This document shows, piece after piece, positions 1-64,000 of a stretch of DNA of 64,000 nt. This DNA is from Bacillota bacterium (GTDB lineage: Bacteria; Bacillota; Sulfobacillia; JAJZYS01; JAJYTV01), in contig JAJYSJ010000001.1 in assembly GCA_021793645.1 (NCBI GenBank), positions 1 through 64,000 on the forward strand, read 5' to 3'. The position numbers and the translations under genes were made by a program. The notes beneath the pieces are model-generated. The model searched no databases. It worked only from the letters and a program-made list of their open reading frames with translations, and was not told the DNA's origin. Each line of letters begins with the position of its first letter. Position 1 is the stretch's first letter.

Positions 1-96
1 CATGGCTCTTCGCCATGCCATTTGGAATATCCTTGCTCAGTAGTTCCCTTAACTGGTGCTCGGACCCAGCTGGGTCAGCGGTCTGCTAAATTCGCT

Positions 97-414
97 CTAA
101 TCTCGATCGAGACATGCGAAATACCTGTCATAGACATGCCACCAAGGGCAGTCTGCTAACAGTTCTTCTACCTCGTACGCAATGTTCGGCCACTCGGACC
201 AATTGTTTTCGTCAGGCATGGTCAGGAGGACATCGCAAACTATCCCACGCTGCGCAGACCAACTAAGTCCACACTGATAGGCCAACGCTGGTAGGAAGTC
301 ACGAAGGGACTGAGGTGCATCATCGCGGATAGACACCGGCACCTCTGGCTCTTGATGCGGATAACGATCAGAAAACGTGCTCACTGCATCACCTTCTCCA
401 CTGACCGGACTCAT
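97..414 (-). CDS. AbiJ N-terminal-domain-like protein, probably truncated
   Basis: A 105-residue protein. Near its start it has FSDRY, and later a tryptophan-rich stretch (NNWSEWP, then PWWHVYDRYF). This pattern resembles the N-terminal domain found ahead of HEPN-type domains in AbiJ-like abortive-infection proteins (family resemblance from memory, not a search). Those proteins are normally two to three times longer, so the effector half is missing here. Beyond the stop at 97 the reading continues out of frame toward the window edge, which fits a broken gene. It lies 87 bp downstream of the GNAT gene on the same strand, in a patch less GC-rich than the core genome. Function as defence is inference only. 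Confidence 0.5.
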   Translation of the reverse strand: MSPVSGEGDAVSTFSDRYPHQEPEVPVSIRDDAPQSLRDFLPALAYQCGLSWSAQRGIVCDVLLTMPDENNWSEWPNIAYEVEELLADCPWWHVYDRYFACLDRD

Positions 415-501
415 GATTGGTTTCGTCCGAAGGAAGGAGTCCGCCTCTTGCCCGATTCCCCAGTTATGTCCACTCGCGAAGATGCGCGATAAGATAAATT
501 A

Positions 502-1206
502 TCAGGCATTGTTAGGGGACGAGTCTTCGCCTTGTCTTATCGGCCCTTCAAGGATTGGGAGACTGCCTGTAAGCTGGTTTAGGCCCTTCCAGAAATCCCG
601 ATTCGGGTCAAACCACAGGTATCCCGCTGGCGCGTTCGGAATCTGGCGAAACCCGAAACGTCGATACAAGCGGCGAAGTTTCCGTGTCAGTTCCGGCACG
701 TTATGCTCCACCGTGCCTCCAGTTCCGTCTATCGGCACTGCAGCCAGGGTCGCGATCGCGCCGGAGGAAAGCATAGGTAGGCCAACGCGCATGAGTGTCG
801 TCGCGATACCTGCGGATCGTACGGCCGGTTCCACCCAGAGTCGGTCCACGTACAGCATCCCCATCGCAAGATCGAACGCTTCTCGCCAAAACGCTCGGGG
901 TTCGACTGTCCCTTTGCGGAAGAAAAGTGCGTCATGCATCTCTCCGGTGACGTCTGCGTGGCCATCGAGCAGGTCAAATAGCGGGACGCCCTCCTCAATG
1001 GCTTTGGCGAAATCGAAATACGTACACTTCATGGTCCCAAGGACTACATCACCGAGGTCCGTGCCTGTGTCCCGGTAGGTAAAGAGTTCGGCCACTCGTT
1101 CCTCGTCATAACTCGGATCCACAAATCTCGTGATCGTGGTGCGTACAAGACACTCGCCCAGATTTCCGGGAATGTCCGATCTCAGCGCCAAAAGTGGCAC
1201 TTGCAC
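502..1206 (-). CDS. GNAT-family N-acetyltransferase-like protein
   Basis: A 234-residue protein of GNAT type. Residues around 120-140 read LYVDRLWVEPAVRSAGIAT, which matches the acetyl-CoA-binding motif A (beta strand followed by an R/Q-x-x-G-x-G/A loop). A later LRRLYRRFGF segment matches the C-terminal conserved motif of the fold. The N-terminal half is not a standard GNAT core and may carry substrate specificity. The substrate cannot be predicted. Codon usage and base composition are less GC-biased than the dcw genes, and with the AbiJ-like fragment it forms the accessory patch next to tRNA-Ala. The start at 1206 is the first ATG but no strong ribosome site is visible. Confidence 0.6.
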   Translation of the reverse strand: MQVPLLALRSDIPGNLGECLVRTTITRFVDPSYDEERVAELFTYRDTGTDLGDVVLGTMKCTYFDFAKAIEEGVPLFDLLDGHADVTGEMHDALFFRKGTVEPRAFWREAFDLAMGMLYVDRLWVEPAVRSAGIATTLMRVGLPMLSSGAIATLAAVPIDGTGGTVEHNVPELTRKLRRLYRRFGFRQIPNAPAGYLWFDPNRDFWKGLNQLTGSLPILEGPIRQGEDSSPNNA

Positions 1207-1429
1207 ATGTCAGCACCTCTATTACGTGTTCCCACCATTTTACTGCTGGATGCCCTGCTCGGCCAGGACCGGCGCTCCCTACTAGGTGAGGGTAGTACGA
1301 GATCAAAGCGGGATCCAGTGTCGCGGAACGGCGGCACCCTGGCAGGGCCTTTACATGGGAACATCTGGGCGCATCGAAAACGAGCCTGCTGTGCCGTCAA
1401 CATAACGCGATCGGCTGCTCCCGAAAAGC

Positions 1430-1450
1430 GTTAGCAAATCCGTTAGCAAA
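1430..1450. repeat. Tandem GTTAGCAAA repeats, integrase arm-site-like
   Basis: GTTAGCAAA occurs at 1430-1438 and again at 1442-1450, a 12-base period, flanked by the inverted bases GCGTT and AACGC. Short direct repeats of this kind beside a tRNA attachment site resemble arm-type binding sites of tyrosine integrases. The link to an integrase is inference, since no integrase gene is in the window. Confidence 0.4.
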
Positions 1451-1458
1451 CGCATAAA

Positions 1459-1485
1459 TCCGGCCCCACGAGGTGTGAGGCCGGA
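1459..1485 (-). terminator. Inverted repeat downstream of tRNA-Ala, possible terminator
   Basis: TCCGGCC at 1459-1465 pairs with GGCCGGA at 1479-1485. The stem extends by CAC/GTG after one mismatch. Read on the minus strand the hairpin lies about 35 bases past the tRNA 3' end and is followed by a short TTTATG tract, so it may end the tRNA transcript. The T-run is weak, so another role at the attachment junction is possible. Confidence 0.4.
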
Positions 1486-1519
1486 CCCCCGAAACCCGCA
1501 TTGCAAAGCCATTTAAACT

Positions 1520-1595
1520 TGGTGGAGGCGCGGGGATTCGAACCCCGGACCTATTGATTGCGAACCAATTGCTCTCCCAGCTGAGCTACGCCCCC
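1520..1595 (-). tRNA. tRNA-Ala (anticodon CGC)
   Basis: The reverse complement folds as a complete 76-base cloverleaf. The acceptor stem GGGGGCG pairs with CGCCTCC and includes the G3-U70 wobble pair that marks alanine tRNAs. The D-arm carries GCTC/GAGC. The anticodon loop TTCGCAA gives anticodon CGC, reading GCG codons. The T-arm has CGGGG-TTCGAAT-CCCCG, and the 3' CCA is encoded. The lower-coordinate side of its 3' end is where the accessory patch begins. Confidence 0.96.
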
Positions 1596-1608
1596 AAGCG
1601 CAGGAATC

Positions 1609-1637
1609 ATGATAACGCGGTCTCTTGCGGGCGTCAA
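1609..1637 (-). promoter_or_regulatory. Sigma-A promoter for tRNA-Ala
   Basis: On the minus strand TTGACG (1632-1637) is followed after exactly 17 bases by TATCAT (1609-1614). These are near-consensus -35 and -10 boxes. Transcription would start about 1602, a few bases upstream of the mature tRNA 5' end at 1595. Confidence 0.75.
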
Positions 1638-1782
1638 GGCGACTCGGCTGTGGGATGGTATTTACTTCCGAACAAGACGCTGGGACAACATGCAATTGTT
1701 GTTACGCACTTGAAGGGATGGGAACGATACCGCCGAAACGACGGCTAGAGGACCGACTAGGGTCTTTGAGGGAGGCAGGCAC

Positions 1783-1953
1783 ATGGATGAGCAGCATCGT
1801 CTCATCGAGTTCCTCTGCGCCGGCTGCGGTGCACAGGGCCTGACCCAAAGTCAGCGGGTGGTACAGCCGATTCAGGAGATTCGGTGCCCTACCTGTGGTC
1901 ACCCACTCCACCTCCTAGCAGTGACCGATCATCACGAGCCGATCGCCGTCTAA
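1783..1953 (+). CDS. Small zinc-ribbon protein (56 aa)
   Basis: ATG at 1783 follows a good ribosome site (GAGGGAGG, spacing about 7) and opens a 56-codon frame. Two cysteine pairs, CAGC near residue 12 and CPTC near residue 35, form a Cx2C...Cx2C arrangement expected to bind one zinc ion. Such small zinc ribbons often serve as nucleic-acid or protein adaptors, but nothing here identifies its partner. A strong rho-independent terminator follows at 1970, so it is a single-gene unit ahead of the dcw cluster. It is easily missed because of its length. Confidence 0.72.
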   Translation: MDEQHRLIEFLCAGCGAQGLTQSQRVVQPIQEIRCPTCGHPLHLLAVTDHHEPIAV

Positions 1954-1969
1954 CATCAGATAGCTCGGA

Positions 1970-2011
1970 CCGGGCGCACCTCATGGTGCGTCCGGACTTT
2001 TTTGCTTTTTC
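1970..2011 (+). terminator. Rho-independent terminator after the zinc-ribbon gene
   Basis: An 11-bp stem (1970-1980 with 1985-1995, one G-T pair) closes a TCAT loop and is followed by ACTTTTTT and a second run of five T. It separates the small zinc-ribbon gene from the mraZ transcription unit. Confidence 0.88.
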
Positions 2012-2054
2012 GTGGAGGAAAGAGCAGGAGAACTCTGCAAGAAGGAGAACCAAG

Positions 2055-2084
2055 TGGGGGAAAGTGGGGAGACGTGGTGGAGAG
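2055..2084 (+). promoter_or_regulatory. MraZ operator: 10-bp-spaced TGGGG repeats
   Basis: Three direct repeats begin at 2055 (TGGGG), 2065 (TGGGG) and 2075 (TGGTG), each exactly 10 bases apart, ending 14 bases before the mraZ start codon. MraZ is known in other bacteria to bind promoter-proximal TGGGN direct repeats with this 10-base period and to repress its own operon. The site therefore predicts autoregulation of the whole dcw cluster. The third repeat is imperfect. Confidence 0.8.
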
Positions 2085-2097
2085 GGGGGCGACGCGC

Positions 2098-2535
2098 ATG
2101 TTCATGGGGGAGTTCCGCCACAGCTTGGACGACAAGGGTCGGCTGTTCATCCCCGCGCGCATGCGCGAGCAACTCGGATCCCGATTCGTCATCACGAAAG
2201 GGCTCGACCGCTGTCTCTTCCTTTATTCCGGCCGCGAGTGGGAAGGCGTCGAGGAGAAGCTCGGCCAGCTGCCGCTGACCAGCGGTGAAGCGCGGGCCTT
2301 CGCGCGATTCTTCTTCTCCGGTGCGAGCGAGTGCGAGCCGGACAAGCAGGGCAGAATCCTGGTGCCGCAGGTGCTGCGCGAATACGCAAACCTTTCGAAG
2401 GATGCGGTAATTGTCGGCGTCGCGACACGGGTTGAAATCTGGCCGCAGGAAGGCTGGGAGCACTACGCCGGAGAGGCGCAGGCGTCGCCAGAGGAACTTG
2501 CGGAAAACCTGGGAAGGCTGGGACTCCTCAAATGA
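2098..2535 (+). CDS. mraZ: Transcriptional regulator MraZ
   Basis: A 145-residue MraZ/AbrB-fold DNA-binding protein. It begins MFMGEFRHSLDDKGRLFIPA, the characteristic family N-terminus, and has the second half-repeat around DKQGRILVP near residue 80. The first ATG of this pair at 2098 was chosen because family members start at this residue and a GGAGAGGGGGG ribosome site precedes it. MraZ heads dcw clusters and represses them through TGGGN repeats, which are seen just upstream. It overlaps rsmH by four bases. Confidence 0.95.
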   Translation: MFMGEFRHSLDDKGRLFIPARMREQLGSRFVITKGLDRCLFLYSGREWEGVEEKLGQLPLTSGEARAFARFFFSGASECEPDKQGRILVPQVLREYANLSKDAVIVGVATRVEIWPQEGWEHYAGEAQASPEELAENLGRLGLLK

Positions 2536-3404
2536 GACCGATTCACCAGCCAGTGCTGCTGTCCGAGGTCCTTCAGGAGCTTGCTCTGCAGCAGGGCAGC
2601 ACGGTCATCGACTGCACGGTCGGCTTCGGTGGGCATGCGATTGCGCTGTATGCAGCCATCAGTCCAGCGGGTCGGCTTCTCGGTATCGACCAGGACCCTG
2701 ACGCACTGGCCTCCGCTCGTCAGCGCTTGCCAGAAGCGGTCGTGCTCCGGCACGGAAACTTTCGCGAGGTCGCGCGCATTGCGGGCGAGGAAGGGTTCAC
2801 GCCTGCAGACGCGATCGTTTTCGATCTCGGCGTCTCGTCGGCGCAGATCGACCGGCCCGAACGCGGCTTCTCCTTTCGCGCTGATGGCCCGCTCGACATG
2901 CGGATGGACCCGACGCAAGCCGTGTCCGCGGAGACTGTCGTCAACGAGTGGGACGTCTCGGAGCTTGAGCGCATCATCCGGGACTACGGAGAGGAACGCC
3001 ATGCACGACGCGTTGCGCAGAGGATCGTCGAGCACCGGCCGATCCGAACGACGAAGGATCTGCGCGCGATCGTAGCGAGCGCCGTGCCAGCCTCGCCGCA
3101 CATGGGGCATCCCGCGCGCCGGACCTTCCAGGCGCTGCGCATCGCGGTCAATGACGAATTGGGTGCGCTGGCGACCGCCCTGGACGAAGTTGCGGATATG
3201 GTGAAGCCCGGCGGGCGCGTCGCGGTGATCAGCTTCCACTCCCTCGAAGACCGGATCGTCAAGCGGCGATTCCAACTCCCGCCCTACGAGCAGACGACCA
3301 AAAAGCCCATGCAGGCGACGCAAGCCGAACGCGAGCGCAATCCGAGGGCGCGTAGTGCCAAGCTTCGGGTCGCAGTCGTTCTTCCCAAAGACCAGGAGGC
3401 ATAG
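2532..3404 (+). CDS. rsmH: 16S rRNA (cytosine-1402 N4) methyltransferase
   Basis: A 290-residue RsmH (MraW), normal length for the family. It uses S-adenosylmethionine to methylate N4 of C1402 in 16S rRNA. The SAM-binding motif DCTVGFGGHA lies at about residues 30-39, and GIDQDPDAL follows near 60. The C-terminal half has the typical VISFHSLEDRIVKRRF motif. The start ATG overlaps the mraZ stop (ATGA), indicating translational coupling as second gene of the dcw operon. Confidence 0.96.
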   Translation: MRPIHQPVLLSEVLQELALQQGSTVIDCTVGFGGHAIALYAAISPAGRLLGIDQDPDALASARQRLPEAVVLRHGNFREVARIAGEEGFTPADAIVFDLGVSSAQIDRPERGFSFRADGPLDMRMDPTQAVSAETVVNEWDVSELERIIRDYGEERHARRVAQRIVEHRPIRTTKDLRAIVASAVPASPHMGHPARRTFQALRIAVNDELGALATALDEVADMVKPGGRVAVISFHSLEDRIVKRRFQLPPYEQTTKKPMQATQAERERNPRARSAKLRVAVVLPKDQEA

Positions 3405-3406
3405 CG

Positions 3407-3841
3407 ATGATCCCGGAAAGACGCCTAAAAGAAGAAGCGCAAGCGCCAATCAGGAAGGTCGCTCCAAGAACCCGGCCCGGTATGGGACGCTTTGTCACGC
3501 GTCTCATGGTGACGGTGGGAATCGCGATCTTCGCGGTCTCACGGTTCGCCGTCGCTGCGCAGGCCGGCTACCAGTTGGATTCGCTGCGCGGACAACTGAC
3601 CGTGGCCCAGGCCAAGGAAGCCAATTTGAAAGGCCGGGTCGCCATGCTGACCTCGACGCAGCGCCTCGTAGCGGAAGCGCCGAAGCTGAAGCTGGGTTCT
3701 GCTTCGACGGTATTGGCGGTGTCGGTTCCTTCCGCAGCAGTGAAGACGGCGACGCCTGTGCATTACGCGAAGCGCAGCGGATTCTTGAAGGCAATCGGCG
3801 CCGTGATCCAGGCCATCGCGGATGAGGTGGCCCGGATGTAG
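3407..3841 (+). CDS. ftsL: Cell division protein FtsL-like
   Basis: A 144-residue bitopic membrane protein. It has a basic cytoplasmic N-terminus, one membrane segment at about residues 28-50 and an external region able to form a short coiled coil. Sequence conservation in FtsL is weak, so the call rests on this topology and on its exact position between rsmH and the division transpeptidase, 2 bases after rsmH. FtsL works with DivIB and DivIC at the septum. The C-terminal extension beyond the coil is somewhat longer than usual. Confidence 0.75.
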   Translation: MIPERRLKEEAQAPIRKVAPRTRPGMGRFVTRLMVTVGIAIFAVSRFAVAAQAGYQLDSLRGQLTVAQAKEANLKGRVAMLTSTQRLVAEAPKLKLGSASTVLAVSVPSAAVKTATPVHYAKRSGFLKAIGAVIQAIADEVARM

Positions 3842-3865
3842 CGCCTCCAAATGGGGAGGATGCCT

Positions 3866-5926
3866 GTGCCACCGACCAGCAAGCAGCGGCGCCGCATCTT
3901 CGCGGCGCTCCTTTTGGTATTGCTCGTCTGCGCCGCGCTTTTGGTGCGCACGGGCTACGTCATGCTCGTGCGGGGACCGGAACTCGCGCACGCTGGAAGG
4001 TCCGTGCGCATCCGTCAGGTTCCTGTCGGCGCCCCTCGCGGACAGGTGATCACTGCCGATGGCGCTGTGCTTGCAGCCTCGAAGACAACCTACGCACTGT
4101 ACGCTGTGCCTGCGCAGGTCAAGTCACCCGACCTCGCCGCGCAGGCCCTCTCTTCGGTGCTCGGGATACCGGCGGATCGGCTTCAAGGGCTCCTGAGCCG
4201 TCGGGTGGCGATCGTCTGGCTGCAGCGCAGGATGACAGATCAGCAGGTCAGCGAGGTTCGCTCACTAGGCATCGTCGGCATCGGCCTCGCGCCGCAGACT
4301 GCACAGGTCTTTCCCTATGGTGCCTTGGCGGGGGCGACGCTCGGTTTCACCGGCATCGACAACCAGGGACTTGAGGGGCTCGAACGCACGTACGACAGTG
4401 CCCTTCGCGGCACGAGCGGATCGATCGGAATCGAGATGGACGCCCGCAATGGCCCGCTTCCCGAGCCGCGCGTGACCTACAAGGCACCTGTCCCTGGCAA
4501 CTCCTTGGTGCTGACCCTGCGCGCGGATGTGCAGCGCATCGCGGAGGAAGCTGCCGCGACGGCGCGCGCGGACACTGGGGCGAAGGCCGTTCAGGTCATC
4601 GTGATGGACACGAGGACATCCGCCATCTTGGGCTTGGCGATTGACCCCTCCTACAACCCGGCGTCCTTTGGGCAGTACAGCACTGCCCAGCGCCGGAACA
4701 CGGTCGTCAGCGATGTATTGCCGCCCGGGTCGACGTTCAAGGCGATCACGACTGCGTCCGCCCTCGCTGCAGGCGTCGTGACGCCCCAAAGCCCCTTCTT
4801 CGACCCAGGGTTCGTCCGGGTCGATGGCATCCCTGTGCACTGCTGGAAGGCGGGCGGACACGGCGCGATCGACTTCGGAGACGTGGTTGCCAAGTCGTGC
4901 AACGTCGGGTTCGTCGAGGTCGGACTGAGGCTCGGGGTGCAGCGGTTCTACGATTACCTCAAGGCCTTCCATGTGATCGGCCTCACGCACGTCGACCTGC
5001 CCGGCGAAGCCCGTGCCATCGTACCACCGCAGCGACTGGTGAAGCCGATCGACCTGGCAACCATGGCATTCGGCCAGACACTGGCCCTATCGCCGATCGA
5101 GCTGATCTCCGCGATCAGCGCGATCGCGGATGGAGGAATCTGGCATACACCCCACGTAATGAAGGAAATCATCTCGCCTGCCGGGAAAGTAGTACAGCAG
5201 TGGTCTGATTCCGGCACGCGCATCGTGCCGCAGGCGGCCGCTCAGGTTGCGGTGAATCTGCTTGAGGGCGTCGTGACGCGCGGCAGCGGAAGACCGGCCC
5301 AGATTCCGGGCTACAAGTTGGCGGGGAAGACCGGGACGGCGCAAGCGGTGATCAATGGGCGCTACGTGGAAGGGAAGTACATCTCGTCCTTCGTCGGATT
5401 CGGCCCCGCGTCTTCGCCGCAAGTTGCGATGCTCGTGGAGATCTTCGAACCGGTAGGCCCTTACTATGGCGGCCAGATCGCCGCTCCTGTGGTGGGCCGC
5501 GCGATGGCGCAGGTGCTGGCCGCACTGAAGATAGCCCCTGACGTCACACCGCCAACGCCCATCCCCGATCTCTTGGGTCAGACGGCGACGCAGGCCCAGC
5601 AGGCCTTGACGTCTGCGGGCATGCGGGCCACTCTTCTCGGTCAGGGTGTGCGCGTGACATCCCAATTCCCGCCCGCTGGTGCTGCGGTGACCCCGGGAGC
5701 CCGCGTGCTCGTGTACCTTGGCGCCGGCGGCAACGTGACTGTCCCCCAATTGACAGGCCTCACTGTATCGCAGGCTGGCTTGATCCTCGGACGGCTCGGC
5801 CTGATACTGCATGTGACTGGCGACGGAGTCATCGTACAGCAGGAACCGCAAGCCGGAGCCACTCTGCCGCGGGGCGCAGCGGTGGCAGTGGTGGCCAAAG
5901 AGCCGCCTGCGGCGCATAACACGTAG
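3866..5926 (+). CDS. Class B penicillin-binding protein with two PASTA domains (PBP2B/SpoVD type)
   Basis: A division or spore-cortex peptidoglycan transpeptidase. One membrane anchor near the N-terminus is followed by the dimerisation domain and the transpeptidase domain. Catalytic motifs are SxxK (STFK, Ser about 289), SxN (SCN, about 344) and KTG (about 488). Two C-terminal PASTA repeats begin near IPDLLGQ and VPQLTGL. GTG at 3866 is preferred because GGGGAGG ends 6 bases upstream; an in-frame ATG at 3851 has no ribosome site. Bacillus subtilis has two such genes here (pbpB and spoVD); this genome has one at the locus, and the two PASTA repeats favour a PbpB-like identity. Confidence 0.9.
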   Translation: MPPTSKQRRRIFAALLLVLLVCAALLVRTGYVMLVRGPELAHAGRSVRIRQVPVGAPRGQVITADGAVLAASKTTYALYAVPAQVKSPDLAAQALSSVLGIPADRLQGLLSRRVAIVWLQRRMTDQQVSEVRSLGIVGIGLAPQTAQVFPYGALAGATLGFTGIDNQGLEGLERTYDSALRGTSGSIGIEMDARNGPLPEPRVTYKAPVPGNSLVLTLRADVQRIAEEAAATARADTGAKAVQVIVMDTRTSAILGLAIDPSYNPASFGQYSTAQRRNTVVSDVLPPGSTFKAITTASALAAGVVTPQSPFFDPGFVRVDGIPVHCWKAGGHGAIDFGDVVAKSCNVGFVEVGLRLGVQRFYDYLKAFHVIGLTHVDLPGEARAIVPPQRLVKPIDLATMAFGQTLALSPIELISAISAIADGGIWHTPHVMKEIISPAGKVVQQWSDSGTRIVPQAAAQVAVNLLEGVVTRGSGRPAQIPGYKLAGKTGTAQAVINGRYVEGKYISSFVGFGPASSPQVAMLVEIFEPVGPYYGGQIAAPVVGRAMAQVLAALKIAPDVTPPTPIPDLLGQTATQAQQALTSAGMRATLLGQGVRVTSQFPPAGAAVTPGARVLVYLGAGGNVTVPQLTGLTVSQAGLILGRLGLILHVTGDGVIVQQEPQAGATLPRGAAVAVVAKEPPAAHNT

Positions 5927-5980
5927 ACGAGATTCCCATACTGGAAAACGAAGCCAGTCGAGCCGGCTTGGAGGTGCACC

Positions 5981-7432
5981 TTGCTCCTCACGCAATTGTC
6001 CCAGGGCATCGGTCGAATGGTCGGGCCGGACGTTGAGGTCCGGGACGTGCAGCACGATTCCCGGGATTGCCGGCCTGGCGATCTGTACTGTGCCGTCGTC
6101 GGCCGAGTGCATGACGGGCACTCATTCATCGCGGATGCCTTGCGCAGGGGTGCGGCCGCAGTCTGTGTCAGCGATCCCTCCGCTGTCCCGCCGGGTGTGC
6201 CAGGTCTCCTGGTCGAGGATACTCGGCAGGTGCTGGGACCCTTTTCGGCGCGCATCCACGGGGACCCGACGCAACGGCTCCGGGTCTTTGGTGTGACGGG
6301 CACGAACGGCAAGACTACCACAACCTACCTTTTGCGTCACATCCTGCGCCTCGGAGGCCGCAAGGTAGACCTTGTCGGTACGGTGGAGCGGACCGTCGGG
6401 GGCGTCACCCACCACTCGAAGCGCACGACTCCGGAAGCGACTGATTTGCAGCGCTGGTTCGGTGAGATGCTGCAGGTCGGGACCCAGGATGTCACGATGG
6501 AGGTCTCTTCCCACGCCCTAGACCTCGGACGGGTCATCGGGGTGCGCTTTGCAGGCGCTGTGTTCACGAACCTGACCCAGGACCACCTGGATTACCACGG
6601 TACGCTCGAACGTTATCTGGAGGCGAAATTGTTGCTGTTCGATGCGCTGGACCCCGCAGCGTTCGGGGTGGTGAACGCTGATGACGCGGCGGCAGAGCGT
6701 TTCGTGAGGCATACGCGCGCGCGCATCCTGCGCTTCTCGGTGCAGGGTCCGTCCGACGTGTACGTGAAGGATCTCGAGCTTGGCCCTCGGGGCAGCCGCT
6801 TCGTCCTTGCCTTGCCCGGATCGGAGACCCAGGTCTCCCTGCCGATCGCGGGAATCTTCAATGTTCAGAACGCGATCGCGGCTGCGGCAGTCGCGCACGC
6901 GGCGGGCATCTCCGCCGAGGCTGTAGCGGAGGCGCTGGCAAGTGCGGAGCCGCCACCGGGACGCTTCCAGCGAATCGACCGCGGACAGCCGTTTGAGGTG
7001 GTCGTCGACTACGCCCATACGCCGGACGGCATCGAAAAGCTGCTGCGCGCTGCTCGAGAGATTACGCATGGGCGGGTTTTGATCGTATTCGGGTGCGGCG
7101 GTGACAGAGACCGTGGCAAGCGACCCCTGATGGGAGCGCTCGCGGGAGAGCTCGCTGATCGGGTCTTCCTCACGAGCGACAACCCACGTTCCGAAGATCC
7201 CGAGCGCATTATCGACGCGATCGCTCACGGCCTCGAAAGCCAGGGCCGCATGGACTACCTTCGCATCATCGACCGCACCGAGGCGATCCGCGCTGCTGTC
7301 GCCGAGGCGCGACCGGGGGACATCCTGGTCATCGCCGGCAAGGGGCATGAGGACTACCAACTGGTTGGGGACCAAGTCCTGCATTTCGACGACCGCGAGG
7401 AGGCAGCCCGAGCGCTGGAGGAGATTCGGTGA
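5981..7432 (+). CDS. murE: UDP-MurNAc-tripeptide synthetase (meso-diaminopimelate adding)
   Basis: A 483-residue Mur ligase that adds the third amino acid to the peptidoglycan stem peptide in the cytoplasm using ATP. The P-loop TGTNGKTTTT is near residue 107. A DNPR motif (SDNPRSEDP) near 400 is the signature for meso-diaminopimelate rather than lysine. The start is TTG at 5981, 7 bases after GGAGG, as no ATG fits. It overlaps murF by four bases. Confidence 0.95.
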   Translation: MLLTQLSQGIGRMVGPDVEVRDVQHDSRDCRPGDLYCAVVGRVHDGHSFIADALRRGAAAVCVSDPSAVPPGVPGLLVEDTRQVLGPFSARIHGDPTQRLRVFGVTGTNGKTTTTYLLRHILRLGGRKVDLVGTVERTVGGVTHHSKRTTPEATDLQRWFGEMLQVGTQDVTMEVSSHALDLGRVIGVRFAGAVFTNLTQDHLDYHGTLERYLEAKLLLFDALDPAAFGVVNADDAAAERFVRHTRARILRFSVQGPSDVYVKDLELGPRGSRFVLALPGSETQVSLPIAGIFNVQNAIAAAAVAHAAGISAEAVAEALASAEPPPGRFQRIDRGQPFEVVVDYAHTPDGIEKLLRAAREITHGRVLIVFGCGGDRDRGKRPLMGALAGELADRVFLTSDNPRSEDPERIIDAIAHGLESQGRMDYLRIIDRTEAIRAAVAEARPGDILVIAGKGHEDYQLVGDQVLHFDDREEAARALEEIR

Positions 7433-8790
7433 ACGCCCTTCAACTGGCGCAAGCGGCACGCGGGCGGCTCGTGCAGGGGAGCCCCGCGTGGGAGATCCCG
7501 CGGGCCGTGGCGGATTCGCGCGAGGTGCAGCCGGGTGACCTGTTCGTCGCGATCGAGGGCGAGCGCACCGACGGCCACCTCTTCGTCGGACAGGCGCTGG
7601 CGGCGGGCGCGCAGGGGGCGCTCGTCAACCGCGCAGTGGAGCCCCCACCTGGCCCGGCGGTGGTTGAGGTCGCGGACGTGCGGCGTGCGCTGCTGTCCGC
7701 TGCGCGAACGATGGCCGAGGAGTATACAGGCCTCGTCTGTGCGGTCACGGGATCCGTCGGCAAGACGACGACGAAGGAGATCTGGGCCGCCTGCCTCGGA
7801 CCACTGGGCGACGTCTTTCGCAACCCGGGGAACTACAATTCCGACATCGGGATGCCGCTTGCGCTCTTCTCCCTACGCAAGACGCACCATGCGGCCGTTT
7901 TCGAACTGGGCATGCGCGGTCAGGGAGAGATCCGCCGTCTGGCAAGGATTCTCAAGCCGAAGATCGGAGTCATCACCTTGATCGGCGACTCGCACCTTTC
8001 GGAGCTCGGCAGTGTCGATGCGATTGCACGTGCGAAGTCGGAACTGCTCTCGGAGTTGCCTGTGGGCGGTACCGCCGTGCTAAACGCGGACGATCCCTAC
8101 ATGTCTCAACTGCGTCTATCGGCGCCCCCGAACATACTGCTCGTCGGGCGCGGCGCCGATGCGGACCTGCGCATCGTCCGCCATGAAAGCCTTGGGACTT
8201 CCGGCAGCCGCCTCTTGCTCCGCTATGGCGGTCTGGAGTGCGGTGGGGAAGTGACATTCGTGGGTGAGGGAGCCGTGCTCGATGCCGCGCTCGCCATTGG
8301 GGGAGCGATCGCTGCCGGCGTGTCGTTCGCGGATGCGGTGGCTGCGCTCGCCAATGCGCGCCCGGCGAAGGGGCGGCTCCGCACGTACGCGTTTGCAGGG
8401 CTCACGGTGATCGACGACACGTACAACGCGTCTCCGCAGTCTCTGGGGGTGGCGCTCGCACTGCTGCGGGACCTTCCTGCGTCGGGGCGGAGGATCGCGG
8501 TTCTGGGCGATATGCGGGAATTGGGGGACGCAGAGGTGGAGATGCACCGAGCGATGGGCAGAGATGCGGCCCACAGCGCCGATCTCGTGCTGGCGATCGG
8601 CGACTTCTCCCAGACGGTCGCGCAGGCGACGCGCGACGCGGGTGGCCAGGCCCTTGCGATCGCGGACGTCGACGGGATCGTCGCGGAACTGCGCGGGCAG
8701 GCGCATCCCGGAGACGTGGTACTCTTCAAGGCGTCACGCTCCGTCGGCCTGGAGCGCGCCGTAGAACGCTTGCGGGAGGCGCTGCAGTGA
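7429..8790 (+). CDS. murF: UDP-MurNAc-tripeptide:D-Ala-D-Ala ligase
   Basis: A 453-residue Mur ligase that joins D-alanyl-D-alanine to the UDP-MurNAc-tripeptide. The ATP-binding loop is GSVGKTTTKE at about residue 106, followed by NYNSDIGMPL, both typical of MurF. The C-terminal domain carries VIDDTYNASPQS. The GTG start overlaps the murE stop, and its own stop overlaps the mraY start, showing a tightly packed operon. Confidence 0.95.
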   Translation: MNALQLAQAARGRLVQGSPAWEIPRAVADSREVQPGDLFVAIEGERTDGHLFVGQALAAGAQGALVNRAVEPPPGPAVVEVADVRRALLSAARTMAEEYTGLVCAVTGSVGKTTTKEIWAACLGPLGDVFRNPGNYNSDIGMPLALFSLRKTHHAAVFELGMRGQGEIRRLARILKPKIGVITLIGDSHLSELGSVDAIARAKSELLSELPVGGTAVLNADDPYMSQLRLSAPPNILLVGRGADADLRIVRHESLGTSGSRLLLRYGGLECGGEVTFVGEGAVLDAALAIGGAIAAGVSFADAVAALANARPAKGRLRTYAFAGLTVIDDTYNASPQSLGVALALLRDLPASGRRIAVLGDMRELGDAEVEMHRAMGRDAAHSADLVLAIGDFSQTVAQATRDAGGQALAIADVDGIVAELRGQAHPGDVVLFKASRSVGLERAVERLREALQ

Positions 8791-9743
8791 GTCCCCTCTG
8801 GTCGCTCGGACTTGGCTTCGTGATCTCGCTTGGCCTTGGTCCCCTGCTGCTTCCCGTCCTGCGCCGGCTGCGCCTTGGGCAGACGGTGCGCGACGTTGGC
8901 CCCCAATCGCACCTGCAAAAGACAGGAACGCCGACGATGGGGGGGCTCCTCTTCATGGTGGCAGCTACCGTTGCCACCGTTGTCTTCGCACCGCGGGACG
9001 ACCTTGCGTGGACGGCGATCGGTTTCATGTGGGCAAACGGGCTGATCGGCTTCGCAGACGACTTCATCAAGGTGCGCATGCACCGGCCGCTGGGCGTGCG
9101 AGCAAGAACCAAGCTCGGGCTCGGCATCGTCACAGGCCTCGCCTTGGCATGGCTCGCGCTGGGTCCCCTGAACGTCGGGAGTTCAGTGCGCATCCCGTTC
9201 TCCCCGCTGCTTTGGCACCTCTCTTCGAGCGCCTTCGTTGTGCTGGTGGTGCTCGTCGCCGTGGCAACTACCAACGCGGTCAACCTGACAGACGGTCTAG
9301 ACGGACTCGCCGGCGGACTCGGCATGATCGCTGCCGGACTCTTCGCGCTGCTGGCCATCGGACAGGGAACCTTTGGTATTGCCATCTTCTGCCTGGCTCT
9401 AGCCGGCGCAGTCGGCGGTTTTCTCTACTTCAACCTGCATCCGGCGCGCGTCTTCATGGGCGATGTCGGATCCTTCGGCCTCGGCGCAGCGCTGGCTGCC
9501 GTGGCGGTGCTCCTCAGGCAAGAGCTCCTGTTGCCGATCGTCGGCCTCGTGTTCGTGCTGGAGGCCCTGTCAGTGGCGGTGCAGGTGCTCTTCTTCCGGC
9601 GGACCAAGCGGCGCCTGCTGCGCATGGCTCCCTTGCACCACCACTTCGAACTAGCAGGTCTAAGAGAAACCCAGGTCGTACACCGTTTCTGGCTCTTAGG
9701 CATCGCATCGGCTGTCCTCGCGTACATCGCCTTCTGGGCGTGA
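8787..9743 (+). CDS. mraY: Phospho-MurNAc-pentapeptide transferase
   Basis: A 318-residue integral membrane enzyme with about ten predicted helices. It moves phospho-MurNAc-pentapeptide onto undecaprenyl phosphate to make lipid I. Conserved elements include the TPTMGG loop, the aspartate pair in FADDFIKV, NLTDGLDGLA, and the MAPLHHHFE loop near the C-terminus. The start is GTG at 8787. In most Firmicutes murD follows directly, but here a 54-base gap leads to the ftsW/spoVE gene. Confidence 0.95.
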   Translation: MSPLWSLGLGFVISLGLGPLLLPVLRRLRLGQTVRDVGPQSHLQKTGTPTMGGLLFMVAATVATVVFAPRDDLAWTAIGFMWANGLIGFADDFIKVRMHRPLGVRARTKLGLGIVTGLALAWLALGPLNVGSSVRIPFSPLLWHLSSSAFVVLVVLVAVATTNAVNLTDGLDGLAGGLGMIAAGLFALLAIGQGTFGIAIFCLALAGAVGGFLYFNLHPARVFMGDVGSFGLGAALAAVAVLLRQELLLPIVGLVFVLEALSVAVQVLFFRRTKRRLLRMAPLHHHFELAGLRETQVVHRFWLLGIASAVLAYIAFWA

Positions 9744-9797
9744 CCCGCCCACCTCTTGGCATATATCTCTTCCTGGTAGGATAGGGGGCGGTGCGGC

Positions 9798-10892
9798 TTG
9801 CCCAAACGCGCCATGGATCATACTCTGCTCACCGCAGTGCTGACCTTGCTTGGCTTTGGCGTCATTATGGTCTTCTCCGCCTCATCGGTTGAGGCGTCTG
9901 TGGTAAACAACAACCCGTACTACTACCTCGAACGCCAGTTGATTTGGGCTGGCATGGGCCTCTTCTTGATGTTGGCGCTCGCGCGCATCGACTACCATGT
10001 GCTCCTGCGGTTCGCCGAGCCGATTGCATGGGCTACCTTCGCCCTTCTGGTACTCGTCCTGGTTCCGCACGTGGGCAAGGACATCAATGGCGCTCGGCGC
10101 TGGCTCGGCTTCGGCAGCCTGCTTTTCCAGCCATCGGAGATGGCAAAGTTCTCACTCGTGCTGCTCTTCGCAAAACGACTGGCCACGGAGAAGAAGATCA
10201 GGAGCTTCTACCACGGGATCCTCCTCCCACTGTTGATCCTTAGCGTCATGGCGGGGCTGATCATCAAAGAGCCTGACCTCGGGACGGCGCTCGCACTGAC
10301 GGGGACGGTCATGGCAATGCTCTTCATCGCCGGGGTGAACGGCTTGCAGCTTGGCGCCGTGATCGCGGCCTTTATCCCGGCCGTCGGGGTGCTGATCGCG
10401 ATCGCGCCCTACAGGATGCAGCGCTTCCTCGCCTTCCTGGATCCCAAGAAGGATCCGCTGGGGTCTGGCTACCACATCATCCAGTCTCTTTATGCCCTGG
10501 GCTCCGGGGGCCTCTTCGGCGTCGGACTCGGCCAGGGTGCGCTGAAGTACTTCTACTTGCCAGAGCAGCACACTGACTTCATCTTCGCGATCGTAGGGGA
10601 GGAACTCGGGCTGATCGGTGCGGCGGTGCTCATCGCGCTGTTCTTCGTCCTGACGCTTCGGGGGTTGCGGGTGGCGATGCTTGCTCCAGACCGCTTCGGG
10701 GCACTCCTCGCGACCGGACTCACGGCGATGGTGGCCGTGCAGGCTCTGTTGAACATCGCCGTGGTCACGGCGTCGATGCCGATCACGGGTGTGCCCCTTC
10801 CCTTCATCTCCTACGGAGGATCGTCCCTCCTTTTCGCCCTCGCGGGCATCGGCGTGCTGCTCAACGTGTCGCGCCACCGGGTGAGCGCCTGA
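9798..10892 (+). CDS. SEDS-family lipid II polymerase FtsW/SpoVE
   Basis: A 364-residue SEDS protein with about ten membrane helices. It polymerises lipid II glycan strands together with the class B PBP of this operon. Typical motifs are GARRWL, the acidic loop KEPDLGTAL and the C-terminal PLPFISYGGSS. Whether it serves vegetative division (FtsW) or spore cortex (SpoVE) cannot be told from sequence; position in the dcw cluster matches spoVE of B. subtilis. The start is TTG at 9798. The short upstream gap has TTGGCA and TAGGAT-like boxes but with poor spacing. Confidence 0.92.
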   Translation: MPKRAMDHTLLTAVLTLLGFGVIMVFSASSVEASVVNNNPYYYLERQLIWAGMGLFLMLALARIDYHVLLRFAEPIAWATFALLVLVLVPHVGKDINGARRWLGFGSLLFQPSEMAKFSLVLLFAKRLATEKKIRSFYHGILLPLLILSVMAGLIIKEPDLGTALALTGTVMAMLFIAGVNGLQLGAVIAAFIPAVGVLIAIAPYRMQRFLAFLDPKKDPLGSGYHIIQSLYALGSGGLFGVGLGQGALKYFYLPEQHTDFIFAIVGEELGLIGAAVLIALFFVLTLRGLRVAMLAPDRFGALLATGLTAMVAVQALLNIAVVTASMPITGVPLPFISYGGSSLLFALAGIGVLLNVSRHRVSA

Positions 10893-11974
10893 TGCGCGTC
10901 CTGCTGGCCGGCGGAGGAACAGGCGGGCACATCTACCCCCTCTTGGCCGTTGCACAGGCCGCACCCGACTGGCGCTGCTCGTACGTCGGAACGGCTACAG
11001 GGCTTGAGGCGAGGATCGTACCGCGCACAGGGATCCCGTTCCATACCGTCGCCGCAGGCGGTGTGCGCGGCAAGAGCCCCACACAGCGCCTAAGGGGCCT
11101 GTGGCGCACTGCGCACGGGTCGCTCGGCGCATGGCGGCTGCTCGGCCGCCTGCGTCCGGACGTGGTCGTCTCGTCCGGGGGATACGCAGCATTTCCGGTC
11201 GCACTGGCGGCGCGCTGGCGTCGCATTCCGCTGGTACTGATCGAGCCGAATGCGACGCCAGGCCTAGCGAACCGCATCTTGATGGGGCGGGCCGACTGCA
11301 TCCTGGTCGGGTATGCCGCGGCGCGCGAAAAGCTGCCGGCGGCGCTTCAGCACCGGACTGCGGTCACCGGGGTGCCGGTGCGGACCTTCGGCGCGCGCGA
11401 ACGACTGGCGGCCCGGAAGGCCATCGGCATCGAACAAGACAGTGTCCTTGTAGCAGTGACGGGTGGCAGTCAGGGCGCACGCGCGTTGACAAGCGCCGTC
11501 TGCAGCATTGGCGAGCGGATCGGGAAAGGCGAAGAAGTGCTGCTTGCGACCGGCCAGCGGGAGTATGAGCGGTGGTCCGCTCGCGCGGAAGGCAGACTGC
11601 ACATCGTGCCGTACTTCTGGAACATGGACGATGTCCTAGCGGCCGCCGACGTGTTCATCGGCAGAGCGGGGGCCATGACTTGCGCTGAACTGACGGTGAT
11701 GGGCCTGCCCTCGGTCCTGGTCCCTTTGCCGAACGCCGCCGTGCACCAGATCGACAATGCGCGCCTGCTGGTGGACGCTGGAGCCGCAGTCCTCCTGGAA
11801 GAGGATCGCCTGACACCAGAAACGCTGTGGCAGACGCTCGAACCTCTGCTGCGCGATCCCGTCCTGCGGGCGCAGATGGCGGATGCTTCACGTGCAATCG
11901 GGCAGCCCGATGCCGCCGCGGCCGTTGTGCGTGAGGTTCGGCACGTCGTTGCCGGAAGGAGCGTCACTGCCTAG
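10892..11974 (+). CDS. murG: Lipid II synthase (GlcNAc transferase)
   Basis: A 360-residue GT-B glycosyltransferase that adds GlcNAc to lipid I at the inner face of the membrane. The N-terminal glycine-rich loop GGGTGGHIYP is at residues 7-16, and the C-terminal domain has the UDP-sugar-binding region around GRAGAMTCAEL. The length is normal. The ATG start overlaps the TGA of the preceding SEDS gene. murB, often next in Bacilli, is not present; divIB follows. Confidence 0.96.
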   Translation: MRVLLAGGGTGGHIYPLLAVAQAAPDWRCSYVGTATGLEARIVPRTGIPFHTVAAGGVRGKSPTQRLRGLWRTAHGSLGAWRLLGRLRPDVVVSSGGYAAFPVALAARWRRIPLVLIEPNATPGLANRILMGRADCILVGYAAAREKLPAALQHRTAVTGVPVRTFGARERLAARKAIGIEQDSVLVAVTGGSQGARALTSAVCSIGERIGKGEEVLLATGQREYERWSARAEGRLHIVPYFWNMDDVLAAADVFIGRAGAMTCAELTVMGLPSVLVPLPNAAVHQIDNARLLVDAGAAVLLEEDRLTPETLWQTLEPLLRDPVLRAQMADASRAIGQPDAAAAVVREVRHVVAGRSVTA

Positions 11975-12050
11975 GATCGAAGTGGACATACACCCTTCCT
12001 GCGTCGGGCCGGATACGGTTGGGGAGCGACCTTCGGGAGGGGACAGGCGT

Positions 12051-12785
12051 TTGGCTCAGCAGAGGTTCCGCATCGTGCGCAAGGTGCGGCGCCGCCGGGT
12101 GCGTCCGGGCAGGCTGCTCGGGCTGCTCGCGGTGCTCGCCGTGCTGTTTGGCGTATACGAGCTGGCCCAAGGCCCGTACCTGCGCCTGCAAAGCGTAGCG
12201 GTGCACGGCGGGCCTCAGACGCTGTGGCGCAAAAGCGGCCTCACTCTGGGCACACCGCTTTGGGCGGTAAACGTCGGCGTTGTAGATGGCCAACTACTGC
12301 GTCGGGCCCGCTACCTCCAAAGTGCCCTGTTTGTTCGGGAGTGGCCGGACAAGCTGTCGCTTGCGGTAACCTACCGCTCGCCGGTCGCGGCAGCGGCGGG
12401 CGCGGGCGGAACGCTCTACGGGGTGGACCGGACAGGACGCGTGCTCCGGGCCGTGCCGCCGCAGAGTGGGCTGCCGGTGGTGCAGGGCATCAACGCTGGC
12501 CTGGTCCGGCCCTACGACGACCTGCCGGCGACAGTCGCACAGGCGGTTGCCTTGCTTGCTGCACTGCGATCGGAAGGGTTCAAGGTGTCCGAGGTCGTAC
12601 CAGGGACAACGCCGCAACTCTATCTGCCTTCGGGGACAGAGGTTCTTTGGCCTAACACGTCGAAGGTCAACCAAACGCTGGAAGAGCTGAAGGCGATTCT
12701 CGCGGCACTGCGCAAGCGCGGCGCGGTCGCGGCCTCGATCGACCTTCGGTTGCCGACCCGCCCGCTGGTGGTGTTGCGCAAGTGA
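12051..12785 (+). CDS. divIB: Cell division protein DivIB/FtsQ
   Basis: A bitopic membrane protein with a strongly basic cytoplasmic tail (KVRRRRVRPGR), one membrane helix and an external POTRA-type domain starting LRLQSVAVHGG. DivIB forms a complex with FtsL and DivIC at the septum. The TTG at 12051 (244 aa) lies 7 bases after GGGAGGGG and is preferred. GTG at 11982, 7 bases past the murG stop with a weak AGGA, would add 23 residues. The stop overlaps the next gene. Confidence 0.85.
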   Translation: MAQQRFRIVRKVRRRRVRPGRLLGLLAVLAVLFGVYELAQGPYLRLQSVAVHGGPQTLWRKSGLTLGTPLWAVNVGVVDGQLLRRARYLQSALFVREWPDKLSLAVTYRSPVAAAAGAGGTLYGVDRTGRVLRAVPPQSGLPVVQGINAGLVRPYDDLPATVAQAVALLAALRSEGFKVSEVVPGTTPQLYLPSGTEVLWPNTSKVNQTLEELKAILAALRKRGAVAASIDLRLPTRPLVVLRK

Positions 12786-13456
12786 AGCCCTATGCGTCGC
12801 TGGTTGCGATCGTCGGACTGGTTATCGGGCTGTTCGTGGGGATGGAACTGCACTTGCAGTCTGGACTCGGCCAAAACCTGCCCTACGAGCGCTTTGTGGC
12901 CATGGCGAACCTTCTGCAGCAGAGGGAGGACGCCAGGACTGCCCTGGCGGCACAACTGCAGATGCTGCACAGTTCGCCCGCTCCGACGGTAGCGCAGCAG
13001 GCGTTGCAGGCGATGCAGAAGTCGCTCGCGAAAGCGCGGAAGGCAGCTGGGCTCACCCCCTTGAGGGGTGCAGGGATCGTGCTGACGCTGAACGACAGTT
13101 CTCTGCCGACCCAGTTCGGGGTCGATCCGAACGAGTACTTGCTGCACGACCAGGATCTCCTCTCGGTGATCAACGACCTGAATGCCGCTGGTGCAGAGGC
13201 GATCTCCCTGAACGGGCTGCGCCTCACAGCGGCGACGGACGTGCACTGCGCAGGCGCGGTCGTCTCGGTTGGCGGAGTCCGAACCAGCATCCCGGTCACG
13301 ATCCTCGCCATCGGGAAACCGAGCGCTCTCACGAAGTCGCTGCAGGGACCGACTGGCGAACTCACGCTGCTGTCCCTGTACGGAATCCAGATCCATTTGC
13401 ACAAGAGCGAGAGCGTAACGGTGCCGGCCTACACGCCGCCCACCAGGAGGGGATGA
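12782..13456 (+). CDS. DUF881 family protein (YlxW/YlxX-like)
   Basis: A 224-residue membrane-anchored protein with an N-terminal helix, a coiled-coil stretch (residues about 40-90) and the DUF881 core containing GAGIVLTLND and AEAISLNGLRL. Members sit next to sbp in dcw clusters of Firmicutes and Actinobacteria, and their role in division is not defined. The start is GTG at 12782, overlapping divIB by four bases. B. subtilis has two such genes here; only one is present. Confidence 0.85.
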   Translation: MKPYASLVAIVGLVIGLFVGMELHLQSGLGQNLPYERFVAMANLLQQREDARTALAAQLQMLHSSPAPTVAQQALQAMQKSLAKARKAAGLTPLRGAGIVLTLNDSSLPTQFGVDPNEYLLHDQDLLSVINDLNAAGAEAISLNGLRLTAATDVHCAGAVVSVGGVRTSIPVTILAIGKPSALTKSLQGPTGELTLLSLYGIQIHLHKSESVTVPAYTPPTRRG

Positions 13457-13463
13457 GCCGACC

Positions 13464-13835
13464 GTGTGGTATTTTGCGATCGCCCTGGTATTCGGCGTCG
13501 TGCTCGGCGCGCTGCTGCCGCTGAGCATCCCGCTGGTATGGGCCCGCTACCTCGCGGTAGTGCTGCTCGCGGCGCTCGATGCGGCCTTCGGCGGGATCCG
13601 CGCCAGCCTCGAGGACCGCTTCGACTTCCCCGTCTTCGCCTCCGGCTTCTTCGTCAATGGGATCCTCGCTGCAGGGCTGACCTACATCGGAGATCGCCTC
13701 GGTGTTGAACTCTACTACGCTGCGCTGTTCGCCTTTGGCTACCGCATTTTTCTGAATCTGGGCGTGATCCGACGCCAAATCCTCACCCAGTGGCGCAAGC
13801 GGCGCGCAGCGCGGCAGGGAAACCCCAGTATCTAG
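13464..13835 (+). CDS. sbp: Small basic protein Sbp (DUF1290)
   Basis: A 123-residue membrane protein with about four hydrophobic segments and a basic C-terminus. FALASLDA-type motifs (here VLLAALDAAFGGIRA) and the ending FGYRIFLNLGVIRR are typical of the DUF1290 family. It always accompanies dcw genes in sporulating Firmicutes and its function is unknown. The start is GTG at 13464, 7 bases after the DUF881 stop. The next gene is ftsZ without an intervening ftsA. Confidence 0.88.
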   Translation: MWYFAIALVFGVVLGALLPLSIPLVWARYLAVVLLAALDAAFGGIRASLEDRFDFPVFASGFFVNGILAAGLTYIGDRLGVELYYAALFAFGYRIFLNLGVIRRQILTQWRKRRAARQGNPSI

Positions 13836-13898
13836 CGAAACCGTAAACGTCTTACGCGGCTCTACTGCGTTCGGACAAGCCGCCAGGGAGGTTCACCG

Positions 13899-14966
13899 AT
13901 GCTGGATTTCGACGCGAGCCTCGACCAGTTTGCTGTGATCAAAGTGGTCGGCGTCGGTGGCGGCGGCAACAACGCGGTCAACCGGATGATTGACGCCGGC
14001 CTCCGGGGCGTGGATTTCATTGCGGTTAACACCGATGCGCAGGCACTGGCCGGATCGAAGGCCCGCCAACGCATCCAGATCGGCGAGAAACTGACGAAGG
14101 GACTCGGCGCGGGTGCAAACCCTGACGTCGGCCAGAAGGCGGCGGAGGAAAGCCGGGAGCTTCTGCTCGCGGCGCTCGCCGGTGCCGATATGATCTTCAT
14201 CACCGCTGGCATGGGCGGAGGCACTGGAACGGGTGCTGCCCCAGTGGTTGCTGAGGTGGCCAAAGAGGCCGGCGCCCTTACGGTGGGTGTCGTCACGAAG
14301 CCTTTCACCTTCGAGGGGACAAAGCGCATGGGCTTTGCCCAACGCGGCACGGAAGAGCTTCGCCAGAAGGTAGACACGCTGATCACGATCCCGAACGACC
14401 GCTTGTTGCAAGTCGTCGACAAGAAGACGAGCGTGCTTGAAGCGTTCCGCATGGCGGACGACGTGCTCCGCCAAGGCGTGCAGGGCATCTCCGACCTGAT
14501 CATGGTGCCTGGGCTGATCAACCTCGACTTCGCCGACGTGCGCACCGTGATGTCGGAAACGGGCTCCGCGCTGATGGGAATCGGAGTCGGGGGAGGCGAG
14601 ACCCGGGCGCAAGACGCCGCGCGGGGGGCGATCTCGAGCCCCCTCCTGGAGACCTCGATCGAGGGAGCGCGCGGTGTCCTTCTGAACATCACCGGCGGCC
14701 CCGAATTGACGCTGTTCGAGGTGAACGACGCCGCGGAGATCATCAGCCAGGCCGTTGACCCGGAAGCGAACATCATCTTCGGCGCGGTGATCGACGAGTC
14801 GATGGGCGACAGGGTGCGGGTGACGGTGATAGCAACCGGATTCCCCGGCCAGGATGGGCGCGGTCCGGGCGCATCGCGTCCGCAGGCAGCGCGCAATGGC
14901 GACATCGAACTGCGCTCGTTCACACCGAACGACCTCGATATCCCGGAATTCCTGCGCCGCAAGTAG
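13899..14966 (+). CDS. ftsZ: Cell division GTPase FtsZ
   Basis: A 355-residue tubulin homologue that forms the cytokinetic ring. The GTP-binding signature GGGTGTG is at residues 106-112. The conserved C-terminal peptide [11 protein letters not shown], the docking site for SepF, FtsA and other partners, is intact after a very short linker. A GGGAGG ribosome site precedes ATG 13899. No ftsA precedes it, so membrane attachment is probably by SepF, encoded 5 kb downstream. A strong terminator follows. Confidence 0.98.
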
Positions 14967-14984
14967 CGTTTCGCCCCGTTCCGA

Positions 14985-15022
14985 CGCCCCGGACCCCTAT
15001 GAAGGGATCCGGGGCGTTTTCT
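14985..15022 (+). terminator. Rho-independent terminator of the dcw operon
   Basis: CGCCCCGGA (14985-14993) pairs with TCCGGGGCG (15008-15016), and the stem continues with CCC/GGG beyond one mismatch. TTTTCTGTT follows. It closes the mraZ-ftsZ unit and separates it from the sporulation genes. Confidence 0.92.
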
Positions 15023-15136
15023 GTTGCTGCACGTCATTCGATTCCTGCCTGGTTCCGCCAACTTCTGCCAGGTGCTCGGGCATAGCATAGGACGAGCCGG
15101 ACGGTAGTAGCCATGGCGTGACGGGGAGGGGAGCGC

Positions 15137-16003
15137 GTGCCGAACCTCGACCAGTACCTTGCCGTCAATCTTCTGATGGACGCGCTCCTGCTCGGCGCCT
15201 TGGCGCGCGTACGCCTGCAGCGCCTGGATTGGCGCGTCGCAGTCGGTGCAACAGCAGGGGCAGTCTACGCGACGCTTGCTGTGCTGCCCGGATGGGCCGC
15301 GCTCACCGGTCCGGTGGGCGAGATCCTCGCTGCAGTCGTGATGGTGCGCATCGCCCGCCGCGTAAAGGGATTGCGGCAGACGCTCGTGGAGACCGGCGTC
15401 CTGCTGCTGCTTGCGGCAGGCTTGGCCGGCCTTGCGCTGCTTGTCAGCGCGATCGTGCGTCCGACCGGCGTGGTCGGCGATGCGGCGTCACTCGCGGCCG
15501 CAGCGGCGCTGTTTGTGCTCGCGGCAGAGGCGTATGCGCGGCGCCAGCGCACAGCGCGCACGGCAGGAACCGTGCTGCCGGTCGAGATCGCGTGGTTTGG
15601 CCGCCGGCTGCTGGTACAGGCGTTTGTCGACTCGGGTTGCCAGGTGCGCGATCCATCGACAGGGTTGCCGGTGGTGATCGCCGAGCTGAGGGCGCTGAGG
15701 GCGCTCCTCCCGCCGCGGCTCTGGAGCGCACTGCAGCAGCCAGCGCTCGGAGCGGCGCAGGAAGTGGCGGCCGCAGCAGCAGACGACGACCGCGTCGCGA
15801 GCAGTCTGCGACTCGTCCAGCTGAGCACGGTGACCAGCGAGGGCGAGTGGCTGTTCGGACTACGCGCGCAAGCGCGCGTCGGCGGGGGTCCGGTCCAGAT
15901 GGCGGTCGTCTGCGTGACACCCCGCCGCCTTTCGCAGGGCGGCAGCTTCGCGGCGCTGGTGCCGCCCCAGATGTGCGCAATTGGAGAGGGGGTCGTCTCG
16001 TGA
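15137..16003 (+). CDS. spoIIGA: Sigma-E processing peptidase SpoIIGA
   Basis: A 288-residue protein with five to six hydrophobic N-terminal helices followed by a cytoplasmic aspartic-protease-like domain. It cleaves the pro-peptide of sigma-E in the mother cell after a signal from SpoIIR. The catalytic motif is at residues 165-168, read as DSGC, where Bacillus SpoIIGA has DTGN; the aspartate is kept. GTG at 15137 follows GGGGAGGGG. Its stop overlaps the sigE start, as expected for the spoIIG operon. The 170 bases upstream hold the dcw terminator; no clear Spo0A box was found. Confidence 0.9.
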
Positions 16004-16728
16004 GTGCCACTGCACTTCGCTTCACGGACGCGCTCGCGCAGCTGCGCGGGCGGCTCGGGATCATCACCGGCAACGCCGGCCACGTATTCTATGTGGGATC
16101 GAGCGAGACGCTTCCGCCGCCACTCTCCTCCGACGAGGAGAGCACGCTGCTGCAGGTGCTTCCGAGCGGCGATCCGAAGGTGCGCAGCGTTCTCATCGAG
16201 CGCAACCTCCGACTCGTCGTGTATATCGCGCGCAAGTTCGAGAACACAGGCATCCACATCGAAGATCTGATCTCGATCGGAACCATCGGCCTTATCAAGG
16301 CCGTCAATACGTTCGACCCCAGCAAGCGGATCAAGCTCGCCACCTACGCCTCGAAGTGCATCGAGAACGAGATCCTGATGTACCTGCGCCGCAACGCCAA
16401 GACGCGGTCCGAGGTGTCGTTCGAGGAACCGCTGAACGTCGATTGGGATGGAAACGAGCTGCTGCTGAGCGACGTGCTGGGCACGGAGCACGATCTTGTC
16501 TGCCGCCCGATCGAGGAGGAAGTAGATCGGGTTCTGCTCCACCGGGCGATGGAGCTCCTCAGCGGTCGCGAACGACGCATCATGGAACTGCGCTTCGGAC
16601 TTGCCGACGGCCGTGAGCGTACGCAGAAGGAAGTGGCAGACCTCCTCGGCATCTCGCAAAGCTATATCTCGCGCCTCGAGAAGCGCATCCTGCGACGCTT
16701 GCGCAAGGAGATTCGCGGCATGGAGTAG
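16000..16728 (+). CDS. sigE: Mother-cell sporulation sigma factor sigma-E (pro-form)
   Basis: A 242-residue sigma-70 family factor that drives early mother-cell transcription. Region 2 ([17 protein letters not shown]) and region 4 ([13 protein letters not shown]) match sigma-E closely. The first 30 or so residues form the pro-sequence; HVFYVGSSE at about 28-36 resembles the SpoIIGA cleavage site. The GTG start at 16000 overlaps the spoIIGA stop. The same frame stays open far upstream, but that part overlaps spoIIGA and is not sigE. Confidence 0.97.
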
Positions 16729-16743
16729 GGCGTTCGTGCGGTA

Positions 16744-16778
16744 GGCCGCCGGGAGCGATCCCGGCGGCCTTCGTGTTT
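16744..16778 (+). terminator. Terminator between sigE and sigG
   Basis: A perfect 11-bp stem (16744-16754 with 16759-16769) with a GCGA loop follows sigE by 16 bases. The T tract after it is weak (TTCGTGTTTG). It would largely insulate sigG from spoIIG-operon transcription, making its own promoter important. Confidence 0.8.
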
Positions 16779-16788
16779 GCTCTTTGGC

Positions 16789-16818
16789 GCATACGGCCTG
16801 CTGTGCGTGGCCAGAATG
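16789..16818 (+). promoter_or_regulatory. Sigma-F-type promoter for sigG-spoIIR
   Basis: GCATA at 16789-16793 matches the -35 consensus GYATA. After exactly 15 bases GGCCAGAATG (16809-16818) matches every specified base of the sigma-F -10 consensus GGnnAnAnTn. It lies 20 bases upstream of the sigG ATG. In B. subtilis sigG (spoIIIG) and spoIIR are both transcribed by sigma-F in the forespore, so the match is biologically coherent. Sigma-G could also recognise it. Confidence 0.78.
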
Positions 16819-16838
16819 TGCTGCGAAGGGGTCGTGGG

Positions 16839-17612
16839 ATGCTCGTCAATAAGGTCGAGATCTGCGGAGTCAACACGTCGAAGCTGCCAGTGCTGACGAA
16901 TGCGAAAATGCGGGAGCTGTTCGCGCAGATGCACGCCGGCAAGACGCGGGCGCGCGAAGAACTCGTGAACGGCAACCTGCGGCTCGTCCTGTCGGTGATC
17001 CAGCGGTTCAACAACCGTGGGGAATTCGTGGACGATCTGTTTCAGGTCGGCTGCATCGGGCTGATCAAGGCGATCGATAACTTTGATCTGGGGCAGAACG
17101 TGAAGTTCTCCACTTATGCGGTGCCGATGATCATCGGCGAGATTCGGCGTTACCTGCGTGACAACAACCCGATCCGCGTCAGCCGTTCGCTGCGCGACCT
17201 CGCCTACAAGGCGCTGCAGGCCCGCGACGCGCTCGTGGCGCGCTTCGGACGAGAACCGAGCGTGAAGGAGATCGCTGCGGACCTCGGCGCCGAGACGGAC
17301 GAGGTGGTCTACGCGCTGGACGCCATCCAGGAGCCGATTTCGCTCTTCGAGCCGATCTACCACGACGGGGGCGACCCGATCTACGTGGTGGACCAGGTGG
17401 CGGACGAGAAGAATCAGGACGGACAGTGGCTCGAGGGCATTGCGCTGAAGGAGGCCATGCGCCGCTTGAACGACCGGGAAAAGATGATCCTCAATCTTCG
17501 GTTCTTCGACGGGAAAACACAGATGGAAGTCGCCGACGAGATCGGCATCTCGCAGGCGCAAGTCTCACGGCTTGAGAAGGCCGCCCTGCAACACATGCGC
17601 CGCCATGTCTAG
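16839..17612 (+). CDS. sigG: Forespore sporulation sigma factor sigma-G
   Basis: A 257-residue sigma factor for late forespore genes. The N-terminal KVEICGVNTSKLPVL and the region-2 block FNNRGEFVDDLFQVGCIGL are diagnostic for sigma-G, and region 4 ends ISQAQVSRLEKAAL. ATG 16839 (MLVNKVEICG) matches the family start, with AAGGGG as ribosome site. Expression is predicted from the sigma-F promoter just upstream. Its last codons overlap spoIIR. Confidence 0.97.
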   Translation: MLVNKVEICGVNTSKLPVLTNAKMRELFAQMHAGKTRAREELVNGNLRLVLSVIQRFNNRGEFVDDLFQVGCIGLIKAIDNFDLGQNVKFSTYAVPMIIGEIRRYLRDNNPIRVSRSLRDLAYKALQARDALVARFGREPSVKEIAADLGAETDEVVYALDAIQEPISLFEPIYHDGGDPIYVVDQVADEKNQDGQWLEGIALKEAMRRLNDREKMILNLRFFDGKTQMEVADEIGISQAQVSRLEKAALQHMRRHV

Positions 17613-18246
17613 GCGCCTTTACGCCGCGCTCTGCGGCCTTGTGCTGTCGCAGATGATCCCGATGGCTGCATCGGCGGCGCCGCCTCCGGCGCAGGAGGTG
17701 CCGCTGACGGGATCGCCCGTGGTGGTTCGGCTGCACATCGTCGCGAACTCCAACAGCCCCAACGACATCGCAGCCAAGGTAGCGGTGCGCAACGCGCTGT
17801 GGAACTACCTGGACAGCAGGCTGGCCTCCCCTCGCACCGCGGATGCGGAGGTCGAGGTGATCGAGGCGTTGACGCCGTCCTTGTCGCGCATCGCGAAGGA
17901 GACGCTGCAGGGCTACGGGCTGAGCTACCCCGCAACAGTGCGCTTCGGCTCCGCCGTGCTGCCAGAGCGCACCTACTTGGGCGAGAAGCTGCCCGCAGGC
18001 CGCTACGCCACCATCCTTGTCGTGCTGGGCAAGGGCAAGGGACAGAACTGGTGGTGCCTCCTCTTTCCCCAGCTCTGTTTCAGCGATCAGGGTGCGGCAG
18101 TGGGATACGACGAGCACCGCGCGCTGATTCCAACCGGGTTCGAGGCGCTACCGACGAACCCAAGGCCAGTCCAGACGCCAATCGTACGGCCTGGCGGCCT
18201 AATCTGGAGCTTCTGGCGGCGCTTTCACCTCCAGCAGGCGCGCTAA
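17605..18246 (+). CDS. spoIIR: Stage II sporulation protein R (sigma-E activation signal)
   Basis: A 213-residue exported protein with an N-terminal signal segment. The core VVRLHIVANSNSPNDI and the following YLGEKLPAGRY and NWWCLLFPQLCF blocks are typical of SpoIIR. It is secreted from the forespore into the intermembrane space and triggers SpoIIGA to process pro-sigma-E. ATG 17605 overlaps the sigG stop, so the two are probably translated from one mRNA under sigma-F. In B. subtilis spoIIR is far from spoIIGA; here signal, protease and substrate are neighbours. Confidence 0.92.
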   Translation: MSRRLYAALCGLVLSQMIPMAASAAPPPAQEVPLTGSPVVVRLHIVANSNSPNDIAAKVAVRNALWNYLDSRLASPRTADAEVEVIEALTPSLSRIAKETLQGYGLSYPATVRFGSAVLPERTYLGEKLPAGRYATILVVLGKGKGQNWWCLLFPQLCFSDQGAAVGYDEHRALIPTGFEALPTNPRPVQTPIVRPGGLIWSFWRRFHLQQAR

Positions 18247-18249
18247 GGT

Positions 18250-18282
18250 TTGACACAAGTTCCTGCCGCGGCGGCATAGACT
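18250..18282 (+). promoter_or_regulatory. Possible promoter ahead of ylmC
   Basis: TTGACA at 18250-18255 is a perfect -35 box, but a matching -10 at normal spacing is lacking. CATAGACT at 18275-18282 resembles a sigma-E -10 element (CATACAnT) and would suit a sporulation gene. Which polymerase uses it is unclear. Confidence 0.3.
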
Positions 18283-18301
18283 GCCGTGGGAGGCATTTCC
18301 T

Positions 18302-18550
18302 GTGGTCAAGACATCAGAACTGCGCGTCAAGGAGGTTGTGAACCTCCGGGATGGACGCCGACTGGGAACGATCTCCGATCTCGAGTTGGATCTGGCGAGC
18401 GGCCGCGTGACGGCGCTCGTCGTCCCGGCCAGCGGCCGCTGGCTCGGGTTCTTCGGCCGCGACCATGACTACGTGATTCCTTGGCCGCAGATCCGCAAGT
18501 TCGGACAGGACGTCATCCTGGTCGAGATGGAGGAGGAGGCGCCCTCTTGA
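18302..18550 (+). CDS. ylmC: YlmC/YmxH family PRC-barrel sporulation protein
   Basis: An 82-residue PRC-barrel protein. It starts VKTSELRVKEVVNLRDGRRLG and contains DLELDLASGRVTALVVP, both characteristic of the YlmC/YmxH family. The biochemical function is unknown. The family gene usually lies just after sigG, as here. The start is GTG at 18302 after GGGAGG. It overlaps the lipoprotein gene by four bases. Confidence 0.9.
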   Translation: MVKTSELRVKEVVNLRDGRRLGTISDLELDLASGRVTALVVPASGRWLGFFGRDHDYVIPWPQIRKFGQDVILVEMEEEAPS

Positions 18551-18960
18551 AGCGCCTCCTCTGGATCGCCCTCATTTCCCTGGCGCTTGGCGGCTGCGCC
18601 CCTTCGGTAGTGGCGCGCTTGGGACAGGCCGCGCACATGACCCTGTACCTGCCGACGAACCTGCCGCAAGGGCTGCGCTTCGCCGATGGCCGCAGGATTG
18701 GCAAACGCATGATCTACCTGCACTACACCGCGGCGCGGCGTGCGCTGGTGCTCTTCGAATCGCCAGATCCCATCGCACCGCCGCCAGGCGCGAAGCTGGG
18801 CAAGAGCGGGATCTGGGAGGCGGTATCTGTCGTGCGCGGGCAGACAGTCCGCTCGCTGCTGCTGCATCGCAAGCAGACATACGTGGAAGCGGTGGCGACC
18901 GGCCTCACGCAGGTGGACCTGAATGCGGTGCAGAATTCGCTCCAAGCGCACCATCCGTAA
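18547..18960 (+). CDS. Predicted lipoprotein of unknown function
   Basis: A 137-residue protein starting at TTG 18547, just after GGAGGAGG and overlapping the ylmC stop. The N-terminus has KR, a hydrophobic run and the lipobox LGGC with cysteine at about residue 16, so it should be lipid-anchored outside the membrane. The mature part (TLYLPTNLPQGLRF, then KRMIYLHY) recalls DUF4367-type folds, but this is tentative. It occupies the slot where ylmD lies in B. subtilis, so it may have a role in sporulation or envelope biology. Confidence 0.7.
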   Translation: MKRLLWIALISLALGGCAPSVVARLGQAAHMTLYLPTNLPQGLRFADGRRIGKRMIYLHYTAARRALVLFESPDPIAPPPGAKLGKSGIWEAVSVVRGQTVRSLLLHRKQTYVEAVATGLTQVDLNAVQNSLQAHHP

Positions 18961-18986
18961 CGTCCAGTGCAGGAAATGCCCTGAAC

Positions 18987-19700
18987 TTGGCGAATGCTAC
19001 CCGCGTCTGGGAGGAGAGGCCGGAACTGCCACCGAACGTGCAGGCTGTGCGTGAGCAGGTCGAAGAGGCCTGCGCGCGTGCCGGGCGCCCGCCGGAAAGC
19101 GTCCGGATCATCGCCGTTGCCAAGTTTCATCCGGCGTCCGCCGTGCAGGCCGCTCTGGCCGCCGGACTCACGGACATTGGTGAAAACCGTGTCCAGGAAG
19201 CCAGGGAGAAGGCCGAGCAGATCCCGCACGCCGTCTGGCACATGGTTGGGCGGCTGCAGACCAACAAGGCTGCGCAGGCGGCGGAACTGTTCTCCTGGAT
19301 CCATTCCGTCGACCGCATCGAGTTGGCGGCGGCCTTGGGCCGAGCTGCCGCACGGCGTCGAAGCACGCCGCTCCAGGTACTCGTGCAGGTCAATTTGGCC
19401 GGAGAGCTGCAAAAGGGCGGCTGTCCGGCACAGGCCGTACCCGAGGTGCTGGCGGCCTTGAAGGACTACCCGATGCTGGCCCCACGCGGCCTGATGATCG
19501 TTCCTCCGGAAGGGCAAAGCCCGCGCCCCGAGTTCCAGGCACTGCGCGAACTCCTCTCGAGGATGCGCGATCGCTTCCCGGACTTGGCGTTGGATCAGTT
19601 GTCGATGGGCATGAGCGGCGACTTCGCCGAGGCCATCGCCGAAGGTGCGACGATGGTCCGCATCGGAACCGCGATTTTCGGATCCCGTCAAGGAGGATGA
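18987..19700 (+). CDS. ylmE: YggS/YlmE family pyridoxal-phosphate homeostasis protein
   Basis: A 237-residue alanine-racemase-fold protein that binds pyridoxal phosphate. The PLP lysine lies in VAKFHP near residue 48, and IGENRVQEA and HMVGRLQTNK are family signatures, as is the C-terminal LSMGMSGDF. Members balance free PLP and are not known to be enzymes in the usual sense. The start is TTG at 18987. It is directly upstream of sepF, as in most Gram-positive genomes. Confidence 0.93.
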   Translation: MANATRVWEERPELPPNVQAVREQVEEACARAGRPPESVRIIAVAKFHPASAVQAALAAGLTDIGENRVQEAREKAEQIPHAVWHMVGRLQTNKAAQAAELFSWIHSVDRIELAAALGRAAARRRSTPLQVLVQVNLAGELQKGGCPAQAVPEVLAALKDYPMLAPRGLMIVPPEGQSPRPEFQALRELLSRMRDRFPDLALDQLSMGMSGDFAEAIAEGATMVRIGTAIFGSRQGG

Positions 19701-19705
19701 GGGCA

Positions 19706-20143
19706 TTGGGTCTGATGGACAAGCTGATGAACCTGATCGGGATCGAAGAGGTTGAAGAAGAGCCCGAAATGGAGCCCGTCGTGCCCCACGACGAGCGTCG
19801 GCCGCGCAAGACATCACTCGTCAGCCTACCGGGAGGTGGACGTCCCGTGCGGGTAGTCGTTGCCGAACCGTCGTCGTTTGACGAAGTGCAGCACATCTCG
19901 GATCAGTTGAAGAGCCGTCGCCCAGTGATCGTCAACCTCGAAGGGGTGGAGAAGGACCAGGCGCAGGCAGTACTGCACTTCCTCTCCGGTACGATCTACG
20001 CCCTGGACGGGCAGATGCAGCGCGTCTCGACGAGCATCTTCCTGTTCGCGCCGCCCAACGTCGAAGTGGGCCGTGAGCAGTCGGAGCCTGCCGAGCGTCC
20101 GGAACCCAAGGAGCGCGCGATCAACCACTTCTTCGGGAAGTAA
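19706..20143 (+). CDS. sepF: Cell division protein SepF
   Basis: A 145-residue membrane-binding FtsZ partner. TTG 19706 is preferred: AGGAGG ends 9 bases upstream and the resulting N-terminus MGLMDKLMNLIGI is an amphipathic membrane-targeting helix as in other SepF proteins. The ATG at 19697 abuts the ribosome site. After an acidic linker comes the dimerising core (VVVAEPSSFDEVQHISDQLKS, then GTIYALDGQMQRVS). SepF can tether FtsZ to the membrane without FtsA, and ftsA is missing from its usual site here. Confidence 0.94.
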   Translation: MGLMDKLMNLIGIEEVEEEPEMEPVVPHDERRPRKTSLVSLPGGGRPVRVVVAEPSSFDEVQHISDQLKSRRPVIVNLEGVEKDQAQAVLHFLSGTIYALDGQMQRVSTSIFLFAPPNVEVGREQSEPAERPEPKERAINHFFGK

Positions 20144-20152
20144 GGGCGAGCG

Positions 20153-20428
20153 GTGCTGGGCGCAACTGTCTACGGCCTCCTCGCGACGATCGGAAACCTG
20201 CTGACGATTCTGCTCGTGCTGCGCGCCGTACTGAGCTTCTTCCCGCCCCCGCATCGGTCGTCGCCGCTGTTCGAGATCGGGCGGATGCTCTATATGGTGA
20301 CGGAGCCCGTGCTGCGACCCATCCGCTCGGTGCTGCCGGACTTCGGGGGCATGGACCTCTCGCCGCTCGTCGCCATCTTGGCCATCTGGGTTCTCCTGAT
20401 GCTCCTGCGCAGCCTGCTTGCGTTCTGA
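20153..20428 (+). CDS. ylmG: YggT family membrane protein YlmG
   Basis: A 91-residue protein with two membrane helices and the conserved loop around EPVLRPIRSVLP, typical of the YggT/YlmG family. It is encoded with SepF in most Gram-positive genomes and in chloroplast relatives, and is thought to affect septum or membrane organisation. The start is GTG at 20153, 9 bases after sepF. Confidence 0.92.
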   Translation: MLGATVYGLLATIGNLLTILLVLRAVLSFFPPPHRSSPLFEIGRMLYMVTEPVLRPIRSVLPDFGGMDLSPLVAILAIWVLLMLLRSLLAF

Positions 20429-20447
20429 ATAGGGAAAGGGGATCACC

Positions 20448-20921
20448 GTGGCACTTACCCCGACCGATGTCCACAACAAGGAGTTTCACCGCAAGATGCG
20501 CGGTTACGCCGAGGAGGAGGTCGACGAATTCCTCGACGAGATCGTGCGGGAGTTCGAAGCGCTCCTGCGTGAACGCGACCAGATGCGCCTGAAGCTCGAA
20601 GAGGCGGAGCAGAACTTGACCCGCTTCCGGCAAGTGGAAGAACACCTGCAGCGGGCGCTTGTCGTCGCGCAGCAGACGGCTGACGACCTGCGCCAGAATG
20701 CGCAGAAGGAAGCGGATCTGGTGGTGCGCGAGGCGCAGCAGCGCGCCGAGCAGGTGCTGGATCAAGGACGTGTACAGGTTCGGGAAGTCGAGCGCGACCT
20801 GATCGAGCGCCGTCGCGAACTCGAGATCTGGAAGGCGAAGGTTCGCTCGCTCCTGGAGTCAGAGTTGACGCTGCTCGCAAACGAACCCAGCGCCCCGATG
20901 GCGCAGCGAGAAGAGGCATGA
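20448..20921 (+). CDS. divIVA: Polar/septal scaffold protein DivIVA
   Basis: A 157-residue coiled-coil protein. The N-terminal lipid-binding domain starts ALTPTDVHNKEFHRKMRGY and runs into VDEFLDEIVREFE. The rest is heptad-rich to about residue 140. DivIVA binds negatively curved membrane at poles and septa and organises division, and in sporulating Bacilli chromosome anchoring. The start is GTG at 20448 and its stop overlaps the methyltransferase start. Confidence 0.94.
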   Translation: MALTPTDVHNKEFHRKMRGYAEEEVDEFLDEIVREFEALLRERDQMRLKLEEAEQNLTRFRQVEEHLQRALVVAQQTADDLRQNAQKEADLVVREAQQRAEQVLDQGRVQVREVERDLIERRRELEIWKAKVRSLLESELTLLANEPSAPMAQREEA

Positions 20922-21814
20922 TCGGGGGATCCAAGCGGCCAGATGCCCACGGGCTGGCCGCTTCTTCTGCGTTGCCGCTTGATGCGCTGCAAACGGAGCA
21001 GGGAGTGCTCTTTCAAGGCGATGCTGAGAATTGGCTGCCCATGCTCCCAGCGGGAGCGATCCAGCTCGCCTATGTCGATCCACCGTTCGGCACCGGAAAG
21101 TTGCGACGGGGAGAAAAGGCCGCCTTCGACGACGCGGAGCGCGACCCCGCGGCCTACGCCCAGGCGCTACGGCCGCTGCTCAACGGAATGTGGCGCGCTC
21201 TCGACGATGAGGGCACCCTGCTTATCCACCTCGACTGGCATGCGAGTCACTACGTCAAGGTGCTGCTCGACGAGATCTGCGGCCTAGCCGCATTTCGCAA
21301 CGAGATCGTCTGGTGCTATAACGGCGGGTCGGTGCCAGTGCGCGACTTTCCGCGCAAACACGATGTGATCCTGCGCTACGCCAAAGGCCGCCGGCCGCGG
21401 TTTCACGTCGAACGACGACCGTTCAAGGAGAACACGCAGTCCGTGGGTCGCCACTCGACCTACGCGCGCGACGTTGCGATCGACCTCGAACGCGGGACGC
21501 CGGTGACCGACTGGTGGCAGGACATCCCGACAGTGACGGGCTGGTCCCCGGAGCGCACCGGGTATCCGACGCAGAAGCCGCTCATGCTACTAAAACGCCT
21601 CATCGCCGCCTGCAGTGACCGTGGCGACATCGTGCTGGACCCGTGCTGTGGCTCTGGAACAACGGGCGTCGCCGCCCACGAACTGGGACGGCGCTTCCTC
21701 TGCGGAGACCGCTCGCCGCAGGCGCTCGCGCTGACAGAGGATCGACTGCGAGCGGCCGGTGCCTCCTGGCGCGGGCCGCTGCGACCCGATCTGCCGGAGG
21801 GCGATGGGCTATAA
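20918..21814 (+). CDS. Orphan DNA methyltransferase (N6-adenine/N4-cytosine, beta-type order)
   Basis: A 298-residue amino-methyltransferase. Catalytic motif IV is DPPF at residues 54-57. The SAM-binding motif I, LDPCCGSGTT, follows near 240-249. Motif IV before motif I is the beta-class order. It likely transfers a methyl group to adenine N6 or cytosine N4 in duplex DNA; the target sequence is unknown. No restriction endonuclease is adjacent, so it appears orphan. Its ATG overlaps the divIVA stop and its end overlaps the ccmF frame, an unusual place for a DNA-modification gene. Confidence 0.9.
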   Translation: MIGGSKRPDAHGLAASSALPLDALQTEQGVLFQGDAENWLPMLPAGAIQLAYVDPPFGTGKLRRGEKAAFDDAERDPAAYAQALRPLLNGMWRALDDEGTLLIHLDWHASHYVKVLLDEICGLAAFRNEIVWCYNGGSVPVRDFPRKHDVILRYAKGRRPRFHVERRPFKENTQSVGRHSTYARDVAIDLERGTPVTDWWQDIPTVTGWSPERTGYPTQKPLMLLKRLIAACSDRGDIVLDPCCGSGTTGVAAHELGRRFLCGDRSPQALALTEDRLRAAGASWRGPLRPDLPEGDGL

Positions 21815-23831
21815 TCGGGGGGATGTCGGTCTTGGAGGGATCCACCTGGCCACACTCGGCAGGGAGCTGCTGCTCCTCGCAGCCGCTCTCGTCCTTTGGT
21901 CGCTCATCGCCTACGCCGTAGGATATTGGCGCCATAGCGCCCGGTTCATCGCCAGCGGGCGCGGCAGCGCGATTGCGTTCTCTATCACCATCGTCGTCGC
22001 ATCGACCGTGCTCTGGCACGCGCTCGTCACCGGCGACTTCCAGATCCTCGCGGTGGCGCAGGAGACGAGCCGCACGCTGCCCCTCGCCTATAAGGTGACG
22101 GCTTTCTGGAGCGGCTTCTCCGGTTCGCTGCTGCTCTGGCTCCTGGTGCTCTCGGTGTACATCCTGTACACGGCGCTGAGACCGCCGCGGCAGGGCCGTA
22201 GCCTCGTCAACCCGGCGATCGCCGTGATGGAACTCGTGGCGCTCTTCTATCTTTTTGTCCTGAATGTCCTGGACAACCCCTTCGCCGTAGCGTCAGGCAC
22301 GGTCTATGAGGGTGCGGGGCTCAATCCCTTGCTGCAGTACCCGGAAATGATGATTCACCCGCTGCTGCTCTACAGCGGGTACGTGGGACTCACGGTCCCC
22401 TTCGCCTTCGCGATCGCGGCGCTTCTGCTGCGCCGCACCGATCTTGCGTGGCTGCAGCAGACCCGGCGCACGACACTCGTCGCCTGGCTCTTCCTCAGCG
22501 CGGGCATCGCGCTCGGGGCACATTGGTCCTACCGCGTGCTCGGCTGGGGCGGATACTGGGCGTGGGACCCGGTGGAGAATGCATCGTTCCTGCCCTGGAT
22601 CACGGCGACGGCCTTTCTGCACGCCGCCACCGTGCAGGCGCGGCGCGGCATGATGCGGGCATGGAACGCCATATTGGTGATCGTGACGTTCCTCCTTACA
22701 ATCCTCGGCACCTTCATCACGCGCTCCGGCATCGTCAACTCGGTGCACACCTTCTCGAACGAAGGCGGAGTTTGGCCGTACTTCCTTGGCTACCTCGCCA
22801 TTGCCTCCGCCGCATCCATCGCGCTCTTGATCTGGCGGCGAGCGAGCCTGCGCGACGATCGCGAGCCGGAAGGGGTCGTATCGAAGGAGGGGAGCTTTCT
22901 CCTCAACAACGTCCTGCTGCTGGGAGCCGCGGTCGCAATCCTCTGGGGCACGTTGTATCCGCTGATCAGCCAAGCGACCGGCGGACTGCCAGTAACGGTC
23001 GGACCACCGTTCTACGACGCCGTCTTCGGCCCGATCGCGTTCGCCGTGATCCTGCTGATGGGCGTCTGTCCGCTTGTCCCCTGGCGGCAGGCGGATCTGC
23101 GCCGCCTCCTGCGCGGACTGCAGATTCCCTTCGGCTTCGGAGTCGTGGCGGCGATTCTGACGCTGGTCTTCACGCACTCCTACCTGCCTGCGGTACTGGT
23201 CGGCGGCCTCTGGCTTACCGGAGCCACGTTGCTGCGCGAGTTCTACCTCGGCTACCGGGCGCGGCGTGCGGGCCGACACGAGAACCCCTTGCGCGCCGCG
23301 GTCGGCTTCCTGAGCGCGAACCGGCGGCGCTACGGCGGCTACGTGGTCCACCTCGGAATTCTCGTGCTGGCGGCCGGCCTCGCGTTCTCCACGCTGCAGC
23401 AGGTGCAGCGCACCGTCACGCTGAGCCCGGGTCAATCAGCCACGATCGGCGAGTACACCGTGACGTTCCAAGGACTCCAGGAAGGCTACCCGCAGGGCCT
23501 GCGCCGCGTCGCGGCTCGCTTGATGGTAACAGGCGGGAGCCTCGGCCGCGTTCAGCTCACTCCGCAGCAGACCTTCTACCCGCAGATCAGCGGACCGGCA
23601 CAGCCGATGGGACTGCCTGCGCTGCGCTCTGGCCCCTTGGCAGACGTCTACACGGTGCTGTCCGGTTGGACGGGCAGCCACGCGACGGTGCTGCTGATCG
23701 TCGAGCCCTTGGTCAGCTGGATCTGGTTCGGTGCACTGATCGTCGTCCTCGGCATCCTGCTTTCGCTCTCCGAGCCACCGGAATCACCATCCACGCCGGC
23801 GCGCAAGGAGGCGGTCGCTTGGAGCTCCTGA
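21804..23831 (+). CDS. ccmF: CcmF-type cytochrome c heme lyase subunit
   Basis: A 675-residue multi-pass protein with the heme-handling tryptophan-rich motif WGGYWAWDPVENASFLPW and the HPLLLYSGY segment of CcmF. In system I it attaches heme to apocytochrome c outside the membrane. ATG 21804 is 3 bases from GGAGGG. A CTG at 21846, 6 bases after another GGAGGG, would start at LATLGREL, which is where CcmF proteins usually begin, so the real N-terminus is uncertain. Only ccmF and two small genes are here; ccmA-E and ccmH are not in the window. Confidence 0.88.
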   Translation: MGYNRGDVGLGGIHLATLGRELLLLAAALVLWSLIAYAVGYWRHSARFIASGRGSAIAFSITIVVASTVLWHALVTGDFQILAVAQETSRTLPLAYKVTAFWSGFSGSLLLWLLVLSVYILYTALRPPRQGRSLVNPAIAVMELVALFYLFVLNVLDNPFAVASGTVYEGAGLNPLLQYPEMMIHPLLLYSGYVGLTVPFAFAIAALLLRRTDLAWLQQTRRTTLVAWLFLSAGIALGAHWSYRVLGWGGYWAWDPVENASFLPWITATAFLHAATVQARRGMMRAWNAILVIVTFLLTILGTFITRSGIVNSVHTFSNEGGVWPYFLGYLAIASAASIALLIWRRASLRDDREPEGVVSKEGSFLLNNVLLLGAAVAILWGTLYPLISQATGGLPVTVGPPFYDAVFGPIAFAVILLMGVCPLVPWRQADLRRLLRGLQIPFGFGVVAAILTLVFTHSYLPAVLVGGLWLTGATLLREFYLGYRARRAGRHENPLRAAVGFLSANRRRYGGYVVHLGILVLAAGLAFSTLQQVQRTVTLSPGQSATIGEYTVTFQGLQEGYPQGLRRVAARLMVTGGSLGRVQLTPQQTFYPQISGPAQPMGLPALRSGPLADVYTVLSGWTGSHATVLLIVEPLVSWIWFGALIVVLGILLSLSEPPESPSTPARKEAVAWSS

Positions 23832-24013
23832 TCTTCCTGCTGGTCGTCGCTGCCGCAGTCGTACTCGCCCTAGGGCCTCTGTTCGGCCGTGCGCCGGTCG
23901 ACCTCGACGATGACCCGGCTGCGCCGCCGTCTGACCGCGCCGCGGTGATGGAAGACCTCGCGACGGGGAAACTCGCGACGGCAGACCTCTCGGGGGAGGA
24001 GGATCAGCGATGA
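23819..24013 (+). CDS. Small single-pass membrane protein, ccm-linked
   Basis: A 64-residue frame starting at TTG 23819, 7 bases after AAGGAGG, overlapping the ccmF end by 13 bases. It has one N-terminal hydrophobic helix (about residues 2-20) followed by an acidic tail ending EDLATGKLATADLSGEEDQR. Small anchors like this occur near ccmF/ccmH as CcmD- or CcmI-like subunits, but the sequence does not allow assignment. The tight coupling to ccmF and to the next gene supports it being real. Confidence 0.65.
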   Translation: MELLIFLLVVAAAVVLALGPLFGRAPVDLDDDPAAPPSDRAAVMEDLATGKLATADLSGEEDQR

Positions 24014-24660
24014 GGGTCTGGCATGCAGGACTCCTCGGAGCGGTCGGAGCGCTCCTGCTCGCATCGCCAGCCCTTGCGGCGGCAAAGAGCCCGGCGGATA
24101 TCGGCGTCGTGGAGGTTGCCGCGACCTACGCGAAGGGTGGCGTCGACGTCTTTGAGATCGCGTCCGCACCCGCAGGAAGCCTCGTCGCATTGCCGATCCT
24201 TCCCGGAGCGAAAAACCTAAGGGTGGGCGGCGGCAAATACTTCCTGACGCAGGAAACGACAAACGGGCGAGAAGCCATGGTGCTCAGCCCCAAGGGCAGT
24301 GCCCAGGCGACCTTTCACGTTGCCTATCCGCCGACGGGAAACTTCCTGTTCGTCTGGCATACTCCCGCGAAGATCGGGCGCTTTGTACTGCTCACGGGGC
24401 CCAAGATCCACCCCTCCGGCCTCGGTATCGCGCCTTTCGCGCTGGGCGGCGAGGTGCGCGTGGGCGGTAAGCTCCTGACGAGCTTCAGCGCAACGAATTT
24501 GCCCGCCGGATATACGATTCGCTGGCCATTCGAGGTCGGCGACCCTGGAGCCTGGCTCGGCAACCTATTTCTCGGACTCGGTATCGCAGTGCCGGTGATC
24601 GCGCTGCTGCTTGGACTCCGGGCGTATGCGTTTGGGGGACGGCGCCGGCCTGCTGCGTAG
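24010..24660 (+). CDS. Exported/membrane-anchored protein of unknown function, ccm-linked
   Basis: A 216-residue protein with a classical signal peptide (cleavage probably after ALAA near residue 24) and one C-terminal membrane helix (about residues 186-208) with a basic tail. The external part is mostly predicted beta structure. The layout resembles envelope or apocytochrome chaperone proteins, but no family was recognised. The ATG overlaps the previous stop, so it belongs to the ccmF unit. A large convergent terminator hairpin follows immediately. Confidence 0.7.
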   Translation: MRVWHAGLLGAVGALLLASPALAAAKSPADIGVVEVAATYAKGGVDVFEIASAPAGSLVALPILPGAKNLRVGGGKYFLTQETTNGREAMVLSPKGSAQATFHVAYPPTGNFLFVWHTPAKIGRFVLLTGPKIHPSGLGIAPFALGGEVRVGGKLLTSFSATNLPAGYTIRWPFEVGDPGAWLGNLFLGLGIAVPVIALLLGLRAYAFGGRRRPAA

Positions 24661-24712
24661 CGGCGAAGCCTGCGGACCCTGGCGCACTGCCGAGGTCCTC
24701 AGGCTTCGCCGC
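24660..24712. terminator. Bidirectional terminator between convergent genes
   Basis: GCGGCGAAGCCTG at 24660-24672 pairs perfectly with CAGGCTTCGCCGC at 24700-24712, with an inner GGACC/GGTCC pairing. It lies between the ccm unit and the convergent LigB-like gene. T tracts are short on both sides, so stem strength must do most of the work. Confidence 0.7.
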
Positions 24713-24716
24713 AGTC

Positions 24717-25508
24717 TCAACTCTGTGGTGATGGGTGCTGCGTATCGGCAAAGGGCCCCTGTCCGATCATCGGCAACTGCTCAGGTGCCCGGAAGGCGAG
24801 CACAGCGGAGAAGACGCCTGGCGCCTGTTCGGAGCCGAGCACTTCCACCTGCGCGTCCGGGGTCGTGTAACCAAGCAGCAAAGTGAGGTGCCCGAGTTCC
24901 GACTCCGGCCGGGCCTGAATCCAGAGCGCGCCGTCGATCTCGAAGATCTGTTCCGCGCTGCCGCCGCCCAGGCGGGCGAGCACCTCTTCCCCGAAGCGCC
25001 CTACGGCGGGATTGTCTGTACCGCCGTGCTGGGCCTGCAGATCGCGCGCCAGTGCACCGACGGCGACGGCAACGATGCGGCGGCCGAGTTCCGAGGCGCT
25101 ATGGCGCAGGGCCTGACCGAACTCGTGCAAGAGCGCCGGTGATGCGGTGGGCACACCCAGCAGCAGAGCAGGGATGCCGGTGCGCGGGGAAAGCGCGTGC
25201 AGCGCGGCGGCGGCGCCCGACGAGAGTGGGGCGGCGTCCCGCGTCGCGGGCAGGCCGTAGTCGATGGCCGTCTCATAGAGCAGCGCCGCAAGTTCGTCAT
25301 CCGCGGGCGAGCCGAAGCCGCCCGAGGCGTCGGAAAGGGTTGCAGCCTGCGGCACGGCAAACGCGCGGGGACGCCAGGAAGTGTCGATCAGCACGAGGCT
25401 GGCCGGCTGCGCGTCGCGCACCAAACTGCTGGCGTGGCCGACGGCGGCGGCGAGCGGCGTGTTTGGCCGGAACTCGGATGGGACGAGGATTCCTAGGAGA
25501 TCTTGCAT
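24717..25508 (-). CDS. LigB/class III extradiol dioxygenase-fold protein
   Basis: A 263-residue protein. It starts MQDLLGILVPSEFRPNTPLAAAVGHASS and continues LVLIDTSW, similar in layout to LigB-type extradiol dioxygenase B subunits and the related AmmeMemoRadiSam B proteins. The usual metal-ligand histidine near the N-terminus (PH-type motif after the first strand) is replaced here by VPSEF, so catalytic activity is doubtful. It is divergent from ileS and stands alone on the minus strand. The fold assignment is moderate; function unknown. Confidence 0.55.
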   Translation of the reverse strand: MQDLLGILVPSEFRPNTPLAAAVGHASSLVRDAQPASLVLIDTSWRPRAFAVPQAATLSDASGGFGSPADDELAALLYETAIDYGLPATRDAAPLSSGAAAALHALSPRTGIPALLLGVPTASPALLHEFGQALRHSASELGRRIVAVAVGALARDLQAQHGGTDNPAVGRFGEEVLARLGGGSAEQIFEIDGALWIQARPESELGHLTLLLGYTTPDAQVEVLGSEQAPGVFSAVLAFRAPEQLPMIGQGPFADTQHPSPQS

Positions 25509-25655
25509 CTAGGCCTGCGGTCGGCGGAGCCGACCTTCCTCCTTGTGCATGCGGGATTATAGCATGAGCCTACGCCCCAAGCAGCCTTCGGGGCAAGAGA
25601 ACTCGGCGTGCATTCCGCCTTGCCAGCGCAGGACGCCGCCCGAGCGCTGCCAAAC

Positions 25656-25685
25656 TTGACCTCCCGGTGGCGGAGAGTCTAAGCT
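25656..25685 (+). promoter_or_regulatory. Sigma-A promoter for the ileS T-box transcript
   Basis: TTGACC (25656-25661) and TAAGCT (25680-25685) are separated by 18 bases. Initiation would fall just before the T-box leader. Confidence 0.6.
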
Positions 25686-25689
25686 ATGG

Positions 25690-25930
25690 CGCAACAACGG
25701 GAAACCAATGAGGGAAAGAGTACCGCCGCAGACAACTCCCAAGAGAGCCGGGAAGGGTGGAAACCCGGCGAGTGCAGCGGCGCGAAGATCACTCCCGAGG
25801 GCGCCGGCGATAATCGTAGCCGGCGACGTAGCCCGCACGTGACGCGGCTTGAGCCCGGCGAGTCCGGGGAAGAAAGGTGGTACCGCGGCGGCAGCCCGCC
25901 CTTTTGGGTGGCTGCCGCCGTTGACGTTTT
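25690..25930 (+). ncRNA. T-box leader sensing tRNA-Ile
   Basis: The leader has all main T-box parts: stem I with AGGGAAAGAGTA and AGAGAG..GGTGG elements, the specifier loop GCGAAGATCAC with codon ATC at 25788-25790 (isoleucine), and the T-box sequence GAAAGGTGGTACCGCGG at about 25872-25888. A terminator stem follows (25886-25896 with 25910-25920) with a weak T tract. Uncharged tRNA-Ile should stabilise the antiterminator and allow ileS transcription. Some of this region is open in the ileS frame but is not coding. Confidence 0.93.
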
Positions 25931-25943
25931 GGGAGGCGACGAG

Positions 25944-28661
25944 TTGGACTACCGCGAGACGCTGCACCTGCCGAAGACCGACTTCCCCATGCGGGCGAAC
26001 CTGCCGGAGCGCGAGCCGATCTTCCTGCAGTACTGGGAAGAGGGGGGGCTGTACGAGGCCGGCCTGAAGGAGCACGCGGGCGTAGAGCCCTTCATCCTGC
26101 ACGACGGCCCCCCGTACGCGAACGGCAACATCCACATCGGGACAGCGCTCAACAAGGTGCTGAAGGATACCGTGAGCCGCTACATGACGATGCGGGGCAG
26201 GCCGTCTCCCTACGTGCCCGGTTGGGACACGCATGGACTGCCCATCGAGCGTCTGGCCCTAGAGGAACTGAAGCGCGACCGCCACGGCCTCGACCCCTTG
26301 ACGCTGCGTCGGGTGTGCAAGGACTTCGCCATGCGGCACATCGAGGCGATGACCGGCCAGTTCAAGCGCCTCGGCGTGATCGGGGACTGGGCGCATCCGT
26401 ACATCACGCTGCAGCCGGAATATGAGGCGGCGGAGCTGCGCGTGTTCGGCGAGATGTACGAGCGCGGACTCGTCTACAAGGGCTTCCGCTCGGTGCACTG
26501 GTGCCCGATTGACGAAACGGCGCTGGCCGATGCGGAGATCGAGTACAGGGAGCACACCTCTCCCTCGATCTACGTGCTGTTCCCGGTCGCGGACGCGGGC
26601 GGAAAAAAGGAGCTCGAGGGGGCCGGCGTCGTCATCTGGACGACGACGCCCTGGACGATGCCGGCGAACGAGGCGGTGGCGCTACACCCGGACCTCGAGT
26701 ATGGCGTCTACGAGAGCCCTCAGGGTCCCCTCGTCGTCGCCGTAGCGGCACGCGAGCGCATGGAGAAGATCCTCTCGATCGGAAAGGAGCTCGCGCGGGT
26801 GCCGGCACGCCGCCTCGCGGGGGTCCGCATGCTCCACCCCGTCTTCGACAAGACCGTGCCGATCGTCTTCGGCCAGCACGTCTCGGCCGAGGACGGCACG
26901 GGCGCGGTGCACACGGCGCCCGGACACGGCGAGGAGGACTTCCAGGTCGGGCGGGAGTACGGCCTGCCGGTCACGGTGCCGGTCGACGACCAGGGCAACT
27001 TCAACGAACTGGCGGGTCCCTTCGCCGGCCAGCGCTACGACAAGGCGAACCCTGCGATCATGGAATACCTCAGGGGGCGCGGGCGCCTGCTGCACGCGGG
27101 GGAGATCCGCCATCAGTACCCGCATTGCTGGCGCTGCCACGGACCGGTGCTCTTCCGGGCCACAGAGCAGTGGTTTGGCTCGGTCTCCGCGATCCGCGAC
27201 GATATCCTCGCCGCCATCTCCAAGGTCTCGTGGGTGCCGGAGTGGGGTGAGGTGCGCATGCGCCAGATGACGCAGGACCGCCAGGACTGGTGCATTTCGC
27301 GCCAGCGCGTCTGGGGTGTGCCGATCCCAGCGTTCTACTGCGCGGGCTGCGGCGACGTGCTGGTGACGCGGGAGACCGTGGGGCATGTTGCGGACCTCGT
27401 CGCGGCGAATGGCGCGGACATCTGGTGGGAGCGCTCCGTCGAGGATCTCTTGCCGCCCGGCACGACCTGCGGCAAGTGCGGTGGCACGGAGTTCCGCAAG
27501 GAGACCGACATCCTTGACGTCTGGTTCGACTCGGGATCCTCGCACGCCGCGGTGCTCGCGGGCCGGGACGACCTGCGCTGGCCAGCGGACCTCTACCTCG
27601 AGGGCGCGGACCAGTTTCGCGGCTGGTTCAACTCTTCCCTGACGACTTCTATCGCGGTCAACGGCGAACCGCCCTACCGGCAGGTGCTGGTGCACGGCTT
27701 CGTCGTCGACGGCGAGGGGCGCAAGATGTCGAAGTCTTTGCAAAACGCGGTCTCGCCGGAGGCGGTGCTGAAGCAATACGGCGCGGATGTCCTGCGGCTT
27801 TGGGCGACGAGCGCGGACTACACCGCGGACATCCACCTGACGCCCGAGATCCTGCAGCAGGTGGCGGAGGGCTACCGGAAGATCCGCAACACATGGCGCT
27901 TTTTGCTCGGAAACCTCCAGGATTTCGAACCCACGCGCGACGCGGTGCCGCTCTCGGAGCTCACGGGTCTCGAAGCCTACATGCGCGGCCGGCTCGGAGA
28001 GCTCGTCGCGACCGTGCAGCGCGCCTATCAGAGCTACGGCTATCAGGGCGTCTACTACCACGCGCTCAACTTCTGCGCCGTCGACCTCTCGAGCCTCTAT
28101 CTCGACGTGCGCAAGGACCTCCTCTACTGTGCACGCGCGGACGATCCCGCCCGCCGCGCCGCACAGACCTTGATCTGGCACGCAGCATCGGTGATCGCAC
28201 GCCTCTTTGCGCCGATCCTCCCCTTCACGGCCGAGGAGGTGTGGGAGCACCTGCCTGGCGGCCGCGCCGCGCACTGGTCCGTGCATCTCGCGAGCTTCCC
28301 GGAGGCTGCGGACTTCGCGGTGGATGCACCGACGAGCGCCCGCTACGCCGAATTGCTCGCATTGCGCGATGAGGTGTTGAAGGCCTTGGAAGCGGCCCGC
28401 GCCGAGAAGAGGATTGGCAAGCCGAGCGACGCGCGCCTAAGGCTTACACTGCCGGCGGGTCCGCTGCTCGAGCTTGTCCAAGCCCATGCCGCGGAATTCG
28501 AAGAGCTCTGCATCGTATCAGCGATCGAGGTGGCGGCAGGCGAGCGCGCCGTCTTGGTGGAAGCGGATGCGGCCCCGCGCTGCGAGCGCTGCTGGCTGCA
28601 CCGTGACGATGTGAACGAAAGTGGCCTCTGCGGCCGCTGCCAAGACGTGCTCGCGCGATGA
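25944..28661 (+). CDS. ileS: Isoleucyl-tRNA synthetase
   Basis: A 905-residue class I synthetase. The HIGH motif reads GNIHIGTALN near residue 60 and the KMSKS motif is intact (GRKMSKSLQN) near 595. An editing domain lies between, and the C-terminus has a zinc-binding knuckle (CERCW...CGRC). TTG 25944, 7 bases after GGGAGG, gives the family N-terminus MDYRETLHLPKTDFPMR. The upstream in-frame extension is the T-box. The stop overlaps the DUF5665 gene. Confidence 0.97.
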   Translation: MDYRETLHLPKTDFPMRANLPEREPIFLQYWEEGGLYEAGLKEHAGVEPFILHDGPPYANGNIHIGTALNKVLKDTVSRYMTMRGRPSPYVPGWDTHGLPIERLALEELKRDRHGLDPLTLRRVCKDFAMRHIEAMTGQFKRLGVIGDWAHPYITLQPEYEAAELRVFGEMYERGLVYKGFRSVHWCPIDETALADAEIEYREHTSPSIYVLFPVADAGGKKELEGAGVVIWTTTPWTMPANEAVALHPDLEYGVYESPQGPLVVAVAARERMEKILSIGKELARVPARRLAGVRMLHPVFDKTVPIVFGQHVSAEDGTGAVHTAPGHGEEDFQVGREYGLPVTVPVDDQGNFNELAGPFAGQRYDKANPAIMEYLRGRGRLLHAGEIRHQYPHCWRCHGPVLFRATEQWFGSVSAIRDDILAAISKVSWVPEWGEVRMRQMTQDRQDWCISRQRVWGVPIPAFYCAGCGDVLVTRETVGHVADLVAANGADIWWERSVEDLLPPGTTCGKCGGTEFRKETDILDVWFDSGSSHAAVLAGRDDLRWPADLYLEGADQFRGWFNSSLTTSIAVNGEPPYRQVLVHGFVVDGEGRKMSKSLQNAVSPEAVLKQYGADVLRLWATSADYTADIHLTPEILQQVAEGYRKIRNTWRFLLGNLQDFEPTRDAVPLSELTGLEAYMRGRLGELVATVQRAYQSYGYQGVYYHALNFCAVDLSSLYLDVRKDLLYCARADDPARRAAQTLIWHAASVIARLFAPILPFTAEEVWEHLPGGRAAHWSVHLASFPEAADFAVDAPTSARYAELLALRDEVLKALEAARAEKRIGKPSDARLRLTLPAGPLLELVQAHAAEFEELCIVSAIEVAAGERAVLVEADAAPRCERCWLHRDDVNESGLCGRCQDVLAR

Positions 28662-28963
28662 AGGAGAGCGGCGGGAAGGAGGTCCATCCAGAACTCCTGG
28701 AGCGCATCGCCGCCTACATGGAGTCGGTGAACCTGGGCGCCTACGTGGACCTTTACCGCCGCCCCTGGCGCATGCTCGGGCTGAACTTCATCGCGGGTAT
28801 CGCGCGGGGATTCGGCATGGCGATCGGCTTCGCGGTACTCGGCGCCGTCGTCATTTACACGTTGCGGTCCTCCTTTCTGCACAACCTACCCGTGGTCGGA
28901 AAGATCATCGCCCAGATCGTGCAGATCGTGCAGCACGAGATGTCGGGGCGCATTGGGAGGTAG
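28658..28963 (+). CDS. DUF5665 family membrane protein
   Basis: A 101-residue protein with a charged N-terminal helix and one or two membrane segments at about residues 42-70, rich in glycine (GIARGFGMAIGFAVLGAV). It matches the layout of DUF5665 proteins, which occur in sporulating Firmicutes between ileS and dksA-like genes. The function is unknown. ATG 28658 overlaps the ileS stop. Confidence 0.7.
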   Translation: MKESGGKEVHPELLERIAAYMESVNLGAYVDLYRRPWRMLGLNFIAGIARGFGMAIGFAVLGAVVIYTLRSSFLHNLPVVGKIIAQIVQIVQHEMSGRIGR

Positions 28964-28968
28964 CCGGA

Positions 28969-29613
28969 TTGGAGATCGAGGGACGTCTGCAGGCGCGGCG
29001 GCAGGAACTGGTCGGGCTGATCGACGAATTGCGTGATAGCGGTCTTGGGATGCCGATGACCGAAGCGGTGGGGGAGCTCTCCTCATACGACAACCACTCC
29101 AGCGACCTTGCGGAGGAAACGTTCGAACGGGAGAAAGACCTCGGGCTGCTCGGCAACCTGAAAGCGCAGTTGCAGCGCGTCGACGCCGCCAAGCAGCGTC
29201 TGCGCGAGGGGACCTATGGCATCTGCCAGCGCTGCGGCAAAAAGATCCCGCGCGAACGGCTTGACGCGCTGCCATGGGCCGAGTACTGCCGCGACTGCCA
29301 GGCCGCCGTGGCGCCGGAGGACACGGCGCGTCCGCCGCTCGAGCAGGAGCTTCTGGAGGAGCAGGGAATGTTCCGCCACTCCTTCCGCGACGGCACGGAC
29401 GAGGTCGGCTACGACGGCGAAGACACCTGGCAGGAGCTCGCCATGGTCGGCAACGCCAATTCGCCGCAGGATGTGCCGCCGGCCGTCCGCGTCGACCAGG
29501 CGTACGTCGATTCGGACGAACTCCATGGAGCAGTGGAAGCGATCGAGAATCAGGTCGACGAGGAAGGCGGCTTCCTCGGCGAGGCTGACCAGGAGGTGGA
29601 CCCCGGCAGTTGA
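28969..29613 (+). CDS. TraR/DksA-type zinc-finger protein (YteA-like)
   Basis: A 214-residue protein starting at TTG 28969, 8 bases after GGGAGG. A coiled N-terminal region of about 80 residues precedes a four-cysteine zinc finger (CQRCGKK...CRDC) of the DksA/TraR type. The C-terminal acidic tail is typical of the YteA/YocK branch in Firmicutes. DksA proteins act in the RNA polymerase secondary channel, but the Gram-positive relatives are little studied. It overlaps lspA by four bases. Confidence 0.85.
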   Translation: MEIEGRLQARRQELVGLIDELRDSGLGMPMTEAVGELSSYDNHSSDLAEETFEREKDLGLLGNLKAQLQRVDAAKQRLREGTYGICQRCGKKIPRERLDALPWAEYCRDCQAAVAPEDTARPPLEQELLEEQGMFRHSFRDGTDEVGYDGEDTWQELAMVGNANSPQDVPPAVRVDQAYVDSDELHGAVEAIENQVDEEGGFLGEADQEVDPGS

Positions 29614-30038
29614 TCGCGCTATTCGTCGCCGCCCTGATCCTTGTTCTCGATCGTCTGACCAAGGCTTGGGCGATCGCCCACCTCGCGGTGGGGACGCCGG
29701 TGCCGTTCGTCGGATCGCTCGTGGAGTGGAACCTCATCCGAAACCACGGCGCCGCCTTCGGCATGCTCAGCGGCCAGAGCGTGCTCTTCGTCGCCGTGGC
29801 GATCGCGGCAGTCTTCGGCCTCCTCTACGCACTGCGCAGACGTCCGAAGATCTGGATCCAGATCGGCATCGGCGGCATCCTTGGCGGAGCACTGGGGAAC
29901 CTTTGGGACCGCCTTCTGGGACACGGAGTCGTCGATTTCATCGATGTGCGCCTGTGGAGCTACATTTTCAACGTGGCCGACATCGGAATCACGCTCGGCG
30001 CCATCGTCCTGATCGTGGCCCTATGGCACGAGAGCTGA
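29610..30038 (+). CDS. lspA: Lipoprotein signal peptidase II
   Basis: A 142-residue membrane aspartic protease that removes signal peptides from prolipoproteins. Four membrane helices are visible. The catalytic aspartates sit in GNLWDRLLGHGVVDFID and FNVADIGI. The start is TTG at 29610 after GGAGG. A likely substrate, the lipoprotein at 18547, is in this window. Confidence 0.95.
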   Translation: MIALFVAALILVLDRLTKAWAIAHLAVGTPVPFVGSLVEWNLIRNHGAAFGMLSGQSVLFVAVAIAAVFGLLYALRRRPKIWIQIGIGGILGGALGNLWDRLLGHGVVDFIDVRLWSYIFNVADIGITLGAIVLIVALWHES

Positions 30039-30970
30039 GCGCCAGGGTGCCGGCGGAACTCGCCGGGGAGCGACTGGATGTCACGCTCGCCCGCCTCGCC
30101 GGCATCTCGCGCAGTCAGGCGCAGGCCATGCTGCGCAGCGGCAGCGCCAGCCGCGCGGATGGCAAGAGAGATGCGGCGCTGCGCGTCGCGGAAGGCGACC
30201 TGCTGGTGTGGCTGGAGATCGAGCCGGTACACCTGCACGCACAGCCCGAGGCGCTGCCGCTTGACCTCGTTTACGAGGACGGGGACCTTCTCGTGATCAA
30301 CAAGCGGCGCGGCGTCGTTGTGCATCCGTCGGCCGGCCACGCTACCGGCACCGTGGTGAATGCGGTACTGCACCACGTTGCCGAGATGCCTGGCGACCCG
30401 CAGCGGCCGGGCGTCGTGCACCGCCTCGACCGAGACACCTCGGGCCTGATGGTGATCGCGAAGTCCGAAGCCGCATTCCGCGGCCTGCAGGCGGCGATCG
30501 CGCGGCACGACGTGATGCGGACCTACGATGCGATCGTGCACGGCCTGCCCCGCGATGATGCGGGCACGATCGACCTGCCGCTCGGGCGGGACCCCCGCGC
30601 GCGCAAGCGCATTACTGTCGTCGCCGGCGGCCGCCGCGCGGTTACGCACTTTCGGGTGCGGCGAAGGTTTTCACGGGAGAGTTGGCTGCGCCTGCAGCTC
30701 GAGACGGGCCGCACCCACCAGATCCGCGTCCACCTACGGGCGCGCGGCTGGCCGGTGGTCGGGGATCCGGTGTACGGACCCGACGAGAAGGCGGCAGGAC
30801 AGCTCTTGCATGCGGTGCGCCTCGCCTTTCGACATCCTGTGACGGGCGTGCAGATCTCCCTCTTCGCACCCTGGCCGGATGACATGCGCGATCGGCTGAT
30901 GCGCCTGTGCAAGGGTGCCCAAGTGCCCTACGAGGAGGTGCTCTCCGAGATTGAAAGCGCAGATCATTGA
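30023..30970 (+). CDS. rluD: RluD-family pseudouridine synthase
   Basis: A 315-residue protein with an N-terminal S4 domain ([21 protein letters not shown]) and the RluA-type catalytic domain. The catalytic aspartate is in [10 protein letters not shown] near residue 136. It should isomerise uridines in 23S rRNA helix 69 or similar sites; the precise target is not certain within this family. ATG 30023 overlaps the end of lspA by 16 bases. The lspA-rluD-pyrR order is standard in Bacilli. Confidence 0.92.
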
Positions 30971-31466
30971 CGCGGACGGAATGCGCCGGGCCCTTTGGCG
31001 CATGGCGCACGAGATCCTCGAGCAGCAGGGCGGAGCGGAGGACCTCGTGCTCGTGGGCATTCCCAGCCGCGGACTGCCGCTCGCTCAGCGCATCGCGCGC
31101 CTGATCGAGCAGATCGAAGGGATCGAGCCGCCCGTGGGACAGGTGGACATCGGCCCGTATCGCGACGACGGCCGCGCGGAGCACCGGCAGGCACTCCCCA
31201 CTGTCGTCGCCGGAAAAAGCGTCGTGCTGTGCGACGACGTGCTGCACACCGGACGCACCGTGCGCGCTGCCCTCGATGCGATCGTCGACTGGGGGCGGCC
31301 GCGGCGCGTGTCGCTTCTGGTGCTCGTCGACCGCGGCCACCGCGAACTGCCGATCAGGCCGGACTTCGTAGGAAAAAACGTGCCAACCGCCCGCGAAGAA
31401 CATGTGTTTGTGCACCTTACCGAGTCGGACGGGGTTGACGAGGTCGTCATCGAGCGCGACAATTGA
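30951..31466 (+). CDS. pyrR: PyrR RNA-binding attenuator and uracil phosphoribosyltransferase
   Basis: A 171-residue type I phosphoribosyltransferase-fold protein. The PRPP loop [18 protein letters not shown] lies near residues 86-103. PyrR binds pyr mRNA when UMP is high and promotes termination; many also have weak UPRTase activity. TTG 30951 ([15 protein letters not shown]) matches the family start and overlaps the rluD end. Its predicted RNA target is just downstream. Confidence 0.95.
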
Positions 31467-31475
31467 CGAAATAGA

Positions 31476-31577
31476 GCGCGTCCCTTTAACACCGGTCCCG
31501 CGAGGCCGGTAAGGGTGCAAACGGATGTATGTCCACGCCCTTCCCGGCCTGCGGCCGCGGAAGGGCGTTCTTTTTGG
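31476..31577 (+). promoter_or_regulatory. PyrR-dependent transcription attenuator
   Basis: The PyrR-binding hairpin is at about 31486-31515, with the conserved GTCCCGCGAGGCCGG core (consensus GTCCAGAGAGGCTGG) followed by AAGGGTGCA. Downstream CGCCCTTCC (31536-31544) pairs with GGAAGGGCG (31559-31567), followed by TTCTTTTT, an intrinsic terminator. AAGGGTG can alternatively pair with CACGCCCTT as antiterminator. With UMP-PyrR bound the terminator forms and pyrB-E are not transcribed. Confidence 0.92.
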
Positions 31578-31605
31578 AGAAGATCGAAAGACAGGGGGCA
31601 TCACG

Positions 31606-32493
31606 TTGCGCCATCTCCTGGCGATCAGAGACCTTGCGCAGGCGGAGCTGCAGGCACTCGTCGCGCGCGGCCTAGCGCTGCGCGAGGGTGCGACGCCCGC
31701 GAAGGCCCAGGGCGCCATCGCAACGGTCTTCTACGAGGACTCGACGCGAACCAGGCTTTCCTTCCAGCAGGCGGGCGCGCTGCTCGGGCTGCACCATCTC
31801 TCGATCTCTACGGAGGGATCAAGCATTCAAAAGGGCGAGAGCGTCGAGGACACCCTGCGCACCGTGGCTGCCCTGGGAGCCCGCGTCGCAGCAGTCCGCT
31901 CCCCCTGGGGCCTCTCGCTGCAGGCGCTGACGGACTTGCCGATCCAGCTTGTGAATGCTGGCGACGGTTGGGCGCAGCACCCGACGCAGGCGATCGCAGA
32001 CCTGATTGCGGTAAAGCGGGAGTTTGGCGAGATGCAAGGTCGCACGCTGCTCATCGTCGGCGACATCCTGCATAGCCGCGTCGCGCGCTCGAACGCGGAG
32101 GGCTTTCGTGCCCTCGGTGCTCGTGTGCTGCTCGCGGGTCCTCCAACGCTACTGCCGCCCGGGCTCGCACAGGGCCTCGGGGCGGAGGAGGTCCAACTCG
32201 AGGAGGGGCTCAGGCAGGCGGACGTCTGCATGGTTTTGAGACTGCAGCGGGAACGCCAGGAGCGGGGCTACCTGCCGTCGATCGCCGAGTACCGCCGCCT
32301 CTGGGGCCTGACCGCAGCGCGCGCGGCGCTCCTTCACGAGGGCGCCGTGATCCTCCACCCGGGTCCCCAGAACCGCGACGTCGAGATCGACGACGAACTT
32401 GTCGCAGCTCCGCAGAGCCGAATTGCGGAACAGATCACCAGCGGCGTCTATGGACGCGCAGCAGTCCTGGAGGCGATGCTCGATGCGCATTGA
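31606..32493 (+). CDS. pyrB: Aspartate carbamoyltransferase catalytic chain
   Basis: A 295-residue enzyme that joins carbamoyl phosphate and aspartate. The carbamoyl-phosphate motif STRTRLSF and HPTQAIAD are present. TTG 31606 (MRHLLAIRDL) fits the family N-terminus; the ribosome site is weak. The open frame upstream crosses the attenuator and is not coding. No regulatory chain (pyrI) is seen, as usual for Bacilli. It overlaps pyrC. Confidence 0.95.
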   Translation: MRHLLAIRDLAQAELQALVARGLALREGATPAKAQGAIATVFYEDSTRTRLSFQQAGALLGLHHLSISTEGSSIQKGESVEDTLRTVAALGARVAAVRSPWGLSLQALTDLPIQLVNAGDGWAQHPTQAIADLIAVKREFGEMQGRTLLIVGDILHSRVARSNAEGFRALGARVLLAGPPTLLPPGLAQGLGAEEVQLEEGLRQADVCMVLRLQRERQERGYLPSIAEYRRLWGLTAARAALLHEGAVILHPGPQNRDVEIDDELVAAPQSRIAEQITSGVYGRAAVLEAMLDAH

Positions 32494-33754
32494 CGTGCGA
32501 GGCGCACAACTCTACGACCCTGCGATCGGACTCGATCGCACCGCGGACCTGCTGGTCGAGGACGGGGTCATCGCCGGCATCGGTCCCGGGCTGCCGCACG
32601 GTGTCGAGACCGTCGACGGCGACGGACTCCTCTTGATGCCGGGCTTCATCGATATCCACGTGCACCTGCGCGACCCGGGTGAAACGCACAAGGAGGACCT
32701 CGACACAGGGCTTTTGGCCGCTGCGGCGGGCGGGTTCACCGACGTCTGCGCGATGCCGAACACCAAGCCCGCCGTCGACGGGGCGATGGTGCTCAGGGAC
32801 ATCCTCGAACGGGCCAAAGGGCGGGCGGTGCAGGTCCACCAGCTCGCGGCGATTACGCAGGGTCAGGACGGCGAACGGCTGGTCGAGATGGCGACCCTGC
32901 AGGCGATGGGGGCCATCGGGTTTTCGGACGACGGCAGGGGTGTGCGCTCGTCCGCGGTGATGCGGCTCGCCCTGCAGTACGCGCGCCCGCTCGGGGCGGT
33001 GCTGGCGACGCACGCCGAGGATCCAGACCTCTCGCACGGCGGCCTCGTGCACGAGGGGCCGGTCAGCTATCGATTGGGCCTGCCGGGGCAGCCGCGCAGC
33101 GCGGAGACGGCGATGGTCGCGCGCGACCTCGAACTCCTGCGCGAGACGGGCGGGCGACTGCATATCTGCCACATCTCTGCGGCCGAGACGGTGGAACTCG
33201 TGCGGCGGGCCAAGGCGGACGGCCTCCATGTGACCTGCGAAGTGACCCCGCACCACCTGCTGCTCACAGACGAAGACGTCCCGGGCCTCGGGGCGCTCGG
33301 GAAGATGAACCCACCTCTGCGGACTGCAAAGGACCGGGCCGCGCTGCGCGCCGGCCTTGCGGACGGCACGATCGACGCGATCGCGACCGACCACGCGCCG
33401 CATGCTCCTGCCGAGAAGGCCCGCGGCATCTACCATGCGCCCTTCGGGGTCACCGGGCTCGAGACGGCCGTGCCGGCCGTCTACGGAGCGCTCGTTCAGA
33501 CCGGCGAACTCAGCCTCAGCCGATTCGTCGACGCCTTCACCGACGCCGCACGCCGCGTCTACGGGCTGCCCACGCCTCGGATTGCGGTGGGCGAGCGGGC
33601 CCGCCTCACGCTCTTCGACCCCTGCTGCAGCTGGCAGCTCAGCGAAGCCGACCTGCGCTCGAAGAGCAGGAACTCCGCGTTCTTGGGCCGCGCCATGTCC
33701 GGCAGACCATTTGGCATCCTGACGGAAGGGGGCTTCCAGCCGAGCCATGAGTAA
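32483..33754 (+). CDS. pyrC: Dihydroorotase
   Basis: A 423-residue class I dihydroorotase that closes carbamoyl aspartate to dihydroorotate. The zinc-binding HVHLRDPGET is near residue 60 and the late metal motif ATDHAPH near 305. ATG 32483 follows GGAGG by 9 bases and overlaps the pyrB end by 11 bases. Confidence 0.95.
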   Translation: MRIDVRGAQLYDPAIGLDRTADLLVEDGVIAGIGPGLPHGVETVDGDGLLLMPGFIDIHVHLRDPGETHKEDLDTGLLAAAAGGFTDVCAMPNTKPAVDGAMVLRDILERAKGRAVQVHQLAAITQGQDGERLVEMATLQAMGAIGFSDDGRGVRSSAVMRLALQYARPLGAVLATHAEDPDLSHGGLVHEGPVSYRLGLPGQPRSAETAMVARDLELLRETGGRLHICHISAAETVELVRRAKADGLHVTCEVTPHHLLLTDEDVPGLGALGKMNPPLRTAKDRAALRAGLADGTIDAIATDHAPHAPAEKARGIYHAPFGVTGLETAVPAVYGALVQTGELSLSRFVDAFTDAARRVYGLPTPRIAVGERARLTLFDPCCSWQLSEADLRSKSRNSAFLGRAMSGRPFGILTEGGFQPSHE

Positions 33755-34808
33755 GGAAGAACGCGCGTACCTCGAACTGCAGGACGGCAGCATCTATCCG
33801 GGCGTCCTCGTCGGCGACCGCGAGGTGGAAGGCGAAGTCGTGTTCACGACGGCGATGACGGGCTACGGCGAGGTCGTCACGGATGCCTCGTACGCCGGGC
33901 AGATCGTCGTCATGACGTTCCCGGAGATCGGCATCTACGGAGTCGATCCGGCGGCCCTCGAGGCAAAGACGCCGCGCGCACGGGGCCTGGTGGTGCGGCA
34001 GCTGCAGCGCGTGCCGAGCCATGCGAGTTCCAAGGTCGACCTGCCGGGATTCCTCGCCCAAGCGGGCGTGCCGATCCTCACCGACGTGGACACGCGGGCG
34101 CTGACGCGCCGCTTGCGGACCGCCGGGACGATGTCCGGCCGGATCGCGCGCGCGCCGCGCGGCGGCGTCGGGGACGCCGACTGCCAACTGGTGCGGCAGA
34201 TGGCGACCAAGGAAGCCTACTGGTTCAGCGAAGACGGGAAGGGACCGAAGGTCGCGGTGGTGGACTTCGGGCTGAAAGAGGACATCCTGCGCCAGCTCGC
34301 AGCTGCCGGGGCGCGGGTCCTCGTGCTGCCTCCGACGACGCCACCGGAGGAGATCGACAGGGCCGGAGTCGACGGAGTTCTCCTGACGAACGGTCCTGGC
34401 GATCCATCGCGCATGCCGGAGTTCGCCGCGCTTGCGCATGCAATCGCAGAGCGCCACCCGACACTCGGCATCTGCCTAGGGCACCAGCTCCTCGCGCTCG
34501 GCTACGGTGCGCGCACCTTCAAGCTCCCCTTCGGACACCGCGGCGCCAACCACCCGGTCGGGCACTTGGACGGGCGCCCTGGCGAGGTGACGAGCCAGAA
34601 CCACGGGTACGCCGTTGACGCAGGGAGCCTGCAGCAGACGCCGCTCGAGGTCTCGGAAGTGCACCTCAACGACGGCACGGTGGAGGGACTGCGCCACCGG
34701 ACGCGGCCGGTGCTCTCCGTGCAGTACCATCCAGAGGCCGGCCCCGGCCCCTGGGAGGCGCGCGGGGTCTTCGGACGGTTCTTGCACTCTCTAGGAGGTG
34801 ACGCCTGA
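33747..34808 (+). CDS. carA: Carbamoyl phosphate synthase small subunit (glutaminase)
   Basis: A 353-residue class I glutamine amidotransferase that supplies ammonia to CarB. The catalytic cysteine is in GICLGHQLLALG (about residue 245), and the catalytic His-Glu pair is in QYHPEAGPGP. The N-terminal CarA domain begins LELQDGSIYPG. It overlaps pyrC by 8 bases and carB by one. As no second carAB set is visible, this may serve both arginine and pyrimidine synthesis, although PyrR control suggests the pyrimidine form. Confidence 0.96.
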   Translation: MSKEERAYLELQDGSIYPGVLVGDREVEGEVVFTTAMTGYGEVVTDASYAGQIVVMTFPEIGIYGVDPAALEAKTPRARGLVVRQLQRVPSHASSKVDLPGFLAQAGVPILTDVDTRALTRRLRTAGTMSGRIARAPRGGVGDADCQLVRQMATKEAYWFSEDGKGPKVAVVDFGLKEDILRQLAAAGARVLVLPPTTPPEEIDRAGVDGVLLTNGPGDPSRMPEFAALAHAIAERHPTLGICLGHQLLALGYGARTFKLPFGHRGANHPVGHLDGRPGEVTSQNHGYAVDAGSLQQTPLEVSEVHLNDGTVEGLRHRTRPVLSVQYHPEAGPGPWEARGVFGRFLHSLGGDA

Positions 34809-37800
34809 TGCCGCCCCGCAGTCTGCCCAAGAAGGTCCTTGTCATCGGGTCGGGGCCGATCGTCATCGGTCAGGCGGCCGAGTTCGACTACGCCGGTACG
34901 CAGGCGTGCCAGAGTCTGCGCGAGGAAGGCATCGAAGTCGTGCTCGTGAACTCGAACCCGGCGACGATCATGACCGACCCCGGCATCGCCGACCGCGTGT
35001 ACCTTGAGCCGCTCCTGCCGGAATACATCGAGAAGGTGATCGAGAAGGAGCTGCCGGACGGCCTCCTTCCGACACTGGGCGGTCAGGTCGGACTCAACCT
35101 GGCGGTCCAGCTTGCGGAGCAGGGCGTTCTTGAGCGCTACGGAGTGCGCGTGCTCGGTACGCCGATTGCGGCGATCCGGGAGGCGGAGGACCGGGAGGCC
35201 TTCCGCGGCCTGATGCTGCGCCTGGGGGAGCCGATCCCGCAGAGCCAGACTGTCTCGACGCTTGAGGAGGGCCGCGATTTCGCGCGGCGCATCGGCTTCC
35301 CCTTGATCGTGCGGCCGGCCTACACGCTCGGTGGAACGGGAGGCGGCATCGCGCTCGACGCGGAGCAGTTCGAGGGTGTGCTCTCCCGAGGCCTCGCGCT
35401 CTCACCGATCCGCCAGTGCCTTGTAGAGCAGTCGATCGCCGGCTGGAAGGAAGTCGAGTACGAGGTCATGCGCGACAGTGCGGACCAGGCGATTACGGTC
35501 TGCAACATGGAGAACATCGACCCCGTTGGCGTGCACACCGGCGACTCGATCGTCGTTGCGCCCAGCCTCACGCTGACTGACCCCGACTACCAGATGTTGC
35601 GGTCGGCGTCGCTGCGCATCATTCGCGCCCTCGGTGTCGAAGGGGGCTGCAACGTGCAGTTCGGCCTGCACCCTGAGACGGGCGAGTACCGCGTGATCGA
35701 GGTGAACCCGCGCGTGAGCCGTTCGAGTGCGCTCGCCTCCAAGGCGACCGGCTACCCGATCGCCAAACTCGCAGCGAAGCTGGCGCTTGGCTTCACGCTC
35801 GACGAACTGCGCAACCCGGTGACAGGGCGCACGACGGCGCTCTTCGAACCGGCCCTCGACTACGTCGTCGTGAAGATCCCGCGCTGGCCCTTCGACAAGT
35901 TCGCGCAGGCCGACCGGCGCCTCGGCACCCAGATGCAGGCGACGGGCGAGGTGATGGCGATCGGGCGCACGCTGCGCGCCGCGATCCTCAAGGCCGCGCG
36001 ATCGCTCGAGGTGGGCGCCAACCACCTGCACCTCCCGTCGCTTTCCGAGGCGACGATCGACGCTCTGCTCGCACTCGCGAAGGAGCCCGACGACCGCCGC
36101 ATCTTCGCGCTGGCGGAGGCGCTGCGTCGCGGCACGAGCATCGAGACGCTGCACGACACCACCCAGATCGATCTGCACTTCCTGCGCGAGATGGAGCGCA
36201 TCGTACAGCTCGAGAAGGAACTCCAACAGGCGCCAGGGGACATCGGGCTGTTGCGGCGCGCAAAGCGCGACGGCTTTTCGGACCGGACGATCGGCGAACT
36301 CTGGCACCAGTCCGAGGATGACGTGCGGCGGGCGCGACAAGACGCAGGCATCGTTCCGACGTACAAGATGGTCGACACCTGCGCCGCGGAGTTCGATGCG
36401 CAGACCCCCTACTACTACGGCGCCTACGAGTTCGAGGACGAGGCTCCGGTGCCGAAGAACGAACGCTCGGTGCTGGTGCTCGGCGCAGGGCCGATCCGCA
36501 TCGGTCAGGGCATCGAGTTCGACTGCTCCGCGGTGCACGCGCTGCAGGCGCTGCGCGCGGCCGGCAGGAGGGCGCTCATGCTGAACTCGAACCCGGAGAC
36601 CGTCTCGACCGACTGGACGCAGTCGGACCGCCTCTACTTCGAACCGCTCTCGTTCGAGGATGTGCGCGAGGTGGCGGAGCGCGAGCAGATCGAGGGAGCC
36701 CTCGTCCAGTTCGGCGGCCAGACGGCGATCAACCTCGCTGCGCGGCTTGCAGAAGCCGGCGTCCCGATCCTCGGGACGAGCATCGCAGGCATCGACAAGG
36801 CTGAGGATCGGCGGCTCTTCGATGCAGTTCTCGAGGAGGCAGGCCTCAGGCGCCCGCGTGGACGCACGGTGCTGCACCCCGACGAGGCGCTGCGGGTTGC
36901 GGAGGAGATCGGCTACCCGGTGCTGGTGCGGCCGTCCTTCGTCCTCGGGGGGCGCGCGATGGAGATCGTGTACAACGCGGAAGATCTCGCCGGATACCTC
37001 GAGCGGGCCGTCAGCGCGATGCCGGGGCGGCCGATCCTCGTCGACCAGTACCTGCCGGGCCTTGAACTCGAAGTGGATGCCGTCGCCGACGGAGAGGACG
37101 TCTTGGTCGGCGGCATCATGGAGCACATCGAGCGCGCAGGCGTTCACTCCGGCGACTCGATCGCGGTCTATCCCGCCCAGAGCATCGATCAGGCGCTGGA
37201 GGAGCAGGTCGTCGACGCGACGGTGCGCTTGGCGCGGGCGCTGGACACGAAGGGCCTCCTGAACGTGCAGTTCGTCGCCTACGAGGGCGATCTCTACGTG
37301 ATCGAGGCGAACCCGCGGGCCTCGCGTACGCTCCCGTACCTGATGAAGGTCGCAAACGTGCCGCTCGCGGCCATCGCGACGAACGTCGCGCTGGGGACCA
37401 GCCTGCGCGCTCAGGGCATCGCACCGGGACTGTGGCCGAAGCCAGGGCACGTGGGCGTGAAGTGCCCTGTCTTCTCCTGGGCGAAGCTGCGCCAGGTGGA
37501 TGCGACCCTCGGCCCCGAGATGAAGTCGACGGGAGAGGTGCTCGGCATCGACGAGTCCTTCTCCGCAGCCCTGCTGAAGGCGTTTGAGGGCGCCGGCTAC
37601 CAGGTGCCGCAGCAGGGGCGCATCCTGCTGACGATCGCGGACAGGGACAAGGAGGAAGTGCTGCCGCTGGCCCGGGACCTGTACGCGCAGGGAGCGCGCA
37701 TCCTCGCGACCGCAGGCACGGCCGAGGCGCTGCGCGCAGCGGGCGTGGCGGTCGAGGAGGTGCCGAAGATCGGAGAGGGGCACCCGGACCTTCTGGACCG

Positions 37801-38020
37801 GCTGCGGGCAGGAGACATCAACCTCGTCGTCAATACCTTCACCCAGGGGCGCAGTCCACTGCGCGACGGCTTCCAGATCCGGCGCACTGCGGTGGAGCAC
37901 GGCATTCCCTGCGTCACGTCGCTCGACACGGCGCGGGCGATCCTCCGCGTGATGGCAGCGCCGCGCAAGGTCGAGGTGCGCGCGCTGCAGGACTACTTCC
38001 CGCAGGGGGCATCGCGGTGA
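34808..38020 (+). CDS. carB: Carbamoyl phosphate synthase large subunit
   Basis: A 1070-residue protein of normal length with two homologous ATP-grasp halves. The first starts KKVLVIGSGPIVIGQAAEFDY, the second RSVLVLGAGPIRIGQGIEFDC near residue 554. A C-terminal MGS-like regulatory domain covers roughly the last 140 residues. It makes carbamoyl phosphate from bicarbonate, ammonia and two ATP. It overlaps carA by one base and pyrK by four. Confidence 0.97.
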   Translation: MPPRSLPKKVLVIGSGPIVIGQAAEFDYAGTQACQSLREEGIEVVLVNSNPATIMTDPGIADRVYLEPLLPEYIEKVIEKELPDGLLPTLGGQVGLNLAVQLAEQGVLERYGVRVLGTPIAAIREAEDREAFRGLMLRLGEPIPQSQTVSTLEEGRDFARRIGFPLIVRPAYTLGGTGGGIALDAEQFEGVLSRGLALSPIRQCLVEQSIAGWKEVEYEVMRDSADQAITVCNMENIDPVGVHTGDSIVVAPSLTLTDPDYQMLRSASLRIIRALGVEGGCNVQFGLHPETGEYRVIEVNPRVSRSSALASKATGYPIAKLAAKLALGFTLDELRNPVTGRTTALFEPALDYVVVKIPRWPFDKFAQADRRLGTQMQATGEVMAIGRTLRAAILKAARSLEVGANHLHLPSLSEATIDALLALAKEPDDRRIFALAEALRRGTSIETLHDTTQIDLHFLREMERIVQLEKELQQAPGDIGLLRRAKRDGFSDRTIGELWHQSEDDVRRARQDAGIVPTYKMVDTCAAEFDAQTPYYYGAYEFEDEAPVPKNERSVLVLGAGPIRIGQGIEFDCSAVHALQALRAAGRRALMLNSNPETVSTDWTQSDRLYFEPLSFEDVREVAEREQIEGALVQFGGQTAINLAARLAEAGVPILGTSIAGIDKAEDRRLFDAVLEEAGLRRPRGRTVLHPDEALRVAEEIGYPVLVRPSFVLGGRAMEIVYNAEDLAGYLERAVSAMPGRPILVDQYLPGLELEVDAVADGEDVLVGGIMEHIERAGVHSGDSIAVYPAQSIDQALEEQVVDATVRLARALDTKGLLNVQFVAYEGDLYVIEANPRASRTLPYLMKVANVPLAAIATNVALGTSLRAQGIAPGLWPKPGHVGVKCPVFSWAKLRQVDATLGPEMKSTGEVLGIDESFSAALLKAFEGAGYQVPQQGRILLTIADRDKEEVLPLARDLYAQGARILATAGTAEALRAAGVAVEEVPKIGEGHPDLLDRLRAGDINLVVNTFTQGRSPLRDGFQIRRTAVEHGIPCVTSLDTARAILRVMAAPRKVEVRALQDYFPQGASR

Positions 38021-38796
38021 AGATGTGGGACCTTCTGGTCTGCGATGTCCTGCGGCCGGCGCAGGACTATGTTGAACTGCGCCTGCAGGCCCCGCAGCCG
38101 ATCGACCTCACGCCGGGGCAGTTCTTCATGCTGCGGGCAGGCGACACGCCGGACACCTACCTGCCCCGCGCCTTCTCCTGGTACCGCTCCGAAGACCCAA
38201 GCAGCATCAGCTTTCTCTTCCGGGTGCAGGGACCGGGCACCGCGCATCTCGCTTCCCTGAAAGCCGGCGAGTCCCTGTCCGCGATGGGACCCTTGGGGCA
38301 GGGTTTCCCATTGCCAGCTCGGCCGATCCGGGCCGCGCTGCTGGGCGGCGGGGTGGGCGTGCCGCCGCTCTGGGGTCTAGCCCGCGCGCTGCTTGCCGCA
38401 GGCAGCGAAGTGCTGGCCCTGATTGGGGCACGGTCCCAAGCGCACCTCGTCGGCGTGGAGGAGGTGCGCGCGCTGGGCGCGCAGGTGCTGGTCGCGACGG
38501 ACGACGGGACCGCGGGGCATCGGGGCCCACTCACGGAACTGCTCGTAGGAGAGCGCGTCGATGCGCTCTACGCCTGCGGCCCCGAAGGGATGCTGCGGCG
38601 CGTGCAGGAGATCTCGCTCGCAGGAGGGCCGCCCGCGCATCTGGCCCTCGAGGCGCCGATGGCCTGCGGCTACGGGGTCTGTCTCGGCTGTGTCGTCGAG
38701 CGCACGCACCCTGACCCATCGCTTGGAGAGTACGGGCGATACGCCCGGGTCTGCCGTGAGGGGCCGGTCTTCCCGGCAGGGGAGGTGCGCTTTTGA
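38017..38796 (+). CDS. pyrK: Dihydroorotate dehydrogenase electron-transfer subunit
   Basis: A 259-residue FAD and [2Fe-2S] protein that passes electrons from PyrD to NAD. The FAD-binding motif RAFSWY (family RPFS) is near residue 50, and the pyridine-nucleotide loop is GGGVGVPPL near 112. The cluster ligands are in ACGYGVCLGC with a further cysteine in RVCREG. Its presence shows that the organism uses the class 1B, NAD-linked enzyme. Confidence 0.94.
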   Translation: MKMWDLLVCDVLRPAQDYVELRLQAPQPIDLTPGQFFMLRAGDTPDTYLPRAFSWYRSEDPSSISFLFRVQGPGTAHLASLKAGESLSAMGPLGQGFPLPARPIRAALLGGGVGVPPLWGLARALLAAGSEVLALIGARSQAHLVGVEEVRALGAQVLVATDDGTAGHRGPLTELLVGERVDALYACGPEGMLRRVQEISLAGGPPAHLALEAPMACGYGVCLGCVVERTHPDPSLGEYGRYARVCREGPVFPAGEVRF

Positions 38797-39722
38797 TGGA
38801 TCTTTCAGTCTTTGTGGCGGGCCTCCCCTTGAAGAATCCCGTGCTGACCGCATCGGGCACCTTCGGCTACGGGCGCGAGGCCGCCGAGCTCTACGACCTC
38901 TCCGTGCTCGGCGGCGTGATGGTCAAGGGCGTCTCGCGCGAGCCCTGGCCAGGCAATGCGCCGGTGCGCGTCGCGCGGGCGCCAGGCGGCATGCTGAACG
39001 CGATCGGGCTGCAGAACCCCGGCCTCGAGCACTTTCTTATGGTCGACCTGCCCTTCTTGCGGCAGTACGACACGGCCGTCGTGGTGAACGTGGTCGGCCA
39101 TGACGAAGAGGGGTTCGTCGAGGTGGTGCGCGGCGTGACGGGACAGGCTGGGGTCGCGGCGATCGAACTCAACATCTCCTGCCCGAACGTCAAGGACGGA
39201 CTGCTCTTCTCGCAGGACCCCGCGAGCGCGAGGCGGCTCGTGGAGGCGGCGCGGCGGGAGACGGACCTCCCGCTGATCGTCAAGGTGTCGCCGAACGTGA
39301 CGGATCCCGTGCAGCTCGGTCACGCCTGCCGCGAAGGGGGGGCGGACGCCCTCTCCGCGATCAACACGCTGCTCGGCATGGCGATCGACCCCGTGCGGCG
39401 ATCCCCGGTGCTCGGCAACCGCACGGGCGGCCTCTCCGGCCCTGCGGTGAAGCCGGTCGGGCTGCGCATCGTCTACGACCTCGCGGCGCAGGTGGGCCTG
39501 CCCGTCGTCGGCATGGGCGGCATCGAGACAGGGCGCGACGCGCTCGAGTACATCCTCGCGGGAGCGCGGGCGGTGGCAGTCGGCACGGCGGTCTTCCGCG
39601 ACCCGTTCGCACCGCCGCGCATCGTCGGGGAACTGGCGGCGGAGCTCGGGCGGCACGGGTTCGAGAGCGCGGCCCAGGCCTGGGCCGCGGCCAATCCACA
39701 GGCAAGGGAGGCGGTTTCGTGA
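38796..39722 (+). CDS. pyrD: Dihydroorotate dehydrogenase, class 1B catalytic subunit
   Basis: A 308-residue FMN TIM-barrel enzyme. The FMN/substrate motifs include NPVLTASGTFGYG, IELNISCPNVKDG with catalytic cysteine, INTLLGMAID and GMGGIETGRDALE. It oxidises dihydroorotate with PyrK. ATG 38796 is used; an in-frame TTG at 38793 is 7 bases from GGAGG and equally possible. Confidence 0.96.
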   Translation: MDLSVFVAGLPLKNPVLTASGTFGYGREAAELYDLSVLGGVMVKGVSREPWPGNAPVRVARAPGGMLNAIGLQNPGLEHFLMVDLPFLRQYDTAVVVNVVGHDEEGFVEVVRGVTGQAGVAAIELNISCPNVKDGLLFSQDPASARRLVEAARRETDLPLIVKVSPNVTDPVQLGHACREGGADALSAINTLLGMAIDPVRRSPVLGNRTGGLSGPAVKPVGLRIVYDLAAQVGLPVVGMGGIETGRDALEYILAGARAVAVGTAVFRDPFAPPRIVGELAAELGRHGFESAAQAWAAANPQAREAVS

Positions 39723-40417
39723 ATCCGAGAGAGTACCTGTTCGTCGCGCTCGACCAGATGGAGCCAAAGGCAGCGCTTGCGCTGGCGAGCAGGGTCGCGC
39801 CAGAGGTCGGGGGATTCAAGGTGGGCATGGATCTCTTCAACCAGGGAGGCCCCGCGGTGGTCGAGCAGGTGGTGGCCCTGGGCCGCCCGGTGTTCCTCGA
39901 CCTCAAGCTGCACGACATTCCGCAGACTGTGGCGCGCGGCGTGCGGGCGGTGCGAGGCCTCGGCGTCCGCTACCTCAACGTGCACGCCTCGGGCGGCGAA
40001 GCGATGCTTCGGGCAGCGCAGGACGCGGCCGGCGACGAGATGCAACTGCTCGCGGTGACTCTCCTCACGAGCATCGACCGGGAGACCGCGCAGTCGATCG
40101 GCTGGCACGAATCCCCGCAGGAGATCGTCGCGCGCCTCGCGCGGATCGCGCAGAGGGCGGGCGTCAACGGCTACGTGACATCGGGCGAGGAGGCCGCGCA
40201 GCTCCGCAGACTCGCACCGGGAGCGACGATCGCGGTACCCGGGGTGCGGCGCGCCGCAGACGCGGCGGCCGACCAGCGCCGCATCGTGACGCCGGCGCAG
40301 GCGCGGCGCGCGGGCGCCGACCTGATCATCGTCGGGCGGGCGATCGCGCAGGCGGCGGACCCCCTGGAGGCCGCGCGGGCATTCGTTACGGAGATTGGCG
40401 AAGGAGCGGTGCGCTGA
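39719..40417 (+). CDS. pyrF: Orotidine 5'-phosphate decarboxylase
   Basis: A 232-residue type 1 enzyme that makes UMP. The catalytic array is in FLDLKLHDIPQTV near residues 60-72, with phosphate-binding PGVRRAAD and GRAIAQAADP later. The GTG start overlaps the pyrD stop, and its stop overlaps pyrE. Confidence 0.96.
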   Translation: MNPREYLFVALDQMEPKAALALASRVAPEVGGFKVGMDLFNQGGPAVVEQVVALGRPVFLDLKLHDIPQTVARGVRAVRGLGVRYLNVHASGGEAMLRAAQDAAGDEMQLLAVTLLTSIDRETAQSIGWHESPQEIVARLARIAQRAGVNGYVTSGEEAAQLRRLAPGATIAVPGVRRAADAAADQRRIVTPAQARRAGADLIIVGRAIAQAADPLEAARAFVTEIGEGAVR

Positions 40418-40977
40418 TGCAAAAGGATTGGGTGGCACGTCTGAAGGAGTGGGGTGTGCTGCGCGAAGGACACTTCCTCCTGACATCCGGAAGGCACAGC
40501 CCAGGCTTCCTCCTTTTCGCACCGGCGTTTTCGCAGCCGGCGGCCGCAGAGGAACTGGGGCAGGCCCTTGCGGCGGTCTTCAAAGGGAAGGGCATCGAGA
40601 CTGTCGTCGGACCCGCGATGGGCGGTGTCATCCTCGCCCACGAAGTGGCTAGGGCGCTCGGGGTGCGCTCGATCTACTCCGAGAAGGACGGGGACGCGAT
40701 GGCGCTGAGGCGCGGCTTCTCGCTGCGCCCCGGCGAGCGCGTGCTGGTCGTGGAGGATGCCGTGTCGACCGGCGGGTCCGTGCAGAAGGTGCTCGACATC
40801 TGCGAGAAGGCGCAGGCCGACGTCGTCGGCGTCGGCGTCATCGCGGACCGGACCGCAGGCAAGGTGAAGCTTGGCGTGCCCTTGCAGGCGCTTTTGGAAC
40901 TGGAAGTACCGTCCTATACCGCAGACGACTGCCCCCTCTGCCGCGCTGGAGAGGAACTCACGCGGCCCAAGGCGTAG
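40417..40977 (+). CDS. pyrE: Orotate phosphoribosyltransferase
   Basis: A 186-residue phosphoribosyltransferase that converts orotate and PRPP to OMP. The PRPP-binding loop VLVVEDAVSTGGSVQ is near residue 110. It is the last gene of the pyr operon. No strong terminator was recognised in the 81 bases before the convergent GNAT gene. Confidence 0.95.
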   Translation: MQKDWVARLKEWGVLREGHFLLTSGRHSPGFLLFAPAFSQPAAAEELGQALAAVFKGKGIETVVGPAMGGVILAHEVARALGVRSIYSEKDGDAMALRRGFSLRPGERVLVVEDAVSTGGSVQKVLDICEKAQADVVGVGVIADRTAGKVKLGVPLQALLELEVPSYTADDCPLCRAGEELTRPKA

Positions 40978-41058
40978 CGCGCGCGGTGACGCTTCGCAGC
41001 GCGGCAGCAGGATGACAGGCGCTCTTTCATCGGCCAGATCGCAGTGGAGCGCGCGTCG

Positions 41059-41556
41059 TCACGATGGCCGAGCCGTCTCGTCGAGGTCCTTGGACATGAG
41101 CACGTTGGTGGCGTGGTAGCCGGTGCGCTCGTAGAGGCGGATGGCCGTTTCGTTTGTGCCGAAGACGTGCAGTCCGATGCGGCGCAGTCCGAGAGCGCGC
41201 ACTATCGGCTCCAGAGCGAGCATGGCTCCTTTGCCGTAGCCTTTGCCGCGCTGCCCTTCCCAGACGACGATGTCGTAGATGAAGGCGTGTGGCGTTTCCG
41301 GGGCGCCGCGCTCCGCGAACCAGAGCATGCCAACAGAGCCCTCGCGATCCGGGTCGACGATCGAGTAGAGGTGCTGGCCGGGCGACGCAAGTCCTTGGGG
41401 CAGAAGGCCGCTGAACTCCTTTTTGGAACGCTCCAGCGCCTCAGCCGCGGACCAATTTCCGGCGGCGGCGTGGTCCTTCGCGTAGTCGGCGACCGCCTTT
41501 TGGTACCAGGCGTGGTACTCGTCTTCGCGCATCGGACGCAGTGCAGCGCTAGCCAT
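41059..41556 (-). CDS. GNAT-family N-acetyltransferase
   Basis: A 165-residue acetyltransferase. Motif A reads YDIVVWEGQRGKGYGKGAMLAL near residues 94-113, with the R-G-K-G-Y-G acetyl-CoA loop, and the C-terminal part has ETAIRLYERTGYH. AAGGAGAG precedes the ATG on the minus strand. The substrate is unknown. It is convergent with the pyr operon and divergent from the ABC-F leader. Confidence 0.88.
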   Translation of the reverse strand: MASAALRPMREDEYHAWYQKAVADYAKDHAAAGNWSAAEALERSKKEFSGLLPQGLASPGQHLYSIVDPDREGSVGMLWFAERGAPETPHAFIYDIVVWEGQRGKGYGKGAMLALEPIVRALGLRRIGLHVFGTNETAIRLYERTGYHATNVLMSKDLDETARPS

Positions 41557-41796
41557 GACAACTCTCCTTCGCGTCGCCCGTTTACTGGCCTGCCCTCCGG
41601 CGCTACCGCCGTCGCGGGTGGGCAGTGGGCGCTTTCAGCTGTTCCGTGGACTTTCGATTCTCCTCGACGAGATCGGTTCTCTAATCGATTCCCGGGCCCT
41701 TCAAACCGAAGGAGCGCTCGCGCCGATCCTCACCGCTCGTTGCGGCCATCGATGCCACCTGCTATGCTGCATCCATCCATTCCGTCGGAGGTTGAC

Positions 41797-41823
41797 ATGG
41801 ACAAGATCGCTGCACGTTCCTAG
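41797..41823 (+). CDS. Leader peptide MDKIAARS upstream of ABC-F gene
   Basis: An eight-codon open frame, MDKIAARS, begins at ATG 41797 with a good ribosome site (GGAGG, spacing 5) and ends at TAG 41821. It lies 69 bases before the ABC-F start codon. Short translated leaders followed by hairpins are a known layout for antibiotic-responsive control of ABC-F resistance genes, where a drug-stalled ribosome switches RNA folding. Translation of this one is inferred from the ribosome site only. Confidence 0.6.
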   Translation: MDKIAARS

Positions 41824-41882
41824 CATCCCGGCGCAGTTGCTCCCGGGATGACTTGTCGGGGCGATGCCCCGTGCCCGGGAGG
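41824..41882 (+). promoter_or_regulatory. Competing hairpins over the ABC-F ribosome site
   Basis: CATCCCGG (41824-41831) pairs with CCGGGATG (41843-41850). A second hairpin, CGGGGC/GCCCCG, lies at 41857-41871. CTCCCGGG (41840-41847) can instead pair perfectly with CCCGGGAG (41874-41881), which includes the GGGAGG ribosome site of the ABC-F gene. GACAAG inside the leader peptide can pair with CTTGTC at 41852-41857. These folds exclude one another, consistent with translational attenuation. No T tract follows, so transcription termination is unlikely. Confidence 0.5.
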
Positions 41883-41892
41883 TTGGCACCGG

Positions 41893-43431
41893 ATGTTGGA
41901 TGTGCGTGATCTTTCTGTGTCCTTCGGGGGAGAGAAGCTCTTTTCTGATGTTTCATTTCAGATCGCCTCGGGCGAACGCGTCGCGCTGCTCGGTGAGAAC
42001 GGCTGCGGCAAGTCGACGTTATTGCGCGTGCTGGCAGGGGAAGTTCAGCCCGACCCCGGCTCTACAGTGCGCCTCGGGGATCTCTCGCGCATCACCTACG
42101 TCGAACAGGCGCCCGCTGACGTCGATGACGCCCTGAGCGCCGGTCAGCGCATGCGCCGGCGCATCGCTGCCGCAATTGCCGAGCGACCGTCACTGCTCCT
42201 GCTCGACGAGCCGACGAACCACCTGGATCCCGGCGGGCTAGTGTGGCTGCAGGCGCAACTGCGCAATGCCTTTGGCGCCATCGTCTTCGCCTGCCATGAC
42301 CGCGCGTTCGTCGAGGCTGTTGCAGGCCGCATCCTGCACCTCTCGCGCGGCTCGCTGCGCAGCTTTTCCGGTGGTTATCGGCAATATGAGGAGCGGATCG
42401 CGGCAGAGGCGGCTTCCCAAGGACACCGACACGACGCTTGGCGCAAAGAGCGGGACCGCGTGCGAGCGGCCTCGCAGCGCCAGCGCACCTGGGCAGAGCA
42501 GGCGCACCGCGACGCAGGGGAGCGCAACCCTTCCGCCAAGCGCCGCGCCGCCCAGTTGATGCACAAGGCCATGGCGACGGAGCGCAGGGTCGCGCGGCTC
42601 GACGAGGAGCGGGTTTTAAAGCCGTGGGAAGCGGCGCCGCTCTCGTTCTCCTTTTTGCCGCCGCGGGACCTTCCGCCGGTCCTGGCGCGGGCCCAGGACG
42701 TTGCGTTCACCTACGCAGGCGCGAAGCGCGCGGCCTTCGGACCCTTGAGCTTCGATCTGCGGCGTGGAGAGCGGCTCGCGCTCGAGGGGGCGAACGGCAC
42801 CGGCAAGACGACGCTGCTCAGGCTGCTGATGTCGGCAGCCGGCCTCGAGCACCGCCCGGAAGGACGAATGCAGGGCCGGCTGTCCGTCCATCCGGGCGCG
42901 CGCCTCTTGTTCTTCCGGCAGGAGGAGCAGCTGCATGGGCAAGGGACACCGCTGCAGGAGATGCTCGCAGCGGGTGCGCCGGATCCCTCGCTCGCGCGCA
43001 CCCTGCTCGGCCACTTTCACTTGCGCGGTGATTCTGCGCTGCGCCCGGTTGCAAGCCTCAGCCCCGGGGAGCGCGTGCGCTTAGGATTCTGCCTTTCGCT
43101 GGTGCGGGGTGCCGACATCCTGCTCCTCGACGAGCCGACGAACCATCTCGACATCGATGGACGCGAGGCGCTGGAGGAGGCGCTCACGGTATACCCGGGG
43201 ACGGTTGTGTTCGTCTCTCACGACGAGCGCTTCCGCACGCGGGTCGCCACGCGCGCCCTCGCCTTGAGGCTGCGCGGCATGCAGGAGCCGCGGCCCGTCT
43301 TAGAGCGCGACCTTCTTCAGATGCGGCTCGCGGAGCTGAGCGGCAGACTGTCCGCCGCACCGGCGAAGCAACGGGCAGGACTGGAAGCTGAACTCGATCG
43401 GATCGTGGCGCAGTTGAAAGCGATGCAGTAG
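41893..43431 (+). CDS. ABC-F ATPase, probable ribosome-protection (antibiotic resistance) type
   Basis: A 512-residue soluble protein with two ATP-binding cassettes and no membrane segments. The first domain has Walker A GENGCGKST (34-42), signature LSAGQ (81-85) and Walker B LLLLDEPTNHLD. The second has GANGTGKTT, LSPGERVRLGFC and LLLLDEPTNHLD. A basic inter-domain linker of about 80 residues lies between. The short first cassette, with only about 40 residues from Walker A to signature, resembles the Vga/Msr/VmlR resistance group more than housekeeping EttA. It likely displaces drugs from the ribosomal exit tunnel region. ATG 41893 is 10 bases from GGGAGG. Confidence 0.85.
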   Translation: MLDVRDLSVSFGGEKLFSDVSFQIASGERVALLGENGCGKSTLLRVLAGEVQPDPGSTVRLGDLSRITYVEQAPADVDDALSAGQRMRRRIAAAIAERPSLLLLDEPTNHLDPGGLVWLQAQLRNAFGAIVFACHDRAFVEAVAGRILHLSRGSLRSFSGGYRQYEERIAAEAASQGHRHDAWRKERDRVRAASQRQRTWAEQAHRDAGERNPSAKRRAAQLMHKAMATERRVARLDEERVLKPWEAAPLSFSFLPPRDLPPVLARAQDVAFTYAGAKRAAFGPLSFDLRRGERLALEGANGTGKTTLLRLLMSAAGLEHRPEGRMQGRLSVHPGARLLFFRQEEQLHGQGTPLQEMLAAGAPDPSLARTLLGHFHLRGDSALRPVASLSPGERVRLGFCLSLVRGADILLLDEPTNHLDIDGREALEEALTVYPGTVVFVSHDERFRTRVATRALALRLRGMQEPRPVLERDLLQMRLAELSGRLSAAPAKQRAGLEAELDRIVAQLKAMQ

Positions 43432-43589
43432 GGCTGCTTCATCGGTGGAGGACGTTCCAGCGACAGACGTCGGCGGGCGCGTCCAGGCGTCTGGCGGCTC
43501 GATGTCAGCGCCTTTGCACGCCGCGGGACCGCCGATCGCATCGACTCCTGCGGCTCCGCCTCCGATCACCGGAGTGCTATGATCACGCT

Positions 43590-45551
43590 ATGGAAAACGC
43601 AGGGCTTGTACCGGAGGATCTGCTGGACATCCGGCTGATCGGTGCCCCGATCTTCTCGCCGGACGGCAGCAGGATCCTCGTGACGGAGCAGTGGCTCGAT
43701 CCCAAGGAGAACCGCCAGAAGAGCCGCCTGCTGCTTAGCGACTCGACGACGGGGGAAGCGCGCCCCTTCACGCAGGGCCCCTCGGATCGAGCGCCTGCCT
43801 GGTCACCGGACGGCGCTCAGGTCGCCTTCCTGCGCCGTACGGACGACGCAATGCAGGTCTTTCTGATGGCCTCGGACGGGGGTGAGCCGCGCCAGGCAAC
43901 CCGACTGCGCCACGGGGTCGCCTCGTTCTGTTGGACGCAAGGCGGGGGGGAGCTCATCTTGTCCGCGCCGCTTCGGGACGGGCGCGTGGAGGAAGGAAAG
44001 GCTCCGGAACCCGAAGGCGACTTCGAGAAGTACTCCAAAGACGTCCTGCGCGTCACGCGCCTTTACCACAAGCTCGACGGCGAAGGCTTCTTCGACGGCA
44101 CGCAGCGCGCACTGCTCCGGCTCGATGCGGCAACGGGAGCGCTATGCGTGCTGGAGAGCGGCGACTACGACTGCCTTGATCCCACCGTCTCGCCAGACGG
44201 GACGCTAGTCGCGTACACATCGCGGCGCCTACCGAACCCGGACCGCTACCTGGGCGTGATGGACGTCTACGTCCTGCCGCTCGCCGGTGGCGCACCACGG
44301 TGTCTGACGCAAGGGCGCCTTGGGGCCAATGGTCCGGCATTCTCGCCCGATGGAAGGCAGATCTACTTCACCGCGTCAGACCCGAACGACGACGGGTATG
44401 GACACACGCGGCTCTACCGCGTTTCGCTCGGCGGACGCATAGAGCCGCTCTCCGACAGCCTCGACCGAACGATCGGTGACGAGAGCGGGACAGACATCGG
44501 CGCTCCCGGCCGCACGCCGATCATCATTGTGGGAGGCTCGGTCTACGCGCCGGTCTCGAGCGAAGGGCGCGTCGGCATCTACAGGCGCGACAGCCGCGGC
44601 GGATGGTCGCCGGAGGTGGCGGGCGACCGCTGCATCTACGCCTACGACTACCACCCTGCGCAGGGCTTCGCGATCGCCTACGCGGACTTTGAGACGCCTT
44701 CTGCGCTCGCTATAGTGGGGGCCTTGGGAGAGCGGCTGCTCTCCCAAGGGGAGATGCCTGCGCGGGTGCGTCATGCGTTCACGCAGCCTGCGCACTTCAC
44801 GGCGCAGGCGCCGCGCGGTCCCGCAGTAGACTGCTGGCTCCTCCTGCCGGACGATCCCGAGGAGAAAGTGCCGCTCGTGCTCGAGGTGCACGGCGGCCCG
44901 ATGAGCATGTACGGCATGCGCGCCCACTTCGAGTTCCAGGTCCTGCGCGCGCAGGGCTACGCCGTCCTCTTCTCGAACCCGCGCGGCAGCCAGGGCTACG
45001 CGGAGAGCTTTTGCAATGCCATCGTCGGCGCGTGGGGCGAGAAGGACTACCAGGACGTCCTCGCAGCACTGGATGGGGCGCTGGAGCGTTTCCCGCAGGT
45101 CGACCCGCACCGCCTAGGGATTGCGGGCGGCAGCTACGGCGGGTTCATGGTGAACTGGGCAATCAGCCACACGGATCGTTTCCGCGCGGCTGTGACGATG
45201 CGTTCCGTGGTGAACCGGATGAGCGCCATGGGCAGCTCGGACGTCGGCTTCGAACGCGTTCCCCAGTACGGCACGCTCTGGTGGGAGGACCCCTCGCCCT
45301 ATCTGCAGCAGTCTCCGATCAGCTACGCCTCGAACATCCACACGCCGCTCCTCATCGAACACCAGGAGGAGGATCTCCGCCTGCCGATCGAGCAAGGCGA
45401 GCAGCTCTTCACGGTCCTGATGTACCTCGGGCGGACGGTCGAGATGCTGCGCTACAAAGGAGAGAGCCACGGCATGAGCCGCGGCGGCAAGCCGTGGCAC
45501 CGGGTGCACCGGCTGCGGGCGATCGCCGACTGGTTCAACCGCTACTTGTAG
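43590..45551 (+). CDS. S9-family prolyl oligopeptidase / acylaminoacyl peptidase
   Basis: A 653-residue serine peptidase. The N-terminal part of about 380 residues is a beta-propeller with repeated SPDG motifs. The C-terminal alpha/beta hydrolase has the nucleophile in GGSYGGFMVNW, the aspartate in EEDLRLPIEQ and the histidine in GESHGMSR. No signal peptide is seen, so it is cytoplasmic and likely trims small peptides. It is convergent with the GntR gene and overlaps it by 17 bases. The 158 bases before it hold no gene. Confidence 0.92.
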   Translation: MENAGLVPEDLLDIRLIGAPIFSPDGSRILVTEQWLDPKENRQKSRLLLSDSTTGEARPFTQGPSDRAPAWSPDGAQVAFLRRTDDAMQVFLMASDGGEPRQATRLRHGVASFCWTQGGGELILSAPLRDGRVEEGKAPEPEGDFEKYSKDVLRVTRLYHKLDGEGFFDGTQRALLRLDAATGALCVLESGDYDCLDPTVSPDGTLVAYTSRRLPNPDRYLGVMDVYVLPLAGGAPRCLTQGRLGANGPAFSPDGRQIYFTASDPNDDGYGHTRLYRVSLGGRIEPLSDSLDRTIGDESGTDIGAPGRTPIIIVGGSVYAPVSSEGRVGIYRRDSRGGWSPEVAGDRCIYAYDYHPAQGFAIAYADFETPSALAIVGALGERLLSQGEMPARVRHAFTQPAHFTAQAPRGPAVDCWLLLPDDPEEKVPLVLEVHGGPMSMYGMRAHFEFQVLRAQGYAVLFSNPRGSQGYAESFCNAIVGAWGEKDYQDVLAALDGALERFPQVDPHRLGIAGGSYGGFMVNWAISHTDRFRAAVTMRSVVNRMSAMGSSDVGFERVPQYGTLWWEDPSPYLQQSPISYASNIHTPLLIEHQEEDLRLPIEQGEQLFTVLMYLGRTVEMLRYKGESHGMSRGGKPWHRVHRLRAIADWFNRYL

Positions 45552-46143
45552 GCGAGAGACTGCCCACGGAGAGCACCTCGGAGACGATGTCGCGGGCAAG
45601 CTGCGGCTGCGCTCTGCCGACGGCGGCCACGAGCCGCTGATGCGTACGCAGGCGCTCCGCGAGGTCTCCCTGGGGCTCTCGAGCGTAGGCCGATTCCAGG
45701 AGCGGTTTTGTCACCGCGGCAAGCACATTGTTCTGGGCTACCGCCAGAAGGCAGAGATGCAATTCCTGCTCGGCATGCCAGTACTCATCGGGAGTTGTCG
45801 CCGCGTACATGCGCCGCAGGTGGTCGCGCAGGCGCGCGTGACCCGTCGGTCCGGCGCGCAGCGCGGCGATCGCCGCGATCTCGCCTTCGAGCACCGCACG
45901 GGCTTCGAGTGCCTCCAAACTTTGCGGATCGGGAGACCCGGAGCGGACGTAGGCCTGCCGCCCCTGCCCGCCAGCGATGCGCCCTTGGGCGCGCAGGATG
46001 GCGAGCGCCTCGCGCACCATCGCGCGACTGGCACCGAGGAGTCCCGCGAGCTGGCGCTCCGACGGTAAGAGCGCGTCCTGGTCGCGGCAAAAGCGGTTGG
46101 CGATCGCCTCGGCCAAGCGTTCCGGAAGCCGCGCGTCCGGCAT
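45535..46143 (-). CDS. GntR-family regulator (FadR/FCD type)
   Basis: A 202-residue repressor-like protein. An N-terminal winged helix (LLPSERQLAGLLGASRAMVREALAIL) is followed by an all-helical FCD-type effector domain with conserved acidic and histidine residues (EYWHAEQELHLCLL). FCD domains often bind metal plus a carboxylate ligand. The target is unknown; the divergent neighbour is the Phe T-box/aro operon and the convergent one the S9 peptidase. The region upstream of its start (46144-46287) would hold its own promoter. Confidence 0.88.
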   Translation of the reverse strand: MPDARLPERLAEAIANRFCRDQDALLPSERQLAGLLGASRAMVREALAILRAQGRIAGGQGRQAYVRSGSPDPQSLEALEARAVLEGEIAAIAALRAGPTGHARLRDHLRRMYAATTPDEYWHAEQELHLCLLAVAQNNVLAAVTKPLLESAYAREPQGDLAERLRTHQRLVAAVGRAQPQLARDIVSEVLSVGSLSPTSSG

Positions 46144-46287
46144 GTCCGATCCCTCCGCACCGATCGTATCATGCCAGCAGCGTCAATTCTCGTCGACTCG
46201 AGTCAAGTGGCGCGGCGCACCGCGCCGGATTCGCTATTGACCACCAAAGTGGACGGTTCGGTGCGTCGCCGCCTGCCTTCGCGCTGC

Positions 46288-46316
46288 TTGCAATCGCGGG
46301 CCGCGCGTGCTACGGT
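46288..46316 (+). promoter_or_regulatory. Sigma-A promoter for the aro-pheA operon
   Basis: TTGCAA (46288-46293) is followed after 17 bases by TACGGT (46311-46316). It is placed so that transcription begins at the 5' edge of the T-box leader. The -10 is imperfect. Confidence 0.55.
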
Positions 46317-46324
46317 ACGGAACA

Positions 46325-46603
46325 ATATATTCTCAAAGGCTTTGAAAGGGCAAAGTAGGTCGGGGCCCGCCGAAAAGAGAGGGGAGCAGTTGCTGCAAGC
46401 TCCCTGCGGCGGAAACGGCGCGAAGTTCGCCCTGGAGCCGCGCGTTGAAGCCCGCAAGGGTGCGTAGGCGTTGCCGGATGCCCTCCGTGAACGGGGCTGG
46501 GTGTCGGAGGATGGCCTCCCGCACCGACAGAGAGGTCGCCCCAGGCGACCGCAAAGGGTGGTACCGCGGGCACAGCTCGTCCCTTGCCGGGACGGGCTTT
46601 TTT
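46325..46603 (+). ncRNA. T-box leader sensing tRNA-Phe
   Basis: Stem I contains GAAAAGAGAGGGGAG and the specifier loop GCGAAGTTCGCC, with codon TTC (Phe) at 46426-46428, aligned exactly like the ATC in the ileS leader of this window. The T-box sequence AAAGGGTGGTACCGCGG is at 46553-46569. The terminator stem (46575-46583 with 46589-46597) is followed by TTTTTT. Uncharged tRNA-Phe should permit expression of the aromatic genes downstream. Confidence 0.92.
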
Positions 46604-46637
46604 GTGTCTCGGAATGCGTATGGGGAGGCGATTGGCG

Positions 46638-47708
46638 ATGGCAGGAGAGCTTCTGGTGACGCAGGATGCCGGCGCGACGCGCGAGGTGGCCGTAGGGTTC
46701 TCCGTGCGCTTTGGTGGGGGGCAGCCCGTCGTGATCGCCGGTCCCTGCTCGGTCGAGTCCGAGTCGCAGATCATCGAGGCAGCGATAGCCGTGCGGGCGG
46801 CGGGCGCGCAGATGCTGCGCGGTGGTGCCTTCAAGCCCCGCACCTCCCCGTACTCGTTCCAGGGACTCGGTGCAGAGGGCCTGCGCATGCTGGCGAAGGC
46901 CCGCGCGGAGACCGGTCTGCCAGTCGTCACGGAGGTGCTGGACCCGGCGGATCTGCCGCTGGTCGCACAGTACGCGGACATGCTGCAGATCGGGGCGCGC
47001 AACATGCAGAACTTCGCACTTCTGCGCCGCGCCGGCCGTGCGGGCCGGCCGGTGCTGCTGAAGCGCTCCCCGGGCGCCACCCTTGACGAGTGGCTGCACG
47101 CCGCGGAGTACGTGCTTGCGGAGGGCAACAACGACGTCGTCCTCTGCGAGCGCGGCATCCGGTCCTTCGAGCCCTACACCCGCTACACGCTGGACCTGGG
47201 GTCGGCACTCGCGGCGAAACGGCGCACCCATCTGCCGGTGATCGCGGATCCGAGCCACGGTTCCGGACGGCGAGAACTCGTCCCCGCGCTCAGCCGTGCG
47301 GCCCTCGGCGCAGGGCTCGACGGACTGCTGATCGAGGTGCACCCGCGGCCGGACGCGGCGGTCAGCGACGCGGCACAGACCGCGTCCACCGCAGAGTTCG
47401 CCGCGCTGATGCGCTCACTGCTGATCGCACCGCAAACGGACGACCTGCAGCTTCTGCGCGGCGCGATCGACGCCATCGATGGGGAACTGCTCGACCTGAT
47501 CGCCCGCCGCATGGCCCTCTCGGGGAAGATCGGCGCCGTGAAGCGGCGGGAGGACATGGAAGTGCACGAGCCCGAACGGGAGACGGCAATCGTGGGGCGG
47601 CTGAGCGCGGCGGCGGGAGACGCTCTGTCTGCGGAGGGCGTGCGACGCATCTGGGACGCCATCCTGGGCGTTTCTCGCGCCTGTCAGGCGGGGGAGGACA
47701 GCGCATGA
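46638..47708 (+). CDS. DAHP synthase-chorismate mutase fusion (DAHPS first)
   Basis: A 356-residue bifunctional protein. Residues about 25-262 form a type I-beta DAHP synthase ([12 protein letters not shown], then [16 protein letters not shown]), the first step of aromatic synthesis. Residues about 268-352 form an AroQ-type chorismate mutase ([21 protein letters not shown], then KIGAVKRRE). B. subtilis AroA has the mutase at the N-terminus, so the order is reversed here, as known in some other phyla. ATG 46638 follows GGGGAGG by 9 bases. It is under Phe T-box control with pheA. Confidence 0.92.
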
Positions 47709-48523
47709 GGAAGTTGCGCGTCGCCATTCAAGGAGAGCGCGGCGCCTATAGCGAGGAGGCGGCGTTGGCGCTCTACGGCGGGGAGATCGCCGTCCTGCCC
47801 TGCCGCACCCTCCCGGACGTCTTCATGGCGCTGGAGAATAAGACCGCCGACGCCGCCGCAGTGCCCGTGGAGAATTCGCGCGCTGGCACTGTCGTCGAGG
47901 CGTACGACCAGCTTGCGCGCCATTCGTTCGCCGTGTACGGAGAGCACCTGCAGGCGATCCATCACTGCCTTCTCGGGCTGCCCGGCGCCCAGATCAGTGG
48001 GATACGGCGGGCTACATCCCACCCGCAGGCACTCTCCCAGTGCCAGGAGTACCTGCGCGGGCGCGGCATCGAGGCCGTGGCCGCGTACGACACCGCGGGA
48101 AGCGCAAAGCTCCTGGGTGAGGAAGGGGACAAGGCGGTCGCGGCGATCGCGTCGCGGCGCGCCGCCGAGATCTACGGCCTCACGGTGCTGGAGGCGGAGA
48201 TCGAGGATGCAAAGGACAACCAGACGCTGTTCTACGCTGTCGGAGGCCGGCCCGCCGAGGACAAGGAGGGGCAGGGACGCACCGTCATCGCGTTCACCGT
48301 CCCGAATCGGCCGCATGCGCTCGTCTCCTGCTTATTGCCCTTCGCAGAGCGAGGGCTCAACCTCTCGAAGCTCGAGTCGAGGCCAAGCGGTCTGCGGCCC
48401 TTCGAGTACGTCTTCTACACCATTATCGACGATTACGCACAGGCGCCCCTCTGCGCGCAGGCGCTTGCGCAGCTGCGCGAGACGGCATCCTCCCTGCGCA
48501 TTCTTGGCTCCTATCGGACCTAG
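47705..48523 (+). CDS. pheA: Prephenate dehydratase
   Basis: A 272-residue enzyme that makes phenylpyruvate from prephenate. The dehydratase domain covers residues 1-180 with SHPQALSQC near 105. The usual TRF motif reads TLF at 174-176, keeping the threonine but not the arginine. A C-terminal ACT domain contains the [12 protein letters not shown] phenylalanine-binding motif, predicting feedback inhibition. ATG 47705 overlaps the fusion gene. With the Phe T-box this gives two layers of control. Confidence 0.94.
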
Positions 48524-48573
48524 GCGCCTTGTCACCCGGGGCGTGGAGCGGTAGCCTCTTCCTGGGTGATGAG

Positions 48574-49059
48574 ATGGCCGAGTTTGCTGGCAAGCACGTA
48601 CAGGACTCACGCGTCGAGATGACCGAGATTGTGATGCCGAACGATGCGAACCCGCTCGGTACGATTTTCGGCGGCCGGGTGATGCAGCTGATGGACATCG
48701 CAGCCAGTATCGCGGGCTTTCGTCACGCCCGGTGCAATGTCGTGACCCTTTCGGTGGACAGCCTTGAGTTTAGCCGTCCGATCCGCGTCGGCGACGCGGT
48801 GATGCTGCACGCCTGGCTCAATTGGACGGGGCGCACCTCGATGGAGGTTCAGGTGGAGGTGTACTCGGAGGACCTCATTACCGGCGAGCGTGCACGGACG
48901 TCGACGGCATACTTCACGTTCGTGGCGGTCGATCCGCAGGGACAGCCGCGGCAGGTGCCGCCCCTGTTGCCGCTGACGGTGGACGAGGAACGGCGCTACC
49001 AGCAAGCTGCCCAGCGGCGGGCGGAGCGACTGCAGCGCAAGGAAAGGGAGGAGAACTGA
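48574..49059 (+). CDS. Acyl-CoA thioesterase (hot-dog fold, YkhA-like)
   Basis: A 161-residue single hot-dog-domain thioesterase. The core PNDANPLGTIFGGRVMQLMDIAASI with the catalytic asparagine/aspartate region is typical of the YciA/YkhA group, followed by SLEFSRPIRVGD. It should hydrolyse medium- to long-chain acyl-CoA. ATG 48574 is chosen because it matches the family start. An in-frame extension to 48529 lacks support. The stop overlaps the thiolase start. Confidence 0.88.
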   Translation: MAEFAGKHVQDSRVEMTEIVMPNDANPLGTIFGGRVMQLMDIAASIAGFRHARCNVVTLSVDSLEFSRPIRVGDAVMLHAWLNWTGRTSMEVQVEVYSEDLITGERARTSTAYFTFVAVDPQGQPRQVPPLLPLTVDEERRYQQAAQRRAERLQRKEREEN

Positions 49060-50228
49060 TGGCGGGAGACAGCGTATTCCTCATCGATGGTGCGCGCACC
49101 CCGTTCGGCACGTTCGGCGGGGGACTGAAGGACGTCTCGGCGATGCAGCTCGGGGTCATCGCGGCCAAGGCTGCGATCGAACGGTCCCATGTCAAGCCGG
49201 AGGAAATCGACGCCTGCTTCTTCGGCAACGTGATCCAGGGCGGCCGCGGCGCGGCCTACATCGCCAGGCACATCGCGCTTCGCAGCGGCATGCGCCAGGA
49301 GGCGCCCGCACTGACCGTGAACCGGCTGTGCGGCAGCGGCCTCGAGGCGATCGTGCAGGCCTATCGCTCGATCCGTCTCGGCGAGGTGCAGGTCGTGCTC
49401 TCGGGCGGCACGGAGTCCATGTCTCAGGCGCCCTACCACCTGCAGGGAGCGCGCTTCGGCTGGGGCCTTGGGGGCGCCCAGGTGCTCGACGCGCTGTGGG
49501 ATACCCTGACCGACGACTACTGTGGCTGCCAGATGGCGGATACGGCGGAGAATCTCTCGGAGCGCTACCACGTGACGCGCGAAGAGCAGGACGCCTTCTC
49601 GCTGCTGAGCCATGAGCGCGCGCTTGCTGCATGGCGTGACGGCCTGATGCAGGAGGAAGTCGTTGCGGTGAAGACGCAGAAGGGCGAGGTGGCCCGCGAC
49701 GAGCACATGCGCGAAACCAGTCTCGAGAAACTGGGCAGGCTGCAGGCGCGCTTCCGAGAGAACGGAACGGTCACGGCAGGCAACGCGTCGGGCATCAACG
49801 ACGGCGCCGCAGCGGTGATCGTCGCAGGTGGTGACGCGGTGGAGCGCCTGGGCCTCAAGCCGCTCGGCCGCATCGCCGGGTACGCGACTGTGGGCGTCGA
49901 CCCCACGGTCATGGGCATCGGTCCCGTGACTGCGATCCAGGGCGCTCTGAAGATGGCGAACTGGCAGGTTGCGGACGTCGATCGCTTTGAAGTGAACGAG
50001 GCGTTCGCCGCGCAGTACCTCGCGGTCGAGAAGGAACTCGGGCTGCCGCGCGAGCGCACCAACGTGCAGGGAGGCGCAATCGCGCTCGGGCACCCTGTCG
50101 GGGCGAGCGGCGCGCGCCTCGCGCTCTCGCTCCTCTACCAGCTGCGCCGCGCGAACCTCAGCCGCGGCGTCGCCTCCCTGTGCATCGGGGGCGGGCAGGG
50201 CATCGCGATGGCCATCGAGCGCGTCTAG
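49059..50228 (+). CDS. Acetyl-CoA acetyltransferase (thiolase)
   Basis: A 389-residue thiolase. The nucleophilic cysteine is in NRLCGSGLEAI near residue 88, and the C-terminal catalytic motifs are NEAFAAQYL, GGAIALGHPVGASGAR with histidine, and CIGGGQGIA with the second cysteine. It condenses two acetyl-CoA or cleaves acetoacetyl-CoA. With the following dehydrogenase it forms the first half of a butyryl-CoA/PHB or beta-oxidation route. Overlap with the thioesterase stop is ATGA-type. Confidence 0.94.
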   Translation: MAGDSVFLIDGARTPFGTFGGGLKDVSAMQLGVIAAKAAIERSHVKPEEIDACFFGNVIQGGRGAAYIARHIALRSGMRQEAPALTVNRLCGSGLEAIVQAYRSIRLGEVQVVLSGGTESMSQAPYHLQGARFGWGLGGAQVLDALWDTLTDDYCGCQMADTAENLSERYHVTREEQDAFSLLSHERALAAWRDGLMQEEVVAVKTQKGEVARDEHMRETSLEKLGRLQARFRENGTVTAGNASGINDGAAAVIVAGGDAVERLGLKPLGRIAGYATVGVDPTVMGIGPVTAIQGALKMANWQVADVDRFEVNEAFAAQYLAVEKELGLPRERTNVQGGAIALGHPVGASGARLALSLLYQLRRANLSRGVASLCIGGGQGIAMAIERV

Positions 50229-50239
50229 GAGGGAATGGC

Positions 50240-51097
50240 ATGGGAGCGATCAAGACGGTCGGCGTCGTGGGCGCCGGCACGATGGGTTCCGGAATCGCGC
50301 ACGTCGCAGCCCAGTCTGGCTGCAGCGTGATCATCGCCGAGGCACAGGAGAGCCAGCTTGAGCGGGCGCAGAAGTACATCGGGGAGATCAATCGCCGCAA
50401 CGTCGAGAAGGGGCGCCTCAGCGAGGCGCAGGCCGAGGAGATGATGGGGCGGATGCGCTTTGTGCAGGATCTCTCCGCCCTCTCTGCAGCCGACATCTGC
50501 ATTGAGGCGATCTACGAGGACCTCGAGGCGAAGAAGGAAGTGTTCCGCCAGCTCGACAAGATCGCGCGTCCCGGCGTGATCCTCGCCACGAACACATCCT
50601 CCATGTCGATCACGGAGATCGGCCGTGCGACGGCGCGTCCTGAACGAACGGTCGGACTGCACTTCTTCAATCCAGCCCAGGTGATGAAGCTCGTCGAGGT
50701 GGTGCGCGGCTACTACACGAGCGACGAGACGATGCAAGAGGCGCAGGCCTTCGCCCAAGCCCTTGGCAAGACGGCGATCGCCGTGCAGAAAGACCAGCCG
50801 GGCTTCGTCGTAAACCGCGTGCTGATGCCGCTGCTCGCAGAGGCCTGCAAGGTCGTGGAGGAGGGCGTCGCAACGGTCGAGGATGTGGACACGGCGGTGA
50901 AGCTCGGCCTCAACCACCCGATGGGCCCGTTCACCCTGCTCGATTTCACCGGAATCGACGTCTGCTACGCGGTGATGGAGTATTTCTACCGGGAGTTCGG
51001 CGACCCCGCCTACAAGCCGCCGCTCCTCCTGCACCAGCTGGTGCGGGCCGGGCGCATGGGCAAGAAGTCCGGCGCCGGCTTCTACGAATACCAATGA
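50240..51097 (+). CDS. 3-hydroxybutyryl-CoA dehydrogenase
   Basis: A 285-residue NAD(P)-dependent dehydrogenase. The Rossmann loop VVGAGTMGSGIA is at about residues 8-19, and the catalytic histidine is in GLHFFNPAQVMKLVE. The C-terminal dimer domain has NHPMGPFTLLDFTGID. It interconverts acetoacetyl-CoA and 3-hydroxybutyryl-CoA. ATG 50240 follows AGGAGGG. No crotonase gene is adjacent, so the pathway is incomplete locally. Confidence 0.94.
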   Translation: MGAIKTVGVVGAGTMGSGIAHVAAQSGCSVIIAEAQESQLERAQKYIGEINRRNVEKGRLSEAQAEEMMGRMRFVQDLSALSAADICIEAIYEDLEAKKEVFRQLDKIARPGVILATNTSSMSITEIGRATARPERTVGLHFFNPAQVMKLVEVVRGYYTSDETMQEAQAFAQALGKTAIAVQKDQPGFVVNRVLMPLLAEACKVVEEGVATVEDVDTAVKLGLNHPMGPFTLLDFTGIDVCYAVMEYFYREFGDPAYKPPLLLHQLVRAGRMGKKSGAGFYEYQ

Positions 51098-51939
51098 GCG
51101 ATGCGTTGCGCCTGGGTGCCCACCTTTCGATCAGCCAGGGGCTGCCGAAGGCGGTCGAGATGGCGGTCGAGATCGGGGCGAACACCTTCGCCTACTTCAC
51201 ACGCAACCCGCGTGGCGGCGCTGCCCGCACCATCCGGCCCGAGGAGATCGCCGCGTTCATCGAGGCGAAGGAGCGCACCGGCGTGCGCGACACGGTCGGC
51301 CATCTGCCATACACCGTGAACCCGGCCGGCAAGGATCGCGTCGCGGAGTTCGCCCGCATGGTGCTGCGCGAGGATATCGAACGTGCCTCGGCCTTCACCG
51401 GAGAGTTCCTCAACTTCCACCCCGGCAGCCACCAGGGCGACGGGTCGGAGGAAGGGGTCGCGCGCCTCATCGCTACCCTCCAGGAAGTGATGCCCGAGGC
51501 CGAGGGAGACGCGATGCTGCTGCTCGAGACGATGTCCGGTCAGGGCAGCGAGGTCGGCGCCACCTTCGCGCAGATCCGCACCGTGTTCGATGCGGTGCCT
51601 GACCCGCGCCTCGGCGTGTGTCTCGACAGCTGCCACCTCTTCGCGGCGGGCTACGACCTGCGCACGCCTGAGGGCGTTGCGCGGATGGTCAAGGAACTCG
51701 ACGAGGTGGTCGGGCTCTCGCGCGTGCGGGCGATGCACCTCAACGACTCCAAGCAGCCGCTCGGATCGCACCGCGACCGCCACGAGAAACTCGGACAGGG
51801 ACAGATCGGGCGCGACGGCATACAGGCGATCTTGCGCAACGAATTCCTGCGCACGCTGCCGATCGTGCTGGAGACCCCGATCGACGACTACCGCGAGTAC
51901 GCGGGAGAAATCAAGATCGCGCGCGAGCTGGCTGGCTGA
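51094..51939 (+). CDS. nfo: Deoxyribonuclease IV (AP endonuclease)
   Basis: A 281-residue TIM-barrel zinc nuclease that cuts at abasic sites. Metal-binding residues lie in GAHLSISQGL, FHPGSHQG, LLLETMSGQG, CLDSCHLFAAGYDL and MHLNDSK. In B. subtilis the homologue repairs spore DNA during germination. Its ATG overlaps the preceding dehydrogenase, an unrelated pathway, so co-transcription is probably incidental. Confidence 0.95.
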   Translation: MSDALRLGAHLSISQGLPKAVEMAVEIGANTFAYFTRNPRGGAARTIRPEEIAAFIEAKERTGVRDTVGHLPYTVNPAGKDRVAEFARMVLREDIERASAFTGEFLNFHPGSHQGDGSEEGVARLIATLQEVMPEAEGDAMLLLETMSGQGSEVGATFAQIRTVFDAVPDPRLGVCLDSCHLFAAGYDLRTPEGVARMVKELDEVVGLSRVRAMHLNDSKQPLGSHRDRHEKLGQGQIGRDGIQAILRNEFLRTLPIVLETPIDDYREYAGEIKIARELAG

Positions 51940-51987
51940 AGCATGGCCCGCGCCCACGAGGCATAAAAAGGGGGGTACCCAAAGGGG

Positions 51988-53094
51988 GTGCTCCCCTTCG
52001 TGCGACCTCTTGGGCGGTTCGCCCTACCGGCCTTGGCCATTGTTGTGCTGGCGCTTGCGATCCTGCCGCACGTCAACCTTCCGGTGATGGCCAAGGGGAC
52101 CGATGCCTACCTTAGCCCAGCGCACGCCCAGGCGGCGCAGACCGCAGCGCCTGGCACAGTACCTGTCCACCAGGACGGGCTGCCGACGCCGCTCGTGATC
52201 GGCTACTACGCCGGCGCGGGGAGCGGGCTCGGTTTTCAGACGCTTTCCAAGGACGCGCACCTGCTGAACGCGATCGTCCCGGACTGGTACACGATCTGGC
52301 GTGACGGCTCGATCACCGGGCAGGCCCTGCCGACCGTGCTCGACCTCGCGCGCCGCAAGAACCTCTGGGTGTTCGCCATGGTGCAGCAGAACCAGTACGG
52401 CGGAACAGTCCTGGGACCGCTGTTGCAGGACCCTGTGGCGTCCCGGCGCGCAATGGAGAATCTACTTGCCCTCTGCGAGAAGGAGGGCTACGACGGGATC
52501 AACCTCGACTTCGAAGGCATTCCGCCGCAGGACCGCGCAGACTACACAAGCTTCGTCGGACAGCTCGCGACGCTGCTCCACCGCTACGGATACTACCTGA
52601 CGCTCTCGGTGCCGGCGGAAACGGCGAACGAACCCACAAACGGCTGGACCGGCGCCTACGACTACAAAGCGCTCGGCAAGGAAGCCGACCTCGTGCTGGT
52701 GATGGCATACGACGAGCACTACTCGCTCTCTGCGGCAGGGCCCATCGCCAGCACCGCCTGGGTGCAGCAGGTCGCGTCCTACGCCGCCAGAACCATGCCG
52801 CCAAGACGCGTCGTGCTGGGGGTGCCCGTCTATGGCTACGACTGGGGCAATGGCCCGGCCCAAGGGCTCTCCTGGGAGGCGTTCAAGCAGATCGCGCAGG
52901 AACACGGGCTCTCCCCGACGTCCCAAGATCTCGTCTACTGGGTGAACGGAGTACAGCACACAGCCTACTACGAAGGGCTACAGGCCTTCGAGGCCAAGAT
53001 CCGCGTCGCCACCGGCTATGGCATTCGCGGCATTGCGCTCTGGCGGCTTGGCCTCGAGGACCCTAAGATCTGGAGCTACCTCGGCGGCGCCTGA
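51988..53094 (+). CDS. Exported glycosyl hydrolase family 18 protein
   Basis: A 368-residue protein with a hydrophobic signal/anchor in the first 35 residues and a GH18 barrel. The catalytic DxxDxDxE-type motif is in YDGINLDFEGI near residue 174, with MAYDEHYS and ALWRLG as further GH18 markers. GH18 proteins without LysM domains include cortex- and spore-wall-acting YaaH/YdhD relatives, so a role in spore or cell-wall glycan is plausible. GTG 51988 was used; the ribosome site is G-rich but not clean. It converges on rqcH with a 32-base overlap. Confidence 0.85.
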   Translation: MLPFVRPLGRFALPALAIVVLALAILPHVNLPVMAKGTDAYLSPAHAQAAQTAAPGTVPVHQDGLPTPLVIGYYAGAGSGLGFQTLSKDAHLLNAIVPDWYTIWRDGSITGQALPTVLDLARRKNLWVFAMVQQNQYGGTVLGPLLQDPVASRRAMENLLALCEKEGYDGINLDFEGIPPQDRADYTSFVGQLATLLHRYGYYLTLSVPAETANEPTNGWTGAYDYKALGKEADLVLVMAYDEHYSLSAAGPIASTAWVQQVASYAARTMPPRRVVLGVPVYGYDWGNGPAQGLSWEAFKQIAQEHGLSPTSQDLVYWVNGVQHTAYYEGLQAFEAKIRVATGYGIRGIALWRLGLEDPKIWSYLGGA

Positions 53095-54601
53095 TCGCCT
53101 CGATGGCAGATGCCTCCGGCGTGACAAACAGCGTCTCGTGATGGTCGTAGAGCACGAAGCCTGGTGCGGCGCCGCGCAGACGGCGCACGTGGCGGACGAA
53201 GGTGTAGTCGACCGGAACCTGCGAGCCCCCGCGCTGCTTGGAGTAGAAGGCGGCGAGCAGCGCGGCTTCCAGCCGGTCTGGTGCGCCGACGGACCGCCCT
53301 GGGAGGGGGCGGAGGATGCAGTGGGCGCCCTGGCGGTCCTTCGTGTGGAACCAGAGGTCGCTCGGCCGCGCGCTGCGCGTCAGGGCGTCGTTCTCCTTGG
53401 CGCTGCGGCCGACCAGCACCTCGTGGCCCCCCGGCGTGTAGAAGCGAAGAGGGCCGCTGCGCTGTGCCTTTTGGCCCTCCTCGGGGTCTTGCGGCAGGAT
53501 CTCGGACCGCAGGGCGCGCAGGGCGGCTGCGTCCTCGGCGCGCTCGACCGCAAGAAGCTGGTCCCAAAGCACGGCGACGCGTTCTGCGAGATCCTCGATC
53601 TCCTGCCCGAGGTGTGCCGCGCGCGTGCGCAGCTTCTGGTAGCGCTTGAAGATGCGCGCCATGTTCTCCGACGCGGAGAGATTGGGATCGAGGGTGATCT
53701 CCAGCACCGTCTCCGGCTCCTCTGGATCGGGCAGGTGTGCCTCTTGCAGGCCCTGCGGCAGGTCGTGCAGGTGCAGCTTGAGGGCTTCTCCTTGGCGGAG
53801 CAGCTTCGGGAGGTCGCGGGTCTCGGCGAACTCGTCCTGCTTTTTCTGCAGCGTGCGCAGGGCGCGTTCGCGCTGGGTCTGGAGGCGCTTTTGCAGTGCG
53901 CCGCGCAGCTCACGGAGTTCGATGGCGTCCAGGCGGCCTTGGGCAACCTCTGAGAGCGCCTTGAGCATGCCCTCGGCAGGCCGAAGCGCACCCTCCGCGC
54001 TCCAGGGGAAGCTCCACGCGTCGTGTACCTTGCCCTCACGCTCTTCGATGGTTGGGGCGAAGTCGCCCTGGGCGATGCGGCGTATGAGATCTCCCGGTGC
54101 GATGAGTGCGCGCCGCAGGGTGCGGCTGGGCGGCGGTTTCGGTCCGGGCAGGGCGTAGGCGTCCTGCACGGCCAGGCGGCGGCCGTGCAGGACGAAGAGC
54201 ACGTGGTCCTCCGCGGCCAGCACGACGTCCGCGTGCGCGCCGAAGAATTCTCCGCAAAGGTACAGCGCGCGCTCGTCGCCGAAGCGATCGCGGCCGCTCA
54301 GACAAAGGGCCAGCAGGCGCTCGCCGAAGGGAGCGTAGGCGCCCTCCAGACGTGCACCCTCAAGCTGGCGGCGCAACAGCTGCAGGACTGCTCCCGGCGT
54401 CTTTTGGCGCTCGGGCGCGTGGCGCAGGAGGTAGAGGAACGGCAGGTCCTGGCGCGTCTCCAGGGCGAGGTGCAGCGTGGAGCCGCGCTCGCGCAGCGTC
54501 AGGACGATCCGTCGCGCGTCGAGGTGCACCGCGTCGATGCGTGCCCCGCGCATCGCACCGAGTTCCCTCGCGAGGGCCTGCAGGGCGATCCAGTCGGTCA
54601 C
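53063..54601 (-). CDS. rqcH: Ribosome quality control factor RqcH (NFACT family)
   Basis: A 512-residue NFACT protein (Rqc2/FbpA homologue), somewhat shorter than the usual 560-570. The N-terminal NFACT-N part includes GRDRFGDE. A long coiled coil spans about 265-370. The C-terminal NFACT-R domain has DLWFHTKDRQGAHCIL. In B. subtilis RqcH binds obstructed 50S subunits and recruits tRNA-Ala to add alanine tails; a tRNA-Ala gene is also in this window but not linked. The stop lies inside the 3' end of the GH18 gene on the other strand. Confidence 0.93.
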   Translation of the reverse strand: MTDWIALQALARELGAMRGARIDAVHLDARRIVLTLRERGSTLHLALETRQDLPFLYLLRHAPERQKTPGAVLQLLRRQLEGARLEGAYAPFGERLLALCLSGRDRFGDERALYLCGEFFGAHADVVLAAEDHVLFVLHGRRLAVQDAYALPGPKPPPSRTLRRALIAPGDLIRRIAQGDFAPTIEEREGKVHDAWSFPWSAEGALRPAEGMLKALSEVAQGRLDAIELRELRGALQKRLQTQRERALRTLQKKQDEFAETRDLPKLLRQGEALKLHLHDLPQGLQEAHLPDPEEPETVLEITLDPNLSASENMARIFKRYQKLRTRAAHLGQEIEDLAERVAVLWDQLLAVERAEDAAALRALRSEILPQDPEEGQKAQRSGPLRFYTPGGHEVLVGRSAKENDALTRSARPSDLWFHTKDRQGAHCILRPLPGRSVGAPDRLEAALLAAFYSKQRGGSQVPVDYTFVRHVRRLRGAAPGFVLYDHHETLFVTPEASAIEAIRRRRGSSRS

Positions 54602-54679
54602 TCGACAATCCCCCCCCAGGTCGGTAGCCCGGTAGTTGGCGAACAGGTATAATGGCCGGACGGGGCTGCTGGGCGGGAG

Positions 54680-56401
54680 GTGTGCAGGCTGAGCTGGTAT
54701 CCAGCGCCAGGCGCCGCGCGGCGAAGCCGGATCGGCTGGGTGGATCTGCTCGTGCTGGCCGCCGTCCTCATCCTGTTGATGGGCATCGTGCGCCTAGGCT
54801 CCGGCATGGCGGCACCGCTCAGCGCGGCATCCCACATCTCGCTCTCTCCGTGGAATCTGCCGCTCTACGCAGGAGAGAGCCTGCTGCGCATCGTCATCGC
54901 GTTCCTCTTCTCGCTGGTCTTCGCCATCGCCTACGGCTACGCGGCGGCGAAAACGCGCCTTGGCCAACGGCTTCTCGTCCCGCTGCTCGACATCCTGCAG
55001 TCTGTGCCGGTGCTGGGCTTTTTGTCCGCGACCGTCGCATTCTTCGCCGGACTCTTCCCGGGCAGTACGGTCGGACTGGAGATCGCGTCCGTCTTCGCCA
55101 TTTTCACGGCACAGGCGTGGAACATGGCCTTCAGCTTCTACCACACGGAGATGACGCTGTCGCGCGACCTGCAGGAGGCCTCCCAGGTCTATCGCCTTGG
55201 ACGCTGGCAGCGGCTATGGTACCTCGAACTGCCGAGTTCCGCCATCTCCCTGATCCTCAACAGCATGATGTCCTTCGGCGGCTCCTGGTTCTTCCTCGCC
55301 GCATCGGAGAACGTGACCTACGCCGGACGGTCCTACCTCTTGCCGGGCGTGGGCTCCTACATGGCAGTCGCGGAGCAGCGCGGGGATGTGGGAGCGATGG
55401 TCGCGGCGGTATTCGTGATGATCGTGCTGATCGTCGCCGTGGACCAGATCTTCTGGCGTCCGGTCGTCGCGTGGTCTCAGCGTTTCAAGATGGAGCAGAC
55501 CCGCTCGTTGGACGAGCCGAGCTCCTTTGTCCTGACCATCTTGCAGCGCTCGGTCCTGGTGTCGCTGCTCGAGCGCAAGGTGCTGCGGCCGACCCTCGAG
55601 GCAGCGCTTGCGACGCTCTCGCGTCCGCGGCGCCGGCGCCGGACCCAACGACTTGGGCAAGGAACCCTTGGCTCCTTTGCAGGACTTGTTGCGGTCGCAG
55701 TACTGACCTGGGCTGCCTTTGCCGGAGCCCACCTTTTGCACGGCATCGACCTAGCAGTCGTGCTGCACGTCTTCTGGCTAGGCATCCTGACCTTCCTGCG
55801 CGTTGCGGCGGCCGTCCTCCTGGGCGCGCTCTGGGCGGTGCCGGCGGGCGTCTACATCGGGCTCAGCCCAAGGGTCAGCAGTTGGGCCCAGCCGGTGGCG
55901 CAGATCGCGGCCTCGTTCCCCGCGAACATGCTCTTCCCGGTCGTGGTGGCGATCCTCCTGCGACTGCACACCGGACTGAACATCGGTGCGGTGCCGCTGA
56001 TGATGCTCGGGACGCAGTGGTACATCCTCTTTAACGTGATGGCGGGCACGATCGCGATCCCGTCGGACCTCAAGGAGGCGGCGCGCGTCTTCGGCCTGCG
56101 CGGGGGGCTGCGCTGGCGCCAGCTGATCCTGCCGGCAATCTTCCCCTCCCTCGTCACGGGCGGCGTCACCGCGGCCGGCGGCGCCTGGAACGCCTCGATC
56201 GTGGCGGAGGTCGCGAGCTGGGGCGGCCGTCAGGTGACCGCGCAGGGCGTTGGTGCATACATCACGCTGGCGACGGCCCACGGCCGCTTCGGCGAGATCC
56301 TCTTGGGCATCGCGGTGATGTCCCTGCTGGTCGTGGCTACGAACCGGCTGATCTGGCGGCCGCTCTACCGTCTCGCGGAGACGAAGTACCACATCGACTG
56401 A
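54680..56401 (+). CDS. Two-domain ABC transporter permease (SsuC/TauC-type, tandem fusion)
   Basis: A 573-residue protein with two homologous permease domains joined by a charged linker (residues about 255-325). Each has five to six helices and an EAA loop (EASQVYRLGRWQRLWYLELP near 165, EAARVFGLRGGLRWRQLILP near 475). Single-domain relatives dimerise to import nitrate, sulfonates or taurine. No substrate-binding protein is adjacent, so the substrate is open. GTG 54680 overlaps the GGGAGG stretch, so the exact start is uncertain. It pairs with the ATPase downstream. Confidence 0.88.
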   Translation: MCRLSWYPAPGAARRSRIGWVDLLVLAAVLILLMGIVRLGSGMAAPLSAASHISLSPWNLPLYAGESLLRIVIAFLFSLVFAIAYGYAAAKTRLGQRLLVPLLDILQSVPVLGFLSATVAFFAGLFPGSTVGLEIASVFAIFTAQAWNMAFSFYHTEMTLSRDLQEASQVYRLGRWQRLWYLELPSSAISLILNSMMSFGGSWFFLAASENVTYAGRSYLLPGVGSYMAVAEQRGDVGAMVAAVFVMIVLIVAVDQIFWRPVVAWSQRFKMEQTRSLDEPSSFVLTILQRSVLVSLLERKVLRPTLEAALATLSRPRRRRRTQRLGQGTLGSFAGLVAVAVLTWAAFAGAHLLHGIDLAVVLHVFWLGILTFLRVAAAVLLGALWAVPAGVYIGLSPRVSSWAQPVAQIAASFPANMLFPVVVAILLRLHTGLNIGAVPLMMLGTQWYILFNVMAGTIAIPSDLKEAARVFGLRGGLRWRQLILPAIFPSLVTGGVTAAGGAWNASIVAEVASWGGRQVTAQGVGAYITLATAHGRFGEILLGIAVMSLLVVATNRLIWRPLYRLAETKYHID

Positions 56402-56475
56402 GCAGGCCGAGGAGGGCCGCGTGCGTATACTGTGAAGAGACGAGCCAAGGGATGCGCGCAATGGAGGCGAGAAGG

Positions 56476-57765
56476 ATGCCCGAGCCGCTGATCAGCCTGC
56501 AGGGCGTACACAAGGTGTACGAGATGCCGGGGGGCGCGACCGGCACCGTGCTGGAGGCCATCGATCTCGAGGTGCGCGAGGGCGAGATCCTCGCCATCCT
56601 GGGACCGAGCGGATCGGGCAAGTCGACGCTGCTGCGGATCATCGCCGGCCTCGCCGCCCCATCGCGCGGCACGGTCCGCTACCGTTCCGGCGTCGTGGGG
56701 CAGGGCGTCGCACTCGTCTTCCAGTCGTTCGCGCTCTTCCCCTGGATGACGGTGCAGGAGAACGTCGAGATCGGCCTGCGGGCACAGGGCCTCACGACGA
56801 AGGAACGGGAGCGGAAGGCGCTGCAGGTGATCGACATGATCGGCCTGGACGGCTTCGAAGGCGCCTACCCCAAGGAACTTTCCGGAGGCATGCGCCAGCG
56901 GGTCGGCTTCGCGCGGTCGCTCGTCGTCGACCCGGACGTACTCCTGATGGACGAACCCTTCTCGGCCCTCGACGTGCTGACGGCAGAGAACCTACGCCGT
57001 GACCTCCTCGATCTCTGGATCGAGCGGCGCATCCCGACGAAGGCGATCATCATCGTTACGCACTCGATCGAGGAGGCCGTGTACCTCGCTGACCGCGCGG
57101 TGATCCTCTCGCGGGATCCCGCGCGCATCGCCGCCCAGGTTCCGATCACCCTGCAGCACTGGCGCGAGCGCGAGGACCACCGCTTCGTGCAGCTCGTCGA
57201 CCAGATCTACGGCCTTTTGACCCGCCGTGAGACGCACCCCGCGCAGCAGTCGGGCCGACGGGTGCAGACGGTGCCACCGGTGCGCAGCGGGGCCCTGAGC
57301 GGTCTCCTGGAGCTGCTGGAGGACCAGGACGAGCGCGTGGATCTCTACTGGCTCGGTGAGGAGCTCTCGCTGGACGTCGAGGACTTCCTGCCGATCGTCG
57401 AGGCGGCAGAGCTCTTGGGCCTCGCCAAGGTGGCGGAGGGCGACATTGAACTGACAGAGGAGGGGCGCAACTACGCAGACGCCAGCCTCCTGCGGCGCAA
57501 GGAGATCTTCCGCGACCAGGCGCTGGAGCGCTGTCCGGCGCTGCAGAACATGGTGCACCTGCTGCGCCAGAAGTCGAACGGCCGAATGAACCGCGAGTTC
57601 TTCGTCGACATCCTGGAGCGCAGCGTCGGCGCCGACGAGGCGGAGCGCCAAGTCGATACACTCGTGGACTGGGGGCGCTACAGCGAGCTCTTCGCGTACG
57701 ACCAGGAGTCCCGCCAGCTCTACATCGAGACGGAAGCAGCCGAGGAGACCGCGCCTACAGCGTAA
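56476..57765 (+). CDS. ABC transporter ATP-binding protein with C-terminal AAA-associated domain
   Basis: A 429-residue protein. Residues 1-255 are a nitrate/sulfonate-type ATPase with Walker A GPSGSGKST, signature LSGGMRQRV and Walker B VLLMDEPFSALD. Residues about 275-420 form the extra domain found in ABC ATPases of two-domain permease systems (AAA-associated C-terminal type), a winged-helix-like module possibly sensing or regulatory. ATG 56476 follows GGAGG by 8 bases. Its end overlaps the convergent DUF554 gene by 11 bases. Confidence 0.9.
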   Translation: MPEPLISLQGVHKVYEMPGGATGTVLEAIDLEVREGEILAILGPSGSGKSTLLRIIAGLAAPSRGTVRYRSGVVGQGVALVFQSFALFPWMTVQENVEIGLRAQGLTTKERERKALQVIDMIGLDGFEGAYPKELSGGMRQRVGFARSLVVDPDVLLMDEPFSALDVLTAENLRRDLLDLWIERRIPTKAIIIVTHSIEEAVYLADRAVILSRDPARIAAQVPITLQHWREREDHRFVQLVDQIYGLLTRRETHPAQQSGRRVQTVPPVRSGALSGLLELLEDQDERVDLYWLGEELSLDVEDFLPIVEAAELLGLAKVAEGDIELTEEGRNYADASLLRRKEIFRDQALERCPALQNMVHLLRQKSNGRMNREFFVDILERSVGADEAERQVDTLVDWGRYSELFAYDQESRQLYIETEAAEETAPTA

Positions 57766-58462
57766 CGTGGACGCTGGCGACGACGCCCCCGATCACCATG
57801 GCGAAGAAGATCGCCGGCAGGAGGTTTCCTACCTTCAGCTTCGTCGCGCCGAGCATGTTGAGCCCGATCAGCGCGATCAGAACACCCCCGACGTAGGTGA
57901 GCGGAGCGATGACGGCGGCGCCCAGGAGCGGAGCGACGAGCGTGGCAAGCGCTGCGATCACGGCTTCGTAGAGGAAGACCGAGACGGCAGCGAGCGCAAC
58001 GCCGGGGCCGAATGCGGCCGCGAAGAAGATGGCGCTCGTGCCGTCGAGGGCGGACTTGGTGAAGAGGATGGTGTCGCGGCCCGTGAGTCCGCTCTGGATC
58101 GCGCCGAGAACGGCCATGGCGCCGATGCACCAGACGAGCGTCGCCAGCATGAAGCCCTCGACGAAGGTGCCCCCGCCGCCGAAGCGCTCCCGCATGCGCT
58201 GTGCGAAGCGCTCGAGCCGCTCCTCGATCTGCAGCCACTGGCCGGCGGCTGCGCCGAGCGCCAGGGAAGCGATCACGATCAGGAAGTTCGGGTGATCGAG
58301 CGCCATCGAGATTCCGATGAGTGCAGCGGCGGCCCCCAGGGCCTGCTGGACGATGTTGCGCACTGATTCCGGGATGCGGCGAACCAGAAGGCCCAGGAGC
58401 GCGCCGACGAGCGCCGCGATGCCGTTGACGAAAGGGCCGAGCTCATGCGCGAAAAAGGTCAA
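57755..58462 (-). CDS. DUF554 family membrane protein
   Basis: A 235-residue multi-pass protein with about seven helices. The GTFVEGFMLATLVWCIGAMAVLGAIQSGLTGR segment and GGVLIALIGLNMLG are typical of DUF554, which is of unknown function and possibly a transporter. TTG 58462 is preferred: AGGAGG lies 7 bases upstream and the product starts MTFFAHELGPFVNG. The longer frame to 58522 adds a non-conserved segment. It is the last gene of a minus-strand run that begins with the cassette copies. Confidence 0.85.
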   Translation of the reverse strand: MTFFAHELGPFVNGIAALVGALLGLLVRRIPESVRNIVQQALGAAAALIGISMALDHPNFLIVIASLALGAAAGQWLQIEERLERFAQRMRERFGGGGTFVEGFMLATLVWCIGAMAVLGAIQSGLTGRDTILFTKSALDGTSAIFFAAAFGPGVALAAVSVFLYEAVIAALATLVAPLLGAAVIAPLTYVGGVLIALIGLNMLGATKLKVGNLLPAIFFAMVIGGVVASVHVTL

Positions 58463-58576
58463 GGCGCATCCTCCTGGGCATTTCCTGTTCGCGTCCTGGG
58501 ATGGCATCCCTGCTCCGAACATGCACGGGGCCGCGGCGACTGGGCATCACCCGGCCGCCGTGGCCTCGTGCTGCGG

Positions 58577-59209
58577 CTAGTAGCCAATCTGCAGGAGCTG
58601 CGGTGCACCGGACGGAGGGAAGAGCGCCGCCGCGTATCCGCCCGCGTAGCGCGCGACCACCAGCGTCCCGGCGGGGAAGGGCCACGCGACGACGGAGCGC
58701 GGGGACATCTCGGCTCCGGCGCCTTTGAGCCAACGTTCGACGCGGATGCGCAGGCTCGCCGGCAGGTCGCGTTCGGGCTCCTGCGCACGCGTGCTTCCCT
58801 GCGGCGGCGCGAAGGGGATCTCCCAGCCGCTCTGGTTGGCCGCGATGCTGCCCTGGCTAAGGCTGTGGGGACCGAACGTGTCCTGGGCGACCAGGATGGC
58901 CCTGCCGTCGCGGCCGAGGACCATCAGGACGGCATCCTGACCGGTGACGATCGAAGATCCCTTCGCAACCGTCACGCGCAGCGGCGTCGTCGCGGTGTAG
59001 AGGGCCATGACGCGGTAGCCTGGGAAGAGCGCATGGGCGGCGTGCTGCGCGGCATGCACCACGTCGGAATGCGACAGTGCGTACGGGGTGAAGTTGCGCT
59101 GCAGGACGCTCTGCTGCACGAGATGCAGTCCGAGCGCGGAGGCCGCGCCCAAGAGCATCAAGGCGGCGCCGCATGCTAGCGCTCCTGTCAGTCTGTGCGC
59201 CGCGACCAT
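58577..59209 (-). CDS. Cassette copy A, gene 3: exported protein of unknown family
   Basis: A 210-residue protein with one N-terminal membrane segment (ALACGAALMLLGAASALGL) and an extracytoplasmic region. ATG 59209 follows GAGGAGG by 7 bases and overlaps the gene-2 stop (TGATG). Recognisable internal features are LFPGYRVMAL, AVLMVLGRDGRAILVAQ and VAWPFPAGTLVVARYAGGYAAALF. I do not recognise the family. A decayed homologue lies at 60261-60912, so the gene belongs to a duplicated three-gene unit. Confidence 0.75.
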   Translation of the reverse strand: MVAAHRLTGALACGAALMLLGAASALGLHLVQQSVLQRNFTPYALSHSDVVHAAQHAAHALFPGYRVMALYTATTPLRVTVAKGSSIVTGQDAVLMVLGRDGRAILVAQDTFGPHSLSQGSIAANQSGWEIPFAPPQGSTRAQEPERDLPASLRIRVERWLKGAGAEMSPRSVVAWPFPAGTLVVARYAGGYAAALFPPSGAPQLLQIGY

Positions 59210-59940
59210 CACCAGGCCTCCTCGTATTCGGCCGAAATGCCCGCGTTGCTCCTGGTGATGACCCAGGCCTGATCGCGGCCGAGCGACACGTAGAGGAGGT
59301 AGCCCGGGAAGAGCACGGGGCCGTAGAAGGCGCCCTTGGGAGCCTGCACGCGCGCGCGCAGGGCGGCGAGAGACGGCTCCCGGCCCTGCGGCGTGTAGTC
59401 GCTGTTGAACTGGAGGTTCTCGAGGTGGATCGTCCCGCCCTGCCACCTCGCCTGCAGGCGAAAGCGCGCGCTGCCAGGCGAGCGCAGCCAGACTTCGTAT
59501 GTGCCGCTTGTGGATTTGAGGGAGCGGCCGACGACAAGGGAGGGGAACGCCGTGTGGAAGGCCGCCGCCGCGCGCCGCGGCAGGGGGGAGAAGTGCAGCG
59601 AACGCTGCGGCGACGTCATCGCCGGCTGCGGGGAAGCGGTCGACAGGCGGATTGGGCCGGTGGAGTACGGCGGCCACAGCATGGTAAAGGCGCTGCCGCA
59701 GTATGCGAGCGCAAGCAGCAGGAGGCCTATCCAGAAGACCTGCGGCAGGCGCCCAGGCGTTGCCGGTGGCTGTCCCGAGACGGCCAGCCAGACGGCGCTT
59801 GGCAAACCGACCACGAGAAGCGCCAGCAGGATGAAGAAGGCTGGCGTCAGGCCGTTGCCCTGGGGCGCAGGCACCGCGAACATCGCGATCGCCGCCGCTA
59901 CGATCGCCACTGTGAGCGCGATGCCGATCGTGCGCCTCAC
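59209..59940 (-). CDS. Cassette copy A, gene 2: multi-pass membrane protein with external domain
   Basis: A 243-residue protein with three hydrophobic helices in the first 90 residues, then an external domain containing FPSLVVGRSL, TYEVWLRSPGSARFRLQA and GPVLFPGYLLYVSLGRDQAW. GTG 59940 overlaps the SHOCT gene stop; its own stop overlaps gene 3. The recurring FPGY motif is shared with gene 3, suggesting the external domains are related or work together. The family is not recognised. A homologue broken by a frameshift and a stop is at 60912-61618. Confidence 0.75.
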   Translation of the reverse strand: MRRTIGIALTVAIVAAAIAMFAVPAPQGNGLTPAFFILLALLVVGLPSAVWLAVSGQPPATPGRLPQVFWIGLLLLALAYCGSAFTMLWPPYSTGPIRLSTASPQPAMTSPQRSLHFSPLPRRAAAAFHTAFPSLVVGRSLKSTSGTYEVWLRSPGSARFRLQARWQGGTIHLENLQFNSDYTPQGREPSLAALRARVQAPKGAFYGPVLFPGYLLYVSLGRDQAWVITRSNAGISAEYEEAW

Positions 59941-60173
59941 GGCTGACCGCCGCGCAGCGTGTGCACCATCTCGTCGAACTCTGTGCGGCTGATCTCTCCC
60001 GACGCGTAGCGCCGTCGCGCCGTCTCCTCCGGTCCCAGGGCTGCAGGCTGCGGGCGGAAGTACTGCACGAGCCCGACGATCACGAGCACGAGCCCGACGG
60101 GCAAGGCCAGCACGAGGAACTCCATGAAGAGCGTGACGATCGACAGCCAGGTCGGTATGCCGGTCCCTGTCAC
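59937..60173 (-). CDS. Cassette copy A, gene 1: SHOCT-domain membrane protein (78 aa)
   Basis: A 78-residue protein: a short external start, one long membrane helix (WLSIVTLFMEFLVLALPVGLVLVIVGLVQYF) and a C-terminal SHOCT domain (GPEETARRRYASGEISRTEFDEM). SHOCT domains are short oligomerisation modules often at the ends of membrane or phage-defence-associated proteins. GTG 60173 is 8 bases after GGAGG. It is first in an overlapping three-gene set. A second copy at 61615 is identical at 53 of 78 positions. Confidence 0.8.
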   Translation of the reverse strand: MTGTGIPTWLSIVTLFMEFLVLALPVGLVLVIVGLVQYFRPQPAALGPEETARRRYASGEISRTEFDEMVHTLRGGQP

Positions 60174-60260
60174 GGCGCATACCTCCAGTCTCTGTCAACA
60201 GTTTATCGTTGGTGTCAGGAACTGGGAACCCTCATGCGACGAAGCGCGCGGCCGCTCCTG

Positions 60261-60912
60261 CTACCCGCCAGACGGGGTCGGCTGCAGGAGGTGAGGGAGG
60301 GTCTGGATGATCTGCGGGCCGCTTTCAGACGCTGTGAAGAGTGCCGCGACGGCCTGCCCGTGGACGCTTGCGACGACCAGCGCACCGGCAGGGAAGGGCC
60401 AGGCGGCGCTGAAGTGCGCCGCTCCGCCGTAGGCCGCCAGCCATACGGCGACTTCGGCGTGCAGAGCAGGGGACAGTGCGGGCTCCGCCAGCCTGCGGAC
60501 GCCGGCGCCAGTACAGGCGGGAAGATGATCTGCCAGCCGGTTTCGTTCTGCGCGCCGACCTGGACGGGCGCCACCGGACCCATGACCTCCTGCGCGACGA
60601 AGCTGGCTCTGGCGTGGCGTCCCAGGACGATCAGCACCTGGGTCGTCGCGATGGTCCTTTCTCCGTTCTGGCCGACGACGTAGCTCGGAGTCCTAGTCGC
60701 ATCAAGGCCAAGGATCTGGTAGTTCGGGAAGAGCGCCCGCGCTCCGCGCTGCGTGGCGGTCGCGACCTCTCGGGGCGTCAAGGCGCGGTAGGCCTGGGCG
60801 TTCATCGCGGTCTGCACGATGTTGCCCCCGATGAGGAGAGCGCCCCGACGAGGATCAGCGCGACGCCGGCGATCAGGGGCGCAACGCCGGGGCGGCCTGC
60901 ATTCCGCCGCAT
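60261..60912 (-). pseudogene. Cassette copy B, gene 3: frameshifted homologue
   Basis: Starting at ATG 60912, which overlaps the upstream stop as in copy A, the frame reads MRRNAGRPGVAPLIAGVALILVG. It must shift near 60835-60845 to continue as IGGNIVQTAMNAQ...LIVLGRHARASFVAQ, and shift again near 60495-60510 to reach SAAWPFPAGALVVASVHG and the TAG at 60261-60263. The three segments align in order with copy A gene 3. Two frameshifts indicate a pseudogene, unless they are assembly errors. Confidence 0.7.
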
Positions 60913-61618
60913 CACCAGGAGAACCCTTGGACGCCAAGTGTACGTTTGCTCACGGCCCAGGCTTCGTCGTGCGGCAGGGAGACGTAGAGCACGTAGCCAG
61001 GGAATTGGACGGGACCGTATGCCCTTCACGGCAGGTGAACGCGCCCGCGAATCACAGAGGCGCTCAGAGTGTTGCCGGGCTGCGCTGCGTACGCCGTATT
61101 CATCGCCTGGTTCTCCACCGTGATCCGACCCTTCACCCAAACCGCCTGCAATTGGAAGGTACTGCTCCCTGACCTACGCAGCCAGACCTCATAGGCCCGT
61201 CCGTTGACGCGAGAGAGCGCCCGACGACGAGGTCCGGGAAGACCGCGCGGAATTCCGTTGTAGCGTCCTTCGGCAACGGGGCAAAGCGCAGCGAGTCCTG
61301 CGGACGTCCGCTGCCCATGGGAATGGAAATGGGCGCTGCGGCTCCAGGCGACAGACCCGCGACGCCCAGCAGGATGTCGAGAAACCCGAGCGCGAGCAGC
61401 GCGATGCCGATCCAGAAGACTCGTGGAAGGCGGCGCGGCACCGCTGCGGGCCGGCTGCCCAGCGAGAGCCAGAGCGCGCTCGGCACCCCGACGAGCAGCA
61501 GTAGGCCGAGGAGCACCATGAGCGGAGGGAAGCCGACGCTCTGCCAGCGCCAGACCAGGAGGGCGGCGCCGATCAGCACCGCCGCTGCGCCCATCGCCTG
61601 CACGAGGACCCGGTTCAC
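60912..61618 (-). pseudogene. Cassette copy B, gene 2: frameshift plus stop codon
   Basis: From GTG 61618 the protein follows copy A gene 2 (VGVPSALWLSLGSRP, RLPRVFWIGIALLAL) to FPDLVVGRSL. A frameshift near 61210-61222 is needed to continue as GRAYEVWLRRSGSSTFQLQA. An in-frame TGA at 61026-61028 then precedes GPVQFPGYVLYVSLPHDEAW and the natural stop at 60912-60914. The parts align with copy A throughout. A frameshift and an independent nonsense codon argue for true decay. Confidence 0.72.
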
Positions 61619-61851
61619 GACTGCTCGCCGCGCAACGTGCGCAGCATCTCCTCGTACTCCGAGAGGCTGATCTCCCCGGCGGCATAGCGGTGCTTCAGCG
61701 TATCCTCCGGGCCGACCGCCTGAGGCACGGGACGGAAATACTGCACCAGGCCGACGATGACGAGCACGAGACCGACTGGGATGGCCAACACGAGGAGCAT
61801 CGTCATCACCGTGAGGATCGATAGCCAGGGTGAGATTCCGGTACCCGTCAC
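61615..61851 (-). CDS. Cassette copy B, gene 1: SHOCT-domain membrane protein (78 aa)
   Basis: A 78-residue intact homologue of the protein at 59937. It has the same layout: MTGTGI start, one membrane helix, and a SHOCT domain reading GPEDTLKHRYAAGEISLSEYEEM. GTG 61851 lies after GGAGGG. Its stop overlaps the start of the broken gene 2. It is divergent from the response regulator, with a 119-base shared upstream region. Being intact while its partners are broken, it may still be expressed. Confidence 0.78.
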   Translation of the reverse strand: MTGTGISPWLSILTVMTMLLVLAIPVGLVLVIVGLVQYFRPVPQAVGPEDTLKHRYAAGEISLSEYEEMLRTLRGEQS

Positions 61852-61970
61852 AACGCGCCCTCCAATCTCTGACAGAAGTCTACTGCACGCAGCGCGCCCG
61901 CAGCGACAAGAAATTGTGAAGGTTGGTTCTTTGCGGTGAGAGGCGGGTCGGGTCATGCCATAATGCGGAC

Positions 61971-62666
61971 ATGGAATTGCACCTTGTGGTGGTCGAGGAC
62001 GACCAGCTGATCGGGCGCAGCGTCGCATCCCACCTGCGGGAACAGCTTGGCGCAGTCGTGGACGTGTTTGCAGGACTCGGAGGAGCCTCGGACGCCCTGG
62101 CTGCGGCGGACCTCGTCATCCTTGATCTTCAGCTTGCGGACAGCGACGGAATGGAGACTGTCCGCCGCGTGCGCATCACCGCGCCGGCCGCCTTCCTGAT
62201 CGTCATCACGGCGCGGGGGGCAATCTCGGATCGCGTGGAAGGTCTGCGTGTCGGGGCGGACGACTACCTCGTGAAGCCCTTCAGCCTCATGGAGTTGGAG
62301 GCTAGAGTGGAAGCGCTCCTGCGCCGCCGGGCCGGGATGTCGCCGCCCTCGGCATCAGACCTCGTGTGGGAGCGCTCTAGCCGCCAGGTCCTGAAGCGAG
62401 ACACCACTCTATCGCTCACGCCGCTCGAGTACGCGGTCTTCGCCACGCTAGCCGAGCGGCCAGAGCAGGCCCTCTCACGCGTAGAACTCCTGCGCGACGT
62501 GATCGGACCGAACGTCTACGGCTATGAGCGGGTGATCGACGTGCATGTGGGGCACCTGCGCAAGAAGTTGGATCCGGAAGATCCCTACCGCTATATCGCA
62601 ACGGTGCGCCACTACGGCTACCGCTGGGACGCAGCCCCGCCTGTGGAGATGCGCGATGCAAGGTGA
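61971..62666 (+). CDS. OmpR/PhoB-family response regulator
   Basis: A 231-residue two-component regulator. The receiver domain has the acidic pocket at D10-D11, the phosphorylated aspartate D52 (VILDLQLAD) and the lysine in DDYLVKPF. The C-terminal winged helix (LSLTPLEYAVFATLAE, then VIDVHVGHLRKKLD) is of OmpR type. It is divergent from the SHOCT cassette and may regulate it. CATAAT at 61959-61964 is a possible -10. The adjoining downstream frame looks like a decayed kinase. Confidence 0.92.
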   Translation: MELHLVVVEDDQLIGRSVASHLREQLGAVVDVFAGLGGASDALAAADLVILDLQLADSDGMETVRRVRITAPAAFLIVITARGAISDRVEGLRVGADDYLVKPFSLMELEARVEALLRRRAGMSPPSASDLVWERSSRQVLKRDTTLSLTPLEYAVFATLAERPEQALSRVELLRDVIGPNVYGYERVIDVHVGHLRKKLDPEDPYRYIATVRHYGYRWDAAPPVEMRDAR

Positions 62667-62985
62667 ACGGGAGGGCGGCATCCTAGTGCTCGTGTACAGC
62701 CTTGCGCTTTTGGCCGCCGCCTGTACCACAGCGCCTATGGTGGCTGCTCGCCCGGGCCGCCTTCTCGATCGGAGCGCTTGTCTGGCTGCGCCTGCCCGCT
62801 CGCCGGCAAAGGCTCCAGACGGCGGCCGCGTTTCGGGCGCCGGCGGTCGTCTGCACGTGAGCTATGGCGAAATGCGACGGATGTTCGAGGCTGCAGTCGC
62901 CCTGTCGCATGCAGAGCAGCGCGCCTAGTTCGCCAGACTGCGCCACCGTTAGAGCGAACGCCCGCCGCTGCCGCGGCGCGCCTTG
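62656..62985 (+). pseudogene. Possible remnant of the cognate histidine kinase
   Basis: ATG 62656 overlaps the regulator stop, as usual for a regulator-kinase pair, and opens MQGEREGGILVLVYSLALLAAA. In other frames follow LWWLLARAAFSIGALVWLRLPARRQR, like a second membrane helix, then EMRRMFEAAVALSHAEQRA. After a TAG comes FARLRHR, reminiscent of a kinase phosphoacceptor box. No ATP-binding domain is present. The pieces fit a kinase broken by frameshifts and a 3' deletion, but each is short. The 90-residue intact frame ending at 62928 could instead be a small protein. Confidence 0.35.
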
Positions 62986-63240
62986 TGGCTCATGGCGGAC
63001 CCTGTGGCGCCCAATGGCGTCCAATACGACACGATGTGCCTCTTGCGAAGCGCAAGGGACGTCCTCTTGCGTCGAATCGCCCCGTACTGTGGCTCCACTT
63101 GTCGTCTAGAGCGCAGTTCGCGCCCTGTGGACTTTGTAGAAAAGTCTGGGGATAACGTGGCGATTGCCGTCAAGTGCCGCCACCCTGATGCGATGCCAAT
63201 GCTATATACTGCCGGTAGAACGTTGGATGGGGGATGTCCG
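62986..63240. other. Intergenic region upstream of miaB
   Basis: No gene is recognised. The miaB frame stays open upstream through this stretch, but the sequence has no resemblance to MiaB N-termini. TATACT at 63205-63210 could serve as a -10 box about 30 bases before the miaB start; no clear -35 is seen. Confidence 0.35.
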
Positions 63241-64000
63241 ATGGACCTGCGGCCCACGTGCCACATTGACACCTATGGCTGTCAGATGAATGAGAACGAT
63301 TCCGAGATCCTCCTCGCGTATCTCGAGGAGCTTGGCTATACCTGGACCGACAACGTGGCCGAGGCGGACGCGGTGATGGTCAATACCTGCTGCGTGCGCG
63401 AGTCGGCGGAGGATCGGGCCTATGGGCGGCTCGGGGAATTGAAGTCCCTGAAGGCCCAGCGCCCGGAGCTCTTCATCGGCGTCGCGGGCTGCATGACGCA
63501 GCAGCCCGGTGTGGCCGAGGACATGGCGCGGCGCTTTCCGCACGTCAACCTGATCCTTGGCACGCACAATCTGCGCCGCTTCCCCGAGCTCTTTTCCGCA
63601 AGCCGGACTGCGTCGCGGCCGGTCGTGGACATCGAGGCGGAGCCGGAGGAAATGCCGCTCTTCCCGCGCGGCGTGCGCCAGGGCGGCGTGACCGCCTGGG
63701 TGACGATCCTGCGCGGCTGCGACAAGCGCTGCACCTACTGCATCGTGCCGTACGTGCGCGGTCGGGAGATGTCGCGTCCGGTGGAGGAGATCGTCGCCGA
63801 GGTAGAGGCGCTGGTGCGCGACGGCGTGCGCGAGGTGACGCTGCTCGGTCAGAACGTCAACGCCTACGGCAAGGACCTTCCCGGCGGCAGCATCAACTTT
63901 GCAACCTTGCTCTTCGCTCTCGATGCGGTGGACGGGCTGGAGCGTATCCGCTACACGACCTCGCACCCGCGCGACTTCACGCAGGAGATGGTGGAGGCCA
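63241..64000 (+). CDS. miaB: tRNA-2-methylthio-N6-dimethylallyladenosine synthase MiaB (partial)
   Basis: The first 253 codons of a methylthiotransferase are present and the window ends inside the gene. The N-terminal cluster ligands are in DTYGCQMNEND, NTCCVRESAE and VAGCMTQ. The radical-SAM motif CDKRCTYC near residue 160 holds the second [4Fe-4S] cluster. It inserts sulfur and a methyl group at i6A37 of tRNAs. ATG 63241 gives a short N-terminus, lacking the long leader of B. subtilis YmcB. Confidence 0.95.
   Translation, partial: MDLRPTCHIDTYGCQMNENDSEILLAYLEELGYTWTDNVAEADAVMVNTCCVRESAEDRAYGRLGELKSLKAQRPELFIGVAGCMTQQPGVAEDMARRFPHVNLILGTHNLRRFPELFSASRTASRPVVDIEAEPEEMPLFPRGVRQGGVTAWVTILRGCDKRCTYCIVPYVRGREMSRPVEEIVAEVEALVRDGVREVTLLGQNVNAYGKDLPGGSINFATLLFALDAVDGLERIRYTTSHPRDFTQEMVEA

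Follow-up and report, generated by a model that had tools for sequence, protein, structure and literature searches.

A three-gene SHOCT membrane cassette divergent from a two-component system in a class of Bacillota: a candidate autoregulated signalling module and its decay

To our knowledge, histidine kinases that lack a sensor domain depend on partners in the membrane, of which few kinds are known. In the LiaFSR system, the kinase is inhibited by LiaF in the absence of stimulus (PMC7191749), and the surroundings of Lia/PSP partners repeatedly contain two-component systems and SHOCT-like domains (PMC11237479). In BceRS-BceAB, an OmpR-type regulator is combined with a sensor-poor kinase that depends on a membrane partner (PMC10314905). 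In the PepSY modules, the kinase is a direct target of DbfQ (PMC12714742), and UipA is a single-pass protein with tandem PepSY domains (PMC8963506).

In this study, a locus in a 64,000-nt stretch of Bacillota DNA (positions 1 to 64,000 of contig JAJYSJ010000001.1, referred to in full as the window) was compared with these systems. The locus contains two cassettes, copy A and copy B, each with genes for a SHOCT membrane protein and for two larger proteins, g2 and g3. The first-pass annotation had placed both in the span 58577-61851. The genes described there were confirmed, but the span was too short because a response regulator and a kinase remnant belong to the unit of copy B (Table 1). That account was incomplete: it overlooked the divergent two-component genes, and also that their kinase has been lost and that the surviving copy A has no regulator box.

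Table 1. Positions of the cassette genes, the two-component genes and the intergenic elements in the window
Feature	Position	Strand	Description
Copy A g3	58577..59209	minus	210 aa, intact; one membrane helix and two predicted external alpha/beta domains
Copy A g2	59209..59940	minus	243 aa, intact; three membrane segments and a predicted external alpha/beta region
Copy A SHOCT membrane protein	59937..60173	minus	78 aa, intact; regulator box absent upstream
Copy B g3 pseudogene	60290..60912	minus	three frames, two frameshifts
Copy B g2 pseudogene	60915..61618	minus	one frameshift and one TGA
Copy B SHOCT membrane protein	61615..61851	minus	78 aa, open frame intact
Cassette promoter -10 TAGACT	61877..61882	minus	22 nt from the box; TACACT in the other eight loci
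Direct-repeat box CTTCACAATTTCTTGTC	61905..61921	minus	putative response-regulator operator; single copy in the genome
Regulator promoter -10 CATAAT	61959..61964	plus	
OmpR-type response regulator	61971..62666	plus	intact, now without a kinase
Histidine kinase remnant	62656..62904	plus	codons 1-16; 21-51 in another frame; 256-277

Decay of the regulator-linked cassette in the window

In copy A, the genes follow the order SHOCT, g2, g3, neighbouring genes overlap at their stop and start codons, and all three frames are free of lesions, as the first-pass annotation had stated. Because the proteins have homologues in related genomes, the cassette genes are not chance open reading frames. In copy B, g2 was found to be split over two frames (61618-61196, then 61208-60915), with the TGA at about 61026-61028, and g3 over three (about 60912-60835, 60832-60506 and 60527-60294). 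The lesions counted earlier, one frameshift plus a TGA in g2 and two frameshifts in g3 beside an intact SHOCT gene, were all recovered.

The regulator of the window has the receiver and winged-helix Trans_reg_C domains of the OmpR family. Compared with the kinase of G001, a genome of the same genus, the kinase remnant lacks codons 52-255 (about 204), so that the core is gone, and it also carries a frameshift. An orthologous OmpR-type regulator is divergent from the SHOCT-g2-g3 cassette in five relatives from the window's own bacterial family, f1 (G001, G005, G006, G008 and G009), and such a regulator with its kinase also faces the cassette in three genomes (G127, G128 and G129) of f10, a second family of the same class. 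The neighbourhood survey proposed with the first-pass annotation thus placed the cassette beside a two-component system in eight loci outside the window. In the five f1 relatives, the kinase gene overlaps the regulator gene and has 285-294 codons; HisKA and HATPase_c are the only Pfam domains of the kinases, and their two membrane segments lie a few residues apart. If intramembrane-sensing histidine kinases are defined by HisKA plus HATPase and by two membrane helices whose linker is shorter than about 25 residues, with any further sensor domain absent, the kinases of the relatives have this structure, the window's own being a remnant.

The gene neighbourhood in G001 is that of the window throughout: permease, ABC protein, a protein presumably of the DUF554 type (a family name given by eye), cassette, regulator, kinase and miaB. 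Since the two neighbourhoods match, the native cassette linked to the regulator is copy B, and the kinase decayed along with g2 and g3 of this copy. It is very unlikely that copy B and the kinase are really intact and that the lesions are assembly or sequencing errors. Over 2.6 kb of a 359-kb contig, three genes carry several independent lesions, among them the loss of some 204 kinase codons, next to a clean copy A, and the cassette -10 departs from the consensus in the window alone. In favour of such errors, the assembly is a draft in 94 contigs, frameshifts are a common type of error, and the frames of the copy B SHOCT protein and of the regulator are still open.

Related arrangements were observed elsewhere. 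In f10, the kinase frame of L050 (G129:C160, 2891-3193) stops after about 100 codons, and the kinase may have been lost in G129 as well. In G002, only a g3 fragment is left between miaB and the DUF554-type gene; the place of the module (L035, G002:C331, 4100-9040) also holds two unrelated genes beside this fragment, one for a protein of 700 aa in which TSDGG/DGG.TW motifs recur, the other for a 392-aa lipoprotein-like protein. A second locus in the window's genome (L005, G000:C34, 1969-5229) encodes an OmpR-type regulator and a HAMP kinase, and two SHOCT membrane proteins alternate there with exported Met/Gly/Tyr-rich proteins beside the two-component system.

The box between the divergent units

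OmpR-family regulators bind 11-bp direct repeats. The intergenic region shared by the divergent units contained a common box of this kind, an 11-bp direct repeat of the form CTTCAC-N5-CTTSWC, in all nine loci; it reads CTTCAC-N2-TTT-CTTG[AT]C in the six f1 loci and CTTCAC-N5-CTTCAC in f10. The distance from the end of the repeat to the TACACT-like -10 of the cassette was exactly 22 nt in 9 of 9 loci. The regulator -10 on the other side of the box lay at an equal distance in five of the six f1 loci, with 1 nt more in the sixth. When the region upstream of copy A was searched for the direct-repeat box, it was absent.

In whole-genome searches, the f1 form occurred once per genome in seven module-bearing genomes, each time beside the cassette, and the f10 form once each in G127, G128 and G129, always at the module. 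The f1 form was absent from the whole genomes of G002, G003 and G004, as was the f10 form from four other f10 genomes, and the reversed f1 pattern gave no match in whole-genome searches. Because the patterns were read from the module loci themselves, their recovery at these loci is no surprise, and the evidence lies in the lack of a second site and in the constant spacing. With the strict form of the box, the regulon looks closed, the pair controlling the cassette and probably itself.

In all six f1 loci (window 61959-61971, L033, L029, L030, L032 and L034), about 6 nt separate the end of the regulator -10 (ATAAT core) from the ATG. Therefore, the regulator mRNA is probably leaderless.

Cassette protein families and the origin of copy A

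The SHOCT domain (PF09851, a C-terminal two-helix motif) was matched by 8 of 8 orthologues at E<=1e-3 (best 1.9e-7); in the Pfam scan, the two copies of the window scored 23.3 and 26.7, just under the cut-off of 27. Pfam and NCBIfam scans gave no family for g2 or g3, and the earlier description of the two larger proteins as unrecognised was borne out. The structure prediction and remote-homology searches suggested at that time yielded models and no named family. The g2 model (pLDDT 52, low) has three hydrophobic segments followed by an alpha/beta region, and the g3 model (pLDDT 71, with two domains mostly near 90) has one hydrophobic segment followed by an alpha/beta region. Against PDB sequence profiles, g2 matched best to 3due, a putative periplasmic protein, with E 0.035 over the first alpha-beta region, and g3 had no match; Foldseek searches with both models returned nothing under E 0.05. 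By these searches, g2 and g3 are new, unannotated protein families.

Three candidate identities were rejected. UipA (7ath) as the fold of g2 had a Foldseek E of 1.6 with a poor model and was not taken as evidence. PDGLE matched one of seven g3 members at E 0.004, below the cut-off. For PepSY, hhalign of g2 and g3 against 30 PepSY domains gave a probability of at most 1.4%, neither protein had a Pfam match to PF03413, and a genome scan for PepSY missed the locus.

According to the first-pass annotation, g2 and g3 share an FPGY motif. This motif is invariant in g2 (F211-Y214, 7 of 7 alignment rows), but at its position the g3 family varies (LFPPY, LFAPY, LFRGD), and in the g2-g3 profile alignment the FPGY of g3 sits opposite FPSL of g2 and not opposite FPGY. 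Alignment of the two families with hhalign gave E 1e-4 with the membrane segment and 0.003 without it. The score of 24.8 exceeded those of all 60 column shuffles (18.3 or less), and the signal vanished when the f10 rows were left out. This is a hint that g2 and g3 may be distant paralogues.

When g2 was used as a query, a match was found in 8 of 61 genomes, namely, the window's own, G001 and six of the second genus in the family. Four more members, all in f10, came from a profile search through 154 genomes of the class, and 398 genomes drawn from across the phylum yielded no further credible match. Two weak phylum-level g2 matches in frames of 522-554 aa covered mainly membrane segments and were treated as chance. 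A contig scan had the record of G004 as its sole find. The cassette occurred without an adjacent two-component system in copy A, G004 and G117. The cassette in G117 (L053, G117:C269, 2600-3786) has no linked two-component system; it follows a transporter-like gene at the edge of a short contig.

In the tree, copy A was sister to the cassette of G004, a genome of another genus, with support of 100/100, and trees with copies A and B as sisters were rejected (AU p<1e-9). Copy A was 76%, 72% and 57% identical to the G004 cassette in SHOCT, g2 and g3, respectively, versus 68%, 45% and 38% to copy B. For comparison, the Rqc2-type protein was 55% identical between the window's genome (G000) and G004, and regulator-linked g2 proteins of one genus were 36-41% identical to those of the other. 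An orthologous regulator was not found in G004 (best match 40%), where the cassette is placed between amino-acid permease-like and mutase-like genes (named by eye). The simplest account is that copy A was probably exchanged horizontally between genera; it could also be an old paralogue that was lost elsewhere.

The first-pass annotation had called the cassettes tandemly duplicated. The units do lie in tandem, adjacent and equal in orientation and gene order, and their SHOCT genes are 74% identical in DNA over 242 nt. A recent duplication in the window's genome, with one copy decaying under relaxed selection, is nevertheless scarcely credible given the grouping of copy A with G004 at 100/100, the rejection of sister trees by the AU test (p of 1e-10 or less), the g2 identities (45% between the copies, 72% between copy A and G004) and the box, which is present at copy B and absent at copy A.

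Proposed function and comparison with known systems

We give an even chance to the reading that the locus is a self-contained, autoregulated membrane-signalling module with a spare cassette copy, in which the cassette senses the envelope and sets or damps the kinase, and that this module is being dismantled here. When intact, it would consist of a sensor-less two-helix kinase and an OmpR-type regulator facing the SHOCT-g2-g3 operon. The regulator would bind the 11-bp-spaced repeat between the units, driving the cassette and probably its own operon as well, and would act from this single site in the genome. The SHOCT tail is predicted to be cytoplasmic and the g2 and g3 domains to lie outside, and the cassette proteins most likely form an envelope-sensing complex in the membrane that sets or dampens the activity of the kinase. 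The sensor-less kinase may read the membrane or its partners; as the partner complex, the cassette would close a feedback loop. In the window's genome, the kinase is gone, as are g2 and g3 of copy B; the regulator has been orphaned, and the diverged copy A is retained.

The linkage of regulator and sensor-less kinase to the cassette in eight loci, the constant spacing and single occurrence of the box, and the joint decay of the kinase and of g2 and g3 of copy B in the window support this reading. The still open frames of the copy B SHOCT protein and the regulator weigh against it, as do the low confidence of the g2 model and the G129 kinase frame that stops after 100 codons. The envelope-sensing role suggested earlier gains support from the conserved kinase and regulator neighbours and the operator-like box, and it stays a presumed role. 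As copy A and in G004 and G117, the cassette persists with no two-component system next to it; it can therefore be useful by itself, and for this reason the reading of a plain effector is nearly as good as the sensory one. The cassette would then be output only, acting in envelope repair, resistance or transport when switched on by the kinase and regulator; the kinase would sense the membrane alone, and the cassette would have no sensing role. We regard this as quite possible, although somewhat short of an even prospect. The box fits such control of the cassette, and cassettes without a kinase would be unexpected for a pure kinase partner. However, the apparent lack of a second regulator site of this form confines kinase, regulator and cassette to one another, the kinase has no sensor domain, and the kinase decayed jointly with g2 and g3 of copy B.

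In its wider form, the sensory reading is that a sensor-less kinase is served by SHOCT-g2-g3 as a sensory complex not described before, the whole forming a five-gene closed loop in only one class of Bacillota, and that the cassette also circulates alone and can replace a regulated one. This proposal is tentative and is held with slightly less than even confidence. Three candidate kinase partners are offered by comparative genomics, the one-site regulon is testable by a single reporter, and the window's genome, in which the kinase was lost together with g2 and g3, is a natural experiment. If true, the proposal would place two unannotated protein families and a small SHOCT membrane protein in a functional context for the first time.

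The proposed loop may be comparable to LiaF/LiaS or BceAB/BceS. As in LiaFSR and Lia/PSP systems, a kinase with little or no external domain, a regulator and membrane accessory proteins are found in one locus. In contrast to LiaFSR, the cassette is divergent from the two-component genes, and the accessory proteins differ, the members of the g2 and g3 families having no Pfam match to LiaF/LiaI, Toastrack or PspC. With BceRS-BceAB, the module shares the OmpR-type regulator and the sensor-poor kinase, but no ABC transporter is among its conserved neighbours; the ABC genes found close to the locus, both here and in G001, do not accompany the module in the other genus. In DbfQRS and UipRSA, the gene for an exported or single-pass protein adjoins the two-component system, sometimes on the opposite strand, and in eight loci outside the window an exported protein gene likewise adjoins the kinase and regulator genes. 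In outline, g3 also resembles UipA in having one helix and two alpha/beta domains. Unlike these modules, the locus has no detected PepSY, a three-gene cassette with SHOCT and a kinase without a sensor domain. LiaFSR, BceRS-BceAB and the PepSY modules work comparably, yet the defining partner of each was sought at the module and was not found. The module is real and unannotated, has new partner families and is being lost in the window's genome; it is a variation on the theme of a sensor-poor kinase plus a membrane partner rather than a new category.
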